Part shown: piece by piece, positions 1-64,000 of the stretch
Position numbering within the stretch: the first letter of the stretch is position 1
How the letters are laid out: each line of letters begins with the position of its first letter
NCBI GenBank assembly: GCA_009928645.1
Contig: SACH01000006.1
Coordinates: 1-64,000, forward strand
Length of the DNA: 64,000 bases
From: Gammaproteobacteria bacterium
Lineage (GTDB): Bacteria; Pseudomonadota; Gammaproteobacteria; Chromatiales; Chromatiaceae
Reading direction: 5' to 3'
The notes under the pieces: generated by a model
Database searches by the model: none
What the model was told of the DNA's origin: nothing
The model's input: the letters and a program-made list of their open reading frames with translations, nothing else
Made by a program: the position numbers and the translations under genes

Positions 1-246
1 CACCTGCCCCACCCCCGCCCCCCGCTCCATCAGGGCCAGGACCTGGCGCACGCGGTCGATGTCAGCCTCCGTATAGAGGCGATGCCCCTTTTCCGTCCGG
101 GTCGGGGTCAGCAGACGGTAGCGGCGCTCCCAGGCCCGCAGGGTGACCGGTGGCACGCCGGTCAGACGGGAAACGGTGCGGATGGGGTAGAGACCGAGCC
201 CCCGCGACCCGCCGTCATCCTCCTCCACGCTGACTAATTCGCTCAT
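1..246 (-). CDS. MerR-family regulator, CarH/LitR-like (N-terminal part, runs off left edge)
   Basis: Reading the minus strand from the ATG at 246 gives 82 residues that remain open at base 1, so only the N-terminal DNA-binding part is present. After a short acidic leader (MSELVSVEEDDGGSRG) comes a typical MerR winged-helix: YPIRTVSRLTGVPPVTLRAW, then ERRYRLL, then KGHRLYTEADIDRV. The RxWERRYxLxxPxRTxKGHRLY pattern is characteristic of the CarH/LitR group, whose C-terminal half binds adenosylcobalamin and senses light. That half is outside the window, so light sensing is inferred. The gene diverges from the lipid-type gene series that starts at 330, and four 11-bp repeats lie in the gap. Alternative: an ordinary MerR repressor of the same operon. 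Confidence 0.85.
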   Translation of the reverse strand, partial: MSELVSVEEDDGGSRGLGLYPIRTVSRLTGVPPVTLRAWERRYRLLTPTRTEKGHRLYTEADIDRVRQVLALMERGAGVGQV

Positions 247-274
247 GCTCGCTTGCCTGACAGTCTTTTTTTTG

Positions 275-318
275 TTATACCACACTTATACAAAATTTGT
301 ACAAAGTCGATACAACGC
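275..318. promoter_or_regulatory. Four tandem 11-bp repeats: probable CarH/LitR operator
   Basis: Four contiguous 11-bp units read TTATACCACAC (275-285), TTATACAAAAT (286-296), TTGTACAAAGT (297-307) and CGATACAACGC (308-318). All share an (A/G)TAC(A/C)A core in the same register. CarH/LitR tetramers are known to bind tandem repeats of about 11 bp with a TACA-type core. The array fills most of the 83-bp gap between the divergent MerR gene and the gene starting at 330. On the plus strand, TTGCCT (253-258) and TTATAC (275-280), 16 bp apart, form a weak promoter-like pair overlapping the first repeat. On the minus strand, TATAAC overlaps the same repeat. Confidence 0.75.
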
Positions 319-329
319 AGGTAACCGCC

Positions 330-1610
330 ATGACCCCGATCCCTTACCTGAACCTACCCTCCTTTGAGCACAGCCTGGTGGCCGAGCGCGCCCGCGAGCG
401 CGTGGAACCGGGCGCCATGTTGGAACTGGAGCTGGACATCCTCTTCGCCGCCAACGGCGTGACCTGCCGCGACAGCCGGGTGATCCGCAAGTCCAATCTG
501 TGGCGGGACTTCTTTCCCGGCCAACTGGAGCGGCAGCTCCTGGGCACGGCGGTGGGGGAGCGGGTCGAGGCGGACTTCGTCCCCGGTGCCCTGACCGAAT
601 ACCAGGAAGGGGAGCGCTTCACCGCCCCCCGCGGTGCCTTCCGCAGCCGCAAGCTGGTCCGCCGCGACCTGGAGCCGCGGCTGGGCCGCTTTTATCCCCG
701 GGGTTTCCTCGCCGGCCAGCGGGGGATCTTCTCGGAGGATCGGCGCCCCCTGCGCGTGACCGGGATGCCGGCGGAGCGCCTGGAGGTCGACAGCCGCCAC
801 CCCCTGGCTGGGGTGCCGGTCCGGCTGGGCATCAGCGTCCTCAGCACCTGGGGCACCGGCGAGGAGCACGGCGGCATCTGTAATGACATCGCCATGCTGG
901 CCACGGGTGAGGGCCCGGGCATGCAGCTTCCCCTGGCCCAAGGGACGAGTGACTTCTGGTACCCCGAGGCCATGGGCCGCCTGGACAACCGTGGCGATGA
1001 GGTCTTCTACGAGCGCACCCGCCTGGTGCACCACCTGGACAGCCATTGCCGGGCCCAGATCGAGGCCCTCCATGGCCAGTTGATCCCCGCCGGCGCCAAG
1101 GTGCTGGACCTGATGTCGAGCTGGGTCTCCCACCTGGATCGTATCACCCCCGCCTGCCAGGTAACGGGGCTGGGGATGAATCGGGAGGAACTGGACGCCA
1201 ATCCGCGCCTGGCGGAGCGGGTGATCCACGACCTCAACCAGAACCCCACCCTGCCCTTCGCCAGGGCCAGCTTCGATGCCGTGGTCTGCACCGCCTCCTT
1301 CGAGTACCTGACCCAACCGCGCCAGATCGTCGCGGAGATCGCCCGGGTGCTGAAGCCCGGTGGTATCTGTATCATCACCTTCTCGGATCGCTGGTTCCCG
1401 ACCAAGGCCGTCCAGGTCTGGACCGAGGTCCACCCCTTCGAACGCCTGGGCTATGTCCTGGCCAGCCTGATGAGCGACGAGCGTCTGGGTGATTTCAACA
1501 CCTACAGCCGTCGCGGCCTGCCGCGGCCCCAGGATGACGCCCGCGCCGGGGAACTGGATCTCTCCGATCCCCTGTTCGCGGTCTGGGCCCGGCGCCGGCC
1601 GGAGCATTGA
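330..1610 (+). CDS. FKBP-like domain fused to SAM-dependent methyltransferase
   Basis: The protein has about 426 residues from the ATG at 330; an upstream in-frame TTG (297) lies inside the repeat array and is unlikely. Residues about 25-130 resemble an FKBP/SlyD-type peptidyl-prolyl isomerase fold (ELDILFAANG, FFPGQLERQLLGTAVGER). The C-terminal 190 residues are a class I methyltransferase of the Methyltransf_11 type: AKVLDLMSSWVSHL (motif I region), SFDAVVCTASFEYLTQP, and VLKPGGICIITFSDRWFP. It is the first gene of the series under the 11-bp repeat array. The substrate is unknown. The fusion is visible in one uninterrupted frame. Whether the FKBP part is catalytic cannot be judged. Confidence 0.75.
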   Translation: MTPIPYLNLPSFEHSLVAERARERVEPGAMLELELDILFAANGVTCRDSRVIRKSNLWRDFFPGQLERQLLGTAVGERVEADFVPGALTEYQEGERFTAPRGAFRSRKLVRRDLEPRLGRFYPRGFLAGQRGIFSEDRRPLRVTGMPAERLEVDSRHPLAGVPVRLGISVLSTWGTGEEHGGICNDIAMLATGEGPGMQLPLAQGTSDFWYPEAMGRLDNRGDEVFYERTRLVHHLDSHCRAQIEALHGQLIPAGAKVLDLMSSWVSHLDRITPACQVTGLGMNREELDANPRLAERVIHDLNQNPTLPFARASFDAVVCTASFEYLTQPRQIVAEIARVLKPGGICIITFSDRWFPTKAVQVWTEVHPFERLGYVLASLMSDERLGDFNTYSRRGLPRPQDDARAGELDLSDPLFAVWARRRPEH

Positions 1611-1657
1611 GTAACCGCGGGCAACTGGCAACCGCCAGCGAGCCACCGCGACCGCCA

Positions 1658-1694
1658 GGCGGGCACCGGGTCTCTGTAGCGCCCGGTGCCCGCC
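1658..1694 (+). terminator. Perfect 13-bp hairpin between the methyltransferase gene and hemH
   Basis: GGCGGGCACCGGG (1658-1670) and CCCGGTGCCCGCC (1682-1694) form a perfect 13-bp stem with an 11-base loop. There is no clear T run, so it may be an attenuating or mRNA-processing hairpin rather than a full terminator. It lies 28 bp before the hemH start. Confidence 0.5.
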
Positions 1695-1722
1695 CCCTTG
1701 TTCACTTGAAGGATCGCGCCTC

Positions 1723-2793
1723 ATGAAGTACTTGTCCGAGTCCGATTACGTCCATGGCCAGGCCCCCGCCACGGGGGTCCTGCTGGCCAACCTCGGCACG
1801 CCGGACGCCCCGGACCGGGCGGCGGTGCGGCGCTATCTCAAGCAGTTCCTCTGGGACCCGCGGGTGGTGGAGACCCCCCGCCCCCTCTGGTGGCTGATCC
1901 TCAACGGCATCATCCTCACCACCCGCCCCCAACGCTCGGCGAAGGCCTATGCCAGCATCTGGGGCGCGGAGGGCTCGCCCTTGCTGAGCATCTCCCGCGC
2001 CCAGCACGCCCGCCTGGCGCAGGCCCTGGGGCCGACGCTGAAAGTGGAACTGGCCATGCGCTACGGCCAACCCTCCATCCCCCAGGCCCTGGCGGCCCTG
2101 CGCCAGGCCGGCGTCCGCCGTATCCTGGTGCTGCCGCTCTACCCCCAATACTCCGGCACCACCACCGCCAGCGTCTTCGACGCCGTGACCCAGGAGATCC
2201 GCGGCTGGCGCTGGATCCCCGAACTGCGCTTCGTCAATCAGTATCACGATGACCCCGCTTTCATCACCGCCCTGGCGGAATCGGTGCGCGCTTATCAGGC
2301 GGAGCATGGCCGACCCCAGCGGCTGGTGATGTCCTTCCACGGCCTGCCCCGGGCCTACTTCGACGCCGGCGACCCCTACTACTGCCAGTGTCAGAAGACC
2401 GCCCGGCTGCTGGCGGAAACGCTGGGGCTCACGGCGGAGGACTATGCCGTGACCTTCCAGAGCCGGCTCGGCGTCAAGGCCTGGCTCCAGCCTTACACCG
2501 ACGAGTACCTGCAAGGGCTGCCCCCGCAAGGCATCCGCCGCGTCCAGGTCATCTGCCCCGGTTTCAGCGCCGACTGCCTGGAGACCCTCGAGGAGGTGGC
2601 CATCGAGAACCGCGACCACTTCCTGGCCAAGGGTGGCGAAGCCTACGACTACATCCCCTGCCTCAACGACAGCGCGGGACATATCGCCTTCCTCCAGGGG
2701 CTGATTCACCGCCACCTTCAGGGCTGGGAACCGGTCCCCTGCGATGGCCCCGCCAGCCTGGCGCGGGCCAAGGCCCTGGGGGCGTCCCGCTAG
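1723..2793 (+). CDS. hemH: Ferrochelatase
   Basis: This 356-residue protein inserts ferrous iron into protoporphyrin IX to give protoheme. Family marks are GVLLANLGTPDAPD near the N-terminus, LPLYPQYSGTTTASVFD at about residue 130, SFHGLPRAYF with the metal-binding histidine, and PGFSADCLETLEEVAIE with the conserved acidic residues. Length is normal for bacterial enzymes. The ATG at 1723 is preceded by GAAGGA (1708-1713). Its place inside a CarH/LitR-type gene series is unusual: in a phototroph, making heme on demand would drain protoporphyrin, a photosensitiser and bacteriochlorophyll precursor. That role is inference. Whether it is the only hemH of the genome is unknown. Confidence 0.95.
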   Translation: MKYLSESDYVHGQAPATGVLLANLGTPDAPDRAAVRRYLKQFLWDPRVVETPRPLWWLILNGIILTTRPQRSAKAYASIWGAEGSPLLSISRAQHARLAQALGPTLKVELAMRYGQPSIPQALAALRQAGVRRILVLPLYPQYSGTTTASVFDAVTQEIRGWRWIPELRFVNQYHDDPAFITALAESVRAYQAEHGRPQRLVMSFHGLPRAYFDAGDPYYCQCQKTARLLAETLGLTAEDYAVTFQSRLGVKAWLQPYTDEYLQGLPPQGIRRVQVICPGFSADCLETLEEVAIENRDHFLAKGGEAYDYIPCLNDSAGHIAFLQGLIHRHLQGWEPVPCDGPASLARAKALGASR

Positions 2794-2898
2794 TGGCAGG
2801 TTTCGGCATGTGGCCACCCTTGTCCCCTTTATCGCGGCAACGCTCGCGCCCTGGCGCGCCGGCGCTGTCCCTTTGGTCACCCCATACAGGCCATTGAC

Positions 2899-4566
2899 AT
2901 GACCTCTACCGACACCCCTTACACGGTCTCCGACTACCTGGTTCATCGGTTGCAGGACATTGGTATCGGGCATGCCTTCGGGGTGCCCGGGGACTACACC
3001 CTGGACTTCCTTGACCGGCTGGTGCATAGCCCCATCGCCTGGGTCGGCAATTGCAACGAACTCAACGCTGGCTACGCGGCGGACGGCTACGCCCGCCTCC
3101 AGGGGGCCGGTCTGGCGGTGATCACCTACGCCGTGGGCGGCTTCAGCATCCTCAACGCAGTGGCGGGTGCCTACGCCGAGCACGTGCCCCTGGTGGTCAT
3201 CAGCGGGGCCCCGGCCATGACGCGCCGTCAGACCCAGGCCCTGGTGCACCATCTGGCGGGGGACCACGACATGCAGCTCGAGATCTTCCGCAAGCTCACG
3301 GTGGACTGCGCCCTCCTCGCCAGCCCACACACCGCCCCCGACGACATCGACCGGGTGCTCACCAACTGCTTGTCCTGGAAGCGCCCGGTCTACCTGGAAC
3401 TGCCCATGGACGTGGCGCAGATGCCCTGTCGCCACCCCCAGCCCATCAGCTTTCAGATTGAGAAGGTCTCTGACCCCCGGGCCCTGGACGAGTGTCTGGC
3501 AGAGGTGGCAAGACGTTTGGACGAGGCCCACAATCCGGCGGTGCTGGTGGGCACCGAGGTATCCCGCTTCGGCCTAGGGCCGGCGGCCCTGCACCTGATC
3601 GAACGGCTGGAACTGCCCTACGCCATGACCGTCAGTGCCAAGGGTTGTCTGCCGGAACTCCACCCCCAGTGCCTGGGGGTCTACCAGGGGGCCCTGAGCC
3701 GGCCCGAGACCCGCGCCCAGATTGAGGAGTCGGATTGCCTGATCGAACTGGGGGTCTGGTTGACCGACTGGGACACCGGTCTCTATACCTCCCCCCAGGC
3801 GCAACGGGTCTTCGTCCGCGCCAACCTCGACCAGGTCAGGATCGGCTTCCATATCTACCCCGGGGTCCAACTGGAGGACTTCGTCCGCGGCCTGGCGGAC
3901 CAGGCCACGCCACGCCACTTCCGTGACTCCCATCCTATCCGGCCCAATGCCCCGGTCCGCTCTTACCTGCCCGAGGTGAGCCAGCCCCTGAGCGCCGCCC
4001 GCTTTTATCGGCGGGTGGAGGCCTTCCTCGACGACTCCATGATCCTGGTCTCTGACATTGGCGACGTGGTCTGCGCCGTGGCCGACATGCACATCGAGGA
4101 GGCGGATAACTTCCTCACCCAGGCCTATTACATGTCCATTGGCTATGCCACCCCCGCCGCCCTGGGCGTGTCCCTGGCGCGCCCCGACAAACGCCCGGTG
4201 GTCCTGGCCGGCGACGGTGCCTTCCAGATGACCGCCCAGGAGGTGTCCACCCTCCTGCGCCAGGGCTGCCGGCCCATCCTCTTCCTGGTCAACAATGACG
4301 GCTACCTGATCGAGCGCTACCTGCATGAGGACCAGGTCTACAACGACCTCCAGCCCTGGAAATACGCCGAGTTGCCCCATGTCTTCGGTGACGGGGCGCT
4401 AACCTTCCGCGTCACCACCGAAGGCGAACTGGAGCATGCCCTGGCCGCAGCCCTCGCCGCGCCGGACAGCCTGGTCTTTATCGAGGCCTGTGTCGGACGT
4501 GACGCCTCCGATGCCCTCAAGCGCATCGGCGCCACCTACCAGAAGAGCTATCGCAAGGGGAGCTGA
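2899..4566 (+). CDS. Thiamine-diphosphate 2-oxoacid decarboxylase (pyruvate/indolepyruvate decarboxylase family)
   Basis: The 555-residue protein has the three-domain layout of pyruvate and indolepyruvate decarboxylases. The N-terminal TPP pyrimidine-binding domain carries the catalytic glutamate in NCNELNAGYAADGYAR (about residue 54) and the adjacent histidine pair in ALVHHLAGDH, typical of decarboxylases rather than acetolactate synthases. The C-terminal domain has the Mg-TPP motif from LAGDGAFQMTAQE to NNDGYLIE (about residues 435-470). The expected reaction is non-oxidative decarboxylation of a 2-oxoacid to an aldehyde. The substrate (pyruvate, indolepyruvate or a branched-chain oxoacid) cannot be told from sequence. 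It lies 105 bp after hemH in the same direction. A link to lipid modification, such as supplying an aldehyde, is speculative. Confidence 0.9.
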   Translation: MTSTDTPYTVSDYLVHRLQDIGIGHAFGVPGDYTLDFLDRLVHSPIAWVGNCNELNAGYAADGYARLQGAGLAVITYAVGGFSILNAVAGAYAEHVPLVVISGAPAMTRRQTQALVHHLAGDHDMQLEIFRKLTVDCALLASPHTAPDDIDRVLTNCLSWKRPVYLELPMDVAQMPCRHPQPISFQIEKVSDPRALDECLAEVARRLDEAHNPAVLVGTEVSRFGLGPAALHLIERLELPYAMTVSAKGCLPELHPQCLGVYQGALSRPETRAQIEESDCLIELGVWLTDWDTGLYTSPQAQRVFVRANLDQVRIGFHIYPGVQLEDFVRGLADQATPRHFRDSHPIRPNAPVRSYLPEVSQPLSAARFYRRVEAFLDDSMILVSDIGDVVCAVADMHIEEADNFLTQAYYMSIGYATPAALGVSLARPDKRPVVLAGDGAFQMTAQEVSTLLRQGCRPILFLVNNDGYLIERYLHEDQVYNDLQPWKYAELPHVFGDGALTFRVTTEGELEHALAAALAAPDSLVFIEACVGRDASDALKRIGATYQKSYRKGS

Positions 4567-4753
4567 GTTTGGCCAGCGCACTGACCAGGTTGACATGCGG
4601 CGGGCGGTCCGGTCCCCTGCCCGGGTGTCAACCACGGGGCTGCGGGCGGCACGCCGGACGGGACCTGATCTCAAACTGTCCCCTGCCGCCCCGGACCCCC
4701 TCCCGTTGGGACCGCCATCCGCAATCGAAATCCGACACGCCAGGGGTATAGCG

Positions 4754-5809
4754 ATGATCTCCCTTGAACGCCTCGCCATTGACTGGGTCGAACAGGGCCG
4801 GGTGCCGGATGCGCTGGTGCGCCAGGGTATCCGCCAGCTCTGCCGGCGGCGTCTGGACCTCATCGCCGCCGCCGACTGCGAGGCGGTGGCCGCCGCCCGT
4901 CAGGCCTTCGTTGCCGAGATGCTCGCGGGCCCCGTCGCCCCGGTGCCGGACCAGGCCAACGCCCAGCACTACGAGGTCCCCGCCGCCTTCTTCGCCGCGG
5001 TCCTGGGGCCACGGCGTAAGTACAGTTGCTGCCACTTCCCCCCCGGCGTGGACGATCTGGCCGCCGCGGAGGACGCCGCCCTGGCCCTGACCTGCCTGCG
5101 GGCCGGCATCGCCGATGGCCAGGACATCCTGGAGCTGGGCTGCGGCTGGGGCAGCCTGACCCTGTGGCTGGCGGAGCATTACCCGGCCGCCCGCATCACC
5201 GCCGTCTCCAACTCCCACTCCCAGCGCCAGCACATCGCGGCCCGGGCCGCCGAGCATAACCTGACCAACCTGCGCCTCATCACCGCCGACATGAACGACT
5301 TCACCACCCCGGAGCGCTTCGACCGGGTGGTCTCGGTGGAGATGTTCGAGCACATGCGCAACTGGGGCCAGCTCTTCCAGCGCGTCGCCGGCTGGCTCAA
5401 GCCGGAGGGGCGCTTCTTCATGCACGTCTTTTGTCACCGCGACCGACCCTACGCCTTCGAGGACCAGGGCGAGGACGACTGGATGAGCCGTCATTTCTTC
5501 ACCGGCGGCATCATGCCCAGCGACGACCTGCCCCTACGCTTCCAGGACCATCTGCGCCTCGTCGACCAGTGGCGCTGGTCCGGTCGCCACTACGAGCGTA
5601 CCGCCAATGCCTGGCTGGCCAATCTGGACGCCCGGAAGGAGGATCTACTGCCCGTCCTCGCCGACTGCTATGGGGCGGACCAGGCCGGCCTCTGGTTCCA
5701 GCGTTGGCGGCTGTTCTTCCTCGCCGTCGCCGAGACCTTCGGCTTTGACGAGGGCCAGACCTGGTGGGTGAGTCACTATCTGTTCGAGCGGCGGGAGGGG
5801 TTAGAGTGA
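4754..5809 (+). CDS. Cyclopropane-fatty-acid-synthase-like SAM methyltransferase
   Basis: Starting at ATG 4754 (AGGGG about 10 bp upstream) the protein has 351 residues. A much earlier in-frame start at 4436 would overlap the preceding gene and is not credible. It has the CFA-synthase-like core: AQHYEVPAAFFAAVLGP, RRKYSCCHFP, then SAM motif I ILELGCGWGSLTLWLAEHYP and VVSVEMFEHMRNW. It is shorter than true CFA synthases and distinct from the second family member at 10048. It probably transfers a methyl group from SAM to an acyl chain or another lipid. Its stop overlaps the next start (GTGA), indicating translational coupling with the DUF2878 protein. Substrate unknown. Confidence 0.8.
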   Translation: MISLERLAIDWVEQGRVPDALVRQGIRQLCRRRLDLIAAADCEAVAAARQAFVAEMLAGPVAPVPDQANAQHYEVPAAFFAAVLGPRRKYSCCHFPPGVDDLAAAEDAALALTCLRAGIADGQDILELGCGWGSLTLWLAEHYPAARITAVSNSHSQRQHIAARAAEHNLTNLRLITADMNDFTTPERFDRVVSVEMFEHMRNWGQLFQRVAGWLKPEGRFFMHVFCHRDRPYAFEDQGEDDWMSRHFFTGGIMPSDDLPLRFQDHLRLVDQWRWSGRHYERTANAWLANLDARKEDLLPVLADCYGADQAGLWFQRWRLFFLAVAETFGFDEGQTWWVSHYLFERREGLE

Positions 5810-6528
5810 CGGCGCGGGCCGCCAGTAATCCCGTCGTACCGGGCTCGGGCTCGACCCGGGGACTGATCCTCAATCTGTCCCTGTTCCAGCTTGGCTGGTG
5901 GGCCCTGGTGCTCAGCGCCGCCCAGGGTCGGCCCCTGATCGGCCTGGTGATCGTCGCCCTGATCCTGGCCTGGCACCTGGGCTTTGTCCGCCCCCTGGCC
6001 AGCGAGGCCCTGCTCATCGGCCTGGCGACCCTCATCGGCCTGGCCTTCGATAGCTTCCTCATCACCACCGGCTGGGTCAGTTTTGGTCCGCCTTCCCTGG
6101 TTGTGGTTCAGACAGCAACCCTGGCCTCGGCGCCCGCGGTTGAGGTAGCCACTAGCCTGGCGGCACCAGCCACGGCGCCGGTGGTCGCCCTGGCCACCAG
6201 TCCGGAACTGGCCCGCGCCAACATCGCGACCACCAGCACCGGCACCTCACTGGTCGCTGCCCTGCCACCTGCGTGGATGCTTGCCCTCTGGGCCAATTTC
6301 GCCACCACCCTCAACCTGTCCCTGGCGGGCCTCCAGACCCGGCCCTGGCTCGCCGCCCTACTTGGTCTGATCGGCGGGCCCCTGGCCTACTGGGGTGGTG
6401 CCAGTCTGGGCGCCATGACCTTCGTCGCCCCCCTCCCCGCCCTCACCACCCTCGCCCTAGGCTGGGCCCTGCTCACCCCGCTGCTCCTGGCCCTGGCCGC
6501 CACCCTTGCCCGGAGGTCGAACCCCTGA
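5806..6528 (+). CDS. DUF2878 membrane protein with a central Ala/Ser/Thr-rich insertion
   Basis: Starting with GTG 5806, overlapping the previous stop and after GGGAGGGG (5793-5800), the protein has 240 residues. It matches DUF2878 at both ends: NLSLFQLGWWALVLSAAQ and FDSFLITTGW on one side, then PPAWMLALWANFATTLN and LGLIGGPLAYWGGASLGA on the other. Several hydrophobic helices are evident. Between FGPP and LPPAWM (residues about 98-152) lies a roughly 55-residue low-complexity stretch rich in A, T, S and V, absent from the usual compact family of about 170 residues. The function of DUF2878 is not known. Its regular company is CFA synthase, DUF1365 and lipocalin genes. Confidence 0.8.
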   Translation: MTARAASNPVVPGSGSTRGLILNLSLFQLGWWALVLSAAQGRPLIGLVIVALILAWHLGFVRPLASEALLIGLATLIGLAFDSFLITTGWVSFGPPSLVVVQTATLASAPAVEVATSLAAPATAPVVALATSPELARANIATTSTGTSLVAALPPAWMLALWANFATTLNLSLAGLQTRPWLAALLGLIGGPLAYWGGASLGAMTFVAPLPALTTLALGWALLTPLLLALAATLARRSNP

Positions 6529-7307
6529 TGGACGCCTTTTCCTGGGAGACCAGCTTCCTCGCCCTGGCCCTGCTGGGGGTCGCCGCCGTGTTGACCTGGC
6601 TGGCGAGCATCCCGCTGCGCAACGTCAGCATCGTCGACAGCCTCTGGGGGGTAATGATCGCCCTCGCCGCCTGGGTCTACGCCCTGGCCACCCCCCAGAC
6701 CGGCCCCCGCGAGGGCCTGGTCCTGGTCCTGGTCAGCCTGTGGATGCTGCGCCTCTCCGGTTATATCACCCGGCGCAACCACGGGCACGGGGAGGATCGC
6801 CGCTATCAGGCCATCCGCGCCCGCAACCAGCCCCACTTCACCTTCAAGAGCCTCTACCTGGTCTTTGGCCTCCAGGCGGTCCTGGCCTGGATCATTGCCT
6901 GGCCCCTGATGGCGGCCATGGCCGGACCAGAGCCCCTGGGCTGGCTCGATGCCCTCGGCGTCGCCCTCTGGCTGTTCGGCATCGGCTTCGAGGCCGGCGC
7001 CGACCAGCAACTCGCCCGCTTCAAGGCCGATCCGGCCAACGCCGGCCGGGTCATGGACCAGGGGTTGTGGCGCTACAGCCGCCACCCCAACTACTTCGGG
7101 GAGTTCTGCGTCTGGTGGGGCGTCTGGCTCCTGGCCCTGGCCGCCGGTGGCGCCTGGACCCTGATCTCCCCCCTGCTCATGAGCTTCCTGTTGCTCAAGG
7201 TCTCCGGTGTCGCCCTGCTGGAGCAGGACATCGGCGAGCGTCGCCCCGCCTATCGCGACTACATCGCCCGCACCAGCGCCTTCTTCCCCTGGCCACCCAA
7301 AGACTAA
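6528..7307 (+). CDS. DUF1295 membrane protein (steroid 5-alpha-reductase-like)
   Basis: ATG 6528 overlaps the upstream TGA, with CGGAGG at 6511-6516, giving 259 residues. The sequence has several transmembrane helices, RNVSIVDSLWG near the N-terminus, and the family hallmark LWRYSRHPNYFGEF at about residue 180, ending in YIARTSAFFPW. DUF1295 belongs with steroid 5-alpha reductases and isoprenylcysteine methyltransferase-like membrane enzymes, some of which reduce a double bond next to a carbonyl. The actual substrate here is unknown. A lipid or acyl chain is the likeliest given the neighbours. Confidence 0.85.
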   Translation: MDAFSWETSFLALALLGVAAVLTWLASIPLRNVSIVDSLWGVMIALAAWVYALATPQTGPREGLVLVLVSLWMLRLSGYITRRNHGHGEDRRYQAIRARNQPHFTFKSLYLVFGLQAVLAWIIAWPLMAAMAGPEPLGWLDALGVALWLFGIGFEAGADQQLARFKADPANAGRVMDQGLWRYSRHPNYFGEFCVWWGVWLLALAAGGAWTLISPLLMSFLLLKVSGVALLEQDIGERRPAYRDYIARTSAFFPWPPKD

Positions 7308-7329
7308 TCGGATTAGGAAGAACATCCCG

Positions 7330-7863
7330 ATGAAACGCCTTCTATGCCTCCTCAGCTTCGGCCTGCTCGCCGGCTGCCAGTCCGCCGCCCTGCCGCCCCT
7401 GACCACCGTGCCCCAGGTCGATCTCAAGCGCTTCATGGGCGACTGGTATGTCATCGCCCACATCCCCACTTGGCCGGAACGTAACGCCTGGAATGCCATC
7501 GAGTCCTACGCCCTGAACCCCGATGGCACCATCGCCACCACCTTCACCTTCCGCGAGGGGGGTTTCGAGGGTGAGCTGAAGACCATGACCCCCACCGGTT
7601 TCGTCACCGACACCGAGAGCAACGCCATCTGGGGCATGCAGTTTCTCTGGCCCTTCAAGGCCGATTTTCGCATCAGTTACCTGACCCCGGACTATGGCCT
7701 CACCGTCATCTCCCGCGAGCGGCGCGACTATGTCTGGGTCATGGCGCGTACTCCCGAGATCCCGGAAACCGAGCGCCAGGCGGTGGAGGAACACCTGAAG
7801 GCCAGCGGCTATGACCTGGCTGAACTGCGTTACGTGCCCCAGCGCTGGGAGGCGAATCCGTGA
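7330..7863 (+). CDS. Lipocalin-family lipoprotein (Blc-like), first copy
   Basis: This 177-residue protein starts with a lipoprotein signal peptide (MKRLLCLLSFGLLAGC, lipobox LLAGC, Cys at residue 16). The lipocalin motif GDWYVIAHI follows at about residue 37, and the C-terminal YVWVMARTPEIPE motif is typical of Blc/apolipoprotein-D-like outer-membrane lipocalins, which bind fatty acids or lysophospholipids. A second lipocalin lies at 11562 in the same series and shares only the family motifs. The stop codon overlaps the GTG of the following FAD enzyme, so the two are translationally coupled. It probably acts in the envelope to carry the lipid product or a damaged lipid; that is inference. 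Confidence 0.88.
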   Translation: MKRLLCLLSFGLLAGCQSAALPPLTTVPQVDLKRFMGDWYVIAHIPTWPERNAWNAIESYALNPDGTIATTFTFREGGFEGELKTMTPTGFVTDTESNAIWGMQFLWPFKADFRISYLTPDYGLTVISRERRDYVWVMARTPEIPETERQAVEEHLKASGYDLAELRYVPQRWEANP

Positions 7864-9185
7864 ACATCGCCATCGTCGGCAGCGGTATCGCCGGTCTGGG
7901 CGCCGCCCATCACTTACATCGTGAAGGGCACGCAATCACCCTCTTTGAGGCCGGCGACCACGTCGGCGGCCACGTCAACACCCACCCGATCAGCCTGGGC
8001 GGGAACGACTACGCCGTGGACTCCGGCTTCATCGTCTTCAATGACTGGACCTATCCCAACTTCATCGCCCTGCTGGACGAAGTGGGGGCGGAGAGTCAGG
8101 CCAGCGACATGAGCTTCAGCGTCTCCTGCGGCCGCACCGGCCTGGAGTACAACGGCGCCACTTTCAACAGCCTCTTCGCCCAGCGCGCCAACCTGGTCAA
8201 CCCCCGCTTCTGGGGCATGCTGTGGGACATCCTGCGCTTCAATCGCGAGGCCCCCAAGCTGCTGGCGGAAGAAGGTAACGAAGTCAGCCTCGGCGACTTC
8301 CTCACCGCCGGGGGCTATGGTCAGCTCTTCCGTGACTATTACATCCTGCCCATGGGCGCCGCCATCTGGTCCACCGATGCGGAGCGGATGCTCGGCTTTC
8401 CGGCGCGCTTCTTCGTCCGCTTCTTCCTCAATCACGGCCTGCTGGCCGTCAAGGACCGCCCCGTCTGGCGGGTGATCAAGGGCGGGTCCCGGGCCTATGT
8501 GGACAAGCTCATCGCCCCCTTCCGCGACCGGGTGCGATTGAACTGCCCGGTGACGCGGATCGAGCGCCGGGACGAAGGGGTGAGCCTGCACAGTGCGACG
8601 GGCGGACGGGAGGACTTCGACGCCGTCTTCCTTGCCTGCCACAGCGACCAGGCCCTGGCCCTGCTGGCGGACCCCAGCCCGGCGGAGACCCAGGTCCTGG
8701 GCGCCATCCCCTACCATCTCAACGAGGCGGTGCTGCACACCGACACCCGCCTGCTGCCGCGGCAACCCCTGGCCTGGGCCTCCTGGAATTACCTTATGCC
8801 CGAAGGCCCCGGCGGTCGCCTGGCCCTGACCTACGACATGACCCATCTTCAGAGCCTGGACGCCCCGGAGACCCTCTGCGTCACCCTCAATGCCAGCGAG
8901 CGCATCGACCCGGCCAGGGTGCTGGCCCGCGTGACCTACCATCACCCCCTCTTCACCCTGGAGGGCGCCGCGGCCCAGACTCGCCAGCGGGAGATCAACG
9001 GCCCCCGCCGCACCTATTATTGCGGCGCCTACTGGCGCAATGGCTTCCACGAGGACGGCCTGGTCAGCGCCCTGGAGGCCCTGGGCCATTTCCGCGCCGA
9101 TTTCGGCCTGCCGCGGGGACCCAGCCCATTGACAAATGCCAGCAGACAAGACCCCTCCGGGGACCCGCAACCGGTGGCGCGCTGA
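7860..9185 (+). CDS. FAD-dependent oxidoreductase, amine-oxidase/desaturase-like
   Basis: The GTG at 7860 overlaps the preceding stop. The 441-residue protein opens with an FAD-binding fold: MNIAIVGSGIAGLGAAHHLH, then FEAGDHVGGHVNT. Downstream GGSRAYVDKL and the C-terminal YYCGAYWRNGFHEDGLVSAL complete the family pattern of flavoproteins grouped with amine oxidases, phytoene desaturases and the COG2907 family. This type is regularly adjacent to DUF1365 and CFA synthase, as here. In Rhodobacter sphaeroides a comparable photooxidative-stress locus makes methylated and furan fatty acids. By analogy this enzyme may oxidise or desaturate a modified acyl chain. Exact reaction not shown. Confidence 0.85.
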   Translation: MNIAIVGSGIAGLGAAHHLHREGHAITLFEAGDHVGGHVNTHPISLGGNDYAVDSGFIVFNDWTYPNFIALLDEVGAESQASDMSFSVSCGRTGLEYNGATFNSLFAQRANLVNPRFWGMLWDILRFNREAPKLLAEEGNEVSLGDFLTAGGYGQLFRDYYILPMGAAIWSTDAERMLGFPARFFVRFFLNHGLLAVKDRPVWRVIKGGSRAYVDKLIAPFRDRVRLNCPVTRIERRDEGVSLHSATGGREDFDAVFLACHSDQALALLADPSPAETQVLGAIPYHLNEAVLHTDTRLLPRQPLAWASWNYLMPEGPGGRLALTYDMTHLQSLDAPETLCVTLNASERIDPARVLARVTYHHPLFTLEGAAAQTRQREINGPRRTYYCGAYWRNGFHEDGLVSALEALGHFRADFGLPRGPSPLTNASRQDPSGDPQPVAR

Positions 9186-9230
9186 AGACCGCAGACCGCA
9201 GCGCGTAAGGCGAAGATCGAAGAGAGCGAC

Positions 9231-10043
9231 ATGGAGCCGATAACCCCCCCGTCTGACCAGCCCCTGCACAGCTGCCTTTACGAAGGCTGGCTGCGGCACC
9301 GCCGTTACACCCCCAAACGGCACGAATTCCGTTATCCCCTCTTCATGCTCTGGCTGGACCTGGGCGAACTGGACCGGGTCTTCGCCGGGCGCTGGTTCTG
9401 GTCCACCCGCCGCCCCAACCTGGTCTGGTTCCGCCGCGCCGACTATGGCGGCGACCCGACCCTGCCCCTGGACGAGGCCATGCGCCGCCTCGTGGCGGAG
9501 AAGACCGGCTGGCGTCCGCTGGGGCCGGTGCGGATGCTCACCAATCCCCGCTACTTCGGCTATTGCTTCAACTCCATCAGCCTCTATTACTGTTACAGCA
9601 CGGACGGCCAGACCCTGGAGGCGGTGGTCGGCGAGGTGACTAATACCCCCTGGGGCGAGCGCATCCACTATGTCCTGCCCCTGGAGGCCAACCTGGGGCG
9701 CCCCGAGAAGCCCCGGTTCCGCTTCCCCAAGGCCCTGCACGTCTCGCCCTTCCTGCCCATGGACATGGAGTACCACTGGCGCCTGAACCTGCCCGGCGAG
9801 CGCTTGACCGTGCACATGGACGACCTGCGCGGCGGCGAGAACATCCTCGACGCCACCCTGGTCCTGGAGCGGCGGGAGATCGACGGCCCCAGCCTGGCCC
9901 GGGTCCTGTGGCGCTACCCGGCCATGACCCTCCAGGTCATCTTCAACATTCACTGGCAGGCCCTCAAGCTCTGGCTCAAGGGCGTGCCCTTTATCGACCA
10001 CCCGCCCCCCGACCCCCCGAAGGAGGCGCCTGGCCAGGCGTAA
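9231..10043 (+). CDS. DUF1365 family protein
   Basis: The 270-residue soluble protein carries the DUF1365 signature: [35 protein letters not shown], then [18 protein letters not shown] and [19 protein letters not shown]. The family has no established biochemical activity but is nearly always found between an FAD oxidoreductase and a CFA synthase. That trio is complete here (7860-11496). It probably acts on, or helps form, the modified fatty acid. It ends 4 bp before the CFA synthase start, consistent with one transcript. Confidence 0.88.
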
Positions 10044-10047
10044 GCCC

Positions 10048-11496
10048 ATGAGTGACGAGACCCTCACCGCCACCCTGCCCCTGAACCTGGCCGCCCCAAG
10101 GTGGGCCAGGCCCCTGCACACGCTGGCCCGTCGGCTGGTGCTCGCCAAGCTCGCCCGCCTGGGTACCGGCGTGGCGCTGGGGGCCGCGCCAGCTCATCAT
10201 CCAGATGCCCCCATGGGTGCCGAGCCTGGTGCCGGCACGGGTAGCGATCAGACTGTTAGCCAGCTCCCCGTTGCCGTGATCACCGGATCGCACCCAGATC
10301 GGCCCGTCGTCAGCGCCAGCGCCGGCGCCGTTGCCGTTGGTAGCGGACGCTTGCTGGTCCGGGAGGGCGACCGCCACTGGTGCTTCGGCCAGGGCGAGCC
10401 CCTCGTCGAGGTGGAGGTCCGGGACCCGGCCTTCTGGCCGGCCATGGCCTTCGGCGGTACCGTCGGCGCCGGGGAGGCCTTCATGGACGGCCACTGGGAG
10501 TGCGAGGATCTCACCGGCCTGGTCCAGTTGCTGCTGCGCAACCGCCCGGCACTCATGGACATGGAGGAGGGCCTGGCCCGCCTCTCCGCCCCCCTGCGGG
10601 CCCTGCTGCACCGCGCCCGGGACAACCATCGCCGCGGCAGCCGCCGCAACATCGCCGCCCACTACGATTTGGGCAACGACTTCTATCGCCTCTGGCTGGA
10701 CGAGACCCTGATGTACTCCAGCGCCCTCTTCACCCGCCCGGACATGAGCCTGGCCGAGGCCTCCACCGCCAAGCTGGAGCTTATCTGCCGCAAGCTGGAC
10801 CTGCGGCCGGGCGACCAGGTCCTGGAGATTGGTACCGGTTGGGGCGGCTTCGCCCTCTATGCCGCCAGTCGTTATGGTTGCCGGGTCACCAGCCTGACCC
10901 TGTCGCGGGAGCAGGCCGAGCTGGCGCGCCAGCGCGCCGCCGCCGCCGGTCTGGCGGACCGGGTGGAGGTCCAGTTACGCGATTACCGCGACCAGCGGGG
11001 CCAGTACGACAAGTTGGTGTCCATCGAGATGATCGAGGCGGTCGGCGCCCGCCACCTGGAGACCTACTTCCGCCAGTGCGGGCGCCTGCTCAAGCCGACC
11101 GGGGCCATGCTGCTCCAGGCCATCACCATCGCCGACCAGCGCTACCAGGCCGCCCTCAAGGAGGTGGATTTCATCCAGAAGCACATCTTCCCCGGCGGCT
11201 TCCTGCCCAGCGTCACCGCCATGGCCAGCGCCATGACCCGGGCCTGCGACCTCAAGATCGTCCACCTGGAGGACATCGGCCCCCACTACGCCGAGACCCT
11301 GGCCCGCTGGCGGGACAACTTCGTCCGGCGTCTGGACGCCGTGCGCGCCCTGGGCTTCGACGAGCGCTTCATTCGCATGTGGCGCTTCTATCTCAGCTAC
11401 TGCGAGGGCGGCTTCCGCGAGCGTGACCTGGGCACGGTACAGATGCTCCTGGCCAAGCCCGGCTGGCGCGGTGCTCTGCCCCTGGGTGCCTGGTAG
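10048..11496 (+). CDS. Cyclopropane-fatty-acyl-phospholipid synthase family methyltransferase with N-terminal insertion
   Basis: The protein is 482 residues long. From residue about 105 it is a full CFA-synthase-type enzyme: AHYDLGNDFYRLWLDETLMY, VLEIGTGWGGFALYAASRYG (SAM motif I), VSIEMIEAVG, IQKHIFPGGFLPS and MWRFYLSYCEGGFRER. Such enzymes use SAM to methylate or cyclopropanate the double bond of membrane acyl chains. Residues about 40-98 form a low-complexity G/A/P/V-rich stretch interrupting the usual N-terminal domain, similar in character to the insertion in the DUF2878 protein. The enzyme may make cyclopropane, branched methyl or furan-precursor chains. Which one cannot be told from sequence. 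Confidence 0.88.
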   Translation: MSDETLTATLPLNLAAPRWARPLHTLARRLVLAKLARLGTGVALGAAPAHHPDAPMGAEPGAGTGSDQTVSQLPVAVITGSHPDRPVVSASAGAVAVGSGRLLVREGDRHWCFGQGEPLVEVEVRDPAFWPAMAFGGTVGAGEAFMDGHWECEDLTGLVQLLLRNRPALMDMEEGLARLSAPLRALLHRARDNHRRGSRRNIAAHYDLGNDFYRLWLDETLMYSSALFTRPDMSLAEASTAKLELICRKLDLRPGDQVLEIGTGWGGFALYAASRYGCRVTSLTLSREQAELARQRAAAAGLADRVEVQLRDYRDQRGQYDKLVSIEMIEAVGARHLETYFRQCGRLLKPTGAMLLQAITIADQRYQAALKEVDFIQKHIFPGGFLPSVTAMASAMTRACDLKIVHLEDIGPHYAETLARWRDNFVRRLDAVRALGFDERFIRMWRFYLSYCEGGFRERDLGTVQMLLAKPGWRGALPLGAW

Positions 11497-11561
11497 GCCT
11501 CGTCCCTGCTTGGATGACCCCGCAGCGACCTCCCGCAATGACGCTCAGGACCCCACCCCCC

Positions 11562-12125
11562 ATGAACCATCGCCGCCATTCAGCCGCCGCCCTCCTCACC
11601 CTGCTCCTGCTCGCGCTTACCCTCCCGCTGCTGGGCGGTTGTACTGGCGTGCCTGAGGGCATCCAGCCGGTATCGGGCTTCAAGGTGGATCGCTATCTCG
11701 GCACCTGGCACGAGATCGCCCGTTTGGACCATTCCTTCGAGCGCGGTCTGGAGCAGGTCTCCGCCCACTATGAGCCGCGGGCGGACGGCGGCATCAGCGT
11801 CCTGAATCGCGGGTTCGACCCCGTCAAGGGGCAATGGAAGGAGGCCGAGGGTCGCGCCTATTTCATCAGCGAGCCCGACATCGCCAGCCTCAAGGTCAGC
11901 TTCTTCGGTCCCTTTTATGGCGGCTACCACGTCTTTGCCCTGGACCCGGACTACCGCTGGGTGATGATCTCTGGCCCCAGCCGGGACTATTTGTGGATCC
12001 TGGCGCGAGAACCGCAATTGCCCTCCCCGCTGCTGGAGGAGTTGATCGCGCGGGCGCGAGAGGCCGGTTTCTCCACCGAAACCCTCATCTTTCCCCCACC
12101 CAGTGCGCCCCCAGCGACGTCCTAG
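11562..12125 (+). CDS. Lipocalin-family lipoprotein (Blc-like), second copy
   Basis: ATG 11562 gives 187 residues with a lipoprotein signal (HSAALLTLLLLALTLPLLGG then Cys, lipobox LLGGC). In-frame ATGs at 11514 and 11538 would add a polar, proline-rich leader and are less likely. The lipocalin motif YLGTWHEIARLDHSFERGLE and the C-terminal DYLWILAREPQLPSP motif identify the Blc family. It is clearly a paralog of the lipocalin at 7330 but diverged. It follows the CFA synthase by 65 bp. Two separate lipocalins in one series suggest two ligands or two transport steps; this is inference. Confidence 0.87.
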   Translation: MNHRRHSAAALLTLLLLALTLPLLGGCTGVPEGIQPVSGFKVDRYLGTWHEIARLDHSFERGLEQVSAHYEPRADGGISVLNRGFDPVKGQWKEAEGRAYFISEPDIASLKVSFFGPFYGGYHVFALDPDYRWVMISGPSRDYLWILAREPQLPSPLLEELIARAREAGFSTETLIFPPPSAPPATS

Positions 12126-12190
12126 CGAGGTCATTGTGATCCTTGACGTCCGCCACATCACCACTTTGCCACCACCTGGAGACAGCCACC

Positions 12191-12421
12191 ATGATCACTT
12201 CGACCCTTGATCCCATCACCCTCAACGACGTGACCGATCTGGACAATGCCCCCTTCATCATCGAGGGCAGCGGCGACAGCACCCTGAAAATCTATTTCGA
12301 ATCCGAGGCCAACAAGCAGGAGTACCTGGCGACCGAGGTGCATGGTGCCCTGAATACCGCCGGCCTCAAGTCCATCTACGACGACGTCGCCGACAATCCC
12401 ATCACCGGCACCATCAACTGA
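12191..12421 (+). CDS. Small acidic hypothetical protein
   Basis: A 76-residue acidic protein (MITSTLDPITLNDVTDLDN at the start, NPITGTIN at the end) with no cysteine, no signal peptide and no membrane segment. The start is supported by GGAGA at 12178-12182, eight bases before the ATG. It lies 65 bp after the second lipocalin, in the same direction, and is the last plus-strand gene before a convergent gene. I do not recognise the family. It could be a product of the same regulon or a stand-alone small gene. Confidence 0.6.
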   Translation: MITSTLDPITLNDVTDLDNAPFIIEGSGDSTLKIYFESEANKQEYLATEVHGALNTAGLKSIYDDVADNPITGTIN

Positions 12422-12429
12422 GGGCCAGT

Positions 12430-12499
12430 CCTCCCCGGAGCCGGCAGTGGACATCAGGTTCTCCGTTGCCGCGCGCTTTTTTCGTTCGGGCCGGGGAGG
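12430..12499. terminator. Possible convergent terminator region
   Basis: Arms CCTCCCCGG (12430-12438) and CCGGGGAGG (12491-12499) are perfect inverted repeats enclosing a T6 tract (12477-12482). They fill the gap between the convergent genes ending at 12421 and 12509. The long loop makes a simple intrinsic terminator uncertain. Confidence 0.3.
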
Positions 12500-12508
12500 T
12501 CATGGCAC

Positions 12509-13393
12509 TCAGGCCTTGATCAGGTATTTTTCCAAGCGATAGAGCAGGGTGTCCCGGCTCAGGCCGAGGAGACGGGCGGCGCGGCTCTTGTTGCCGCCAG
12601 CCAGGGCCAGGGCCTGGCGGATGAAGTCGATCTCCAGATCCTGGAGATTGATGCCGCCGGCGGGCAACTTGAAGTTCGAACCCTCCGCTTCCTCCCACTC
12701 ACCCCGACGGATCTCCCAGGGCAGATTTTCCGGCCCCAGGTTCTCCCCCGGACAGAGGATGACCATCCGCTCACAGAAATTCCGCACCTCCCGGGCATTG
12801 CCCGGCCAGGGGTAACGGCGTAGTTGCCGCTGGGCGGTCAGGGAGAAGCGCGGGGCCGGCAGGCCATGGGTGGCGGCCGCCAGGGCCAGAAAGTGCTCCA
12901 GCAACAGGGAGATATCCTGGACCCGCTCCCGCAGGGGGGGCAGTTCCAGGGGCACCACCGCCAGCCGATAGTAGAGATCCTCGCGGAAGGCCTTCGCGCG
13001 CACCCGTTCCCAGAGATCACGCCGGGTGGCGGCCATGAGTCGTACCGCGCTGCCCGGCCCGGCCAGCCAGTACAGTAAGCGGGCCTGAGCCAGAAGCGGC
13101 AGTTCCGCCACCTCGTCGAGGAAAAGGCTGCCGCCGCGGGCGCTGCTCCAGGCCTGGTCCAGGGCCGCCACCAGGTCGTCGGCCGTCATGCCGGTCACCG
13201 GGAGCACCTGAAAGGGTTGGTCGCGGCGTTCCCCCAGGCGGTGGATCTCACGCGCCAGACTTTCCTTGCCGGTCCCGGCCTCGCCGACGATAAGCAAGTT
13301 GGCGTCGGTCACGGCCACGAGTCGGGTAGCGTTGAGGAGGCGGCGGAAGGACGGGGCCTCGCCGATCAGGCCCTGGAACTCGAACATGCTCAT
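12509..13393 (-). CDS. NtrC-like AAA+ protein with Fis-type HTH, lacking GAFTGA
   Basis: The real gene starts at the ATG at 13393, with GGAG seven bases upstream, giving 294 residues. Longer readings in the same frame are low-complexity and run antisense through the next gene. The protein has the AAA+ core of sigma54 activators: Walker A GEAGTGKES, Walker B GGSLFLDEVAELPL, FREDLYYRL, PLRERVQDISLLLEHF and YPWPGNAREVRN. A Fis-type HTH follows at the C-terminus (ALAGGNKSRAARLLGLSRDT). The stretch between Walker A and Walker B is about 20 residues short and the GAFTGA loop that contacts sigma54 is missing. There is no N-terminal receiver domain. It may regulate without sigma54, as TyrR- or HupR-type deviants do. 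Confidence 0.85.
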   Translation of the reverse strand: MSMFEFQGLIGEAPSFRRLLNATRLVAVTDANLLIVGEAGTGKESLAREIHRLGERRDQPFQVLPVTGMTADDLVAALDQAWSSARGGSLFLDEVAELPLLAQARLLYWLAGPGSAVRLMAATRRDLWERVRAKAFREDLYYRLAVVPLELPPLRERVQDISLLLEHFLALAAATHGLPAPRFSLTAQRQLRRYPWPGNAREVRNFCERMVILCPGENLGPENLPWEIRRGEWEEAEGSNFKLPAGGINLQDLEIDFIRQALALAGGNKSRAARLLGLSRDTLLYRLEKYLIKA

Positions 13394-13428
13394 TGACGTC
13401 TCCAGTGATTCCCGTACCCGCGGTGCGC

Positions 13429-14109
13429 TCAAATAGTGTAGCCCTGGAAAGTGAGGGTATAAAGGCCGAGACCGGTCACGGCCAGCCCCGCCGGGACCCG
13501 GAGCCGGGCATCCCCCACATAGCGATGCAGACGCCCGGCGAAGAGACCGGTGGCGATCAGTGCCGGCCAGGTGCCAAGCCCGAACAAGGCCATGTAGAGG
13601 GCACCGGCCAGGGGCCCACCCTGGGCGGGGGCGCCAAGCAGGAGGGTGTAGACCAGACCGCAGGGCAGCCAGCCCCAGACGGCACCGTACAAGGTGGCTT
13701 TGGGCAGGGAATCGACGGGGAGGAGCCGCCGCCCCCAGGGCTCTAGCCACCGCCAGATAGGGGTGCCCAGTCGTTCCAGCCCTTCGAGTCGCGGCAGCCA
13801 GCCGGCGATGGAGAGCCCGGCCCCGACCATGACCAGGGCGGCCAGCCACCGCAGGGCGTCGTGCAGCCAGAGATGGCCGGACACCAGCAGGACGCCGCCG
13901 AGGGAGCCAAAGGCCGCCCCCGCCAGGGCGTAGCTAAGCACCCGGCCCAGATTGAAGGCCAGCAGGTAGGTCACCAGCCGCCGCCAGTGGGCACGCCGCT
14001 CCCCCGGCAAAGACAGGCTCAGGGCCCCGGCAATGCCACCGCACATACCGATACAGTGCAGGGCACTGAGCAAACCAATGGCGAAGGCAAGGGGATAGGC
14101 CGGATTCAC
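13429..14109 (-). CDS. SafE/TauE-like (UreH domain) membrane protein
   Basis: The 226-residue protein starts with GTG at 14109 and is almost entirely hydrophobic, with about six helices. The opening HCIGMCGGIAGALSLSLP is the signature of the COG2836 sulfite-exporter-like family, which often sits beside cytochrome oxidase or copper-handling genes. The GMCGG motif may bind a metal. It is transcribed towards the NtrC-like gene, 35 bp away, and away from the DUF3050 gene. The AT-rich stretch upstream (about 14110-14140), with a GCAATTGC palindrome, is the likely promoter region. Substrate unknown. Confidence 0.8.
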   Translation of the reverse strand: MNPAYPLAFAIGLLSALHCIGMCGGIAGALSLSLPGERRAHWRRLVTYLLAFNLGRVLSYALAGAAFGSLGGVLLVSGHLWLHDALRWLAALVMVGAGLSIAGWLPRLEGLERLGTPIWRWLEPWGRRLLPVDSLPKATLYGAVWGWLPCGLVYTLLLGAPAQGGPLAGALYMALFGLGTWPALIATGLFAGRLHRYVGDARLRVPAGLAVTGLGLYTLTFQGYTI

Positions 14110-14235
14110 TTGCCCAAGTATATTTGCAATTGCTTATGATCGCGGAGAAACTTGCTCCCTGACCCCGGTCGCGACGGCAGGCCCCTGCCGATCTCAGTGG
14201 CGGGCGGTCACGGGCGCACTTCGGAGGACCACACC

Positions 14236-15021
14236 TTGGCGAAACTCTCTCTCGACCACCTGACCCCGATGCGGGAGCGGCTGGCCAGTCATCCCATCTA
14301 CGCCTCCCTGCGGTCGCTGGACGACCTGCGGGTCTTCATGCACCACCACCTCTTCGCGGTCTGGGACTTCATGTCCCTGGTCAAATATATGCAGCAGCAT
14401 CTCGCCCCCGCCCGGGTACCCTGGTTGCCCGGGGGCGACACCACCCTGAAGCGCTTCATCAACCAACTGGTGCTGGACGAGGAATCGGACCTGGCCCCCG
14501 GCGGCGAGGGGGCAGGCTACCTGAGCCATTTCGAGTTGTACGTCCGGGCCTGGAGCGAGATCGGCGGTGATGCCAGCCTCGTCGAGCACTTCCTCGTCCG
14601 GGTGCGGGACCAGGGCCTGGATGCGGCCCTCTATTCGGATCTGGTACCCCTGCCCGCCCGTTACTTCGTCGAGACCAGCTTCGCCGTCATCAACGAGGAT
14701 AAGCCCCACGAGGTCGCCGCCGCCCTGGCCCTGGGTCGGGAGCAGGTGATCCCGGACATGTTCCGCCGCTTCATCGCCCGGAGTGGCCTCACCATCGACC
14801 AGGCCCCCAGCTTCCACTACTACCTGGAGCGGCACATCCACCTCGATGGCGAATTACATGGCCCCCTGTCCCTGAGGCTGATCGACGAACTCTGCGCCGG
14901 GGACCCCCAGCGAATCGAGGAGGCCGAGACCGCCGCCGAGGAGGCCCTCTGCGCCCGCATCCGCTTCTGGGACGGGGTCCTGGAGGGCATCGAGTCCGCC
15001 AGGGCCTCCCGTAACGCCTGA
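14236..15021 (+). CDS. DUF3050 protein (heme-oxygenase-like fold)
   Basis: The start is best placed at TTG 14236, which has GGAGG (14223-14227) eight bases upstream, giving 261 residues. The earlier in-frame start at 14152 adds an unlikely leader. The protein matches DUF3050: FMHHHLFAVWDFMSLVKYMQ, LDEESDLAPGG, SHFELYVRAW and YYLERHIHLDGELHGPLS. The several conserved histidines and glutamates resemble heme-oxygenase or PqqC-like helical folds that hold a di-metal or heme centre. No reaction is known for the family. It is a single gene on its strand, divergent from the SafE-like gene. Confidence 0.85.
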   Translation: MAKLSLDHLTPMRERLASHPIYASLRSLDDLRVFMHHHLFAVWDFMSLVKYMQQHLAPARVPWLPGGDTTLKRFINQLVLDEESDLAPGGEGAGYLSHFELYVRAWSEIGGDASLVEHFLVRVRDQGLDAALYSDLVPLPARYFVETSFAVINEDKPHEVAAALALGREQVIPDMFRRFIARSGLTIDQAPSFHYYLERHIHLDGELHGPLSLRLIDELCAGDPQRIEEAETAAEEALCARIRFWDGVLEGIESARASRNA

Positions 15022-15258
15022 GACCACTCCCCGGCGCAAATCCAGCGGATGACGGCAGGGCTCGGAACCTGTCGGCAGCCCTTTGCCCCGCCATGTTTCC
15101 CGCGCGGGCGGGCCAGGGAGGATCGGACAAGCCGCCCATCAGTCTGCGAACGCCAGGGGTCCTTATCGCGACCCGGCTCTTGGAATCCGGGAGAAGGGCC
15201 CAATCTCCGCTTCCAGTTATCAGAGTAAAATAGTCAGAAATCCAACTGGAGATAGATC

Positions 15259-15555
15259 ATGCCAGTCAGCGTTCCCGTGGACGGTGAGGGTTTCCTCATC
15301 AATCGTGACGATTGGAGCGAGGAGGTCGCCATCCAACTTGCCCAGACCGACGATTTCACGATCGACGAGCGGATCATGCATTACATCCGCGAAGCCCGGG
15401 CCATGTACGAAAACGACGGTGTCGTGCCCCCCATCCGTAAGTTCGCCAAGGAGTTGAACATCTCCACCAAGGAACTCTACGATGTCTTCAAGAAAGGCCC
15501 CATGAAACTGATCTGCAAATGGGGCGGGCTGCCCAAACCTACCGGCTGCGTCTGA
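15259..15555 (+). CDS. DsrC-family sulfur-carrier protein
   Basis: This 98-residue protein is a DsrC/TusE-family member. The C-terminal arm reads ICKWGGLPKPTGCV and keeps both conserved cysteines, the penultimate one and the one 11 residues before it. These form the trisulfide or persulfide in sulfur oxidisers and sulfate reducers. WSEEVAIQLAQTDDF and DGVVPPIRKFAKEL are also family-typical. GGAG about seven bases before the ATG supports the start. It stands alone with its own terminator, not in a dsr operon, so it is probably a paralog of the main DsrC. It could carry sulfur or act in regulation. Confidence 0.88.
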   Translation: MPVSVPVDGEGFLINRDDWSEEVAIQLAQTDDFTIDERIMHYIREARAMYENDGVVPPIRKFAKELNISTKELYDVFKKGPMKLICKWGGLPKPTGCV

Positions 15556-15640
15556 TTACTGCCGCTTCCACTTCCTTGAGCCGGGACATGCCCGTTTACC
15601 GGTCTTGACCCACCGGCAGCGTTTGCTTTCCTCCGCTTCA

Positions 15641-15668
15641 GCCTGGCCACACTGGTCAGGCCTTTTTT
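15641..15668 (+). terminator. Intrinsic terminator after the DsrC-family gene
   Basis: GCCTGGCCA (15641-15649), loop CAC and TGGTCAGGC (15653-15661) form a 9-bp stem with one G-U pair, followed by T6 (15663-15668). It lies 86 bp after the stop of the DsrC-family gene. Confidence 0.8.
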
Positions 15669-15701
15669 CTTCCGCCCGCCAGGCCGCGCCCCCCGCGCGG
15701 C

Positions 15702-16313
15702 TCAGTACCAATGTTCGGGGTACTGACGCTGCGGTGAGAGGTTATTGACGAGGAGGGCAACTACCAGTAATACCAGCGCCCCGAGTCCGACGGGCATCAG
15801 GACGAACATCAGGCCCAGGGCATGGACCTGGTCGGAACCGGCGACGGCGATAAGAGCCGTGGCGCCACCCGGGGGATGCAAGGTACGGGTCAGATGCATG
15901 AGGGCGATGGCCGTGGCCACGGCCAGGGGAGCGGCCAGCCATAGCCAGGGGCTCAACAGCAGGTAACAGAGGACGCCGACCGTCGCGGAGAGGAGATGGC
16001 CGCCGACCAGATTGCGGGGCTGAGCCAGCGGACTGCGGGGGGCACCGTAGACGAGGACCGCCGAGGCACCGAGTGAGCCGATCAGGAGCAGATTGTCCTC
16101 GGGAGTCAGGAGGTTGCCGTTGAGCAGGCTCAAGGCGCCAATCCCAATGAAGGCCCCCATCCAGGACCAGAGGACCTCCCCTAGGGTGACGGTAGAGGGC
16201 CCGGTCGAGGCGCGCCCCCGCAGCTTGGCCAGGTACTGGTACCACCAGGCGCTTACCTGCCGACCCCAGGGGGCTCGTTCCCGCTTATCTACGCTGTTCA
16301 TCCCCCTTCTCAT
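15702..16313 (-). CDS. HPP-family integral membrane protein
   Basis: About 203 residues from the ATG at 16313; another in-frame ATG at 16301 sits directly behind AGGGGG and is too close to it. Four to five hydrophobic helices are present. The HPP family motif TLHPPGGATALIAVAG lies at about residue 145, and the conserved region around GSLGASAVLVYGAPRSPLAQ is at about residue 85. Some HPP proteins are linked to nitrite transport in cyanobacteria and plants, but the substrate here is unknown. It converges on the DsrC-family gene across the terminator and stands alone. Confidence 0.87.
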   Translation of the reverse strand: MRRGMNSVDKRERAPWGRQVSAWWYQYLAKLRGRASTGPSTVTLGEVLWSWMGAFIGIGALSLLNGNLLTPEDNLLLIGSLGASAVLVYGAPRSPLAQPRNLVGGHLLSATVGVLCYLLLSPWLWLAAPLAVATAIALMHLTRTLHPPGGATALIAVAGSDQVHALGLMFVLMPVGLGALVLLVVALLVNNLSPQRQYPEHWY

Positions 16314-16586
16314 CGCAGGTCTCAGCAAAAAATCAGCCGCCCGCTATGAAACACCCCCCTGAGCCGGCACGCCTTGAGCTGAGTCAATTTCACGGACGCA
16401 GGATGATGTCAGACCGATGGCAAGGCCCTGGCGGCTGGGCTAAACTCCGCACGTTTGTTCCGGGGTCCTGACCAGTCACACCTCCCTCCCTTCCGCGCCA
16501 GACCCCCCTCCTCTCAGTGATCGTTTTCCGCATAACAACCTGGCCGACCGCCTCAAAGGCCGCGGCCCACCCTTGGAGTTTGCCAG

Positions 16587-17039
16587 ATGGCCACCTTTAC
16601 CACCCTGCACCGAGAAATTCATGAGATCACGGAGAAAAACAATGTCTTTCGTTATCTCATCCAGGATCGCTTCATGTGCGACACCAAGATCGCCGAGACC
16701 ATCTTTTTCGATTACGTCAAGCTGGTGAAAAAGCACATGGAAAAGGTTGACCGGGAATTCTGCCGGCAACTGCTGTCCCACGAGGCGCAGACCGTACGCA
16801 ACACCGCCGACCGGTTTCTCTCCGGTTCTTCCGAAATCAAGCGCATCTTCGCCGAATACCTCAAGCGTTACTGCACCCCGCCCCATCAGTGCCTGCACAT
16901 CAAGGACCACGCCCGCTTCGTCGAAGAGACGAACCAGATCTTCGACATGGTCCTCGAGCGCATCGAGCGTGAGACCGAACACCTTTACCCCTTGATCCGG
17001 AGCCTCGAGGCCCGGGCGGAGCAGAAGCAGGCGGCCTGA
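16587..17039 (+). CDS. Helical hypothetical protein, possibly hemerythrin-like
   Basis: This 150-residue protein is predicted to be all-helical, with scattered H, D and E residues: HREIHEITEKNNV, KKHMEKVDREFCRQLLSHEA and the C-terminal ERIERETEHLYPLIRSLEAR. The spacing recalls hemerythrin or other di-iron four-helix bundles, but no complete HxxxE/HxxxH/HxxxxD signature is clear. There are no signal or membrane segments. It stands alone between the HPP gene and tex, convergent with tex, ending 27 bp from its stop. Function not recognised. Confidence 0.6.
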   Translation: MATFTTLHREIHEITEKNNVFRYLIQDRFMCDTKIAETIFFDYVKLVKKHMEKVDREFCRQLLSHEAQTVRNTADRFLSGSSEIKRIFAEYLKRYCTPPHQCLHIKDHARFVEETNQIFDMVLERIERETEHLYPLIRSLEARAEQKQAA

Positions 17040-17066
17040 GGGCCTAGAACTGCCAGCGCCTCCGGT

Positions 17067-19409
<2,343 letters not shown>

Positions 19410-19483
19410 GGCGTTCCATGTGTTGAAGAGTTGAAGCTGGAGAAAGCGCTATCGCCAGACGCGGGATAGCGCCGGATAAAGGC

Positions 19484-19520
19484 GGTGGTAGCGGGATGGG
19501 CGAGGTGGTAGCGGGATGGG
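19484..19520. repeat. Two-copy 20-bp tandem repeat upstream of tex
   Basis: GGTGGTAGCGGGATGGG occurs at 19484-19500 and again at 19504-19520, giving a 20-bp period. Next to it, GCGCTATC (19446-19453) and GATAGCGC (19465-19472) form a perfect 8-bp hairpin. Both lie in the 146-bp gap between tex and the small minus-strand gene. Confidence 0.7.
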
Positions 19521-19555
19521 GCTGGAGATGGGTAGGCTACCGGGTTGGGCGCGGA

Positions 19556-19795
19556 TCACTGCGCCTGGGAACCTTGAGCGGCGCCTGCATCCGGTTGACA
19601 ACTATCATAAACTGCCATGATCGCCTTCAGTTCCGCCAGCACCCACTCCCGGTCGGCGTCGCTGAGCCCCCTGGCCTCTACCGGGAATTCGCCCCTCTCC
19701 CAGGTCGCTAGGACCCGCCAGACCTGACGACAGCCTTTGGCACAAATCGCTTCCACGATCCCCTGTAAGGTCGGGTCGGTGAGAGGGTGAACCAT
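19556..19795 (-). CDS. Small hypothetical protein
   Basis: A 79-residue protein whose ATG at 19795 is preceded by GGAGG at a spacing of five bases. The sequence MVHPLTDPTLQGIVEAICA, GCRQVWRVLATWERGEFP and SDADREWVLAELKAIMAVY looks soluble and helical, with two Cys in the N-terminal half and a low-complexity tail. It could be a small regulatory or adaptor protein. I do not recognise the family. It lies upstream of tex in the same direction, separated by the repeat and hairpin region, so it may or may not share transcription. Confidence 0.6.
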   Translation of the reverse strand: MVHPLTDPTLQGIVEAICAKGCRQVWRVLATWERGEFPVEARGLSDADREWVLAELKAIMAVYDSCQPDAGAAQGSQAQ

Positions 19796-20034
19796 GCTGG
19801 CCTCCGCATTGAGAGAAGGTCATTATAGAGGGAAAGCTCCGGCTCTCGTGTGCCGCCCCTTCCCACGGTCGGCATGACCGCGCCGTCCGCCTGAGACCAG
19901 AAGCCATTCAGTTTCTGGTCAGGCCCACGGTCATGAGGGGTCCCGCTGCACCCGCTGATGATGACAAACAGCCTGGAACCCAGGGGGCGGCCTGCTACGA
20001 CCAGCAGGGCGGAACAACCGAAGAGTGATAGGCG

Positions 20035-20763
20035 ATGGATATCTCTTGGCTCACCTCTCCTTTGTCCCCTTCCTTAGGACGGGCCGACCTGCATCTCTGG
20101 CTCATCCCCTGCGGCCCCGGGGACGATAGCGGGCTAGACCAGGGCGAAATCACCCCAGAGGAGCCTATAACCCTCTCGGTGCTGTGGCCGCTCCTCTCCC
20201 GCACCGAGCAGGAGCGGGCCCGCCGGCTAAGGCTGTTCCATCACCGCCAGGCCTACCTGTGCGCCCATGCCGGGCTGCGGCTGATTCTGGCCCAATATCT
20301 GGAGCAACCACCGGAACGGATCTGCTTTATCCGAGGACCCCAAGGTAAACCTGCCGTGGCGGGTCCCGTGGAATTTAACCTGACCACCAGCGGTGACCTA
20401 GCCCTGGTTGCCGTGCGCCTGGGTCACCCAGTGGGTGTCGACTGTGAACGGATCAATCCCCACCGCGACATGGTCGCCATTGCCCGTCGCCTCTTCGCCG
20501 CCAGCGAGATTGAGCAGCTTCAAGCCTGTGACACCCTGGAACGTCCGCGACTCTTCACCCGTTTCTGGACCGCCCTCGAAGCTCGGGTCAAACTCAACGG
20601 CTGCGGGCTTTTCCATCCTCCCCTGGTCGCGACGGGAGAACCTGAAATCAGGCATTTCATTCCCCAGCCAGGTTATATTGCCGCCATTGCCAGCCTTGAC
20701 CTCCCTCCCCTCAATACTTGGCAAACGCACCGTCTTTCACTGCCTGACTCGGCCAGGGGTTAA
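20035..20763 (+). CDS. 4'-phosphopantetheinyl transferase (Sfp type) with altered SH motif
   Basis: The 242-residue protein has the two-domain Sfp layout: GPQGKPAVAGPVEFNLTTSG at about residue 100, VGVDCERI holding the Mg-binding acidic residues, and TRFWTALEARVKLNGCG with the catalytic Glu/Lys. Sfp enzymes move phosphopantetheine from CoA to carrier proteins of polyketide, peptide or fatty acid synthases. In most members the first motif reads FNLSHSGD; here it is FNLTTSGD, replacing the Ser-His pair by Thr-Thr. No carrier-protein or synthase gene is nearby. It is a single gene, ending 113 bp before a strong hairpin terminator shared with hns. Confidence 0.85.
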   Translation: MDISWLTSPLSPSLGRADLHLWLIPCGPGDDSGLDQGEITPEEPITLSVLWPLLSRTEQERARRLRLFHHRQAYLCAHAGLRLILAQYLEQPPERICFIRGPQGKPAVAGPVEFNLTTSGDLALVAVRLGHPVGVDCERINPHRDMVAIARRLFAASEIEQLQACDTLERPRLFTRFWTALEARVKLNGCGLFHPPLVATGEPEIRHFIPQPGYIAAIASLDLPPLNTWQTHRLSLPDSARG

Positions 20764-20873
20764 ATAATTTCACACCGCCTCTTTCCGGCCAGGGTGCCGT
20801 TCCAGGATGCCATTAAAGGGGGAAGCCTCCGTTTCGTGTCCTCGCCAGCAACCCAGGGCAGACTGAAAGGAAT

Positions 20874-20904
20874 AAAAAAAGCCAGCCTACTTGGCTGGCT
20901 TTTT
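20874..20904. terminator. Bidirectional terminator between the PPTase gene and hns
   Basis: GCCAGCC (20881-20887), loop TACTT and GGCTGGC (20893-20899) form a 7-bp GC stem flanked by A7 (20874-20880) and T5 (20900-20904). The A/T flanks pair as well. It works on either strand and lies 18 bp after the hns stop. Confidence 0.9.
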
Positions 20905-20921
20905 CGTCCGGGAAGAGAGGA

Positions 20922-21251
20922 CTAATCCATGATCCGATATTGTTCGATATCTCCCCCAGATTCGATAATCTGTTGTACCCAGCCCGGTTTTCTACCGCGC
21001 CCTCCTGACCATTCCCGGCCATATTCGTCTCGATATTTAGGCACCGGCTTTTCAGTCCGTACCGCCGGTCGACCACGCTCCCTAAGGGGTGGCGCCAAGA
21101 CATCCAATCCCAGGTCACGGGCCGTAAGATTGTAATCCTGAACCCTTCTTTTGACCTCTTCGATAACGGAAGCCTTTTCCTGTCTCACCAGTTCTTCCGC
21201 CTGTCGGGTCAGTTCAGCAATTTGAGCTTTGAGCTCGGCCAGTGCATCCAT
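20922..21251 (-). CDS. H-NS-family nucleoid protein
   Basis: This 109-residue protein has the H-NS layout. An N-terminal helical oligomerisation region (LAELKAQIAELTRQAEELVR) is followed by a linker and the C-terminal DNA-binding motif YRDEYGREWSGGRGRKPGWV at about residue 75. The GRGRKP core is the AT-hook-like loop that reads AT-rich minor grooves. It would silence AT-rich or horizontally acquired DNA, which is relevant to the AT-rich stretch at 62440-63880. It has its own sigma70-type promoter and a strong terminator, so it is monocistronic. Confidence 0.92.
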   Translation of the reverse strand: MDALAELKAQIAELTRQAEELVRQEKASVIEEVKRRVQDYNLTARDLGLDVLAPPLRERGRPAVRTEKPVPKYRDEYGREWSGGRGRKPGWVQQIIESGGDIEQYRIMD

Positions 21252-21289
21252 AGGAGTAACCTCAGTCAGAAAATTACAGTGTGGAAATA

Positions 21290-21318
21290 ATCCTAAAATC
21301 AGTAATCCAAAAAGTCAA
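21290..21318 (-). promoter_or_regulatory. Sigma70-type promoter of the H-NS gene
   Basis: On the minus strand TTGACT (21313-21318) and TAGGAT (21290-21295) are separated by exactly 17 bp, with the -10 box 38 bp before the start codon. Surrounding DNA is AT-rich compared with the window. Confidence 0.7.
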
Positions 21319-21669
21319 TAAAAAAAGCCTCCCCTCCTCTACTGCAAAGGATGAGTCTCCCGCAGAGATGAATAGCCTTCCCGGTGATGGCTCTTTCCAG
21401 TTATGCCGGTCACAAATCAATTATTGATTTTACCGGGTTGGGTGACCGGAAACAGACATACCATGAGCAGCTGCGCAAGCGTCGAAATCCTCTTTGCCCG
21501 AAGACCTTCCCCAGGCCCTTTCCTGACGCTGAGCAAGCGCGCGTCCTCCAACCAGGTAGCCAGGGGGATGAACAGAAAGATTCAGCCATGGCCTGATGCC
21601 CCGCCCGTCAGCCGGACTGATTTCGGACCGCACGGCAGTCACTACTGATAAAATCCCGCCCCCGTCACC
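21319..21669. other. Gene-free stretch between hns promoter and uppP
   Basis: Short frames in this stretch lack good ribosome sites and family resemblance. It contains an A-rich run (21317-21327) and otherwise ordinary sequence. The uppP promoter must lie here but I cannot place it with confidence. Confidence 0.5.
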
Positions 21670-22497
21670 GTGGAGCTCCCAGCCTTGGAAACCATCCAGA
21701 TCGTCCTGCTTGCCATCGTTCAGGGGTTGTCGGAACTCCTGCCCATCTCCAGTTCCGGTCACCTGGTACTCACCCCGCTGGTGTTGGGTTACGAATTGCA
21801 GAGCCTCGCCTTCGACGTCGCCCTCCATCTCGGTACCCTGGCGGCGGTGATGGCCTATTTTTACCGGGATATCCTGGCCATGCTGGGGGCCTTCGGTCAC
21901 TCCCTGGTCCAGCGCCGCATCACCTCGCCCGAGGCCGGACTGGCATGGACGATCGTCCTCGCCACCCTGCCCGTGGTCATCCTCGGCCTGCCCTTCAAGG
22001 CCCTTCTGGAATGGTTGCGCGCCGACGCCGCGCTCATCACCCTGATCATCGCCGTCAACATCATCGGCTACGGCCTGCTGCTGGGGATCGCCGACCGTCT
22101 GGGGCGCAGAGACCGGGATGAATTCAGCCTGGGCTGGCGCCAGGCCCTGATCATCGGCACCTGCCAGGCCCTGGCCATCATTCCCGGCACCTCCCGTTCC
22201 GGCATCACCATGACCGCGGCCCTGTTTCTGGGGCTGACCCGTAAGGCATCGGCGCGCTTCTCCTTTCTGCTGTCCATCCCGGCCATCCTCATGGCGGGGG
22301 GACTGGAGGGCCTGGAACTCATCCAGTCCGCGGAGCCCGTGGACTGGCAACCCTTCTGGCTGGGCGGACTGATCGCCTTCGGGGTCGCCTACCTGACGAT
22401 CCACTTCTTCCTCCGCTTCATCGAGCGGATCGGCATGCTGCCCTTCGTCATCTACCGCCTGGTGGTGGGCGGGCTCATCATCGCCCTGCTGCTCTGA
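21670..22497 (+). CDS. uppP: Undecaprenyl-diphosphate phosphatase
   Basis: The 275-residue, multi-helix membrane protein starts at GTG 21670. It recycles undecaprenyl diphosphate to the monophosphate lipid carrier used for peptidoglycan and O-antigen. Family marks are QGLSELLPISSSGHLVL (usually EFLPISSSGH) and the second-half motif ALAIIPGTSRSGITMTAALF with the active-site arginine and serine. Length is normal. It stands alone, convergent with metZ. Confidence 0.95.
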   Translation: MELPALETIQIVLLAIVQGLSELLPISSSGHLVLTPLVLGYELQSLAFDVALHLGTLAAVMAYFYRDILAMLGAFGHSLVQRRITSPEAGLAWTIVLATLPVVILGLPFKALLEWLRADAALITLIIAVNIIGYGLLLGIADRLGRRDRDEFSLGWRQALIIGTCQALAIIPGTSRSGITMTAALFLGLTRKASARFSFLLSIPAILMAGGLEGLELIQSAEPVDWQPFWLGGLIAFGVAYLTIHFFLRFIERIGMLPFVIYRLVVGGLIIALLL

Positions 22498-22515
22498 GAG
22501 GTCATCGTCTCTCAG
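22494..22515. terminator. Hairpin between convergent uppP and metZ
   Basis: CTGAGAG (22494-22500) and CTCTCAG (22509-22515) form a perfect 7-bp stem with an 8-base loop, overlapping the uppP stop codon and ending 5 bp from the metZ stop. There is no T run. Confidence 0.4.
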
Positions 22516-22519
22516 GCCA

Positions 22520-23704
22520 TTAGCAGGAACCGAGCCCCCGGGCCAGATCGACCTGAATGTCATTCAGGTCTTCCAGCCCCACCGCGACGCGGATCAACCC
22601 CTCGCTGATGCCGGCATCAGCCCGCTCCTGGGGACTGATGCGGCCGTGGGTGGTGGAGGCGGGATGGGTGATGGTGGTCTTGGTATCGCCCAGGTTGGCG
22701 GTAATCGACAGAAGACGGGTGGCGTCGATGACCCGCCAGGCCGCCTCGCGCCCCCCGGCGACCTCGAAAGCGACGATGCCGCCGCCGGTGCGCTGCTGGG
22801 GACCGACCAGGGCATGCTGCGGGTGGGAGGCCAGGCCGGGGTAATGCACCCGCGTCACGGCGGGTTGCCCGACCAGCCATTCGGCCAGGGCCTGGGCGGC
22901 GCGGGCATGGGCGAGCATGCGCAGTTCCAGGGTCTCCAGGCCCTTGAGAAAGACCCAGGCATTGAAGGGGCTCATGCTCGGCCCGGCGGTGCGGATGACG
23001 CCAAAGACCTCCTCCCCGACGCGCTGGGCATCGCCGACCACGGCCCCGCCCAGGCAACGCCCCTGGCCATCCAGGTACTTGGTGGCGGAATGGATGACCA
23101 GGTCCGCCCCCAGGGCCAGGGGCCGTTGCAGGGCCGGGGTGCAGAAGCAGTTGTCCACCGCCAGGAGACAGCCATGGTCATGGGCCAGGTCCGCCAGGGC
23201 GCGGATGTCGGCCATTTCCGTCAGGGGATTGGAGGGGGTCTCCAGGAACAGCAGCCGGGTGTTCGGGCGCATGGCGGCCGCCCAGGCATCCAAGCCTGCC
23301 AGGTCCACGTAACTGGTCTCGACGCCAAAGCGGGCCAGATACTTGTTGAACAGGACCGTGGTGCTGCCAAAGATGGCCCGCGACGAGACGATGTGATCCC
23401 CGGTCTTCAGCAACCCCAGACAGGTGGCAAGGATGGCCGCCATGCCCGAGGCCGTGGCCACGCAGCGTTCCCCGCCTTCCAGGGCCGCCAGACGCTCCTC
23501 GAAGGCCTGGACCGTGGGGTTGGTGAAGCGGGAATAGATGTTGCCGGCCTGGTCCCCGCCGAAGCGCGCCGCCGCCTCGGCGGCGCTGGCGAAGACGAAG
23601 CTGGAGGTGGTGAAGATGGGCTCGCAATGCTCGCCCTCGGGGGTACGGTGATGGCCGGTGCGGATGGCCAGGGTGGCGAAGCCCGGGATTTCTCCTCTGT
23701 GCAT
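22520..23704 (-). CDS. metZ: O-succinylhomoserine sulfhydrylase
   Basis: The 394-residue PLP enzyme forms homocysteine from O-succinylhomoserine and sulfide. The PLP-binding lysine lies in IHSATKYLDGQGRCLGG at about residue 205. SRFTNPTVQAFEERLAALEG and ATASGMAAILATCLGLLKTG are typical of Cys/Met-metabolism enzymes. The GQGR context and position next to purF match MetZ rather than cystathionine synthases. AAGGAA precedes the ATG. It is the last gene of the folC-dedD-cvpA-purF-metZ series, 90 bp after purF. Confidence 0.92.
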   Translation of the reverse strand: MHRGEIPGFATLAIRTGHHRTPEGEHCEPIFTTSSFVFASAAEAAARFGGDQAGNIYSRFTNPTVQAFEERLAALEGGERCVATASGMAAILATCLGLLKTGDHIVSSRAIFGSTTVLFNKYLARFGVETSYVDLAGLDAWAAAMRPNTRLLFLETPSNPLTEMADIRALADLAHDHGCLLAVDNCFCTPALQRPLALGADLVIHSATKYLDGQGRCLGGAVVGDAQRVGEEVFGVIRTAGPSMSPFNAWVFLKGLETLELRMLAHARAAQALAEWLVGQPAVTRVHYPGLASHPQHALVGPQQRTGGGIVAFEVAGGREAAWRVIDATRLLSITANLGDTKTTITHPASTTHGRISPQERADAGISEGLIRVAVGLEDLNDIQVDLARGLGSC

Positions 23705-23794
23705 GGTGGCGGTTCCTTCTTGTTATGGCCAGGCCGGATCGGCGGTCGGCGGGTTATTCCTGAAGGCTTTCGTCCTTCATGGGATTAAGGTAGG

Positions 23795-25309
23795 TCAGGC
23801 ATTGTTGTGCAGCTCGATGATGGACTCGCCAAGATTGCGCCGCGCCTCCTTGGCGGCATCGTTGCGCATGACCTCCAGGTGCTGGAGATAGGCCTCGGTG
23901 ACATCGCCGGTGACATAGTCGCTGTCGAAGACCGAGGTGTCGAAGCGATCCACGTCGCTCTTGCCCTGCTTTTGCACGGCGTCGATGAGGTCTTCCAGGT
24001 CCTGAAAGATCAGGCGATCAGCCCCCAGGAGTTCGCGGATCTGTTCCTCGCCGCGGCCATGGGCCACCAGCTCACTGGCGGATGGCATGTCGATGCCATA
24101 GACGTTGGGGTAACGCACCGGCGGGGAGGCGGAGGCGAAATAGACCCGGTGGGCGCCGGCCTCTCGCGCCATCTGGATGATCTGCTGGGAGGTGGTGCCG
24201 CGAACGATGGAATCGTCCACCAGCAGGACGTTCTTGCGCCGAAATTCCAGGTCGATGGCGTTGAGCTTCTGGCGCACCGATTTCCTGCGGATCTGCTGAC
24301 CGGGCATGATGAAGGTGCGGCCAATGTAGCGGTTCTTGATGAAGCCTTCGGCGTAGTTCACTCCCAGGGCCTGGGCAAGCTGCAGGGCGGCGGTGCGGCT
24401 GGTGTCGGGGATGGGGATGACGACGTCAATGTCGTGATCCTGCCACTCGTGGCGGATCTTGGCCGCCAGCTTGCGCCCCATGCGGGATCGGGCCTTGTGG
24501 ACCGAAATGTTGTCGATGATGGAGTCAGGCCGGGCGAAATAGACGAACTCGAAGATGCAGGGGGAGAGTATGGGCCGGGCGGCACACTGGCGCCGGTGGA
24601 GGTTGCCCTTGACGTCGATGAAGACCGCCTCACCGGGGGCGATGTCGGCGATGAGCTGGAAACCCAAGGTATCCAGGGCCACGCTTTCGGAAGCGATCAT
24701 GTACTCGTCCCCCTCCGCCGTCTGGCGCTTGCCATAGACCGCGGGGCGGATGCCATGGGGGTCCCGGAAGCCGAGGACGCCGAAGCCGGGGATCATGGCT
24801 ACCGCGGCGTAGCCTCCCCGGCAGCGGCGATGGACGCCCTCGATGGCGCGAAAGACATCCTCCTCGTCGATGCGCAGCTTGCCCTCGATCTGCAGTTCAT
24901 GAGCAAGGACGTTGAGCAGGATCTCCGAGTCCGACTCAGTATTGATGTGTCGCAGGTCCTCGGCGAAGAGGTCGTGCTTGAGGGCCTCGGCATTGGTCAG
25001 GTTGCCGTTATGGGCAAGGACGATGCCGTAGGGCGAATTGACGTAGAAAGGTTGTGCCTCGGCGGAACAGGTAGCCCCGGCGGTGGGATAGCGGACGTGC
25101 CCCAGGCCCATGTTGCCACGCAACTGAATCATGTGGCGGGTATGGAAGACATCCCGGGCTAGCCCGGTATCCTTGCGCAGGTAGAGCTTGTCGCCCTCGC
25201 AGGTAACGATACCCGCCGCATCCTGGCCCCGATGCTGGAGGACCAGCAGGGCGTCGTAAAGGGCTTGGTTGACCGGACTCTTACCGACGATACCGACGAT
25301 ACCGCACAT
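23795..25309 (-). CDS. purF: Amidophosphoribosyltransferase
   Basis: PurF catalyses the first committed step of purine synthesis, making phosphoribosylamine from PRPP and glutamine. The start is at ATG 25309 because the next residue is the catalytic Cys of the class II glutaminase domain ([17 protein letters not shown]); upstream in-frame extensions are spurious. This gives 504 residues, as expected. [17 protein letters not shown] belongs to the glutaminase domain, and [18 protein letters not shown] at about residue 365 is the PRPP-binding loop. GAGGTGG lies just upstream. It follows cvpA as in many Gammaproteobacteria. Confidence 0.97.
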
Positions 25310-25399
25310 GAACCACCTCGTGGTTAGGGCAAGGAGGCGCCCATGGCCGCGGCAGGCGAACCACAACCCAGGGCATGACAGAGGTAAGACAGAACGGGG

Positions 25400-25897
25400 T
25401 CACAGGGTCCGGACCCGGTCCTCGATTTCCGGCGGCACCGCGGCCAGGAGTCGCTGCGCCAGGACCTGAAAGCGGCCGACCCATTGGGAATCCTGCCAGG
25501 CCGGTTGCTCGGCAAGCGGTGTCAGGGCGGCGAGAAAGGCTAGCAGGGTGACGATCAGCGCGCCCCGGGCCAGGCCGAACAGGCCGCCCAGGAGGCGGGT
25601 GGTCCCCCGCAAGCCGGCCAATTCGACCAGTGAGGTCAGCAGGTAACCGATCAGACCACCGGCGAGGACCGCGCCCAGGGTCAGGAGGGCGAAGCTCACG
25701 GCCTGGCGGCTGGTCTCGCCCGGCAACCAGGGGGCCAGCTCGGGTGCCAGGCGGGGGTAATAGCGCCAGGCCAGCAGGAAGGCCAGGGCCCAGATGACCA
25801 GGGACAAGGCTTCGCGGATCAGGCCGCGCGCCAGGCCGATCAGGGCCGACAAGCCAATCAGGCCCAGGATAAGGGTATCGATCCAGTTGACCACCAT
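25400..25897 (-). CDS. cvpA: CvpA family membrane protein
   Basis: Starting at ATG 25897 the protein has 165 residues and four hydrophobic helices. It begins MVVNWIDTLILGLIGLSALI and continues GLARGLIREALSLVIWALAF, the classic CvpA opening. The longer in-frame reading to 26074 covers the 3' end of the SPOR gene and is rejected. CvpA is needed for colicin V production and envelope stress tolerance in E. coli; its molecular role is unclear. It lies between the SPOR-domain gene and purF, the conserved arrangement. Confidence 0.92.
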   Translation of the reverse strand: MVVNWIDTLILGLIGLSALIGLARGLIREALSLVIWALAFLLAWRYYPRLAPELAPWLPGETSRQAVSFALLTLGAVLAGGLIGYLLTSLVELAGLRGTTRLLGGLFGLARGALIVTLLAFLAALTPLAEQPAWQDSQWVGRFQVLAQRLLAAVPPEIEDRVRTL

Positions 25898-25955
25898 GAG
25901 GAAATGAGCACCGTGCCGGCGCAGATCGACCCGAAGGCCGTGCACGCGGCTCCGA

Positions 25956-26666
25956 TCAGTAACGCTGGATCTGACCGGACTGGCCGGTCTTGTCGCGCAC
26001 CGCGGCGGCCAGGGCGTCGATATCCTTACGCTCCTTCCGCGGCCCCACCCGCACCCGGTAATAGGTGCGCCCATTGACCTCAGCCTCCTCGACGAAGGCG
26101 GGGAAGCCCTTGGACTTGAGGTTGCTCGCCATCGCCGCGGCCTTTTCGCGCTCCGTCAGGCTCGCCACCTGGAAGATCCAGCCGCTACCCGTCTTCTTCG
26201 GGGGCGGCTCGGCCGGCTTGGGAGCGGTCTCCTTAGGCTGCTCCTTGGGAGCCTCCTTCGCGACTTCTTTACGGGGTTCCTTGGACGCCTCCTTGGCGGC
26301 TGGCTTTGTGGCCTCCTTGGGAGGCGAGGTGTCAGCCGCGCGGGGCACCGCGGGCCGGGTATCGGCGGTGGGCTTTTTACCCGTCGGATCGCCGCCGGCC
26401 TTTCGGCTTTCGGCCATGTCCCGCTCGGCATCGGTCAACAGATCCGGTGGCGGGAGTTCAGTAATGGTAGCCAGGGGGGCTGGCTTAGGCGGTTGGCGAA
26501 ACTCGGCATCCATCTCCGGGCGGGCCTGGCTACCGGGTGCCGTTTCCGCCACGGTGGGAGTTGCGGGTGGCCCGGGCTCCTCCTCCACGATCATGGGAAC
26601 GAAAATGACGAGCAGGACCACCACGACCGTGGCGCCGATCAAACGTCGCTTGGAGCCTTCCTCCAT
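25956..26666 (-). CDS. SPOR-domain cell-division protein (DedD-like)
   Basis: From ATG 26666 (GGGAGA upstream) the protein has 236 residues. After a short basic cytoplasmic tail (MEEGSKRRLIG) there is one transmembrane helix (ATVVVVLLVIFVPMIVEEEP). A long Pro/Lys/Ala/Glu-rich periplasmic linker follows, with KEA/KEAPKE repeats at about residues 115-155. The C-terminal SPOR domain starts with GWIFQVASLTEREKAAAMAS and holds YYRVRVGPRKERKD. SPOR domains bind denuded peptidoglycan at the septum. The position between folC and cvpA is that of dedD. Longer in-frame starts upstream lack support. Confidence 0.9.
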   Translation of the reverse strand: MEEGSKRRLIGATVVVVLLVIFVPMIVEEEPGPPATPTVAETAPGSQARPEMDAEFRQPPKPAPLATITELPPPDLLTDAERDMAESRKAGGDPTGKKPTADTRPAVPRAADTSPPKEATKPAAKEASKEPRKEVAKEAPKEQPKETAPKPAEPPPKKTGSGWIFQVASLTEREKAAAMASNLKSKGFPAFVEEAEVNGRTYYRVRVGPRKERKDIDALAAAVRDKTGQSGQIQRY

Positions 26667-26879
26667 CGCGTTCTCCCAGGGGGGCGTCAAGGCCCTTTCG
26701 CTTAAGAAATGAGGGGGATGTGCGGCCAGCCGGGCGCCATTGTCTCCCGGATCGCTTTCATGATGGGGATTATAGCAACTGGCCGACAGGGACGCGGTCC
26801 CCATCGCGCCCCGATTGAGGGCGATTCCAAGGCGATCAGGCAGCTATACATCACGCATTTCAGATTTCAGTCGGGCAAG

Positions 26880-26936
26880 GGAGGGTCAAGTGGCGTCTGG
26901 CAGGGGTATCGACCGCAGGCATGCGGTTGTCAAGCC
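26880..26936 (+). repeat. 57-bp dispersed intergenic repeat, copy A
   Basis: This segment matches, with about ten substitutions and no gaps, the reverse complement of 41359-41415. Both copies contain GGAGGGTC, GTGGCGT, TGGC, GGGGT and ACCGCA, then ATGCGGTTG, and both lie between genes. The inner ACCGCA..ATGCGGT part is itself palindromic. The rest of the 347-bp gap between folC and the SPOR gene (26667-27013) shows nothing else I can identify. Confidence 0.75.
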
Positions 26937-27013
26937 TAAAAGGACCGATGCACGGCGACCCAGGCCAGACGCCGCAGGATTCGGAACAGCCGAAAAATGG
27001 GTTGCGAGGGCTA

Positions 27014-28288
27014 TTAAGACTGCTTCCGGAGCACCGCCTCCACGGTGGTGAAAGAACCGTAGGCGAGAATGCAGTCCCCCGACAACGCCTGGGCCCGGGC
27101 ACCGGCGATGGCCGTGGTGAGGCTGGGGTAGGTACGAAGGGTCAAAGCCCGACCGCATTCCTGGCCCAGGGCCTGGAGGGCGGCGGCCAGGGTGGCCACG
27201 TCCAGGGCGCGGGGGTTGTCCGCCGCCCCCAGGTGCCAGCAATCGACCCAGTCGAGCAGGGGGCCGGCCACCGCCGCGGGTTCCTTGTCGGCCAGCAGCC
27301 CCAGGACGGCATGATGGCGTCCTGGACAGGGATAGGTGGCGAGGCTGGCCGCCAGGGCCTGGGCCGCCGGGCCATTGTGGGCGACATCGAGGATCCAGGC
27401 CGGCGCCCCGGGGATGACCTGAAAGCGCCCCGGGAGCCGGACGCGTTGCAGGCCCTGGCGCAGGTGGGCCACCGAGACGGGCAGCCGGGCCCGCAGGCCG
27501 GCGGTGGCGGCGATGACGGTCGCGGCATTGTCGAACTGGATGGGCCCGCGCAAGGCCGGGGGCATCAGGCTCAGGGGCGGGTAGCCTGGTCCCCGCCAAT
27601 CCCAACCGGGCGGCTCCGTGCGCCAGTCGAAGTCCCGCCCCAGGACCCAGATCGGGCAGCCCAAGGCCGTCGCGCGCTCCAGCAGGACCGGTTGCGGATC
27701 GCGATGACCCAGGACCACCGGGCGCCCGGAGCGGAAAATGCCCGCCTTTTCCCCGGCGATCTCGGCCAGGGTCTCCCCCAACCAGGCGGTATGGTCGCGA
27801 CCGATGCTGGTGACGATGGCCAGATCGGAGGCAAAGAGGTTGACGGCGTCCAGTCGCCCCCCCAGGCCGATCTCAAGGATCGCGACGTCAGGGCGGGCGC
27901 GGAGGAAGAGATCCATGGCCGCCAAGGTGCCGAACTCGAAATAGGTCAGGGAATCATCGCCCCGGGCGGCATCGACCCGGGCGAAGGCCGCGCACAGGTC
28001 CTCATCGGACACCTCCCGCCCCCCGAGGCGGATGCGCTCGTTATAGCGGATGAGGTGCGGCGAGGTATAGGCCGCGGTGCGATAACCGGCCGCGCCATAG
28101 ATGGCCTCCAGCAGGGCGACCGTGGAACCCTTGCCGTTGGTACCGGCCACGGTGATGATCGGAAAGGGCGGCTCTCCCGGCCAGAGCCGCCCCCAGACCC
28201 GACCGACCCGGTCCAGGCCCAGATCGATCACGCTGGGGTGCAGGGTTTCCTGCCAGGCCAGCCAGTCCGGGAGATTATCAAAGCGCAT
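27014..28288 (-). CDS. folC: Dihydrofolate synthase / folylpolyglutamate synthase
   Basis: The 424-residue Mur-ligase-type enzyme attaches glutamate to dihydropteroate and folates. The ATP-binding P-loop is IITVAGTNGKGSTVALLEAI at about residue 45. YTSPHLIRYNERIRLGG and FEFGTLAAMDLF are family marks, and EIGLGGRLDAVN and SIGRDHTAWLG belong to the central domain. The C-terminal AYGSFTTVEAVL is typical of FolC. It lies between accD and the SPOR gene as in Pseudomonas. A 380-bp gap separates it from accD, larger than usual. Confidence 0.96.
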   Translation of the reverse strand: MRFDNLPDWLAWQETLHPSVIDLGLDRVGRVWGRLWPGEPPFPIITVAGTNGKGSTVALLEAIYGAAGYRTAAYTSPHLIRYNERIRLGGREVSDEDLCAAFARVDAARGDDSLTYFEFGTLAAMDLFLRARPDVAILEIGLGGRLDAVNLFASDLAIVTSIGRDHTAWLGETLAEIAGEKAGIFRSGRPVVLGHRDPQPVLLERATALGCPIWVLGRDFDWRTEPPGWDWRGPGYPPLSLMPPALRGPIQFDNAATVIAATAGLRARLPVSVAHLRQGLQRVRLPGRFQVIPGAPAWILDVAHNGPAAQALAASLATYPCPGRHHAVLGLLADKEPAAVAGPLLDWVDCWHLGAADNPRALDVATLAAALQALGQECGRALTLRTYPSLTTAIAGARAQALSGDCILAYGSFTTVEAVLRKQS

Positions 28289-28668
28289 GAATGGTATAGG
28301 ATTCCGTGCAAAACTTGCGTGATTTCACCGTGCCAGGGCAAACTTGAGGATCAGGGGCAGTTCCTTTCGGTGGCAACGGCGTGGAAAGGTGCCCAGCATG
28401 ATCCGGAGAGAACGGCAGTTGGCAAAAGAAGCGGTCAGCAACGGAGAGCCTTCACATCCCCCCGTCACCACCTAGCGCGGAACCGGGCCACTACCTGTCA
28501 CCGCTAAGCGCCAAACCGTGCCACTAACCCGCCACGCCGCTGAAAGAGTATTCATTCAGACCCCTCGCGCCTCAGGGGCGCTTTGGCGGCACAACGCACT
28601 GATTCTCTTGCTCCCCCCCTGGTGAGTGAGGGTTGGGGAGAGGGGGTCTGAACGGTTACCTGAAAGAT
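28289..28668. other. Gene-free 380-bp gap between accD and folC, with repeats
   Basis: No gene is supported here. ACCGGGCCACTA (28482-28493) and ACCGTGCCACTA (28515-28526) are near-identical direct repeats 33 bp apart, reminiscent of multiple terminal repeats of some insertion sequences. TTCAGACCCCTC (28555-28566) and GAGGGGGTCTGAA (28640-28652) are inverted repeats with one extra G. No transposase fragment is recognised, so a mobile-element remnant is only a possibility. Confidence 0.45.
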
Positions 28669-29529
28669 TCAGACCGGCCCGCGGTGCGTGAGGATCGCGA
28701 TGAGATCGGCAAGGCGATCGCGCATCTCCCGGCGGTTGAGGATCAGGTCAAGGGCGCCGTGCTGCAGCAGGAACTCGCTGCGCTGGAAGCCCTCCGGCAG
28801 GGTCTCGCGCACCGTCTGCTCGATGACCCGGGGACCGGCGAAGCCGATCAGGGCGTTTGGCTCGGCGACGTTGATATCCCCGAGCATGGCCAGGCTGGCG
28901 GAGACGCCACCCATGGTCGGGTCGGTCATCACCGAGATGAAGGGCAGGCCGCGCTGGCGCAGGCGGCCGATGGCGGCACTGGTCTTGGCCATCTGCATCA
29001 GGGAGAAGAGGGACTCCTGCATGCGGGCGCCACCGCTGGCGGCGAAGCACACCAGGGCCGCACCCTGGGCCAGGGCCACGTCCACCCCGCGGGTGAAACG
29101 CTCCCCGACCACCGAGCCCATGGAGCCACCCATGAACTCGAACTCGAAGGCCGCGGCGACCAAGTCCAGGCCCTTGAGCCGGCCGCGCATCACCACCAGG
29201 GCCTCCTTTTCGTTGGTGTCCTTCTGCGCCTGGGCCAGCCGGTCCTTGTATTTCTTCAGGTCCTTGAACTTGAGGGGATCCACGGACTCCAGATCCGGCG
29301 CGATCTCCTCCCGGCCCTCGGGGTCGAGGAAACTGTCCAGGCGCCTCCGGGCGCTCAGGCGGCCGTGGTGATTGCACTTGGGGCAGATCTCCAGATTCCG
29401 CTCCAGCTCGGCCCGATAGAGGACGGCGCCGCACCCCGGGCACTTGGCCCAGATACCCTCGGGCACCGCCCGCTTGCTGTTAGGCTCCGTGCGGATGCGG
29501 CTGGGCATCAATTTTTCAAACCAATTCAT
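28669..29529 (-). CDS. accD: Acetyl-CoA carboxylase carboxyltransferase beta subunit
   Basis: The 286-residue protein is the beta half of the carboxyltransferase that makes malonyl-CoA. The N-terminal zinc ribbon [19 protein letters not shown] lies at about residues 28-52. The carboxyltransferase core follows with [29 protein letters not shown] and [20 protein letters not shown]. Length is normal. It follows trpA on the same strand, 56 bp away, the usual trpA-accD-folC arrangement. Confidence 0.97.
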
Positions 29530-29585
29530 GGGGGCCGCCTTCTCCGCGGGTTACAGCGCCGGTCAGGGTCAAGGGCTGAGGTGGG

Positions 29586-30406
29586 TCAGGGACGATCCGC
29601 GCGGTCGGCGGCATCGATGGCGGCGCGCAGGGTGGCCAGGAAGTCGCCAATGGCCGCCGGGATGAGCTCGGGCTTGAGGGTCAGAGCCTCGATGCGGCCG
29701 ACGAGGGCGCTGCCGACGATAACGGCATCGGCCAGCCGGGCCACCCGGGCCGCGGTCTCGGCGTCCTTGATGCCAAAACCGACCCCGACGGGGAGGTCGA
29801 TCAGGCGGCGGATCTCCGCCACCTTGGCATCCACGTCGTCCAGAGCCAGATGACCGGCGCCGGTGACGCCCTTGACCGAGACGTAATAAACGAAGCCGCT
29901 GGCCACCGCGCCGATGGTGCGGATGCGCGCCTCGTCCGAGGTGGGGGCCAGGAGATAGACCAGGTCGATCCCCGCCTGGCGCAGGCGGGTCACCAGCTCC
30001 CCGCTCTCCTCCGGCGGGGCATCGACCACCAGGATGCCATCCACCCCGGCGGCGCTGGCCTGCTCGGCGAAGGCGGCATAGCCCAGGATCTCGATGGGAT
30101 TGAGATAGCCCATGAGGATGACGGGGGTCGCCGCGTCCCCCTCCCGGAACTGTCTCACCATCTCCAGGACATCGCGCAGCCGGGTATGGTGGGCCAGGGC
30201 GCGCTCGCTGGCGCGCTGGATCACGGGGCCGTCGGCCATGGGATCGGAGAAGGGCACGCCCAGCTCGATGAGGTCGGCACCGGCGGCGACCATGGCGTGC
30301 ATCAGGGGCACGGTGGTGGCCAGGTCCGGGTCCCCCGCGGTGACGAAGGGGATGAGGGCGGTGCGGCCGCGGGCGGCCAGGTCGGCGAAACGTCCGGCGA
30401 TGCGGC

Positions 30407-30410
<4 letters not shown>
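29586..30410 (-). CDS. trpA: Tryptophan synthase alpha chain
   Basis: This 274-residue TIM-barrel protein cleaves indole-glycerol phosphate to indole. The catalytic Glu lies in [20 protein letters not shown] at about residue 50, with the Asp in the next strand ([15 protein letters not shown]). [13 protein letters not shown] and [11 protein letters not shown] form the phosphate-binding region. The start ATG overlaps the trpB stop by four bases (ATGA), so the two subunits are translationally coupled and assemble into the alpha2-beta2 complex. Confidence 0.97.
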
Positions 30411-31637
<1,227 letters not shown>

Positions 31638-31657
<20 letters not shown>

Positions 31658-32267
31658 CGCATACACCTTTCATGAATTCCGCCATCTTCTGGCGATCCTT
31701 GAGGCCCTTGGCCACCTCCACCCCGCCGCTGACGTCGACCCCGTAGGGCCGCACCTGGCGGATGGCCGCAGCCACGTTATCCGGGTCCAGCCCGCCGGCC
31801 AACACGATATGCGGCGCTAGATCGGACGGCACAAGGTCCCAATCGAAACAATGGCCAGTGCCGCCGGCCCGGGCCGGGTCGTAGGCATCCAGCAGGAGAC
31901 CCGCCGCCGCCCCGTAGCACGCCTGCAGAACCCGCGGGTCTATCCCCGGCCGCATGCGGATGGCCTTGATCCAGGGCCGCCCGAAGGCAGCGCAATAGTC
32001 CGGCGGTTCCTCGCCGTGAAATTGCAGCAGGTCCAAAGGCACCTGGGCCAGGGTCGCCCGCACCTGGTCCGGCTCCGCGTCCACGAACAGGCCTACGCTG
32101 GTGACGAAGGGCGGGAGGGCCATGCACAGGCTTCGCGCCTGATCAACGGCCACCGCCCGGGGGCTGGGGGCGTAAAAGACCAGCCCGATCGCATCGGCAC
32201 CCAGCGCCGCCGCCACCCGGACATCGGCCTCCCGTGTCAGTCCGCAGATTTTAACCCGTGTGCGCAT
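31638..32267 (-). CDS. trpF: Phosphoribosylanthranilate isomerase
   Basis: From ATG 32267 the protein has 209 residues; a longer reading to 32333 is unsupported. It opens [20 protein letters not shown] with the catalytic Cys and holds the catalytic Asp in [15 protein letters not shown] at about residue 125, then [14 protein letters not shown] and [16 protein letters not shown]. It catalyses the Amadori rearrangement in tryptophan synthesis. The 3' end overlaps trpB by 20 bases. In the usual order truA lies directly upstream; here two extra genes are inserted between them. Confidence 0.96.
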
Positions 32268-32586
32268 CTTTACAGTGTCTTTTGTGCAGGGAATGCTGGA
32301 GCCACGCCTCCGTTCGCCTTCCAGCGGAGGCATAGGGTCAGCAATATTTGATGGGAACGCCGATTACCGCGCCACCCGGCGCGTAGATTGCTGGCACTTG
32401 AAGCACGCAAGGCGCCCCCGCTCAAGTGTGCCAGCGCCATGTCAGGGAAACCGTTAAGGAAGGAAAAGTGAGGGGCCCTGAGGCTGTATGGGCCTGAATT
32501 CTGCCGATCTTGGAACTATATAATGCGGGTGATTTCGCATCAATCCGCCAGCCAGGCCGGGCAAAGGACCCGCGGGAGGCTTCTCG
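32268..32586. other. Gap between trpF and the DUF29 remnant, with palindrome and promoter-like box
   Basis: GCTGGCACTTGA (32390-32401) pairs with TCAAGTGTGCCAGC (32422-32435) with a two-base bulge. A perfect TATAAT (32519-32524) sits 63 bp before the DUF29 start, without a convincing -35 box at the right distance. The rest shows nothing. This gap and the two following genes break the conserved truA-trpF neighbourhood. Confidence 0.45.
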
Positions 32587-32787
32587 ATGCCCTCGACACA
32601 GACGATCTCCGATCCACAGCCCGATACCGCTCTCTACGAACGGGATTTCTTCGCGTGGGCCAACGAACAGGCCGCCTTGCTGCACGCTGGCCGGTTTGTC
32701 GCCGCGGACATAGAGCGCATCGCCGAGGAGATCGAAAGCCTGGGCCGCGGCGAGAAACGGGAAGCGGCAGGCGGTGGGGGTTCCTGA
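32587..32787 (+). pseudogene. DUF29-family gene, truncated to its N-terminal half
   Basis: The 66-residue frame begins well, with GGGAGG 8 bp before ATG 32587. It matches the DUF29 opening: YERDFFAWANEQAALLHAGR and AADIERIAEEIESLGRGEK. Family members are about 140 residues. Here the sequence departs after EKRE into a glycine run and stops at 32787. No second half is found in any frame before the next gene at 32834. It is therefore a deletion remnant. DUF29 proteins are of unknown role and occur in many copies in cyanobacteria and purple sulfur bacteria. Confidence 0.75.
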
Positions 32788-32833
32788 TCGGTCCGCGCTA
32801 CACTGCCCGCTAATCCCCCGCCGGAGCCCCGCC

Positions 32834-34393
32834 ATGCCACATAAGCGCTTGCCCATCGGCATCCAGACCTTTCGCAAAATCCGCGAGGGTGATTATTACT
32901 ATGTGGATAAGACGGGTTTTGCGCTGCGGCTGATCGAGGAAGGCAGCCACTATTTCCTCTCGCGCCCCCGGCGATTTGGCAAATCGCTGTTCCTGGATAC
33001 CCTGGCGGAGCTGTTCAGCGCCAACGAGGCGCTGTTCACGGGCCTGGAGGCCCAGGGGCGCTGGGACTGGGGCCGCCCCTCCCCGGTGATCCGACTGAGC
33101 CTCGCCGATGGGGTACTGCAGAGTCGCGCCCAACTCGACGAGAAGATCGGCGAACTGCTGGCCGACAACGAGGCCCGGCTCGGTGTCCGCGGCGCGCATC
33201 GCAGTCTGTCCGGGCGATTTCATGGCCTGATCAGCGCGGCGGCTACCCACTATGGCCAGAGAGTGGTGGTGCTGGTGGACGAGTACGACAAGCCCATCCT
33301 CGACAACCTCACCAACCCCGATACGGCGCGGGAGATGCGCGACGGGCTCAGGAACCTGTACTCGGTCATCAAGGACGCCGATGCCCATCTCCGCTTCGTC
33401 TTCCTCACCGGGGTGAGCAAGTTCAGCAAGGTCAGCCTGTTCTCGGGGCTGAACAATCTGCGCGACATCACGGTGTCGCGGGAATACTCCGCCATCTGTG
33501 GCTACACCGAGACGGATCTCGATACCGTCTTTGCGGCGGAGCTCGAGGGGCTCGACCGCACGCAGGTCCGCCATTGGTATAACGGCTACAACTGGACCGG
33601 CGAGTCGGTCTACAACCCCTTCGGCGTGCTGCTGCTTTTCCAGGAGCGACTGTTTCGCCCCTGGTGGTTCGAGACCGCCACGCCCTCCTTCCTGGTCGAT
33701 GTGCTCACCGAGCGCCAGACCTGGTTGCCGCGGCTCGGGCACCTGCTGGCCGATGCCGAACTCTTATCCACGTTCGACGTGGGGCGAATCAGCACCGAGG
33801 CCCTGCTGTGGCAGACCGGCTATCTGACGATCGATCAGGAGGAACAGCAGTTCGGGGAGTTCCGTTACCGGCTGCGTTATCCCAACCGCGAGGTCTATCA
33901 AAGCCTCAACAACAGCCTGCTGCGGGCCTGGACCCCCAATGGCCAGGAGACCCTGGCGCACAAGACCCGCCTGGGCGAGCTGTTGCTGGCCAATGACTTC
34001 GCCGGCATGCAGGCGCTCTTCACCGCCTTCTTCGCCAGCATCCCCCACGACTGGTATCGCGACAACCCCATCTCCCGTTACGAGGGTTACTACGCCAGCG
34101 TCTTTTATGCCTACTTCGCCAGCCTGGGGCTGGACCTGACGCCGGAGGAGAGCAGTAACGCCGGGCGGCTGGATCTGGCGCTGCGGTTCAACGGCCAGGT
34201 CTATCTGTTCGAATTCAAGGTGGTCGAGCTGGCCCCGGAGGGACGGGCGCTACAGCAAATCAAGGCGCGGGGTTATGCCGATAAGCACCGCCTTCCCGGC
34301 CAGCCGATCCACCTGATCGGGGTGGAGTTCAGCCGCGAACAGCGACGTGTGGTGGGCTTTGAGGTGGAGAGCCTGAATGGCGGCCGCCATTGA
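32834..34393 (+). CDS. AAA-ATPase-like / PD-(D/E)XK nuclease-family protein
   Basis: From ATG 32834 the protein has 519 residues. The N-terminal part matches the AAA-ATPase-like family (PF09820 type): GIQTFRKIREGDYYYVDKTG, then YFLSRPRRFGKSLFLDTLAE (P-loop variant) and VVLVDEYDKPILDNL (Walker B). The C-terminal part is a PD-(D/E)XK_9 type domain with LDLALRFNGQVYLFEFKVVE, where the D and the ExK triad are intact. Such genes are multicopy, often mobile-like, and have no established function. It is on the strand opposite to the housekeeping block and interrupts truA-trpF, so it was probably inserted. Confidence 0.88.
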   Translation: MPHKRLPIGIQTFRKIREGDYYYVDKTGFALRLIEEGSHYFLSRPRRFGKSLFLDTLAELFSANEALFTGLEAQGRWDWGRPSPVIRLSLADGVLQSRAQLDEKIGELLADNEARLGVRGAHRSLSGRFHGLISAAATHYGQRVVVLVDEYDKPILDNLTNPDTAREMRDGLRNLYSVIKDADAHLRFVFLTGVSKFSKVSLFSGLNNLRDITVSREYSAICGYTETDLDTVFAAELEGLDRTQVRHWYNGYNWTGESVYNPFGVLLLFQERLFRPWWFETATPSFLVDVLTERQTWLPRLGHLLADAELLSTFDVGRISTEALLWQTGYLTIDQEEQQFGEFRYRLRYPNREVYQSLNNSLLRAWTPNGQETLAHKTRLGELLLANDFAGMQALFTAFFASIPHDWYRDNPISRYEGYYASVFYAYFASLGLDLTPEESSNAGRLDLALRFNGQVYLFEFKVVELAPEGRALQQIKARGYADKHRLPGQPIHLIGVEFSREQRRVVGFEVESLNGGRH

Positions 34394-34447
34394 GGCGGAC
34401 GGCACTGAACTCCCACCCGCCGTGACGGCGCCTGCAAGAACCGCCGG

Positions 34448-35215
34448 TCAGGTGCCTGCCCGCTGGGGCAAGGCGAACGCCGCCGGATAATCCGCCCGGA
34501 CGAAATACAGGCCCTGGGGGGGCGCGGTGACGCCGCCGCGGGTGCGGTCGCGGATAGCCAGCAATTCCTCGACCCAGGCGGGCTCCGCCTCACCCCGGCC
34601 GATGGTGGCCAGGACGCCGACGATGTTGCGCACCATGTGATGGAGGAAGCCATTGGCGCCGATGCGCAACTCCAGCCGTTCCCCCTCCCGTGCCCAGTCG
34701 CAATAGTGGACCCGGCGCACCGGGCTCTTGGCCTGACAGCCCAGGGCACGGAAGCTGGTAAAATCATGTTCTCCGACCAAGAAGGCCGCCGCCGCCTGCA
34801 TCTGCTCCAGGTCCAGCGCCTGGTGCAGCCAGACCGCCCGATCACGCGCCAGGGGCGAACGGGTCGGCCGGCACAGGATCCGGTAACGGTAATGGCGGGC
34901 GATGGCGCTGAAACGGGCGTGAAAGGCCGGGTCCACGGGCCGTGCCCAGCTCACCGCCACCTCCGGGGGCAGGTTGACATTGGTGCCCAACACCCAGGAA
35001 CGCTCCGCGCGCTGTGAGTGCGTATCGAAGTGGATGACCTGCTCCTCGGCATGGACCCCGCGGTCGGTGCGTCCGGCGCAATGCACCCTGACCGGGTGGT
35101 CCGCGACCCGGGCCACCGCTGCCTCCACCACGGCCTGAATGGTGCGGGCCTCGTCCTGTAACTGCCAGCCATGAAAGGCCGTACCATCGTATTCGAGTCC
35201 CATGGCGATGCGCAT
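34448..35215 (-). CDS. truA: tRNA pseudouridine(38-40) synthase
   Basis: TruA makes pseudouridine at positions 38-40 of tRNA anticodon arms. The start MRIAMGLEYDGTAFHGWQ at 35215 best matches the family (255 residues). In-frame ATGs at 35263 and 35302 would add up to 29 residues, and the first has GATAGGG upstream, so the N-terminus is not certain. The catalytic Asp is in CAGRTDRGVHAEEQVIHFDT at about residue 50. FLHHMVRNIVGVLATIGRGE is the C-terminal signature. It lies downstream of fimV as in Pseudomonas. Confidence 0.94.
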   Translation of the reverse strand: MRIAMGLEYDGTAFHGWQLQDEARTIQAVVEAAVARVADHPVRVHCAGRTDRGVHAEEQVIHFDTHSQRAERSWVLGTNVNLPPEVAVSWARPVDPAFHARFSAIARHYRYRILCRPTRSPLARDRAVWLHQALDLEQMQAAAAFLVGEHDFTSFRALGCQAKSPVRRVHYCDWAREGERLELRIGANGFLHHMVRNIVGVLATIGRGEAEPAWVEELLAIRDRTRGGVTAPPQGLYFVRADYPAAFALPQRAGT

Positions 35216-35462
35216 GGGGTCCGACAGGCTGGAGGCCTGATTTCCCTCCCGGCCCGGGGCCATTGCCCTATCCCGGCTTGGCGCGAAATTTTCCGGGATC
35301 ATGCCCCCCTCCCCTGGACGTTCACGGGCGGAACCGTGCTGGCGTGAACGCGTCTGGCACTGGCACCGTGAGGGGTGGCGGAAGTCCTTCCCGGCTTGTT
35401 AGTACCCCACCCATTAGCCGCCACGAGGATGAGATCCTGCGGCACCGGCGTCCGCTCCTTCA

Positions 35463-38400
35463 CTATAGCCGCGCCAGCAGGGCCTTGGCCTGGGCGATCT
35501 GCTCCTCGGTACCCTCGATGAGGATCTCCTTAAGAATGTCGTGGGACGCCTCGGGATCATCCATGTGCAGATAGGCCCGCGCCAGATCCAGCTTGATCCC
35601 CACCTCATCCCAGATTTCGGGCTCCTGGTCGAAGTCCAGCGCCAAGCCCATCTCTCCCTCCACGCTCGTCTTTTCGCTGGGGGGGGACCAGGACGAGGTG
35701 GTTTCGGCGCTTGGTTGGGAAGGGTGGAGGTCCAAACCCGCTGCCGCGGACTCGGGTTTGGGTTCGGGTTCGGGTTCGGAACCGGCCTCAGGAGCGGACA
35801 GGACGGACAGATCAAGGTCCAGATCCAGCAGATCGCTCAAATCTAACTCCCGCCCCAGGTCGGCACTTGGTTTCCCTGACTGGGCGCTCACCGCCGCCGA
35901 TGTTTCGGGATGGGGCCCGGCAAGCCCGGCCATCTCGCCAAACGATACGCCTTCCATGGGCCCTGTGGTGTCCACCAGGGGCGGGGATGGAGACGGGATC
36001 GGCGCGAGGCCCAGGGCCTCGCCCAGGTCTAGACCCTCCAGGTCGGAGAGATCCAATTCGGGGACCTCGGCACTTGGCTGAGGGTGCAGGCTTGGCCCGG
36101 CCGCGGCGGGTGCCAGCGCGGGGAGTTCGAGGAGATCGCCCAGATCCAGTTCCCCCGGCATCGACGGTAGGGGTTGGGTAGCCGTCGGTGCGGGTTCAGT
36201 TTCCCGCAACGTCTGATCCAGGGCCGCCAATGCCGCCTCTTCGAGGGCGATATCCTGATCGACCTCACGCGCCAGGGTTCCGGCCGCCTTGACCGGGGAT
36301 TCACTCGGCGAACCACCCACGTCCAATGCGCCGGGCAGGGGAGGCAAGGACAGGACTTCCCATGTTTCCGCTAGGTTTTCCAAGGAATTCGTTTCGCCCG
36401 CAACGAGTGAGGCCTGGGGCTGTGGCGCCGGGGGCTGTTCCCGCTTCTGGGCACTCTCCACCCCTAAACTGGGAATAGGTTCAAGCGGTTCGGGACCTGC
36501 CAGGGGCACGAGTGCCGCCAGCGCCTGCGGAGGTAAGGGACCGACCGTGCCCGTCGGAGCCCCCGCGGTTGCAGCCGGCGGGGGCGCCTTGCGGAATCTC
36601 GCCGCCCACTGGGGAAGCTGTCCACGCCAGCCCGCATCGGCCGATGACTCGGCTTTCTTGGTCCGCCATGCGGTAAATTGCCGTTGGAGCCATCCCTGTT
36701 TGGCCGGCACCTCGATCGTGGTAGCCGTTGGCCGCTCCCGCGAGAGCTGACGTTTCAGCCAGCCCACCTTGGCGGGTGACTCGGCCTCGCTTATCCGCTG
36801 AGGGGACCATCGCTGTTTGAGCCCACCTGACCGGCGCAGCCACTTGGAGCTTCTGGTCCGCCAGCGTGAGAGTTGGGCTTGCAGCCCCCGCCCCTTTACC
36901 GGCAGCGCGGCGCTGTCGCTGGCGGCCGGGGGACCGGTCACGGACGCGGCGGGCGGGATAGAGGACTGGTCCAACCCGAAATCTGGCACAAGCGCGGGCA
37001 CCGAGGCTGACAGGGTCTCCGGCGCGGCTTCCGGGCCCGGCTTGACCTGATTCTGTCGCCGCACCAGGATGAGGAGGCCCAAGAGCAGCACCAGCAAGGG
37101 GCCGCCCACGACCAGGGTCCAGCCCGACAGGTCGTCGAACAGAGAGGGTTCCGGCGCTGGCGGTGGGGGAGGTGGCGCGGGCTTGATGGGCTCCCTGGCC
37201 CGTAGAGACGGTTGTTCCACGGGAGAGCCCACGGGTTCGGCGGCCACGGGGGGCGAAGAAGCTTCAGGTGCTGACGGCACCGGAGCGCTCGGGATGGACG
37301 CGCCTTCACCACCGACCCGCTCCTCACCAGCGACTCGCACCTCATCGCCCAGACGTGCATCAACACCAAGCCGCTGCAGCTCCGCCAAGTGGGCGTTACT
37401 CAACTCCAACAGGCGCTTGATGTCGCCAAGATGCGCCTCAAGCCGGTCGATACGGCCCCGTAACTCGGTCGTCTCCTGGCGACCCGTCTCCGCCATCTCC
37501 CGCACCAGCAGAATTTCGCGCTCGACCAGAGCCAAATCGGGACCCAGGGGCCCCTCGGAGGTCACCGCGGGTGGTACGCCCGTGACCATACCAGTGGCGG
37601 GACTGGCGGCGTGAGCTGGGACACTGACCAGATCGGTGGCTGGGCTGGTGGAGGGGACGGGGGCGGCAGTCACGGGGGGGGAACCATTCGCCTCCTCCGC
37701 TGCTGGATATCTCCCGTCCTCCACCGCCGGCTGGCGTGTGGCGATCTCCAACCGGTCTGGCGCGGAAGCTGACGTCACCGCCAAGGGTTCCGGAGCCGGG
37801 GCCTGCGCCGGGGTCGGACCGGGCAGGGGGGGGAGCCCCTGGCCCTTCTGGGCCGCCAGGTAGTATTGCCGGGCCGTCTTGGCATCCAGGGCGAAGATCA
37901 GCTCGGGATGGGAGATCTCCAGACGGGCCCCGGCCTTGAGCCGGTTGATATCCCCGCCGCTAAAGGCATGAGGGTTGGCGCGGAAAATGGCCAGCGCGGT
38001 CTGCTCCCGACTGGCTCTCGGGGGGGCCATGCGCCGGGCCAGGGTGGTCAGGGTGGCACCACTCGGGACCGGGCCATAGCGCAGCGGATAGCCCGGCGGG
38101 GATGGGCCAAAGACCGGCGGTGGCGCCGCCGGAGCTGGACCGATCCCATTCGTCGCCTGGCCTGCTCCCGCCAGGCTGGCGCCCGTCGGGATGGCGGGCG
38201 TGATGGGTAGCCCGGACACCGCGGATATTCCAGACGGGGGAGCCGCGCCCCCCGCACGCAGGGGCTCATCTTCAGACCGGGAGCTTCCCGCCCCAGGGGC
38301 GGAGAACTGGGGGGCCTTCACCGCGGGCGGGGGCCGGTTCAGGGTCGTCGGCGGATCGAGGAGGACGGTATAGCCCTTGACCAACCGGCCCTGGGGCCAG

Positions 38401-38750
38401 GTGACCTCGACCAGAAAGTCCAGGTAGGGCTCGCGGATGGGCTCGGGGCTGGTGACGCGAATCTGCAGCCGACCCTCGGGGGAGACCTCGGGGGTGAAGG
38501 CCAGGCGGCTGAGGAAGTGGGGCCGGGGGGAACCGACCTTGGTGAACTCGGCCTCCGCGGCCAGGGTCACCTGGACCGCATCCAGTTCCTCGGGGGCGAT
38601 CCCATTGAGTTCGATAAGCCCCAGGAAGGGCTCGTTGAGCGCCGAGTCACTGCGGATGCCCCCCAGACCCAGGGCCCAGGTCGACCCGGGGGCCAAAGCC
38701 AGGGCCAGGGCCAGAACGGGAGCGGGGACCCGCTTCAGGGGCCGAAGCAT
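35463..38750 (-). CDS. fimV: FimV-like polar hub protein
   Basis: About 1095 residues from ATG 38750, which gives a clean signal peptide (RVPAPVLALALALAPGSTWA); an in-frame ATG at 38801 would add 17 residues. The FimV N-terminal domain (SDSALNEPFLGLIELNGIAP) is followed by a Pro-rich linker and a LysM-like domain (about residues 230-285, TTLARRMAPPRASREQTALA). A coiled coil lies near residue 430 and one transmembrane helix near 545-565 (WTLVVGGPLLVLLLGLLILV). A basic Trp-rich repeat region (about 617-722) and a very acidic segment follow. The C-terminal FimV domain is KLDLARAYLHMDDPEASHDI. FimV organises the cell pole and type IV pili. Its place between asd and truA is conserved. Confidence 0.93.
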   Translation of the reverse strand: MLRPLKRVPAPVLALALALAPGSTWALGLGGIRSDSALNEPFLGLIELNGIAPEELDAVQVTLAAEAEFTKVGSPRPHFLSRLAFTPEVSPEGRLQIRVTSPEPIREPYLDFLVEVTWPQGRLVKGYTVLLDPPTTLNRPPPAVKAPQFSAPGAGSSRSEDEPLRAGGAAPPSGISAVSGLPITPAIPTGASLAGAGQATNGIGPAPAAPPPVFGPSPPGYPLRYGPVPSGATLTTLARRMAPPRASREQTALAIFRANPHAFSGGDINRLKAGARLEISHPELIFALDAKTARQYYLAAQKGQGLPPLPGPTPAQAPAPEPLAVTSASAPDRLEIATRQPAVEDGRYPAAEEANGSPPVTAAPVPSTSPATDLVSVPAHAASPATGMVTGVPPAVTSEGPLGPDLALVEREILLVREMAETGRQETTELRGRIDRLEAHLGDIKRLLELSNAHLAELQRLGVDARLGDEVRVAGEERVGGEGASIPSAPVPSAPEASSPPVAAEPVGSPVEQPSLRAREPIKPAPPPPPPAPEPSLFDDLSGWTLVVGGPLLVLLLGLLILVRRQNQVKPGPEAAPETLSASVPALVPDFGLDQSSIPPAASVTGPPAASDSAALPVKGRGLQAQLSRWRTRSSKWLRRSGGLKQRWSPQRISEAESPAKVGWLKRQLSRERPTATTIEVPAKQGWLQRQFTAWRTKKAESSADAGWRGQLPQWAARFRKAPPPAATAGAPTGTVGPLPPQALAALVPLAGPEPLEPIPSLGVESAQKREQPPAPQPQASLVAGETNSLENLAETWEVLSLPPLPGALDVGGSPSESPVKAAGTLAREVDQDIALEEAALAALDQTLRETEPAPTATQPLPSMPGELDLGDLLELPALAPAAAGPSLHPQPSAEVPELDLSDLEGLDLGEALGLAPIPSPSPPLVDTTGPMEGVSFGEMAGLAGPHPETSAAVSAQSGKPSADLGRELDLSDLLDLDLDLSVLSAPEAGSEPEPEPKPESAAAGLDLHPSQPSAETTSSWSPPSEKTSVEGEMGLALDFDQEPEIWDEVGIKLDLARAYLHMDDPEASHDILKEILIEGTEEQIAQAKALLARL

Positions 38751-38838
38751 GGGCTGCCAGCGAACGGCAGGTTCGTTCCGCACAGGCCTGACCACTGCCA
38801 TGCCTGGGGCCAGAAGCGAGTCCCGGTCAGGTCGGCGA

Positions 38839-38888
38839 CCAGGTCAGTGATCAGATCAGCAAACAGAAGATCGACCTGACTGACCTGG
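38839..38888. repeat. 10-bp inverted repeat between asd and fimV
   Basis: CCAGGTCAGT (38839-38848) and ACTGACCTGG (38879-38888) are perfect inverted arms around a 30-base loop rich in GATC and GGTCAG-type words. It lies in the gap between asd and fimV and may be an mRNA-processing or attenuation structure. No T run follows. Confidence 0.5.
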
Positions 38889-38985
38889 CCAGACCAGCCA
38901 GCCTGGCCAACCCGGCGGGCGCTGCCCCGATGGGGGATGTTTCGCCCTGGCATGGGCATCAGCCGCACCTGGCCCCCGGTTGCCC

Positions 38986-40116
38986 TCAGTGCTCCTGTAG
39001 CAGCCGCAGCATGCGGCGCAGGGGCTCGGCGGCGCCCCAGAGCAACTGATCGCCGACGGTGAAGGCGTTCAGATAGTCCTCGCCCAGGTTCAGCTTGCGC
39101 AGCCGACCGACGGGCACGGTCAGGGTGCCGGTGACGGCGGCGGGGGACAGACCGGCGACCGTGGCCGCACGCTCGTTGGGGATGACCTGCACCCAGTCGT
39201 TGGCCCCGGCGATCATCTCCACCAACTCGTCCAGGGGGGCCCGCTGCTTGAGCTTGATGACCAGGCCCTGGCTGTGGCAGCGCATGGCGCCGATGCGCAC
39301 GCAGGTGCCGTCGATGGGGATGGGATTGTCCTGACGGCCGAGGATCTTGTTGGTTTCCACCAGCCCCTTCCATTCCTCGCGACTCTGGCCATTGTCGAGA
39401 GGGGTGTCGATCCAGGGGATGAGGCTGCCGGCCAGGGGGGCGCCGAAATTGGCGGTGGGGAATTCGGCCCCGTGCATGGTGTCGGTGACGATGCGGTCGA
39501 TGTCCAGGATGGCCGAGGCCGGGTCCGCCAGCCGATCGGCGCAGCCAGCGTGCAGGGCGCCCATCTGGGACAGGAGCTCGCGCATGTTCTTGGCCCCAGC
39601 CCCGGAGGCGGCCTGGTAGGTCATGGAGGTCACCCATTCCACCAGGTCATGGCGGAAGAGGCCGCCGATGGCCATCAACATCAGGCTGACGGTGCAGTTG
39701 CCGCCGATAAAGTCGCGATTGCCCGCCGCCAGGGCCGCCTCGATGACGTCCAGGTTGACGGGGTCGAGGATGATGGTGCTGTCCGGCGCCATGCGCAGGC
39801 TGGAGGCGGCATCGATCCAGTAGCCCTGCCAGCCGGCGGCGCGCAACTGGGGATAGACGGCCTTGGTGTAGTCGCCGCCCTGGCAGGTGACGATGACATC
39901 CAGGGCCGCCAGGGCCTCCAGGTCATTGGCGTCCCGCAGCGGGACGTCCCCCTTGCCCACGTCCGGACCCGGCTGGCCGACCTGGGAGGTGGTGAAGAAG
40001 ACCGGCTCCGGGATGGAGGCGAAGTCGTTTTCCTCCAGCATCCGGCCCATGAGGACCGAACCCACCATGCCCCGCCAGCCCACGAAACCGACCCGATTGC
40101 ACTCGACCTGACTCAT
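38986..40116 (-). CDS. asd: Aspartate-semialdehyde dehydrogenase
   Basis: ATG 40116 (GAAGGCG upstream) gives 376 residues. Asd reduces aspartyl phosphate to the semialdehyde for lysine, methionine and threonine synthesis. The NADP-binding start is [19 protein letters not shown]. The catalytic Cys is in [19 protein letters not shown] at about residue 135, and the substrate-binding part includes [14 protein letters not shown]. The GWRGMVGS type is the Gram-negative enzyme. It follows leuB by five bases. Confidence 0.96.
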
Positions 40117-40121
40117 CGCCT

Positions 40122-41204
40122 TCACTCCTCACCCAGGGCCGCCAGCACGGCGTCACCCATTTCACTCGTCCCCACCTGGCGCATGCCCGGGGACATGATA
40201 TCGGCGGTGCGCAACCCCAGGTCCAGGACCCGGGTGACCGCCTGCTCGATGCGCCGGGCCTTGTCCTCGTCGCCGAAACTGTAGCGCAGCATCATGGCCA
40301 CCGAGAGGATGGTGGCCAGGGGATTGGCGACGCCCTGGCCGGCTATGTCCGGGGCCGAGCCATGGATGGGCTCGTACATGCCCTTGCCATGCTCGTCCAG
40401 GGAGGCCGAGGGCAGCATGCCAATGGAGCCCGTCAGCATGGAGGCCTCGTCGGAGAGGATGTCGCCGAAGAGGTTGCCGGTGACGATGACGTCGAACTGC
40501 TTGGGATTGCGCACCAGTTGCATGGCGCAGTTGTCGACGTACATGTGACTCAGGGCAACGTCCGGATAGTCGGCGCCCACCTCGGTGGCGATATCCCGCC
40601 ACAGCTCTGTGCACTCCAGGACATTGGCCTTGTCCACCGAGCAGAGGCGCTTGTTGCGCTTGCGGGCAATGTCGAAGGCGACGCGGCAGATGCGGCGGAT
40701 CTCCGACTCGGTATAGACCATGGTGTTGACGCCGACCCGTTCGCCATCCTCGTTCACATGGGTGCCACGGGGCTTGCCGAAATAGATGTCGCCGGTGAGT
40801 TCCCGGACGATGACGATGTCCAGGCCGGCGACGATCTCCGGGCGCAGGGAGGAGGCGGCGGCCAGTTGCGGGTAGAGGATGGCCGGGCGCAAGTTGGCAA
40901 AGAGACCCAGACCGCCGCGCAGGCCCAGCAGGCCACGCTCGGGGCGCACCGCGTAGGGCAGGGGTTCCCACTTGGGGCCGCCCACCGCGCCGAGCAGGAT
41001 GGCATCGGCCTCCCGAGCGAGTTCCAGGGTGGCCTCCGGCAGGGGGCCACCGGTCGCGTCGATGGCCGCGCCGCCCACCAGGGCCTCGTCCATGTCGATA
41101 TCGAGGCCGTGCTCGTCGCGCAGGCAGGCGAGGACCTTGACCGCCTCGTCGACGATCTCCGGGCCAATGCCGTCACCCGGCAGGATCAGAATCTGTTTGC
41201 TCAC
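40122..41204 (-). CDS. leuB: 3-isopropylmalate dehydrogenase
   Basis: LeuB oxidatively decarboxylates 3-isopropylmalate in leucine synthesis. The 360-residue protein has [20 protein letters not shown] at the N-terminus, [10 protein letters not shown], the arginine-rich substrate segment [20 protein letters not shown] and the metal-binding [20 protein letters not shown]. Length is normal. It lies in the leuC-leuD-leuB order, but a 251-bp gap carrying the 57-bp repeat copy B separates it from leuD. Confidence 0.97.
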
Positions 41205-41358
41205 GTCTGTGGATGCCTTTGCGTTACTTCACATTAGGTTTGGTTGGAAATCATATACCCATCGCCGATCAAGCTTGGGTTTTCGCTAGCCAATCACTCA
41301 GGGGGTTCCGCCGGGTCGGGTGACGTCTGGCGGGGGACGCCGTGAATCCATCCCTGGA

Positions 41359-41415
41359 GGCCTGGCAACCGCATCCTTGCGGTTGACACCCCCGCCAAAC
41401 GCCACCCGACCCTCC
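41359..41415 (-). repeat. 57-bp dispersed intergenic repeat, copy B
   Basis: The minus strand of this segment aligns without gaps to 26880-26936, with transitions making up most of the differences. It lies in the gap between leuD and leuB. A second GC-rich inverted stretch follows it (about 41320-41345). The two copies are in opposite orientation relative to the window but both lie within the minus-strand housekeeping block. Confidence 0.75.
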
Positions 41416-41455
41416 TGTTGAGGCCGCGAACTGAGGCGTGACCGGTATCACTTTC

Positions 41456-42094
41456 TCAGGCGAACAGCCAGGGGGCCTCGGCCTTGCGCCGCGCCTCGTA
41501 GGCGCGGATGGTGTCCACGTGCTGGAGAGTCAGGCCAATGTCGTCCAGGCCCTTGTGCAGGCACTCCTTGTGGAAGGGATCCATATCGAAGGGGATGGGC
41601 TTGCTCCCGGTCGGGGTCAGGGTCTGCGCCAGCAGATCGACCTCGATTTCCAGGGCTTGTGGGCCAGTGGCCTGGCTGAAGAGCCCGTCGATGCGGGCGC
41701 TATCAAGAACGATGGGCAGAATGCCGTTCTTGAAACAGTTATTGAAAAAGATATCGGCGTAGCTCGGGGCCAGGATGACGCGAAAGCCATAGTCCAGCAG
41801 GGCCCAGGGCGCGTGCTCACGGGAGGAACCGCAACCGAAATTCTCCCGGGTCAGGAGGATGCTGGCCCCGGCATAGCGCGCGTCGTTGAGGACGAAGTCC
41901 GGGTTCAGTGGCCGGTGGGTGCAGTCCTGGCCGGGCTCGCCCCGGTCCAGGTAGCGCCATTCGTCGAAGAGGTTGGGCCCGAAGCCGGTGCGCTCGATGC
42001 TCTTCAAGAACTGCTTGGGGATGATGGCGTCGGTGTCGACGTTGGCGCGGTCCAGGGGGCAGACCTTGCCAGTGAAATCGGCGAATTTTTCCAT
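41456..42094 (-). CDS. leuD: 3-isopropylmalate dehydratase small subunit
   Basis: The 212-residue small subunit pairs with LeuC to isomerise 2- to 3-isopropylmalate. Signature segments are [20 protein letters not shown] near residue 20, [20 protein letters not shown] at about residue 85 and the swivel-domain region [18 protein letters not shown]. Length fits the enterobacterial type. It lies 24 bp after leuC, so the two subunits are co-transcribed. Confidence 0.97.
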
Positions 42095-42118
42095 GATCGA
42101 ATCCTCTGGCGGGGCCGC

Positions 42119-43522
42119 TTACAGGGTGCGCGCGTCGACGAAGTGGCCGGTGACGGCGGCGGCGGCGGCCATGGCCGGACTCACCAGGTGGGTGCGCCCG
42201 CCAGGCCCCTGCCGGCCCTCGAAGTTGCGGTTAGAGGTGGAGGCGCAGCGCTCCCCCGGTTCCAGCCGGTCGGCGTTCATGGCCAGGCACATGGAGCAAC
42301 CCGGGTCGCGCCATTCGAAACCGGCGGCGGTGAAGATCTCGTGCAGGCCCTCGGCCTCGGCCTGTTCCTTGACCGGGCCCGAGCCCGGCACCACCAGGGC
42401 CAGCTTGATGGTGGGCGCCACCTGGCGGCCCTTGACCACCGCGGCGGCGGCGCGCAGGTCCTCGATGCGGGAATTGGTGCAAGAGCCGATGAAGACCTTG
42501 TCCGGGCGGATCGCGGTGATGGGGGTACCGGCCTCCAGGCCCATGTACTCCAGGGCGCGACGCATGCCGGCGGCCTTGGTCGGGTCCGGCTCGGCGGCGG
42601 GATTGGGCACCCGGTCGTCGATCGCCACCACCATCTCCGGCGAGGTACCCCAGGTGACCTGGGGCTTGATGGCGGCGGCATCCAGGTGGACCACCCGGTC
42701 GAACTTGGCGTCCGGGTCGCTCACCAGGGTCCGCCAGTGGGCGGCGGCCCGCGCGAAGAGCTCCCCTTGGGGGGCGAAGGGGCGGCCACGCACATAGTCG
42801 ATGGTCTTCTCGTCTACCGCCACCAGGCCGGCGCGGGCGCCAGCCTCGATGGTCATGTTGCAGACGGTCATGCGGCCTTCCATGGACAGATCGCGGATGG
42901 CGGAGCCACCGAACTCGATGACGTAGCCGGTCCCCCCGGCGGTGCCGATCTGGCCGATGATCGCCAGGACGATGTCCTTGGCGGTGACGCCCTGTCCCAA
43001 CTGACCATCGACGCTCACCAGCATCGTCCTGGACTTGCGCTGCAACAGGCACTGGGTGGCGAGCACGTGCTCCACCTCGGAGGTGCCGATGCCGAAGGCC
43101 AGGGCACCAAAGGCGCCGTGGGTGGAGGTATGGGAGTCACCGCAGACAATGGTCATGCCCGGCAGGGTGAAGCCCTGCTCCGGCCCCATGACATGGACGA
43201 TGCCCTGACGCGGGTCGCCCATGCCGAACTCGGTGATACCGAACTCGATACAGTTGCGGCCCAGGGTCTCCACCTGGAGGCGGGAGACGGGGTCGACGAT
43301 ACCCTGATGGCGGTCCTTGGTGGGGACATTGTGGTCCGGTACCGCCAGATTGGCCGTCGTGCGCCAGGGCTGGCGCCCGGCTAAGCGCAGGCCGGCAAAG
43401 GCCTGGGGCGAGGTGACCTCATGGACCAGTTGGCGGTCGATATAGAGGAGCGCCGTACCGTCGTCGTCGAAACGGACGAGGTGCTCGTCCCAAATTTTGT
43501 CATACAGGGTCTGGGCTGCCAT
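42119..43522 (-). CDS. leuC: 3-isopropylmalate dehydratase large subunit
   Basis: From ATG 43522 (GGAGG nine bases upstream) the aconitase-family protein has 467 residues. It holds a 4Fe-4S cluster through Cys in [17 protein letters not shown] (about residue 347) and in the [16 protein letters not shown] pair (about 407 and 410). [20 protein letters not shown] is the active-site segment. It is the first gene of the leuC-leuD-leuB-asd series. I see no leucine-rich leader peptide in the 214-bp gap before greA. Confidence 0.97.
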
Positions 43523-43736
43523 GGGCAAGGCCTCCGGCCATAGCGGTAGGTCGATCGAAACAAGGAAAAAAGGATAAAGGGCCTAGGGATGGCACGCAAA
43601 CCCAGGGCTATACCCCCTCACGGTGCATTCGCAGTTTTCCCAAGTCCCCCGAACCCCCGGGCTTTGGCTGAAAAGCGAATGGCTGGGGGAATTGCCATGC
43701 GGTGCAACAGGGCATGCCGGGGAGCCGGGCTGCCGG

Positions 43737-44216
43737 TCAGACGTAACGCACTTCCAGGATCTCGAACTCGCGCACCCCGCCGGGGGCGTCCACCTTGACG
43801 GTGTCGCCCTCGCGCTTGCCGATGAGGGCGCGGGCGATGGGCGAGGTCACGGAGATCATGCCCTGGGCAAAGTCGGCCTCGTCCTCGCCAACGATCTGGA
43901 AGCTGTGCTCGGTCTCCTCGTCATCGAGTTCCAGGACGACGGCGGTGGCGCCGAAGACGACCCGGCCGTCGGTGGCCAGTTGGGTGACGTCGATGACATG
44001 GGCATGGGACAGCTTGCTCTCGAGATCCTTGATCCGGCCCTCGACGAAGCTTTGTTGCTCCCGGGCGGCATGGTACTCGGCATTCTCCTTGAGGTCGCCG
44101 TGACTGCGGGCCTCGGCGATGGCAGCGATGATGCGCGGGCGCTCGACGCGCTTGAGCCGCTCCAACTCCTCACGCAACTTTTCCGCCCCCCTGGCGGTCA
44201 GTGGGACCTTGCTCAT
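43737..44216 (-). CDS. greA: Transcription elongation factor GreA
   Basis: GreA rescues backtracked RNA polymerase by stimulating transcript cleavage. The 159-residue protein has the N-terminal coiled coil ([20 protein letters not shown]), whose tip acidic residues are in [20 protein letters not shown], and the C-terminal FKBP-like domain ([20 protein letters not shown]). Length is typical. It follows carB on the same strand, as in Pseudomonas. A 7-bp inverted repeat (GAAAGTC 44246-44252, GACTTTC 44261-44267) lies in its leader, 30 bp upstream. Confidence 0.96.
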
Positions 44217-44452
44217 GGTAGTGATTCCTCGTCAAAGATTAGCGTGAAAGTCACGGTAAAGACTTTCATTTTTAGGGACGTGACGCACGCCCTCATGGTC
44301 ATTGGTGGGAAACATGCTAGCGGAGCCTTTCATCCCTTGGGGTGTGGCCTGCCCCGCTCCTGGCAGTTCGGTGGGCCGCCGTGGCGACCAGTCGGTCGTT
44401 CTCACCGGCTCGCCTGGACTGCTCCAAATCCTGAGCGGGTATCCCCCGCCCG

Positions 44453-47659
<3,207 letters not shown>

Positions 47660-47924
47660 CTTGGTTCCAGGTCAGGTCAGGCGGTCGCTGGTCGGGCGAC
47701 GGCGGCTCGTCTTGGGTTGATCTTGCCGGGACGGTGCGGGTCTGACAGTCGTGCGGCGCCACCCGGGCGGCGATCACACCAACAGACGGCATTCTCCGGA
47801 AGGGAGCGGCACCCCCTTGGCCCGCTCCAGGTATCACGGCGGGGCGTGCCGTGAAAACGCAGGCCCGGCCCTTCATTGGCGAGGGGAAAGGTACCTGCCC
47901 ATCATGATCGTCAGTCAGTCAGGG

Positions 47925-49103
47925 TCAGCCCCGGTGGGCGCGCATCAGGGCGATGAAGTGATCGAACACCGGCGCTACGTCATGGGGACCAGGACTCGCC
48001 TCCGGATGGCCTTGAAAGCTGAAGGCCGGCCGCTCCCGGTGGTGAATACCCTGCAGAGAGCCATCAAACAGTGACCGATGGGTCGCCTCCAGGCTGGCCG
48101 GCAGGCTGGCCTCGTCCACGGCGAAGCCATGGTTCTGGCTGCTGATCATGACCCGCCCGGTGCGCAGGTCCTGTACCGGGTGGTTAGCGCCATGGTGACC
48201 GAACTTCATCTTCAAGGTCCGGGCCCCGCAGGCCAGGCCCAGTAATTGATGCCCGAGGCAGATGCCGAAGAGCGGGATACCGGTCTCAAGTAATTCGCCA
48301 ATGGCTTGGATCGCGTAGTCGCAGGGCTCGGGATCACCTGGGCCGTTGGACAGAAAGACCCCATCCGGTCCTAGGGCCAGGACCTCCGCCGCCGGCGTCC
48401 GGGCGGGCACCACGCGCACCCGGCAGCCGCGCTCAACCAGCATACGCAGGATGTTGCGCTTGATGCCGAAGTCGTAGGCGACGACGAAATGGGTAGGTTC
48501 TTCCCGGCCCACGGCAGGCGTAAATTCTCCCCGCCCCCCGGCGTGGAGGCCCGACGTGGCCGCGGTGCCACCCAAGCGCCATACCCCCTGCTCCCAATCG
48601 TAAGGATCGGGCGTGGTCACCTCCTGGGCCAGGTCTAGGCCCTTGAGGCCGGGGAAGGCTCGGGCCGCGGCCAGGGCCGCCGCCTCGTCGATGGCGGCAC
48701 CCGCCTGCAGGCAGCCGTTCTGAGCACCCTTCTCGCGCAGGATGCGGGTCAGGCGCCGGGTGTCGATATCCGCGATGCCCGGGACGCCCTGGCGCGTCAG
48801 GTAGGCGTCCAACGGTTCCCGCTGGCGCCAGTTGCTGGCCAGGCGTGGCAGATCGCGGATCACCAGGCCGGCCGCCTGGATGGCGGGGGATTCCTCGTCC
48901 TCGGGGTTGACGCCCACGTTGCCGATATGGGGATAGGTGAGGGTGACCAACTGGCGGCGATAGGAGGGATCGGTGAGGATCTCCTGGTACCCGGACATGG
49001 CGGTGTTGAACACCACCTCGCCGACGCTCTGGGTCTCGGCGCCGATGGACAGGCCACGGAAGACGGAGCCATCTTCCAGAACGAGAACCGCGGGCTTGCT
49101 CAA
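47925..49103 (-). CDS. carA: Carbamoyl-phosphate synthase small chain
   Basis: CarA supplies ammonia from glutamine to CarB. I prefer TTG 49103 as start (392 residues, [17 protein letters not shown]) because GGAG then sits six bases upstream. The in-frame ATG at 49109 directly abuts that GGAG. The glutaminase triad Cys is in [20 protein letters not shown] at about residue 270 with the downstream His in [33 protein letters not shown] is the N-terminal mark. dapB, the usual upstream neighbour, is absent. It has its own promoter. Confidence 0.95.
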
Positions 49104-49293
49104 GGTCATCTCCAGGTTCAGCCAGCCCGCGTCCCGGCCCGGGGGCCGCGGGAACAGTTAGGGCGCCGGTGGGCGCGGGTATCACGCGGACGCGCAATGA
49201 GGGAGGGCGGCCAGGATCGTGCTGCACGGCACGATTACGTGAGCCCGAGGGCGGCTGGTGGGGGGAAGCGGGCCAGGCACCTCGAACATTGGA

Positions 49294-49322
49294 ATTCTAG
49301 GTGATACCCCCTGCCCTGTCCA
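49294..49322 (-). promoter_or_regulatory. Sigma70-type promoter of carA
   Basis: On the minus strand TGGACA (49317-49322) and TAGAAT (49294-49299) are spaced by 17 bp. They lie about 190 bp before the start of carA, leaving a long leader. The rest of the 366-bp gap 49104-49469 holds this promoter and the palindrome at 49359; nothing else is seen. Confidence 0.65.
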
Positions 49323-49358
49323 TTTGACTCCAGGGCCCTATTGCGCCCGGACGTCCTT

Positions 49359-49376
49359 CACTGAAGCACTTCAGTG
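49359..49376. promoter_or_regulatory. Palindrome upstream of the carA promoter
   Basis: CACTGAAG (49359-49366) and CTTCAGTG (49369-49376) are perfect inverted arms separated by CA. The site is about 80 bp upstream of the expected carA transcription start. It does not match the ArgR box, so the binding protein is unknown. Confidence 0.4.
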
Positions 49377-49469
49377 TTCAGCCTGACCAAACAGAGCAAG
49401 ACTGCCTGTGATGAGCGCTGCGCATCTCCCGCTTCCCGGGCACTGACGAGTTGACCGGCGCTTTGCGCG

Positions 49470-49904
49470 TCACAGCGCCCGGCGGATCCAGTTCTCCAGG
49501 GAACCGGCATCCATGGCCCCGGAGGTGCGAGCCGCCTCTTTGCCGGCCTTGAAGACCACCAGGGTGGGAATACTGCGGATGCCGTAGCGCTGGGCCAGTC
49601 CCTGGTTTTCCTCGGTATTGACCTTAACCAGGCGGGCCCGGGGTTCGATCCGCCGTGCGACGGCCTCGAAGGCCGGCGCCATCGCGCGGCACGGACCGCA
49701 CCAGGGGGCCCAGAAGTCGACTACCAGGGAGAGATCGCCACGCCCCAGATGTTTGGGAAAACGCCCCTCGTCCAAGGCCAGGGGCGCGCCGCTGAAGAGC
49801 GCGCTGCGGCACTTGCCGCAGCGGGCCTCCTCGCCCAGCCGTTCGGTGGGCACCCGGTTGACGGCATCGCAACGGGGACAGACGACATGCAGGGGTTGGG
49901 TCAT
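49470..49904 (-). CDS. trxC: Thioredoxin with N-terminal zinc ribbon (TrxC-like)
   Basis: ATG 49904 (AGGAG nine bases upstream) gives 144 residues. The N-terminal zinc-ribbon cysteines are in VVCPRCDAVNRVPTERLG and EARCGKCRSALF. A thioredoxin fold with active site FWAPWCGPCRAMAPAFEAVA follows at about residues 67-76, then the cis-proline loop YGIRSIPTLVVFKAGKE. This is the TrxC (thioredoxin 2) layout, an oxidative-stress reductase whose zinc site modulates activity. It is divergent from the CnoX-like gene. Confidence 0.93.
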   Translation of the reverse strand: MTQPLHVVCPRCDAVNRVPTERLGEEARCGKCRSALFSGAPLALDEGRFPKHLGRGDLSLVVDFWAPWCGPCRAMAPAFEAVARRIEPRARLVKVNTEENQGLAQRYGIRSIPTLVVFKAGKEAARTSGAMDAGSLENWIRRAL

Positions 49905-50049
49905 GGCGGGTAGCTCCTGAGAACAAGGCAGGTGACGGCGGCGAGGTCCATCCGGCATCGTCCCCGCCGGCTTGAAGCGTTACTATCGCACGCCTATCTA
50001 CGGCCTTTCAGGTCAATTCCAACCATCTGCTTAACAGGAGAACGGCACC

Positions 50050-50913
50050 ATGGCCGACTCACCTTATCTGGTTGCCGTCAACGCACAGAACTTCCACCAA
50101 GTCGTCATCGAGGGCTCTTACGAACGCCCGGTGTTGGTGGACTTCTGGGCCGACTGGTGCGCCCCCTGCCGCGCCCTCATGCCCGTCCTCGCCAAGCTGG
50201 CGGAGGAATATCGCGGTCGCCTGCTGATCGCCAAGCTCAACACTGAAGAAGAACAGGCCCTCGCCGCCCAGATGGGTATCCGCAGCCTGCCCACCGTCCA
50301 ACTCTTCAAGGAGGGACGCCCCATCGACCAGTTCATGGGCGCCCTGCCCGAGGCCCAGGTACGAGCCTTCCTGGAACCCTATCTGCCCCGCCCCGCCGAC
50401 GGGCTGCTGGAGCAAATCGGCGATCGTCTCCGGGCGGGTGACCTGGCCGGGGCCCAGGCAGCCCTGGATATGGCACGGGCCAAGGACCCGGACAATCCCC
50501 GACTACTCCTAGTGGAGGTCCAGATCAAGGCCAGCGCCGGGGACACCCAGGGCGCTGAGTCCCTGCTCGACCAGGTCCCCCTGGACCTGGCCAAGGACCC
50601 GGAGGTAATGGCCTTGCGTGGCCAGTTGCGCCTCGCCAATCTGGTGGCCGGCGCCCCGTCGGCGCTGGAACTCACCGCCCGTCTCGCCGCCGATCCCCGT
50701 GACAGCGAGGCCGGCTTCCTGCTCGCCGCCCGTCAGGCGGCCACTGGCGATTTCGCCTCCGCCCTGGCCGGACTCCTGGCGCTGCTCAAGCGCGACCGGG
50801 CCTATGGCGAGGATGCGGCGCGCAAGACCATGATCCTGATCTTCGACTTGCTGGGTGGAGATGACCCCTTGGTCGCCAGCTACCGCGGCAAGATGCTCAG
50901 TGCCCTGTATTGA
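50050..50913 (+). CDS. cnoX: CnoX/YbbN-type thioredoxin-fold co-chaperone
   Basis: The 287-residue protein combines an N-terminal thioredoxin domain (VDFWADWCAPCRALMPVLAK, about residues 28-47) with C-terminal TPR-like repeats (about 115-287) that match the CnoX/YbbN family. The active site reads WCAPC. CnoX protects thiols of its clients and passes unfolded proteins to GroEL. AGGAGA precedes the ATG. It is divergent from trxC, so the gap between 49904 and 50050 carries both promoters. Confidence 0.92.
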   Translation: MADSPYLVAVNAQNFHQVVIEGSYERPVLVDFWADWCAPCRALMPVLAKLAEEYRGRLLIAKLNTEEEQALAAQMGIRSLPTVQLFKEGRPIDQFMGALPEAQVRAFLEPYLPRPADGLLEQIGDRLRAGDLAGAQAALDMARAKDPDNPRLLLVEVQIKASAGDTQGAESLLDQVPLDLAKDPEVMALRGQLRLANLVAGAPSALELTARLAADPRDSEAGFLLAARQAATGDFASALAGLLALLKRDRAYGEDAARKTMILIFDLLGGDDPLVASYRGKMLSALY

Positions 50914-51093
50914 CCGGACCTTGGTGAACATCGAGCCACTTCATCGGTCGGGGTGGCGGGAAATCCTCCACTATTCCTGACCTGAAATTGCCGGCCAGCA
51001 CGATCTTCATCGGGGAGACGGTGGTCAGCCCTCGCGCTGGGTGGCGTCAAGGGTTCAGGCCGCGCTCGTCTCCCGCCAACGCTGACCTGCCGG

Positions 51094-51582
51094 TCAGTGC
51101 GGCTGCCGCCGCAGATGCAGCCGGTAAAGGGGACCGGACACGGCCATGTCGAACAGCATGAAGGCGATCACCAGCAGGATCAGGTCCAGCCAGGGAAGGT
51201 GGAGGCCCAGGGGCCCCGCCACGACCAGCAGGGGGAGCAAGGCCTCGGGGACCTGATCCAGCCCGGTGGCCTTGGCGCCGGGTGGCAGCCCCAGCCGGCG
51301 TTTGATGAAGCTCGAAAAGGCATCGCCGGCAAGGGCCAGGAACCCGATCAGCGCCCCCAACCCGATACCCAGGCCCAGCACCCAGGCGAGGAGCGCCGTG
51401 GCCACCACCGCCGCCACCAGTCCGCGCACGGTGGCGGACTCCCCGAGCAGACGGTGGCCGTCCCGCAGCACCAGGCCGGCGTCGAGGGGCCAACCCCAAC
51501 GTGGACCCAGACGCCAGGCGACCAGAATTGGTGCCCCGTTGGCTACGATCAGCAAGAGCAGCAGGAGGGTCTTTTCCCACAT
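51094..51582 (-). CDS. CDP-archaeol-synthase-like membrane protein (CarS/DUF46 family)
   Basis: The 162-residue protein has five hydrophobic segments and the family core LALAGDAFSSFIKRRLGLPP then GAKATGLDQVPEALLPLLVV at about residues 80-120. The GDxxxSFIKRR element resembles the cytidylyltransferase signature. The archaeal members attach CMP to unsaturated archaetidic acid. In bacteria the family is scattered and its substrate is unknown. It probably activates a lipid phosphate or another polyprenyl-type substrate. It stands alone, divergent from the coiled-coil protein gene at 51846. Confidence 0.85.
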   Translation of the reverse strand: MWEKTLLLLLLIVANGAPILVAWRLGPRWGWPLDAGLVLRDGHRLLGESATVRGLVAAVVATALLAWVLGLGIGLGALIGFLALAGDAFSSFIKRRLGLPPGAKATGLDQVPEALLPLLVVAGPLGLHLPWLDLILLVIAFMLFDMAVSGPLYRLHLRRQPH

Positions 51583-51845
51583 GGCCGCTGTGTATCTCTG
51601 AGCATCGCTTAAACTTAGCCGCTAACTTTCACCGGTGGGCCGTCGTACCCCTGAGTGATTCAAAGTCACCGCGGGTGCCGATCGCGCTAGATTTCATGAA
51701 GGGTCTCGCCACCCCCGACGATGAAGTCACCGTCGTCGTCTTCCACCTTAAGATTATGACCGATTCCGACGAACCTGCCCTACCCCAGCGCCTGATCAGG
51801 ATGCCGCCATCCCCGCTCCGAACGCTGGGCAACTGGAGTGCCGCC

Positions 51846-53309
51846 ATGTGCCTGAACCTGCGCCCGCCGAGGATGCCAACGCCCCTTCTGCCCCTGTTGC
51901 TGTTACCGGTGGCCCTTTGGCTTTTGCCCGGCCCCGGCCGCGCCGCTGAGGCCGGCACGGCCAACGCTGCCGCCAGCGGTCAGGCGCCCGCCGCCGATCC
52001 AGCGGTCATCGCCGTTGCCGCGGAACCCCAGCCCGGTGATCCCGTCCCTCCCGGTCCCCAGGACCGCTCTCTCTGGGAACAATCCCGGCAGGAGGCCGAG
52101 GACCTGTGGCGCCGCTCCCGGGACCATGCCGGACGCTGGCTCGAAGGTAGCCAACAGGGGGCCCAAGGTCTCTGGCAGGACTCCAAACAAAAGGCCGGGG
52201 AGGCCTGGGATACGACCCGGCGCTATCTGGGCCCCACCCCCCAAACCGGCTTTGCCCGCCTGTGGGAGGAGGTGTTGCCGACCCTGGAAGAGACCCTTGT
52301 CCTGGAGGAGCGCCAGGCCAGCCTGCCGGAGAGTCGCTGGTTCGGGGAGGATCAGGCCAGCAACCAGGCCGCCGTCGACGAACTCCTCGACCAGGCCGTC
52401 GCCCTGCTCTCCACCTCCACCACCCAGGATCACCGCCAACGCATCCGCCTTCTCCAGCAGCAGATCAACGACGCCCGCCAGGACATCGCCGCGTACCGCC
52501 GCGAACGGGTTGCCGCCCCCGCGGAATCCCTGCTCAAGAAAACCCTGGCCGACTACGACGCGGCCATCGCCGACCGCCAGGCCGACATTCGCCGTTATGA
52601 AACGGAACTGGAGACGATCAAGCGCCAGTTCGCCATGGAGCTCCGCGCCTTGGGCCTGGAGCTGACTGACGACCAGCTCGACTTCATGCTCACCACCGTC
52701 GTTGGTGACAACCTCATCGACCTCGGCATCCTCTTCGACAACGTCAAGGTCATCACCGGACAACTCGAGCGCCTAGTCGAGGAAAGCGGGGAAGACCTGC
52801 AGAGCGCCCGCCGCTACTATGGACTCTATGTCATTCTGCTCAAGAGCTTGCGGCAGATGCACCTCCAGGTGGAATTGGCCATCGCCAACAGTTACATCCC
52901 GCGCATCGACGCCATCGCCCAGCGGGCGGCGGAGCTCTCCGACCAGACCCAGGCCCTGCTCAAGCAGAACCCGGACCGCCAGGCGATCCTCCAGGCCAAC
53001 CTGGATGCCCAGCGGCTGACCCTGGAAGCCGCGGCAATCTACCGCCAGTACCTGGACGAACAGGGTCGGCAGATCACCGCCGCCCGGGTTGCCCTGGAGA
53101 CCGACATCGCCACCGCCTGGAACACCTATGAGACAGTGCGGGTCTCCGGTGAGTTGGTCGGGATCGTCAAGGCGAGCCGCAAGCTGCTGGATGGCCTCAT
53201 CAGTCGCCAGGTCCCCGCCTTGCGCCCCTTCCGCAACCTGGAGATGCAGCGTGAATTCGAGAAGCTGACCGAACAATTACGCACCGGTGGCGGCGGGGGG
53301 GAGCATTGA
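51846..53309 (+). CDS. Exported coiled-coil hypothetical protein
   Basis: ATG 51846 (GGAG nine bases upstream) gives 487 residues with a signal peptide (MPTPLLPLLLLPVALWLLPG, cleavage near GRAAEA). An earlier in-frame start at 51501 lies antisense to the neighbouring gene and is rejected. After an Ala/Pro-rich stretch the protein is almost all helical, with W-rich helices (AEDLWRRSRDHAGRWLEG, QGLWQDSKQKAGEAWDTTRR) and then long coiled coils. FMLTTVVGDNLIDLGILFDN is a conserved-looking central motif. I do not recognise a named family. It precedes the AAA+ ATPase at 53565 by 255 bp and may be functionally paired with it. Confidence 0.7.
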   Translation: MCLNLRPPRMPTPLLPLLLLPVALWLLPGPGRAAEAGTANAAASGQAPAADPAVIAVAAEPQPGDPVPPGPQDRSLWEQSRQEAEDLWRRSRDHAGRWLEGSQQGAQGLWQDSKQKAGEAWDTTRRYLGPTPQTGFARLWEEVLPTLEETLVLEERQASLPESRWFGEDQASNQAAVDELLDQAVALLSTSTTQDHRQRIRLLQQQINDARQDIAAYRRERVAAPAESLLKKTLADYDAAIADRQADIRRYETELETIKRQFAMELRALGLELTDDQLDFMLTTVVGDNLIDLGILFDNVKVITGQLERLVEESGEDLQSARRYYGLYVILLKSLRQMHLQVELAIANSYIPRIDAIAQRAAELSDQTQALLKQNPDRQAILQANLDAQRLTLEAAAIYRQYLDEQGRQITAARVALETDIATAWNTYETVRVSGELVGIVKASRKLLDGLISRQVPALRPFRNLEMQREFEKLTEQLRTGGGGGEH

Positions 53310-53564
53310 TTTCCATGAGGAGCCCGCAACCGTCGGGCTCGCCACGTACCATCCCCACCAGCGGGAAAGCGGGCTAATCTAAAGGCAGGGTCTCGTGCCA
53401 CGGCGGAGGTAAACGGCTGCTAGGGAGCCCTCGCCCACGGGGCGATCCTCAACTGCCAGCGTCCATCGCCCGTACCGGAATCCCCACCCCGAGGCCAGGG
53501 CCGGCTCAATGTGGACGGAGCCACGGGCCGGCCCATTGAGTCACGCCGACACAGGAAATGCGAC

Positions 53565-55001
53565 ATGAAACTGGGTGAACTGCTCATCGCCGCCAAGCTC
53601 GTCAGCCAGGAACAGGTTGACGCCGCCTTGGCGCAAAACCTCATCAACGGCCGACGCCTGGGTGAGAACCTGATCGCCGCCGGCGACATCAGCCCCGAAG
53701 CACTCGCGGCCTTCATGCACCGGGTACCCCTGGAGCCCGGGGATCTGGCCGCGACCGGCATCGACGACAAATGGCTGCTCGGCCTGATGTTGAAGCTCAT
53801 GTATATCGGCCAGCTCGACAACCCCGCCCAAATCGTCGAGGCCATCCGGCTACCGCCGCACCTGGTCAGTGACCTGATCCGCATGGCCAGCGACCGGCGC
53901 CTGCTGCGCGCCCTGGGCAGCCGCGACCCCCGGTCCAGCTACGGCACCGGTTATGCCTTGAATGAGGAGGGCCTCCGCTGGGCCCAGGAGGCCCTGGAGC
54001 AGTCCCAATACGCGGGACCGGCCCCGGTGTCACTGGAGGAATTCGTCGAACTGGTCCATCTGCAGAAGATCAACCACGTCGTCGTCACCCCGGAAAAGAT
54101 CCACGCGGCCTTCGGCGACCTGGCTATCGACGCAGCCTTCATCGAGAAGATCGGGCCGGCGCTGAACTCGGACCGCGCCATCCTCATGTACGGCCCCCCC
54201 GGCAACGGCAAGACCTCGGTGGCCTTCTGCCTGGCCGATATCTTCAACGACGTCATCTATGTCCCCCACGCCGTCATGATCGGTGGCCAGATCATGCGAG
54301 TCTTTGACCCAAGCGTGCATCACCCACTTGACCTGGGACAGAGCGCCCAGGCCGGCACCCCGTCCCTCATCCGCCAGGAAGAAATCGATGCCCGCTGGAT
54401 TTCCTGCCGCCGGCCCTTCGTCGTCACCGGTGGCGAGCTGACCCTGGAGATGCTGGACCTGAGCTTCGACCCCACCGCCAACCTCTACGAGGCGCCGTTG
54501 CATGTCAAAGCCCTGGGTGGTTGCTTCGTCATCGACGACTTCGGACGCCAACTGGTGCCCCCCACCAGCCTGCTCAACCGCTGGATCGTGCCCATGGAGA
54601 GCCGGGTGGACTATCTCAAGCTGCATACCGGCAAGAGCTTCGCCATTCCCTTTGAGGAACTGGTCATCTTCTCCACCAATCTGGAGCCGGAAGACCTGAT
54701 GGACCCCGCCTATCTGCGGCGCATCCCCTATAAGCTGGAGGTCGGCGCCCCAAACCGCGAACGCTTCCGCCAGATCTGCGAACGGGCCTGTGCCAAGGAG
54801 GGGTTGGAGCTGACGGACGAGACCTTCGAGGCCATAACCCGCCGCATCACGCAGGACAAGGGCATGGACCTGGCCGCCTACATGGCCAAATTCATCGTCG
54901 ACCAGGTGGTCGCCACCTGCCGCTTTCTCGGGGTGCCCCCGCATTTCGAGCCCCGCTTCATCGACTACGCGGTCGACAACCTGCGGGTGAATCGGGCCTG
55001 A
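53565..55001 (+). CDS. AAA+ ATPase with N-terminal MshEN/T2SSE_N-like domain
   Basis: ATG 53565 (AGGAAA upstream) gives 478 residues. The N-terminal MKLGELLIAAKLVSQEQVDA and GENLIAAGDISPEALAAFM resemble the small GspE/MshE N-terminal domain, which in MshE binds cyclic di-GMP. An AAA+ module follows with Walker A MYGPPGNGKTSVAFCLADIF (about residue 206), Walker B GGCFVIDDFGRQLVPPTSLL (about 320) and a sensor-1-like VIFSTNLEPEDLMDPAYLRR. The domain combination suggests a ring ATPase under nucleotide-signal control. It is not a pilus-retraction ATPase: the AAA+ core is not PilT-like. Its partner may be the exported coiled-coil protein upstream. Confidence 0.75.
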   Translation: MKLGELLIAAKLVSQEQVDAALAQNLINGRRLGENLIAAGDISPEALAAFMHRVPLEPGDLAATGIDDKWLLGLMLKLMYIGQLDNPAQIVEAIRLPPHLVSDLIRMASDRRLLRALGSRDPRSSYGTGYALNEEGLRWAQEALEQSQYAGPAPVSLEEFVELVHLQKINHVVVTPEKIHAAFGDLAIDAAFIEKIGPALNSDRAILMYGPPGNGKTSVAFCLADIFNDVIYVPHAVMIGGQIMRVFDPSVHHPLDLGQSAQAGTPSLIRQEEIDARWISCRRPFVVTGGELTLEMLDLSFDPTANLYEAPLHVKALGGCFVIDDFGRQLVPPTSLLNRWIVPMESRVDYLKLHTGKSFAIPFEELVIFSTNLEPEDLMDPAYLRRIPYKLEVGAPNRERFRQICERACAKEGLELTDETFEAITRRITQDKGMDLAAYMAKFIVDQVVATCRFLGVPPHFEPRFIDYAVDNLRVNRA

Positions 55002-55020
55002 TCCGGGCCTGGCATGGCCA

Positions 55021-55060
55021 AGCCTTAGCCTAGCCTGGCCTAGCCTAGCCTAGCCGGGCC
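55021..55060. repeat. AGCCT pentanucleotide repeat
   Basis: About eight near-perfect copies of AGCCT (with CTT, GGCCT and GCCGG variants) run from 55021 to 55060, just after the ATPase gene. Palindromic fragments GGCCTGATC and CCAGGCC follow. Short tandem repeats of this kind can vary in copy number. Confidence 0.75.
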
Positions 55061-55101
55061 TGATCCAGGCCTAACCTGGCCTGATTCGGGACTGACTGGC
55101 A

Positions 55102-55121
55102 TGCCGGGAAGCTCCCCGGCA
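55102..55121. terminator. Hairpin after the ATPase gene
   Basis: TGCCGGG (55102-55108) and CCCGGCA (55115-55121) form a 7-bp stem with a 6-base loop, 101 bp after the ATPase stop. It is followed by a short CTTT only. Confidence 0.45.
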
Positions 55122-55227
55122 CCCGCCTTTCAGAACGGACGGCTATGCCCTCGATACCCAAAGCATTTCATTTTCGTTTAGGCCTGGGCGGACGGCGAGA
55201 GGGTCGGGTGGCAAGGACCTGCGTTGT

Positions 55228-55497
55228 TCAGCGCGCCCCGCGGCCGAAGGCGCGGATCAACGCCACCAGGGACTGGAGATCCGTCTCCTCCGGCACCGCA
55301 CGCCCCATGAGCCAGCCATGGAGGGTCTGATCCTCCGCCGCCAGCATCCGGGCGAAGGCCGCGCGAGCGGTGGCATCCAGACGGGAATAGTCCTCGTCGA
55401 GAAAGCGTTGCAGGGCGACGTCCAGTTCCAGCATACCCCGCCGGCACTGCCAGCGCAGGCGGCGGATCTCCTCGTCCGGGGGGGGATCAAGGGTCAT
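55228..55497 (-). CDS. sdhE: FAD assembly factor SdhE
   Basis: ATG 55497, with GGAGG upstream, gives 89 residues. The hallmark RRLRWQCRRGMLELDVALQR contains the RGMLELD motif that helps insert FAD covalently into succinate dehydrogenase and fumarate reductase flavoproteins. Length is right for the DUF339 family. A longer in-frame reading to 55899 is spurious, antisense to other frames of the CopD-like gene. It is separated by about 110 bp from the CopD-like gene upstream. Confidence 0.93.
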   Translation of the reverse strand: MTLDPPPDEEIRRLRWQCRRGMLELDVALQRFLDEDYSRLDATARAAFARMLAAEDQTLHGWLMGRAVPEETDLQSLVALIRAFGRGAR

Positions 55498-55610
55498 GGG
55501 ATTGCACCTCCGGGGTGGTGACCGCCAAGGCCGCGGGGCGACCTGGCGGCGAGTCAGCGAGCTATCGGCAAGGGGAGGCCCAGGACGATGGACCGGGACG
55601 GCCAGGGCGA

Positions 55611-56093
55611 TCACCCCTGGCTCAAGGCCGCGCTCAGCGTCGGCCCGGCAGCACCGAACAGGGCGGTGACCAGACCCAGGGTCAGATTGGTGGCGATCAG
55701 ACGCCGGATCAGGGCCAACCGGGCGCCGGCGGCGGGCCAGTCGGCCTGGGCGACGGCCCGGCCCAGTACCCGATAGGGAACAAACCAAATAAAGCTGAAG
55801 ATGACCGTCATCAGGGCGGCGAGGCCCATCATGGCGTGGACGTGCCAGCCCATTTTGGCTCCCGCTAGCGCCAGAAAGACCCAGAGCCCGCTGCCCCACA
55901 GCAGGACGATAGCGACCCAGACCAGAGGAAAAAAACGGTCGAAGACGGCCAGCATCAGCGGCAAACGCTCAGGCGGTGCCAGGCGGGCATTGGCGGCCGG
56001 TCGCAGCACGAGATGGGCAAACAACATGCCACCGATCCAGATCAGCGTGCCCAATTGATGCAGGGCAAGCGCAACGGGCCATTGGTAAGTCAA
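55611..56093 (-). CDS. CopD-family membrane protein
   Basis: About 160 residues from TTG 56093 (ten bases after GGAG), or 169 if the TTG at 56120 is used; no ATG is available. Four transmembrane helices are seen. The first carries ALHQLGTLIWIGGMLFAHLV, with the conserved His and WxGG of CopD-like or DUF2269-like proteins. The third shows KMGWHVHAMMGLAALMTVIF, with two more His, suggesting heme or copper ligands. Function not established. It may share transcription with sdhE. Confidence 0.8.
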   Translation of the reverse strand: MTYQWPVALALHQLGTLIWIGGMLFAHLVLRPAANARLAPPERLPLMLAVFDRFFPLVWVAIVLLWGSGLWVFLALAGAKMGWHVHAMMGLAALMTVIFSFIWFVPYRVLGRAVAQADWPAAGARLALIRRLIATNLTLGLVTALFGAAGPTLSAALSQG

Positions 56094-56236
56094 GATTGGA
56101 GAACTCCAGGGCACCAGCAAGTGTCAGAGTGAAATTGTACGCCGCGCCCCGGCACCGTGCGAGTTCGGCGGCCCATGGGGGCGAGAGTGCCAGTCAAGCC
56201 TGACGGCGATCGGTTAACATAGTTGGCACCGTCAGG

Positions 56237-56264
56237 GTTGAGTCGGTTTCAGACCGCCCCTGCC
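56237..56264 (+). promoter_or_regulatory. Possible heat-shock (RpoH-type) promoter of ftsH
   Basis: GTTGAG (56237-56242) and CCCCTGCC (56257-56264) are separated by 14 bp, resembling the CTTGAA-N14-CCCCATNT sigma32 consensus with several mismatches. It lies 123 bp before ftsH, whose E. coli homolog is sigma32-controlled. Confidence 0.3.
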
Positions 56265-56386
56265 TCCACCGCCGATCCTTTCCAGCGCTACCCAACCTCA
56301 CTCGCTTTTAAATCGCCGTCACCATCCCGATCTAAGCGGGCAAAGCGCGACTTGGTCGCCCCAGCCTTGAGAGACAGACCATCCCC

Positions 56387-58333
<1,947 letters not shown>

Positions 58334-58485
58334 GCAAGTCTCCAGCGGCACTGGGCCCCGCCCCGCACCTCCAACCCCCCTCCGTCCCTCACCACTCCTT
58401 ACGGCCCGGGCTGACCGGGCCTCTGCCCCCGTCTTCGACCCATTCTCCCCGTCACCCGGCAGGGAGATACCCGAGGTAACCCCCC

Positions 58486-58971
58486 TTGTCGGCCAAGAAG
58501 AAAGAACCCGTGACCCAGGCCGTGCGCGCCCTGCGCGCTGCGGGCATCCCCTTTGTCGGCCATCCCTACGACTACCTCGACGGCGGTGGCACCGCCCATT
58601 CCGCCCACGAACTGGGCGTCGACGAGCATGGCGTCGTCAAGACCCTGATCATGGAGGATGAGACCGGCAAGCCCCTGGTCATGCTCCAGCACGGGGATCG
58701 CGAGGTGGCCAATGGCCTCCTCGCCCGCGCCCTGGGCGTCAAGCGCATCCAACCCTGCGACCCCAAGACCGCCGACCGCCATTCCGGTTACCAGGTCGGC
58801 GGCACCTCCCCCTTCGGCACCCGCCACCCCATGCCCGTCTTCGCCGAGGCCAGCATCGCCGACCTGCCGCGCATCTACATCAACGGCGGGAAGCGCGGCT
58901 ATCTGGTGGAACTGGACCCCAAGCCGGCCCTAGCCCTGCTCCAGGCGACCCTGGTACAGGCCGCCGCGTAA
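58486..58971 (+). CDS. ybaK: Cys-tRNA(Pro)/Cys-tRNA(Cys) deacylase YbaK
   Basis: The TTG at 58486 (GAGG nine bases before) gives 161 residues; GTG 58510 is an alternative. It matches the YbaK/EbsC editing family: TAHSAHELGVDEHGVVKTLI, then VANGLLARALGVKRIQPCDP, the conserved Lys/Gly region GYQVGGTSPFGTRHPMPVF and YINGGKRGYLVELDP. YbaK acts in trans to hydrolyse Cys-tRNA(Pro). It follows ftsH by 152 bp on the same strand; co-transcription is possible. Confidence 0.9.
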   Translation: MSAKKKEPVTQAVRALRAAGIPFVGHPYDYLDGGGTAHSAHELGVDEHGVVKTLIMEDETGKPLVMLQHGDREVANGLLARALGVKRIQPCDPKTADRHSGYQVGGTSPFGTRHPMPVFAEASIADLPRIYINGGKRGYLVELDPKPALALLQATLVQAAA

Positions 58972-59023
58972 GGGGGCCCTTATCGCCCCGTGCAATCATC
59001 GAGGCTGTACAGTGCTGAAGAAA

Positions 59024-59055
59024 GCCGTTGAACCGTTTAAACTCAAGAAAACGGC
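59024..59055. promoter_or_regulatory. Palindromic site before the DUF2281/PIN toxin-antitoxin pair
   Basis: GCCGTT (59024-59029) and AACGGC (59050-59055) frame an exact GTTTAAAC palindrome (59035-59042), all within 50 bp of the antitoxin start. Toxin-antitoxin pairs usually self-regulate at such sites. The binding protein is inferred. Confidence 0.45.
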
Positions 59056-59072
59056 ATAGTGAGGCGAGCTAA

Positions 59073-59297
59073 ATGAACAACTTGGCTGATGAGGTTTTTG
59101 AGCAGGTGCGGGGCCTCGCCGGATCAGAAATACGAGAAGTTCTCGACTTCGTCGGTTACCTGAAATCGAAGCACCGAGCGAGCGCAACCGCCATGGAAGA
59201 TGAGGCTGCTGACTGGGCGGAATTTGAGAAACACGCGGGGGCTTGGTCCGGCAAATTCAACCGGGACGAGTGCCATGACCGCAAGATTCTTCGCTGA
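59073..59297 (+). CDS. DUF2281-type antitoxin
   Basis: The 74-residue protein starts NNLADEVFEQVRGLAGSEIR and continues EVLDFVGYLKSK, the DUF2281/VapB-like helix that recurs beside PIN toxins. The C-terminal half (AADWAEFEKHAGAWSGKFNR) is acidic and probably wraps the toxin. It overlaps the PIN gene by 23 bases, so the two are translated together. A palindromic region lies just upstream. Assignment as antitoxin rests on position and motif. Confidence 0.8.
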   Translation: MNNLADEVFEQVRGLAGSEIREVLDFVGYLKSKHRASATAMEDEAADWAEFEKHAGAWSGKFNRDECHDRKILR

Positions 59298-59709
59298 TAC
59301 CAATATCGCGGTCTACTCGCTGGACGAAAACCTAGACAAACGTCGGCGCGCATTTGAGATCATCCGGCACCGACCGGTAATCAGCGTCCAGGTCGTCAAT
59401 GAGTTCCTGAGTGTACTGTTGAGCAAGCGCAGGTTGGATCGGCCTACAGCCAATAGGCTGGGTCAAATTCTGTTGCGCCGGTGCGAAGTCGTGTCCATGA
59501 CTGCCGAGATCACCCTGAAAGCTATGCAACTTGGCGAGCGTTACCAGATCAGTCACTGGGACGCATTGATTGTGGCGGCCGCTTTGTCTGCAAGCTGCGA
59601 TACTCTTTATTCAGAAGACATGCAGGACGGCCTGATTTTCGAGGAGAGGTTAACTGTGGTTAATCCTTTCGCTGCTGGACAACGCAGAGGATTTCACCCC
59701 CGCGGCTAA
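59275..59709 (+). CDS. PIN-domain toxin (VapC-like ribonuclease)
   Basis: ATG 59275 gives 144 residues; an earlier frame start lies in the antitoxin gene. The PIN domain acidic residues are visible: Asp in RFFADTNIAVYSLDENLD (residue 8), Glu in VQVVNEFLSVLL, Asp in ISHWDALIVAAALSA and Asp in LYSEDMQDG. This is the COG5573-like group. It should be an Mg-dependent RNase, usually against tRNA or mRNA, neutralised by the upstream antitoxin. Confidence 0.88.
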   Translation: MTARFFADTNIAVYSLDENLDKRRRAFEIIRHRPVISVQVVNEFLSVLLSKRRLDRPTANRLGQILLRRCEVVSMTAEITLKAMQLGERYQISHWDALIVAAALSASCDTLYSEDMQDGLIFEERLTVVNPFAAGQRRGFHPRG

Positions 59710-59777
59710 TATATTGGCCGAATGGTTGAAAAACCTTTGTCACTTCCTGGGGAACAGAAAGCCGGTTGGTGGATGAC

Positions 59778-60155
59778 TCATACCCTGCGCAAGATCAGTT
59801 CCACATCGGCCTCAGTCACGGGCAGTGTCAGAACCGCATGGAGCGGAAAACGCGCGGCGAGCAATGGCACGTACTGGGCCTGCTCTTTGGTCACCAGCAC
59901 GACGACCTTCGCCAGAGGCGCCTGCTTGCGCAAGCTGGAGAGGAAGACATCGAGATTGGAGACGTTGGCCCCGGCATAGTTGTTGCCGAAGCCGTAGAAA
60001 AACTCCGCTACCACCCAGTCCGGTGAGGTGTGCTTGAGGGCCTGAATCGCTTTGCGCTGCGTGGCAAATTTGAGCGGCGTGATGCCAAGGCGCTGGAAGA
60101 GGGCATCCAGCCGGGGATGATTTGGCGATTCGATGATCGATAAGACGGTTGTCAT
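59778..60155 (-). CDS. Receiver-like hypothetical protein
   Basis: The 125-residue soluble protein has an alternating alpha/beta pattern like a response-regulator receiver: VLSIIESPNHPRLDALFQRL, then DWVVAEFFYGFGNNYAGANV and LAKVVVLVTKEQAQYVPLL. The phosphoacceptor Asp is not clearly conserved; an Ala-Glu occupies the expected region. It could be a pseudo-receiver. It lies between the toxin gene and the CcdA-like gene. Function not recognised. Confidence 0.6.
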   Translation of the reverse strand: MTTVLSIIESPNHPRLDALFQRLGITPLKFATQRKAIQALKHTSPDWVVAEFFYGFGNNYAGANVSNLDVFLSSLRKQAPLAKVVVLVTKEQAQYVPLLAARFPLHAVLTLPVTEADVELILRRV

Positions 60156-60231
60156 GGTTATGGATCATCAGAACCGATAAGGCGCGGGCCTAGAAACCGT
60201 GGAAGAGGAAATCCAGAATCGAAACGCACCA

Positions 60232-60513
60232 TCAAAAGGGCCTCCACTCCTCCAACGGCAAGCCCTCCCTCTCGATCATCCGATTGTAAGCCGCAATGAA
60301 ATCGGCATGATCTTTTCGCCAGCGCCGCTCATGTTCACGCCACACAGAGTCAGGCAAATCACTAACGCATACCTGCGACAGGTTGATCCCCAAGTTCCAA
60401 TCGACCTCTAGTTCATCAGTACTGAAACTGAAGTTAGTGGCCTTTTTTGCGGTGCTGCGTGAAAGAAGGGATGAATGGGCAAAGGAGGGATAGGGTATCT
60501 GATCGCCAGGCAT
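60232..60513 (-). CDS. CcdA-family antitoxin, apparently without CcdB
   Basis: ATG 60513, with AAGGAG six bases upstream, gives 93 residues; a longer reading to 60669 has no support. The sequence STAKKATNFSFSTDELEV then NLGINLSQVCVSD is the CcdA ribbon-helix-helix. The C-terminal DHADFIAAYNRMIEREGLPL ending EEWRPF is the toxin-binding tail of CcdA. CcdB should follow directly, but the next minus-strand frame at 60155 is unrelated. It may be an orphan addiction antidote or a promoter-binding leftover. Confidence 0.8.
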   Translation of the reverse strand: MPGDQIPYPSFAHSSLLSRSTAKKATNFSFSTDELEVDWNLGINLSQVCVSDLPDSVWREHERRWRKDHADFIAAYNRMIEREGLPLEEWRPF

Positions 60514-60570
60514 TTTCATCTCCTTGGGTACAATGGCACGGACATAGATTATCAGTCCATGGCCCAGACA

Positions 60571-60586
60571 AGCTAATGGATTAGCT
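60571..60586. promoter_or_regulatory. Perfect palindrome upstream of the CcdA-like gene
   Basis: AGCTAAT (60571-60577) and ATTAGCT (60580-60586) are perfect inverted arms around GG, 58 bp before the CcdA-like start. It is AT-rich in a GC-rich setting and may be the operator of the ribbon-helix-helix protein. Confidence 0.45.
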
Positions 60587-60619
60587 GAGAAATCTGATCT
60601 TTTCCACTGCGGGCTTGCT

Positions 60620-61585
60620 CTACTTTCTCCCCAAAGCGAACACCGCCCCAATCCCCAACACCACCGCAAACCACAGCGTCACCGCCCGGCAGATGACCGT
60701 CGCCAGGACCGCGGTCCCAAACACTGCCCCGCCCGCCACCAGCAAGGCCACCATGGCCGCCTCGGCACCGCCGAGCCCGCCGGGCAGGAAGGAGAGCGCC
60801 CCGGCCAGCATGCTCACGGCATAGATCCCCATCGCCCGCCACCACTCGGCGTCGACCCCCAGCCAGCCCAGCAGCAGGTAGAAGCCCCAGGCCTCCGCCG
60901 CCCAGGCCACCACCCCCAGCCCCAACCCCCCCAGCAAACGCTTGGGCGCCAGCAGCAGCCGGGAATGGGCGAGTACCGCCAGGGACCCCACCTTTAATCG
61001 TCCCCAGCGCCCCCCGTCGGGTAGCCAGCCCACCAGCCGCGGCGCCAGCCCCGGCCGCGTGACGATCAGCAGTCCCCCGGCCACACCGACCACGAGCAGG
61101 AGGGCCGGCAGTGCCTGGTCGGCGAAGACCCGCAATGCCAGCGCGGCCAACATCATCACCGCCGCCAGGTCCAGGACCCGCTCCACCGCCAGCGCCGCGA
61201 GCCCCGGCGACCAGGGCACGCCCGCGGTGCGCAGATAGACCGAGCGCACCGCCTCGCCGGCCTTACCCGGCGTTACGGTGAAGGCAAAGCCGGCGACATA
61301 GATCAGCAGGTCACGGCCCAGGCCAACGCGCGCCCCCAGCGCCCGGAGGTAACCATGCCAGCGCAGGAAGCGCAGGGCGTAATTGACCAGGGAGAGTCCC
61401 AGCAGCGTCAGCCACTGACCCGCTCCGAGCCGTTGCAGCCCATCGCGCATCGTGGCGGCATCGCTAAGCACGGCCAGTCCCAGGTAGGCGATGACGGCCA
61501 GGGCCGCCACCAACGCCACCTGCCGCAGGCGGCGCTCCAAATGCAGGGGCCGCGGCTGAGGCGTTGCGGCGCTCTCCTCCCCCAT
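60620..61585 (-). CDS. Flippase-like membrane protein (UPF0104 / LPG-synthetase TM-like)
   Basis: ATG 61585 overlaps the stop of the SDR gene by one base (TGATG), so it is translationally coupled to it; longer readings to 61654 are unlikely. About 321 residues with roughly eight transmembrane helices match the AglD2/MprF-type N-terminal flippase domain: LRFLRWHGYLRALG, GFAFTVTPGKAGEAVRSVYL, and LSFLPGGLGGAEAAMVALLV. Such proteins move lipid-linked sugars or aminoacyl lipids across the membrane. With DprE1- and DprE2-like genes beside it, it may flip a polyprenyl-phosphate sugar. Substrate inferred. Confidence 0.85.
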   Translation of the reverse strand: MGEESAATPQPRPLHLERRLRQVALVAALAVIAYLGLAVLSDAATMRDGLQRLGAGQWLTLLGLSLVNYALRFLRWHGYLRALGARVGLGRDLLIYVAGFAFTVTPGKAGEAVRSVYLRTAGVPWSPGLAALAVERVLDLAAVMMLAALALRVFADQALPALLLVVGVAGGLLIVTRPGLAPRLVGWLPDGGRWGRLKVGSLAVLAHSRLLLAPKRLLGGLGLGVVAWAAEAWGFYLLLGWLGVDAEWWRAMGIYAVSMLAGALSFLPGGLGGAEAAMVALLVAGGAVFGTAVLATVICRAVTLWFAVVLGIGAVFALGRK

Positions 61586-62340
61586 CAGAACCGCAGCCGC
61601 ACGAAGAGGGCTTCGGGGATCAGGCGGATCACCCCCATGATCCAGCGCCACCACCAGGGGGTGTAGATGACGGCCTTGCCCTTTTCCATGGCCCGGACGA
61701 TGTCCCTGGCGACCCGCTCCGGCGAGGCCCAGAGCGGGCCTTTCTTAAAGGCAGCGGTCATGGGGGTGTCAACGAAGCCGGGCTTGACCAGCAGGACCTG
61801 GACGCCGCGCTTGTGCAGGCGTTGGCGCAGGCCAGACAGGAAGATCTCCAACGCGCCCTTGGCGGCGCCATAGGCGTAGTTGGTCGCCCGGCCACGGTCG
61901 CCCGCGACGGAGCCGATGGCAACGATTTGGCCGTGGCCTTGTTGCTCGAAGAAGGCGGCGGCCTCCTCGAGTACCAGCATGGGCACATTGGCATTGATCT
62001 CCAGGCACTCGCGCAGCAGCACGGCATCGGAGTTCACTTGCCCCTGCTCGGGAAGCAGGCCGGCGGCGATTAGCACGCTGTCCAGCCCATCGAGTGCTGT
62101 TTGTGCCCGGCTCACGCAGCCGCCCACCGCGGCTGCGATGGTCAAGTCCATCTGCTCGACCACCACCCGCGAAGCGCCCCGCACCCGCAGATCAGCGGCA
62201 ATCTGCTCGATACGTGACTGGTCTCGGCCGGTGAGAAAGAGTGCCGCCCCCATGCTCGCCTGAAGGCGTGCGACCTGCTCACCGATCGCCGAGGCGCCGC
62301 CAAGGATCAAGACCCGTTGCCCAATCATCTGTGACTCCAT
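61585..62340 (-). CDS. SDR reductase, DprE2-like
   Basis: The 251-residue short-chain dehydrogenase has the Rossmann start LILGGASAIGEQVARLQASM and the active-site Ser-Tyr-Lys in GSVAGDRGRATNYAYGAAKG at about residues 145-160. It lies beside a DprE1-like oxidase. In mycobacteria DprE1 and DprE2 together epimerise decaprenyl-phosphoryl-ribose to arabinose through a keto intermediate. The assignment rests on family resemblance and this pairing, not on a full match. The C-terminal PWWWRWIMGVIRLIPE is typical of this membrane-associated SDR group. ATG 62340 and 62328 are both possible starts. Confidence 0.8.
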   Translation of the reverse strand: MESQMIGQRVLILGGASAIGEQVARLQASMGAALFLTGRDQSRIEQIAADLRVRGASRVVVEQMDLTIAAAVGGCVSRAQTALDGLDSVLIAAGLLPEQGQVNSDAVLLRECLEINANVPMLVLEEAAAFFEQQGHGQIVAIGSVAGDRGRATNYAYGAAKGALEIFLSGLRQRLHKRGVQVLLVKPGFVDTPMTAAFKKGPLWASPERVARDIVRAMEKGKAVIYTPWWWRWIMGVIRLIPEALFVRLRF

Positions 62341-62432
62341 CGTTTAGTGTGCAGCCTTCCGTAACACCGGCGGCTTGTCTGCTGGTCGCATCTTCATCCT
62401 AGATCCATCACCAGTCATCCATAGTTTTCAGC

Positions 62433-62894
62433 TTATTCATGGCTATCTGATTGCAATAATCGCATCAGTAAACCATCAAATATAAGTGAAACTTTATAGC
62501 CGTAATATTTATATAGTAAGCCCGCAGTCAAAAGCACCAAAGGCACCGAGGCGGGAGTTAAAGTTCTTGCAACACGGCTTGCCAGTAATAATTGAGCAGC
62601 GATGAATATACTAGATATAGCAATTAAAGAAATCATGAGCATTTTTTCATTGATGCTAGGTGACTTGTCGAGCAATATTAAGCCAATGCTTAGGATTAAG
62701 AATGGACCAAAGGAATACCAAATACCAATTAGCCAGTTCAAGACCCCACGAGCACTTCCCAAATGCTTTAAGAGATAATCCAGCCTAATATCACCCTTGC
62801 TGATTTCCCATCCGTACTGCATTGAAAGCGGGTCAGAATCTTGGCTTACACGCAAAAAAACAAAAATAAGAGCCATCACAATTGGACCAACCAA
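62433..62894 (-). CDS. C-terminal part of a split multi-spanning membrane protein
   Basis: This 153-residue frame (opening VGPIVMALIFVFLRVSQDSD) has three to four transmembrane helices and lacks a real start; the TTG used is weak. It overlaps the next gene fragment by 19 bases in another frame. Joining the two at the A8 tract (62901-62908 on the plus strand reads as T8) restores one continuous membrane protein. The region is AT-rich compared with the rest. It may be a glycosyltransferase-like integral protein. Either a sequencing or base-calling slip, a real frameshift, or a phase-variable gene. Confidence 0.55.
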   Translation of the reverse strand: MVGPIVMALIFVFLRVSQDSDPLSMQYGWEISKGDIRLDYLLKHLGSARGVLNWLIGIWYSFGPFLILSIGLILLDKSPSINEKMLMISLIAISSIFIAAQLLLASRVARTLTPASVPLVLLTAGLLYKYYGYKVSLIFDGLLMRLLQSDSHE

Positions 62895-63640
62895 TAGCTC
62901 TTTTTTTTGACGGAAAAATAGACTAAAAAAAGTAGTAATGCATAGATGATCAGCCCATCTTTAATCAAAACAGCAAAGCCTCCTAATGCTATTGCCATCC
63001 AGTATCTTTTCATCATAACCGACAAAATCAGCAGCAGGGCAACCAATACCGCTGGCTGATCTACCATAGGTGCATATAACGTTTTAAGGTACCCAAGCTG
63101 GAGAAATGACAAAAAGGAAATGCAAAGACTCGGCCAGAATCCCAAACCAAGGCGTATGAGTATGGCTCCACCAATAATAATTGAAATCATGAAGCAAGTG
63201 GTATTGAGTAAAATAAACAAAAAAGAGTGAATTCTTATCTGGTTCCTCTGGTATTTTTCATTACCATAAATCAATTTCACGGGCTGCGCCAATAGATTAA
63301 CTGCCAAGGGATATAAAGGCCGTAGTGAGTAAGGCTCATATGAATTTAATCCCAGCGACATACTCATATAGTTTAGTGCGTCAGCATAGAATGAACTGAG
63401 CAGCCATTCTTGAAATATGGGTATATTACCCTGCCTGATTTTATCTAATGCTTCATTAATTGTTGGAGGGCCATTCTTAGTTAAGTATTCAGTTGACTGC
63501 ACCAATAATCCAGTGGATATAGACCTCCCATCCGCCGGAGAAGACACTGTCGAACTGATATTGGTTACTACCCAAATAATAATCACTAGCAATATGACGG
63601 CACCGAGATACGCTGGGTAATTTTTCACTACCTTCATCAT
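62876..63640 (-). CDS. N-terminal part of a split multi-spanning membrane protein
   Basis: The 254-residue N-terminal part has at least five transmembrane helices (YLGAVILLVIIIWVVTNISS, FILLNTTCFMISIIIGGAIL) and a large hydrophilic loop with LRPLYPLAVNLLAQPV. It ends at YFSVKKKSYWLVQL, just past the A8 tract, where a one-base slip would continue into the downstream frame. The topology recalls GT-C-type glycosyltransferases that use polyprenyl-linked sugars, which fits the DprE-like neighbours, but no catalytic signature is certain. AT-rich composition unlike the flanks suggests later acquisition. Confidence 0.6.
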   Translation of the reverse strand: MMKVVKNYPAYLGAVILLVIIIWVVTNISSTVSSPADGRSISTGLLVQSTEYLTKNGPPTINEALDKIRQGNIPIFQEWLLSSFYADALNYMSMSLGLNSYEPYSLRPLYPLAVNLLAQPVKLIYGNEKYQRNQIRIHSFLFILLNTTCFMISIIIGGAILIRLGLGFWPSLCISFLSFLQLGYLKTLYAPMVDQPAVLVALLLILSVMMKRYWMAIALGGFAVLIKDGLIIYALLLFLVYFSVKKKSYWLVQL

Positions 63641-63643
63641 GAT

Positions 63644-64000
63644 CTAGCTCCAAAAAAGAAGCCGTCTAGAAAAGTTGGATTGAAAATATTCATCAAAATA
63701 TGCCGTAGTTAATTTTCTGGAAATCAAAGCACCAAACAAAGCCGGTTCCATTCGGCTATCTTTTGCAGGATATATTACACCATCCGCTCCTAAAATGATT
63801 TTATCAAGCATTTTTAGCAACCATAAAGTTTGATTGCCAATGAAAGGAAAATCCAGCGCAATGGTCACCCCCGGCCTGGGAAATGACAACATCCCCACCG
63901 CCGGCTTCTCCCCAAACCGCTTCAACACCGCCAGAAACGATCCCTGCCCGCTCTTGGCAATCCGCGCCAGCAGCTCGCTCAGCGCCGGCTCCGCCACCTG
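63644..64000 (-). CDS. DprE1-like FAD-linked oxidase, C-terminal fragment at right edge
   Basis: The last 117 or so codons are visible, the gene running beyond base 64000. The segment FLAVLKRFGEKPAVGMLSFP, RPGVTIALDFPFIGNQTLWL and LLKMLDKIILGADGVIYPAK followed by DSRMEP matches the substrate-binding end of DprE1 and related sugar oxidases. The YPAKDxRM motif is a good family mark. DprE1 oxidises polyprenyl-phosphoryl-ribose at C2; DprE2 completes the epimerisation. The flavin-binding N-terminal domain lies outside the window. Only four bases separate it from the membrane protein gene. Confidence 0.75.
   Translation of the reverse strand, partial: QVAEPALSELLARIAKSGQGSFLAVLKRFGEKPAVGMLSFPRPGVTIALDFPFIGNQTLWLLKMLDKIILGADGVIYPAKDSRMEPALFGALISRKLTTAYFDEYFQSNFSRRLLFWS

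Follow-up and report, generated by a model that had tools for sequence, protein, structure and literature searches.

At the start of the 64,000-nucleotide stretch of DNA analysed here (the window), 11 plus-strand genes (330-12125) followed by a 76-codon acidic open reading frame (12191-12421) diverge from a minus-strand gene with a MerR-type helix-turn-helix (HTH) domain (1-246), raising the question of whether a ferrochelatase, a 2-oxoacid decarboxylase and a set of lipid-modifying genes are controlled together by light. Open reading frames and Pfam bore out this layout as it was described in the first-pass annotation, with matches to ferrochelatase, three TPP-enzyme domains, CMAS (twice), DUF2878, DUF1295, Lipocalin_2 (twice), an amine-oxidase-type FAD enzyme and DUF1365, including the hemH, decarboxylase and two lipocalins that it had listed. 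The host, which it had supposed to be a phototroph, carries pufL/M-type and BchE genes. The tight packing it had reported applies to a core of seven genes (mt2, DUF2878, DUF1295, a lipocalin, the FAD enzyme, DUF1365 and a CMAS methylase), which either overlap or are separated by no more than 45 bp. It does not extend to the first three gaps of the row, at 112, 105 and ~187 bp (some starts being read by eye from the list of open reading frames).

The favoured reading, at a probability of about 0.6, is that the row would be a light-induced photo-oxidative-stress operon under an adenosylcobalamin (AdoCbl)-binding CarH repressor. In the dark, AdoCbl-bound CarH on four 11-bp repeats would block the divergent promoters, and in the light, breakage of the Co-C bond would cause CarH to leave and the row to be transcribed.

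The regulator and its candidate operator

The window begins at the start of its contig (G000:C316:1), where the regulator gene is cut, such that ~82-95 amino acids are present (1-246, minus strand; open frame to 285), with a MerR HTH (Pfam MerR_1, E 9e-17) and no Pfam B12 domain in the window. Assignment to CarH from the window alone was rejected because of this truncation; the earlier description of a CarH/LitR-like regulator instead draws its support from the congeners and from a second contig of the same genome. The MerR part in the window is 70-84% identical to that of the congeners' MerR-B12 genes, and the regulators of congeners G001 and G002 combine a MerR HTH with B12-binding_2 and B12-binding domains. 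In the window's own genome, a B12 half with both B12 domains, and with a linker unlike that of the congeners, lies on contig C414. The AdoCbl-contact residues of CarH are W131, E141/H142 and H177 (PMC11796333), and a Wx9EH motif has been described (PMC8156234). Alignment of the G001 protein to Thermus CarH (3whp) retained W..EH and placed GEHHELG over GERHEIG, and the own B12 half (L034) has the same contact letters as G001. A photolyase gene adjoins CarH in three congeners, and also adjoins the own B12 half. On these sequence comparisons the regulator is assigned to the CarH family; it missed the cut-off of 400 for the CarH equivalog NF052513 (G001, 126.9 bits; own half, 85.9 bits) and is therefore filed as CarH/LitR family rather than as that equivalog. 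The CarH/LitR descriptions in the sections of PMC9758184 drawn on here concern non-phototrophic hosts.

Between the divergent genes are four tandem 11-bp direct repeats (272-315), the central two of which match nAnnTnnACAn perfectly. This site scored 16/20, the highest in the 64 kb and above the maximum of 14 in 20 simulated windows, and it was present in all four genus genomes, with scores of 15-17 in the three congeners. It is a likely CarH docking site, as it matches the published operator: CarH of Thermus, Bacillus and Myxococcus is likewise a MerR-B12 repressor acting on 11-bp direct repeats, three or four in number, but is described for carotenoid genes in the sections of PMC8156234 used. 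All four genus genomes have an ATG at an equivalent position after the repeats, and the start of gene 2 is most likely this ATG at 330; a TTG at 297 was rejected, being inside the operator. A sigma-70 scan, which covers one promoter type, found no promoter at the operator, and across the window gave one site, at 12166, with 1.0 expected.

Operator-like repeats (three-repeat score 11-14/15) were found at most ~255 bp upstream of the MerR match in 12 of 22 MerR loci (by-eye reading). Among 40 loci lacking a MerR match, 20 had a score of at least 11 somewhere and 8 a score of at least 12, so that these repeats are supported only by their position beside MerR. In the distant locus L110, too, an operator separates fkbp_mt from a divergently transcribed CarH gene. 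Counting against CarH control, there was no convincing CarH site upstream of fkbp_mt in 12 non-genus loci (L039-L050; best three-repeat shuffle fraction 0.12), nor any CarH site in L120 and L144, and L146 had a shuffle fraction of 0.055. The closest core relatives, L108, L111 and L154, had no strong CarH-like repeats, and their MerR identity was just 40-43%. Two of the 12 non-genus loci, L048 and L050, have a MerR-B12 gene within 3 kb.

The first gene beyond the operator, fkbp_mt (330-1610, plus strand), had been described as an FKBP/methyltransferase fusion. The SAM methyltransferase part was recovered by Pfam (Methyltransf_11), but there was no Pfam FKBP match at E<=1 in gene 2 and 15 aligned relatives (16 members), and the possible likeness of the N-terminal part to SlyD is one of predicted fold. 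Its AlphaFold2 model (pLDDT 86) had the phosphatidylethanolamine N-methyltransferase 8ys9 as first Foldseek match, and SlyD (3cgm) ranked 42 at E 1.6e-7 and TM 0.56 by target, a comparison given without an aligned range. SlyD was absent from the VIA match list, which the methyltransferase domain fills. The name ‘FKBP-like’ accordingly reflects the modelled fold only.

The lipid core and its methylase

The core begins with mt2 (4754-5809), a CMAS-type methyltransferase with nearest solved relatives in the plant coclaurine N-methyltransferase family, and continues on the same plus strand with the DUF2878 protein (5806-6528; PF11086), the DUF1295 protein (6528-7307; PF06966, E 6.5e-74; start read from the ORF list) and lipocalin 1 (7330-7863; PF08212), which has a lipobox-like LLAGC in a signal judged by eye. 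There follow the amine-oxidase-type FAD enzyme (7860-9185; PF01593), the DUF1365 protein (9231-10043; PF07103, E 3e-84) and the CMAS-family methylase (10048-11496), and beyond the core lipocalin 2 (11562-12125; PF08212; lipobox-like LLGGC; start uncertain, with 11514 possible). We take UfaD to be an FAD enzyme, with the one here as its candidate. UfaO is a DUF1365 protein, for which the one here is likewise a candidate, and the numbering RPA2571-2570-2569 implies the gene order UfaD-UfaO-UfaM (PMC7380195), the order in which the FAD enzyme, DUF1365 and methylase occur here. A FAD-dependent oxidoreductase is also named beside ufaM (PMC9758184), and ufaD-ufaO-ufaM are consecutive in Halomonas too (PMC12089945). 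By domain and gene order, the core thus holds candidates for a ufaD-ufaO-ufaM furan-fatty-acid set, and probably makes an oxygen-scavenging membrane lipid.

The first-pass annotation had recognized this as a conserved set, which stands, but its ‘CFA synthase’ looks UfaM-like. The bicarbonate ligands of cyclopropane fatty acid (CFA) synthase are Glu239, His266 and Tyr317 (PMC11387697), and the window methylase keeps the Glu and Tyr but has Gln at the position of Escherichia coli CFA His266. The window shares this Gln with every one of the 80 DUF1365-linked rows that were compared (those covering <60% of the query being left out), whereas three solved CFA synthases keep His. An ordinary cyclopropane synthase, with the row making cyclopropane fatty acids for general stress, would agree with the CMAS family and with the best solved relatives, which are CFA synthases (E 6e-59); the substituted ligand, scores below the NCBIfam CFA cut-offs and the company of DUF1365 and an FAD enzyme led to rejection of a canonical CFA synthase and make that alternative very improbable. 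C139 of CFA was dropped as a signature, its position being variable. UfaM-type methylases and cyclopropane synthases share one family name, and Gln for His, if it proves valid against tested enzymes, would be a simple sequence test to separate them.

Under the light-induced operon reading, UfaM, UfaD and UfaO would convert the acyl chains of phospholipids, through methylation, desaturation and oxygenation, into a methylated furan fatty acid, which would be consumed by singlet oxygen, formed when O2 is present. The mt2 product (perhaps in a second methylation), the DUF2878 and DUF1295 proteins and the two lipoprotein-like lipocalins may help to make the modified lipid or to handle it.

hemH and pdc between the operator and the core

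The hemH gene (1723-2793, plus strand; PF00762, E 1.4e-116; TIGR00109 above cut-off) is the only ferrochelatase found in its genome, with one PF00762 match in each of the four genus genomes (G000-G003). Next to it, pdc (2899-4566, plus strand) encodes a ThDP-dependent 2-oxoacid decarboxylase of the pyruvate/indolepyruvate/branched-chain type, with best solved relatives among keto acid decarboxylases (E 6e-96), three ThDP domains and the GDY, NEL, HH and NNDGY..E motifs, which we take to be those of indolepyruvate, pyruvate and keto acid decarboxylases. It scores below the NCBIfam equivalog cut-offs, so its substrate is not fixed by sequence.

It is proposed that in this phototrophic genus the operator-proximal slot recruited fkbp_mt, hemH and pdc, and that read-through in the light would increase the synthesis of heme and deplete protoporphyrin IX, from which the route to bacteriochlorophyll branches off. 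More tentatively, a B12 photoreceptor may gate the heme/bacteriochlorophyll branch, with light freeing both the sole ferrochelatase and a lipid pathway that scavenges singlet oxygen, lowering free protoporphyrin IX and hardening the membrane. If so, a B12 light sensor would be tied to the choice of heme versus bacteriochlorophyll in a manner testable at one promoter, and light may act on the protection of the membrane as well as on what becomes of a pigment precursor that is toxic in the light.

Light control and co-transcription of hemH are predictions, and two observations weigh against them. The gap between fkbp_mt and hemH contains a GC-rich hairpin (1658-1694, plus strand; region 1645-1725, dG -41 kcal/mol, z -4.0) with one match in the window and 0 in 100 shuffles, and in the three congeners tested the sequence immediately upstream of hemH lacks a CarH site, nor was the region upstream of hemH among the best places in the window-wide CarH scan. 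Further, hemH is presumably essential, such that its expression would depend on a second promoter if repression in the dark were complete. CarH could govern only fkbp_mt and the lipid core, with hemH (and perhaps pdc) as an insulated housekeeping unit with its own promoter and the hairpin stopping or processing the upstream transcript, an arrangement we consider rather unlikely. The hairpin recurs more weakly in G003 (z -2.9), and the 112, 105 and 187 bp gaps differ from the tightly packed core. However, the hairpin has no T run and does not occur in G001 or G002, the fkbp_mt-hemH gap of G002 being just ~21 bp, and the pdc-mt2 gaps are only ~10-16 bp in G003 and G002. The scan for sigma-70, one promoter type, showed no promoter at the fkbp_mt/hemH gap, but showed none at the operator either.

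Conservation and relation to known systems

The first-pass annotation had suggested a search for the same gene set in Chromatiaceae genomes, and its order was recovered in G003, in G002 and, as contigs allow, in pieces in G001, with 53-95% protein identity, indicating that the row is more than chance. Among 32 relatives with DUF1365, G000, G002 and G003 hold it in the row with hemH, and G001 has the two on two contigs of the row; the other 28 have no hemH within 20 kb (by eye), the nearest being G025 at ~41 kb, and G084 has no hemH match. In a set of 370 class genomes, 115 carry DUF1365. Once the 9 that also belong to the relatives set are put aside, 106 remain; hemH was found in 102 of these (weakly in G376), and in 3 lay at most 20 kb from DUF1365 by eye (G180, ~8 kb, opposite strand; G230, ~13 kb; G356, second copy, ~9 kb). 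The second hemH of G356 is near a ufa/photolyase/MerR island. A same-strand hemH close to fkbp_mt was also seen in G042 (~1.3 kb) and G044 (~4 kb). Relatives of pdc occurred in 9 further genomes of the 370 at 37-43% identity (E<=1e-100) and, among relatives, in G012 (52%), G055 (42%), G006 (35%) and three weaker cases; of the pdc-bearing genomes elsewhere, DUF1365 was found only in G133, G137 and G244, where the two lie on separate contigs.

Across 80 loci in named genomes, by-eye counts gave the FAD enzyme in 54, DUF1365 in 54, CMAS in 55, and MerR and B12 matches together in 20, so that the core is widespread. In no non-genus locus mapped were hemH and pdc joined to the core, and the placement of hemH, pdc and the SlyD-like/methyltransferase fusion between operator and core is special to the genus within the searched genomes. 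In the CMAS tree, the genus groups with Thiobacillus/Burkholderiales-type loci (100/100) and is separated from 19 of the 21 other family rows; the Thiobacillus/Burkholderiales-type loci have no hemH or pdc match. Acquisition of the cluster as a block, with hemH and pdc as insertion-site hitchhikers of no shared function, would account for this pattern but is improbable, since hemH and pdc lie on the same strand between operator and core rather than at an edge, and the order persists in G002, where protein identity is 53-88% and the gaps are shorter.

The combination had been thought undescribed, which applies to the joining of hemH and pdc to the core, seen among the loci mapped in the genus only, but not to its parts. 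Control of such a lipid core by a LitR-family regulator has been described before: LitR-controlled phrB/ufaM (ufa) operons are known in Pseudomonas mendocina and P. putida, where a MerR/LitR-family repressor similarly adjoins a photolyase and a light-induced polycistron includes a short-chain dehydrogenase, an FAD-dependent oxidoreductase and ufaM (PMC9758184). That LitR differs in being class II, without the second B12 domain, and relieved by a LOV protein, and ‘ferrochelatase’ and ‘hemH’ have 0 occurrences in the main text of PMC9758184. The furan pathways of Rhodobacter sphaeroides (RSP1091/1090/2144) and Rhodopseudomonas palustris (RPA2571-2569) share with the row a DUF1365 UfaO, UfaD and a SAM methylase, but the former is tied to the singlet-oxygen sigmaE-ChrR response, and hemH, pdc, fkbp_mt and lipocalin are not mentioned in the portions of PMC7380195 consulted. 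A photo-oxidative ferrochelatase is also already published, in the Shewanella oneidensis RpoE2-ChrR regulon, which likewise unites ferrochelatase, photolyase and a CMAS gene; there, the paralogue hemH2 shares an operon of its own with a glutathione peroxidase gene, phrB and cfa form another operon, and control is by a sigma factor, not CarH (PMC4336711).

The window had no Rfam RNA match at gathering scores. The small acidic protein that follows the row (12191-12421, plus strand; pI ~4.05) has an uninformative predicted fold (pLDDT 47), and is 62-87% identical in 7 further loci, including two from congeners. A partial 50% match to it lies on the other strand in L146.

Gene row and regulator

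The row spans 330-12421 in the window, which covers bases 1-64000 of a contig of 68,120 bases. As the first-pass annotation described, it comprises eleven plus-strand genes followed by a small acidic ORF; that description is right but needed corrections, and the divergent MerR gene is truncated by the contig end. In order, the genes encode a SlyD-like/methyltransferase fusion (fkbp_mt), ferrochelatase (hemH), a 2-oxoacid decarboxylase (pdc), a CMAS-type methyltransferase (mt2, whose closest solved chains are plant coclaurine N-methyltransferases), DUF2878 and DUF1295 proteins, a lipocalin, an FAD enzyme of amine-oxidase type, a DUF1365 protein, a CMAS methylase and a second lipocalin. The tight packing previously claimed holds for the core, the seven genes that begin with mt2 and end with the CMAS methylase, whose neighbours either overlap or are separated by no more than 45 bp, but not for the three preceding gaps of 112, 105 and about 187 bp. 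Among the congeners of the host, G002 has about 21 bp between fkbp_mt and hemH, and pdc and mt2 are separated by about 10 bp in G003 and by about 16 bp in G002, the window interval between these two genes (4567-4753) being about 170 bp longer than in either congener. The acidic ORF (12191-12421), on the 3' side of the cluster, encodes a 76-aa protein without a Pfam or NCBIfam match that is conserved between the window and loci L108, L109, L111, L154 and L169. Past the row end lie genes for a DUF3050 protein (14152-15021) and a DsrC-like protein (15259-15555).

The gene set, proposed earlier as a target for searches in related genomes, recurs in full and in the same order in G003 and G002 (53-95% identity), and in portions split over two contigs in the third congener, G001. 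In each of the three, a photolyase gene is followed by a complete MerR-B12 gene and the divergent row. Contig C414 ends with the host's own B12 half and photolyase; since no base overlap joining C414 to the window was found and the linker of this CarH half differs from that of the congeners, we infer rather than observe that they adjoin the window's MerR end. At this contig end (G000:C414; L107, L034), the divergent CarH linker is nonetheless in frame, and it is either a contig-end artefact or a genuinely long linker.

The G001 and G002 regulators carry MerR, B12-binding_2 and B12-binding domains, matching class I LitR as described in PMC9758184. The AdoCbl residues given in PMC11796333 and PMC8156234 (W, EH and GxxH) are retained in an alignment to Thermus CarH, and the regulators score below the NCBIfam CarH equivalog cut-off. 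CarH operators consist of 11-bp repeats of consensus nAnnTnnACAn (PMC8156234). The candidate operator at 272-315, with four such repeats, matches 16/20 consensus letters and ranks first in the 64 kb. The highest score among 20 simulated windows was 14, and candidates in the three congeners match 15-17 of 20.

Lipid core, its distribution and descent

UfaD is an FAD enzyme, and the FAD, DUF1365 and CMAS proteins of the row are candidates for the UfaD, UfaO and UfaM of furan fatty acid synthesis. Lemke et al. (PMC7380195) assign these three to RSP1091, RSP1090 (DUF1365) and RSP2144; the numbering of the R. palustris homologs, RPA2571-2570-2569, implies the gene order of the window. In E. coli CFA synthase, Glu239, His266 and Tyr317 bind the bicarbonate, which is thought to act as the base in cyclopropane closure (PMC11387697). 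The protein first annotated as a CFA synthase does belong to the CMAS family and retains the Glu and Tyr, but has Gln in place of the His. Among 82 CMAS sequences retrieved with the window protein, Gln occupies this position in 81, including all 80 linked to DUF1365 (window and congeners counted) and one of the two without a DUF1365 match in the locus; the sole His sequence is a Marichromatium mt2-type match. His is present in three solved CFA synthases, a small control for a comparison set holding no other known CFA synthases. A weakened bicarbonate site would fit an enzyme that halts at the methylated alkene.

Scanning with 14 aligned mt2 proteins revealed a widespread core with CarH at times alongside. 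The counts refer to the top 80 loci in a longer list and are lower bounds, some loci being cut by contig ends: at least 63 contain DUF1295, 55 CMAS, 54 the FAD enzyme, 54 DUF1365, 51 DUF2878, 38 lipocalin-1, 7 lipocalin-2 and 6 the acidic ORF. MerR and B12 domains each occur in at least 21 (together in at least 20), photolyase in at least 13, fkbp_mt in at least 4 and hemH in at least one, at the locus edge; pdc was found in 0/80 of these partly truncated loci. These counts point to a common cluster that is sometimes accompanied by CarH. Near the core, fkbp_mt also occurs in L110, L120, L144 and L146, and in L110 it is divergent from CarH with a putative operator in between. L048 (G014:C278:30000-49900) is more loosely related to the window's island and holds within about 17 kb the FAD/DUF1365/CMAS trio, fkbp_mt, a MerR-B12 gene and a lipocalin, with two MerR matches and one B12-domain match. 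hemH, pdc and fkbp_mt were absent from the stretches examined in G044, which has the seven-gene core, and G039, which has part of it. PF00124 matches are absent from the same-family genomes G044, G042 and G014; as G044 nonetheless has the core, the latter is not tied to phototrophy.

When 81 CMAS proteins were placed in a midpoint-rooted tree, the genus joined Thiobacillus/Burkholderiales-type loci (100/100) and was separated from 19 of the 21 other rows of its family (100/100), a placement hinting at transfer. In the nearest of those loci (L108, L111, L154) the MerR gene shows low identity, and strong CarH-like repeats were not found.

Ferrochelatase within the row

The point of interest is where the only ferrochelatase found is located. 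hemH is the sole PF00762 match in the host and in each congener, although at 76-100% genome completeness a second copy may have been missed. In G042 and G044 hemH lies on the same strand as fkbp_mt, at about 1.3 kb and 4 kb respectively, and this pair is away from the lipid core. The host and two of the three congeners have pufL/M-type genes, and the host has BchE; in a phototroph, protoporphyrin IX supplies heme and bacteriochlorophyll alike, and these genes indicate that it does so in the host. In E. coli, hemH mutants build up protoporphyrin IX and show blue-light avoidance (PMC12627116), and deletion of hemH in M. xanthus raises light-induced carotenogenesis (PMC8156234). Ferrochelatase precedents in photo-oxidative responses are Shewanella hemH2 (PMC4336711) and R. 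capsulatus cbiX (PMC7074977).

No CarH site was found at hemH itself, and a strong GC-rich hairpin of about 15 bp (1658-1694, between fkbp_mt and hemH) precedes it in the window; the hairpin is weaker in G003, was not found by folding in G001 and G002, and is possibly an attenuator or processing site. Given the missing site and the hairpin, we only infer light control of the row and co-transcription of hemH. The interpretation given in the first-pass annotation is partly right. The row is a light/singlet-oxygen lipid operon of a known kind with a new composition. In full-text searches of the openly readable literature, no title or abstract opening brought CarH/LitR, ferrochelatase and the ufa genes together in a single operon. 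An independent ferrochelatase link to this kind of island is present in G356, where L199 (G356:C1:199500-219400) carries a second hemH together with ufaD-ufaO-ufaM homologs, a lipocalin, a photolyase and a MerR gene.

What the first reader, a model, noticed from the sequence alone, without database searches (positions are those of the whole stretch)
275..318. Four perfect-register 11-bp repeats as a light-switch operator
Four abutting 11-bp units with a common TAC(A/C)A core lie exactly between the regulator and its target series. Tandem 11-bp repeats are the known binding mode of CarH tetramers, so a site can be read directly here. The fourth unit suggests one subunit per repeat, one more than in some described operators.
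Basis: partly seen in the sequence, partly recalled or inferred. Interest (0 to 1): 0.75.

Follow-up and report, generated by a model that had tools for sequence, protein, structure and literature searches.

The report
CarH light-switch operator, four repeats
In a purple sulfur bacterium, four back-to-back 11-base repeats form what is very probably the DNA landing site of a vitamin-B12 light sensor (CarH) that keeps photo-damage protection and repair genes off in the dark; operators of this kind, including four-repeat ones, are already known from other bacteria.

Summary
Four abutting 11-bp units at 275-318 (272-315 in the published CarH register) form a dr-DR-DR-dr array. It is the best period-11 array in the window and the only such site in the genome. 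Three congeners have it in the same divergent position, with all 16 motif positions invariant. The regulator is cut after 82 residues by the start of its contig. The probable missing half lies on another contig of the same genome (C414): a B12-binding domain with Wx9EH, ExHxxG and GxxxP, followed by a photolyase, as in the congeners. This supports a class I (AdoCbl-dependent) CarH/LitR operator between carH-phrB and a photo-stress gene series. Both inferred divergent promoters place their -10 in the first repeat, so dark occupancy could shut both directions. The novelty claim fails: four-repeat operators are published for Bacillus megaterium CarH, and Haliangium ochraceum has the same two-perfect plus two-degenerate design. 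One subunit per repeat cannot be settled from sequence. No binding, B12 or light data exist here. Verdict: new member of a known kind, with a less usual target set headed by a methyltransferase and ferrochelatase.

The parts
272..315 (+). Operator: four tandem 11-bp repeats in the published register nAnnTnnACAn (dr1 272-282, DR2 283-293, DR3 294-304, dr4 305-315); the finding's 275-318 is the same array shifted by 3
1..246 (-). N-terminal 82 residues of the carH/litR regulator (MerR DNA-binding domain with RAWERRY helix); the gene runs off the contig start
   Evidence: window = contig C316 from base 1; remainder probably on contig C414
274..303 (-). Inferred promoter of carH: TGTACA (298-303), 18 nt, TATAAC (274-279)
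   Evidence: sequence reading; the consensus scan with its stricter rules found none
253..281 (+). Inferred promoter of the target series: TTGCCT (253-258), 17 nt, TATACC (276-281) with TG in front (extended -10)
   Evidence: sequence reading and conservation in congeners; scan found none
330..1610 (+). First target gene: class I SAM-dependent methyltransferase, start codon conserved in congeners
1723..2793 (+). Ferrochelatase (hemH)
2899..4566 (+). Thiamine-pyrophosphate enzyme (three TPP enzyme domains)
4841..5809 (+). Cyclopropane-fatty-acid-synthase-like methyltransferase
5764..12125 (+). Rest of the series: DUF2878, DUF1295, lipocalin, flavin amine oxidase, DUF1365, second Cfa-like enzyme, second lipocalin; membership of one transcript not shown

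Best explanation
The array is the operator of a class I CarH/LitR photoreceptor-repressor. Inferred mechanism: in the dark, AdoCbl-loaded CarH binds the four tandem repeats. Dr1 carries the inferred -10 hexamers of both divergent promoters and the other repeats cover the start of the target transcript and the -35 of carH, so binding blocks both carH-phrB and the methyltransferase-hemH-TPP-Cfa series. Light breaks the Co-C bond, CarH falls apart and leaves the DNA, and both sets are expressed: photolyase, membrane-lipid and haem functions against photo-oxidative damage, plus more CarH. Shown: the array, its conservation, the DNA-binding domain, a B12-binding/photosensing domain with phrB on another contig of the same genome, and the gene order in congeners. 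Inferred: that the two contigs hold one gene, the promoters, repression, and light and B12 dependence.
For: Array real and unique. It matches the published CarH repeat nnnnTnnACAn / nAnnTnnACAn (PMC9304148; PMC8156234). Three congeners carry one array each at the same place between carH and the methyltransferase; motif positions 5, 8, 9 and 10 are invariant in all four units in all four genomes, and the array has 32/44 invariant positions against 13/42 in the adjoining 230-271 stretch. The genome's only B12-binding_2 matches are a 1291-aa ORF (C11) and the 5'-open ORF at the end of C414, which carries GxxW, Wx9EH, ExHxxG and GxxxP and is followed by a photolyase gene. Congeners have carH-phrB divergent from the methyltransferase and hemH (all three) and TPP-Cfa (L008, L010; L009 ends within hemH) at 76-93% protein identity. 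A congener CarH matches T. thermophilus CarH structures at E about 1e-30. The genome has photosynthetic reaction-centre genes and a cob(I)alamin adenosyltransferase family gene.
Against: No binding, light or transcription data. The C414-C316 join is inferred; no overlap between contig ends was found, and the C414 frame has 101 residues before DPWP against a 36-53 residue linker in congeners. The third B12 motif element reads SxS instead of SxT/V. The Thermus His132 and Arg176 equivalents are Pro and His (alignment, residue numbers from my own knowledge of the Thermus structure). No promoter passed the consensus scan.
Confidence: 0.87

Rival explanations
1. The array is the operator of a B12-independent CarA-like or class II-V LitR regulator: same DNA-binding domain and repeats, but the signal comes from another protein (LOV photoreceptor, antirepressor) or another cue.
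For: The window itself holds only the DNA-binding domain. Class II LitR of Pseudomonas works through a LOV protein (PMC9758184). Some gammaproteobacterial relatives have lost the sensing motifs but keep repeats (Ectothiorhodospira L019-L021).
Against: The B12-binding half with intact Wx9EH and ExHxxG is found in the same genome and in all three congeners. The class II consensus T(G/A)TACA-N12-TGTA(C/T)A is absent from 201-360.
Confidence: 0.08
2. The regulator binds the array to activate from a MerR-type promoter rather than to repress.
For: MerR DNA-binding domain; a 19-nt spacing can be read on the minus strand (TTGTAC, 19 nt, TATAAC) from the sequence.
Against: Tandem direct repeats instead of one palindrome between -35 and -10; characterised CarH/LitR relatives are repressors; the 18-nt reading with TGTACA fits the -35 better.
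Confidence: 0.04
3. The repeats are a by-product of AT-rich promoter sequence or of chance.
For: The spacer is AT-rich (41% G+C against 66% in the window).
Against: Shuffles of the same spacer do not reach the motif score in 5000 trials; every motif position is conserved in three congeners; one site per genome in the genus with no control hit.
Confidence: 0.01

Closest known systems
CarH operator of Haliangium ochraceum (PcrtHo; PMC9304148)
   Same: Four tandem 11-bp repeats, two perfect (DR) and two degenerate (dr), overlapping -35 and -10 elements; [quoted passage not shown]
   Different: Controls carotenoid genes; myxobacterium; the order of DR and dr was not compared here
CarH/LitR operators of Bacillus megaterium (CarHBm)
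   Same: Four tandem repeats, or three DR plus one dr, overlapping -35 or -10; AdoCbl tetramer in the dark (as reported in PMC9304148; primary paper not held)
   Different: Here only two units are perfect; different target genes and phylum
CarH operator of Thermus thermophilus
   Same: Same 11-bp unit and homologous regulator (E about 1e-30 for the congener protein)
   Different: Three repeats instead of four; the target here is a photo-stress series
Vibrio cholerae MerR-phr and Pseudomonas class II LitR light regulons (PMC5241685, PMC9758184)
   Same: CarH/LitR-type regulator linked to photolyase; light-induced lipid-modifying enzymes
   Different: PMC9758184 places Vibrio LitRs in class IV and Pseudomonas LitRs in class II, neither a class I B12 sensor; Pseudomonas sites are TGTACA-N12-TGTACA
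Divergent crtI-carH operator of Sorangium cellulosum (PcrtSc1; PMC9304148)
   Same: One CarH site between divergent genes with overlapping proposed promoters
   Different: One DR and two drs; carotenoid genes

Membership tests
CarH operator | Tandem 11-bp direct repeats nnnnTnnACAn, with degenerate flanking units allowed | tested here: met
   dr-DR-DR-dr at 272-315; published consensus
CarH operator | Overlaps -35 and/or -10 of the target promoter | tested here: inconclusive
   Inferred -10s lie in dr1, but the consensus scan found no promoter and no start site is mapped
CarH operator | Bound by regulator in the dark with AdoCbl, released by light | not testable with these tools
   needs EMSA/footprint
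Class I CarH/LitR photoreceptor | N-terminal MerR domain with RxWERRY recognition helix | tested here: met
   RAWERRY in window 1-246 minus strand
Class I CarH/LitR photoreceptor | Four-helix-bundle domain with intact Wx9EH | tested here: met
   WPQGEASIAREH on C414 and in L008, L009; the join of C414 to the window gene is inferred
Class I CarH/LitR photoreceptor | B12 motif, strict form D/ExHx2G/Px41SxT/Vx22-27GG | tested here: not met
   The strict pattern fails (SxS in place of SxT/V); a relaxed pattern with ExHx2G (lower-ligand His), SxX and GG matches on C414 and in all three congeners. So I file the operator as CarH-type and the regulator as CarH/LitR-like, with class I as the likely but unproven class
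Class I CarH/LitR photoreceptor | GxxW, EH, GxxH, GxxxP light-response signature (PMC11796333) | tested here: met
   all four in the C414 ORF
Class I CarH/LitR photoreceptor | AdoCbl-dependent tetramer (or paired dimers) | not testable with these tools
   In the alignment the Thermus Gly160 equivalent is Ala and the Gly192 equivalent is Gly; not decisive
Class II LitR site | T(G/A)TACA-N12-TGTA(C/T)A | tested here: not met
   absent from 201-360 on both strands

The most novel reading that the evidence does not exclude
A B12 light sensor in an anoxygenic phototroph controls ferrochelatase and a methyltransferase/TPP-enzyme series rather than carotenoid genes, through a four-repeat site whose outer, degenerate repeat serves as the -10 of both divergent promoters, so one tetramer with one subunit per repeat shuts both directions.
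Probability: 0.3. Interest if true: 0.45.

Novelty: new member of a known kind. Interest (0 to 1): 0.3.

Why it matters
It extends the CarH operator model to purple sulfur bacteria and to a target series headed by a methyltransferase and ferrochelatase, and gives a compact divergent site with two perfect and two degenerate repeats, conserved over four genomes, on which CarH stoichiometry could be tested. It does not change the known mechanism.

Tried and rejected
Regulator without a sensing domain: rejected as the likely reading, because the window only holds 82 residues for lack of contig and a B12-binding half with phrB lies on C414. Overlap joining C414 and C316: none found from 9 to 150 bases. 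Class II LitR site: absent. Other sites in the genome: none; the one further 3-mismatch hit (C448) is no better than the control count of two. Four-unit arrays across the wider family occur in many genomes, and the reversed control pattern also hits often; outside the genus they were not followed. A structure prediction was not run, since solved CarH structures match at E about 1e-30 and a model would not settle stoichiometry.

Full report
What is there. The 83-bp spacer between the regulator start (246, minus strand) and the methyltransferase start (330, plus strand) holds four abutting 11-bp units at 275-318. The array scores 14 of 16 for TnnACA in tandem; no other place in the window reaches 12 except the same array shifted by one unit. 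Period-11 self-similarity is the highest in the window. Shuffled spacers reach the motif score in 0 of 5000 trials and the self-similarity in 4 of 5000. In the published register the array is 272-315: TTGTTATACCA, CACTTATACAA, AATTTGTACAA, AGTCGATACAA. The inner two fit nAnnTnnACAn fully; the outer two each miss the TnnACA core at one position (ACC in unit 1, G for T in unit 4) and also lack the A at position 2. The flanking 11-mers do not fit.

Conservation. Three genomes of the same genus (L008 Candidatus Thiosymbion, L009, L010) each have exactly one such four-unit site with no control hit, in the same place. In the alignment of the four spacers, motif positions 5, 8, 9 and 10 are invariant in all four units, including the two off-consensus letters; the array has 32 of 44 invariant positions against 13 of 42 in the adjoining stretch 230-271. 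With only four related sequences this contrast is suggestive, not a formal test.

The regulator. The window is the first 64 kb of contig C316, so the gene is cut after 82 residues; those residues are a MerR domain with the RAWERRY helix. The genome has two B12-binding_2 matches. One is in a 1291-aa ORF, probably MetH by its length. The other is a 5'-open ORF at the end of C414, oriented to continue the window gene and followed by a photolyase gene. Its sensing part and phrB align to the carH-phrB pairs of the congeners at 73-91% identity. It has GxxW, Wx9EH, ExHxxG and GxxxP; the SxT/V element reads SxS. I infer one carH gene split by an assembly gap. The join is not shown, and the residues before DPWP (101) are more numerous than the congener linkers (36-53).

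The targets. Downstream on the plus strand are a methyltransferase, ferrochelatase, a TPP enzyme, a Cfa-like enzyme, DUF2878, DUF1295, lipocalin, amine oxidase, DUF1365, a second Cfa-like enzyme and a second lipocalin. The first five are kept in order in L008 and L010. How far one transcript runs is unknown.

Mechanism. Published CarH binds such repeats as an AdoCbl-loaded oligomer in the dark and leaves in light. By eye, an extended -10 (TGT TATACC) with TTGCCT 17 nt upstream reads towards the methyltransferase, and TGTACA-18-TATAAC reads towards carH, so dr1 would carry both -10 hexamers. The stricter consensus scan found no promoter, so this is inference. The genome encodes reaction-centre proteins, an SQS_PSY family enzyme and a cob(I)alamin adenosyltransferase family protein, which fits a phototroph able to make AdoCbl.

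Known or new. Four-repeat operators are described for B. megaterium CarH, and H. ochraceum has four repeats of which two are perfect and two degenerate. Whether each repeat holds one subunit cannot be read from sequence: Thermus CarH uses three of four DNA-binding domains on three repeats, and Cystobacter CarH uses two dimers.

Noticed in passing
L019, L020, L021 (Ectothiorhodospira), upstream of the regulator at locus position 6001: CarH-like regulators that lack Wx9EH and ExHxxG but keep three perfect tandem TnnACA repeats in the promoter region and phrB downstream: a sensor that may have lost B12 while its operator stayed.
   Followed up: partly
L013 and L014: Two further gammaproteobacterial homologues (Cocleimonas MAG, Arhodomonas) lack Wx9EH and ExHxxG and show no significant repeat array upstream.
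   Followed up: partly
L040 (G000 contig C414) 13594-14556, minus strand: The C-terminal carH part has 101 residues before the conserved DPWP, about twice the congener linkers; the extra stretch may be connected with the assembly break here.
   Followed up: no
window 7324-7863 and 11514-12125: Two lipocalin-like proteins in the same series, each next to lipid-modifying genes.
   Followed up: no
window 297-329: The listed methyltransferase ORF begins at a TTG inside the operator; the ATG at 330 is conserved in congeners and is the likelier start.
   Followed up: yes
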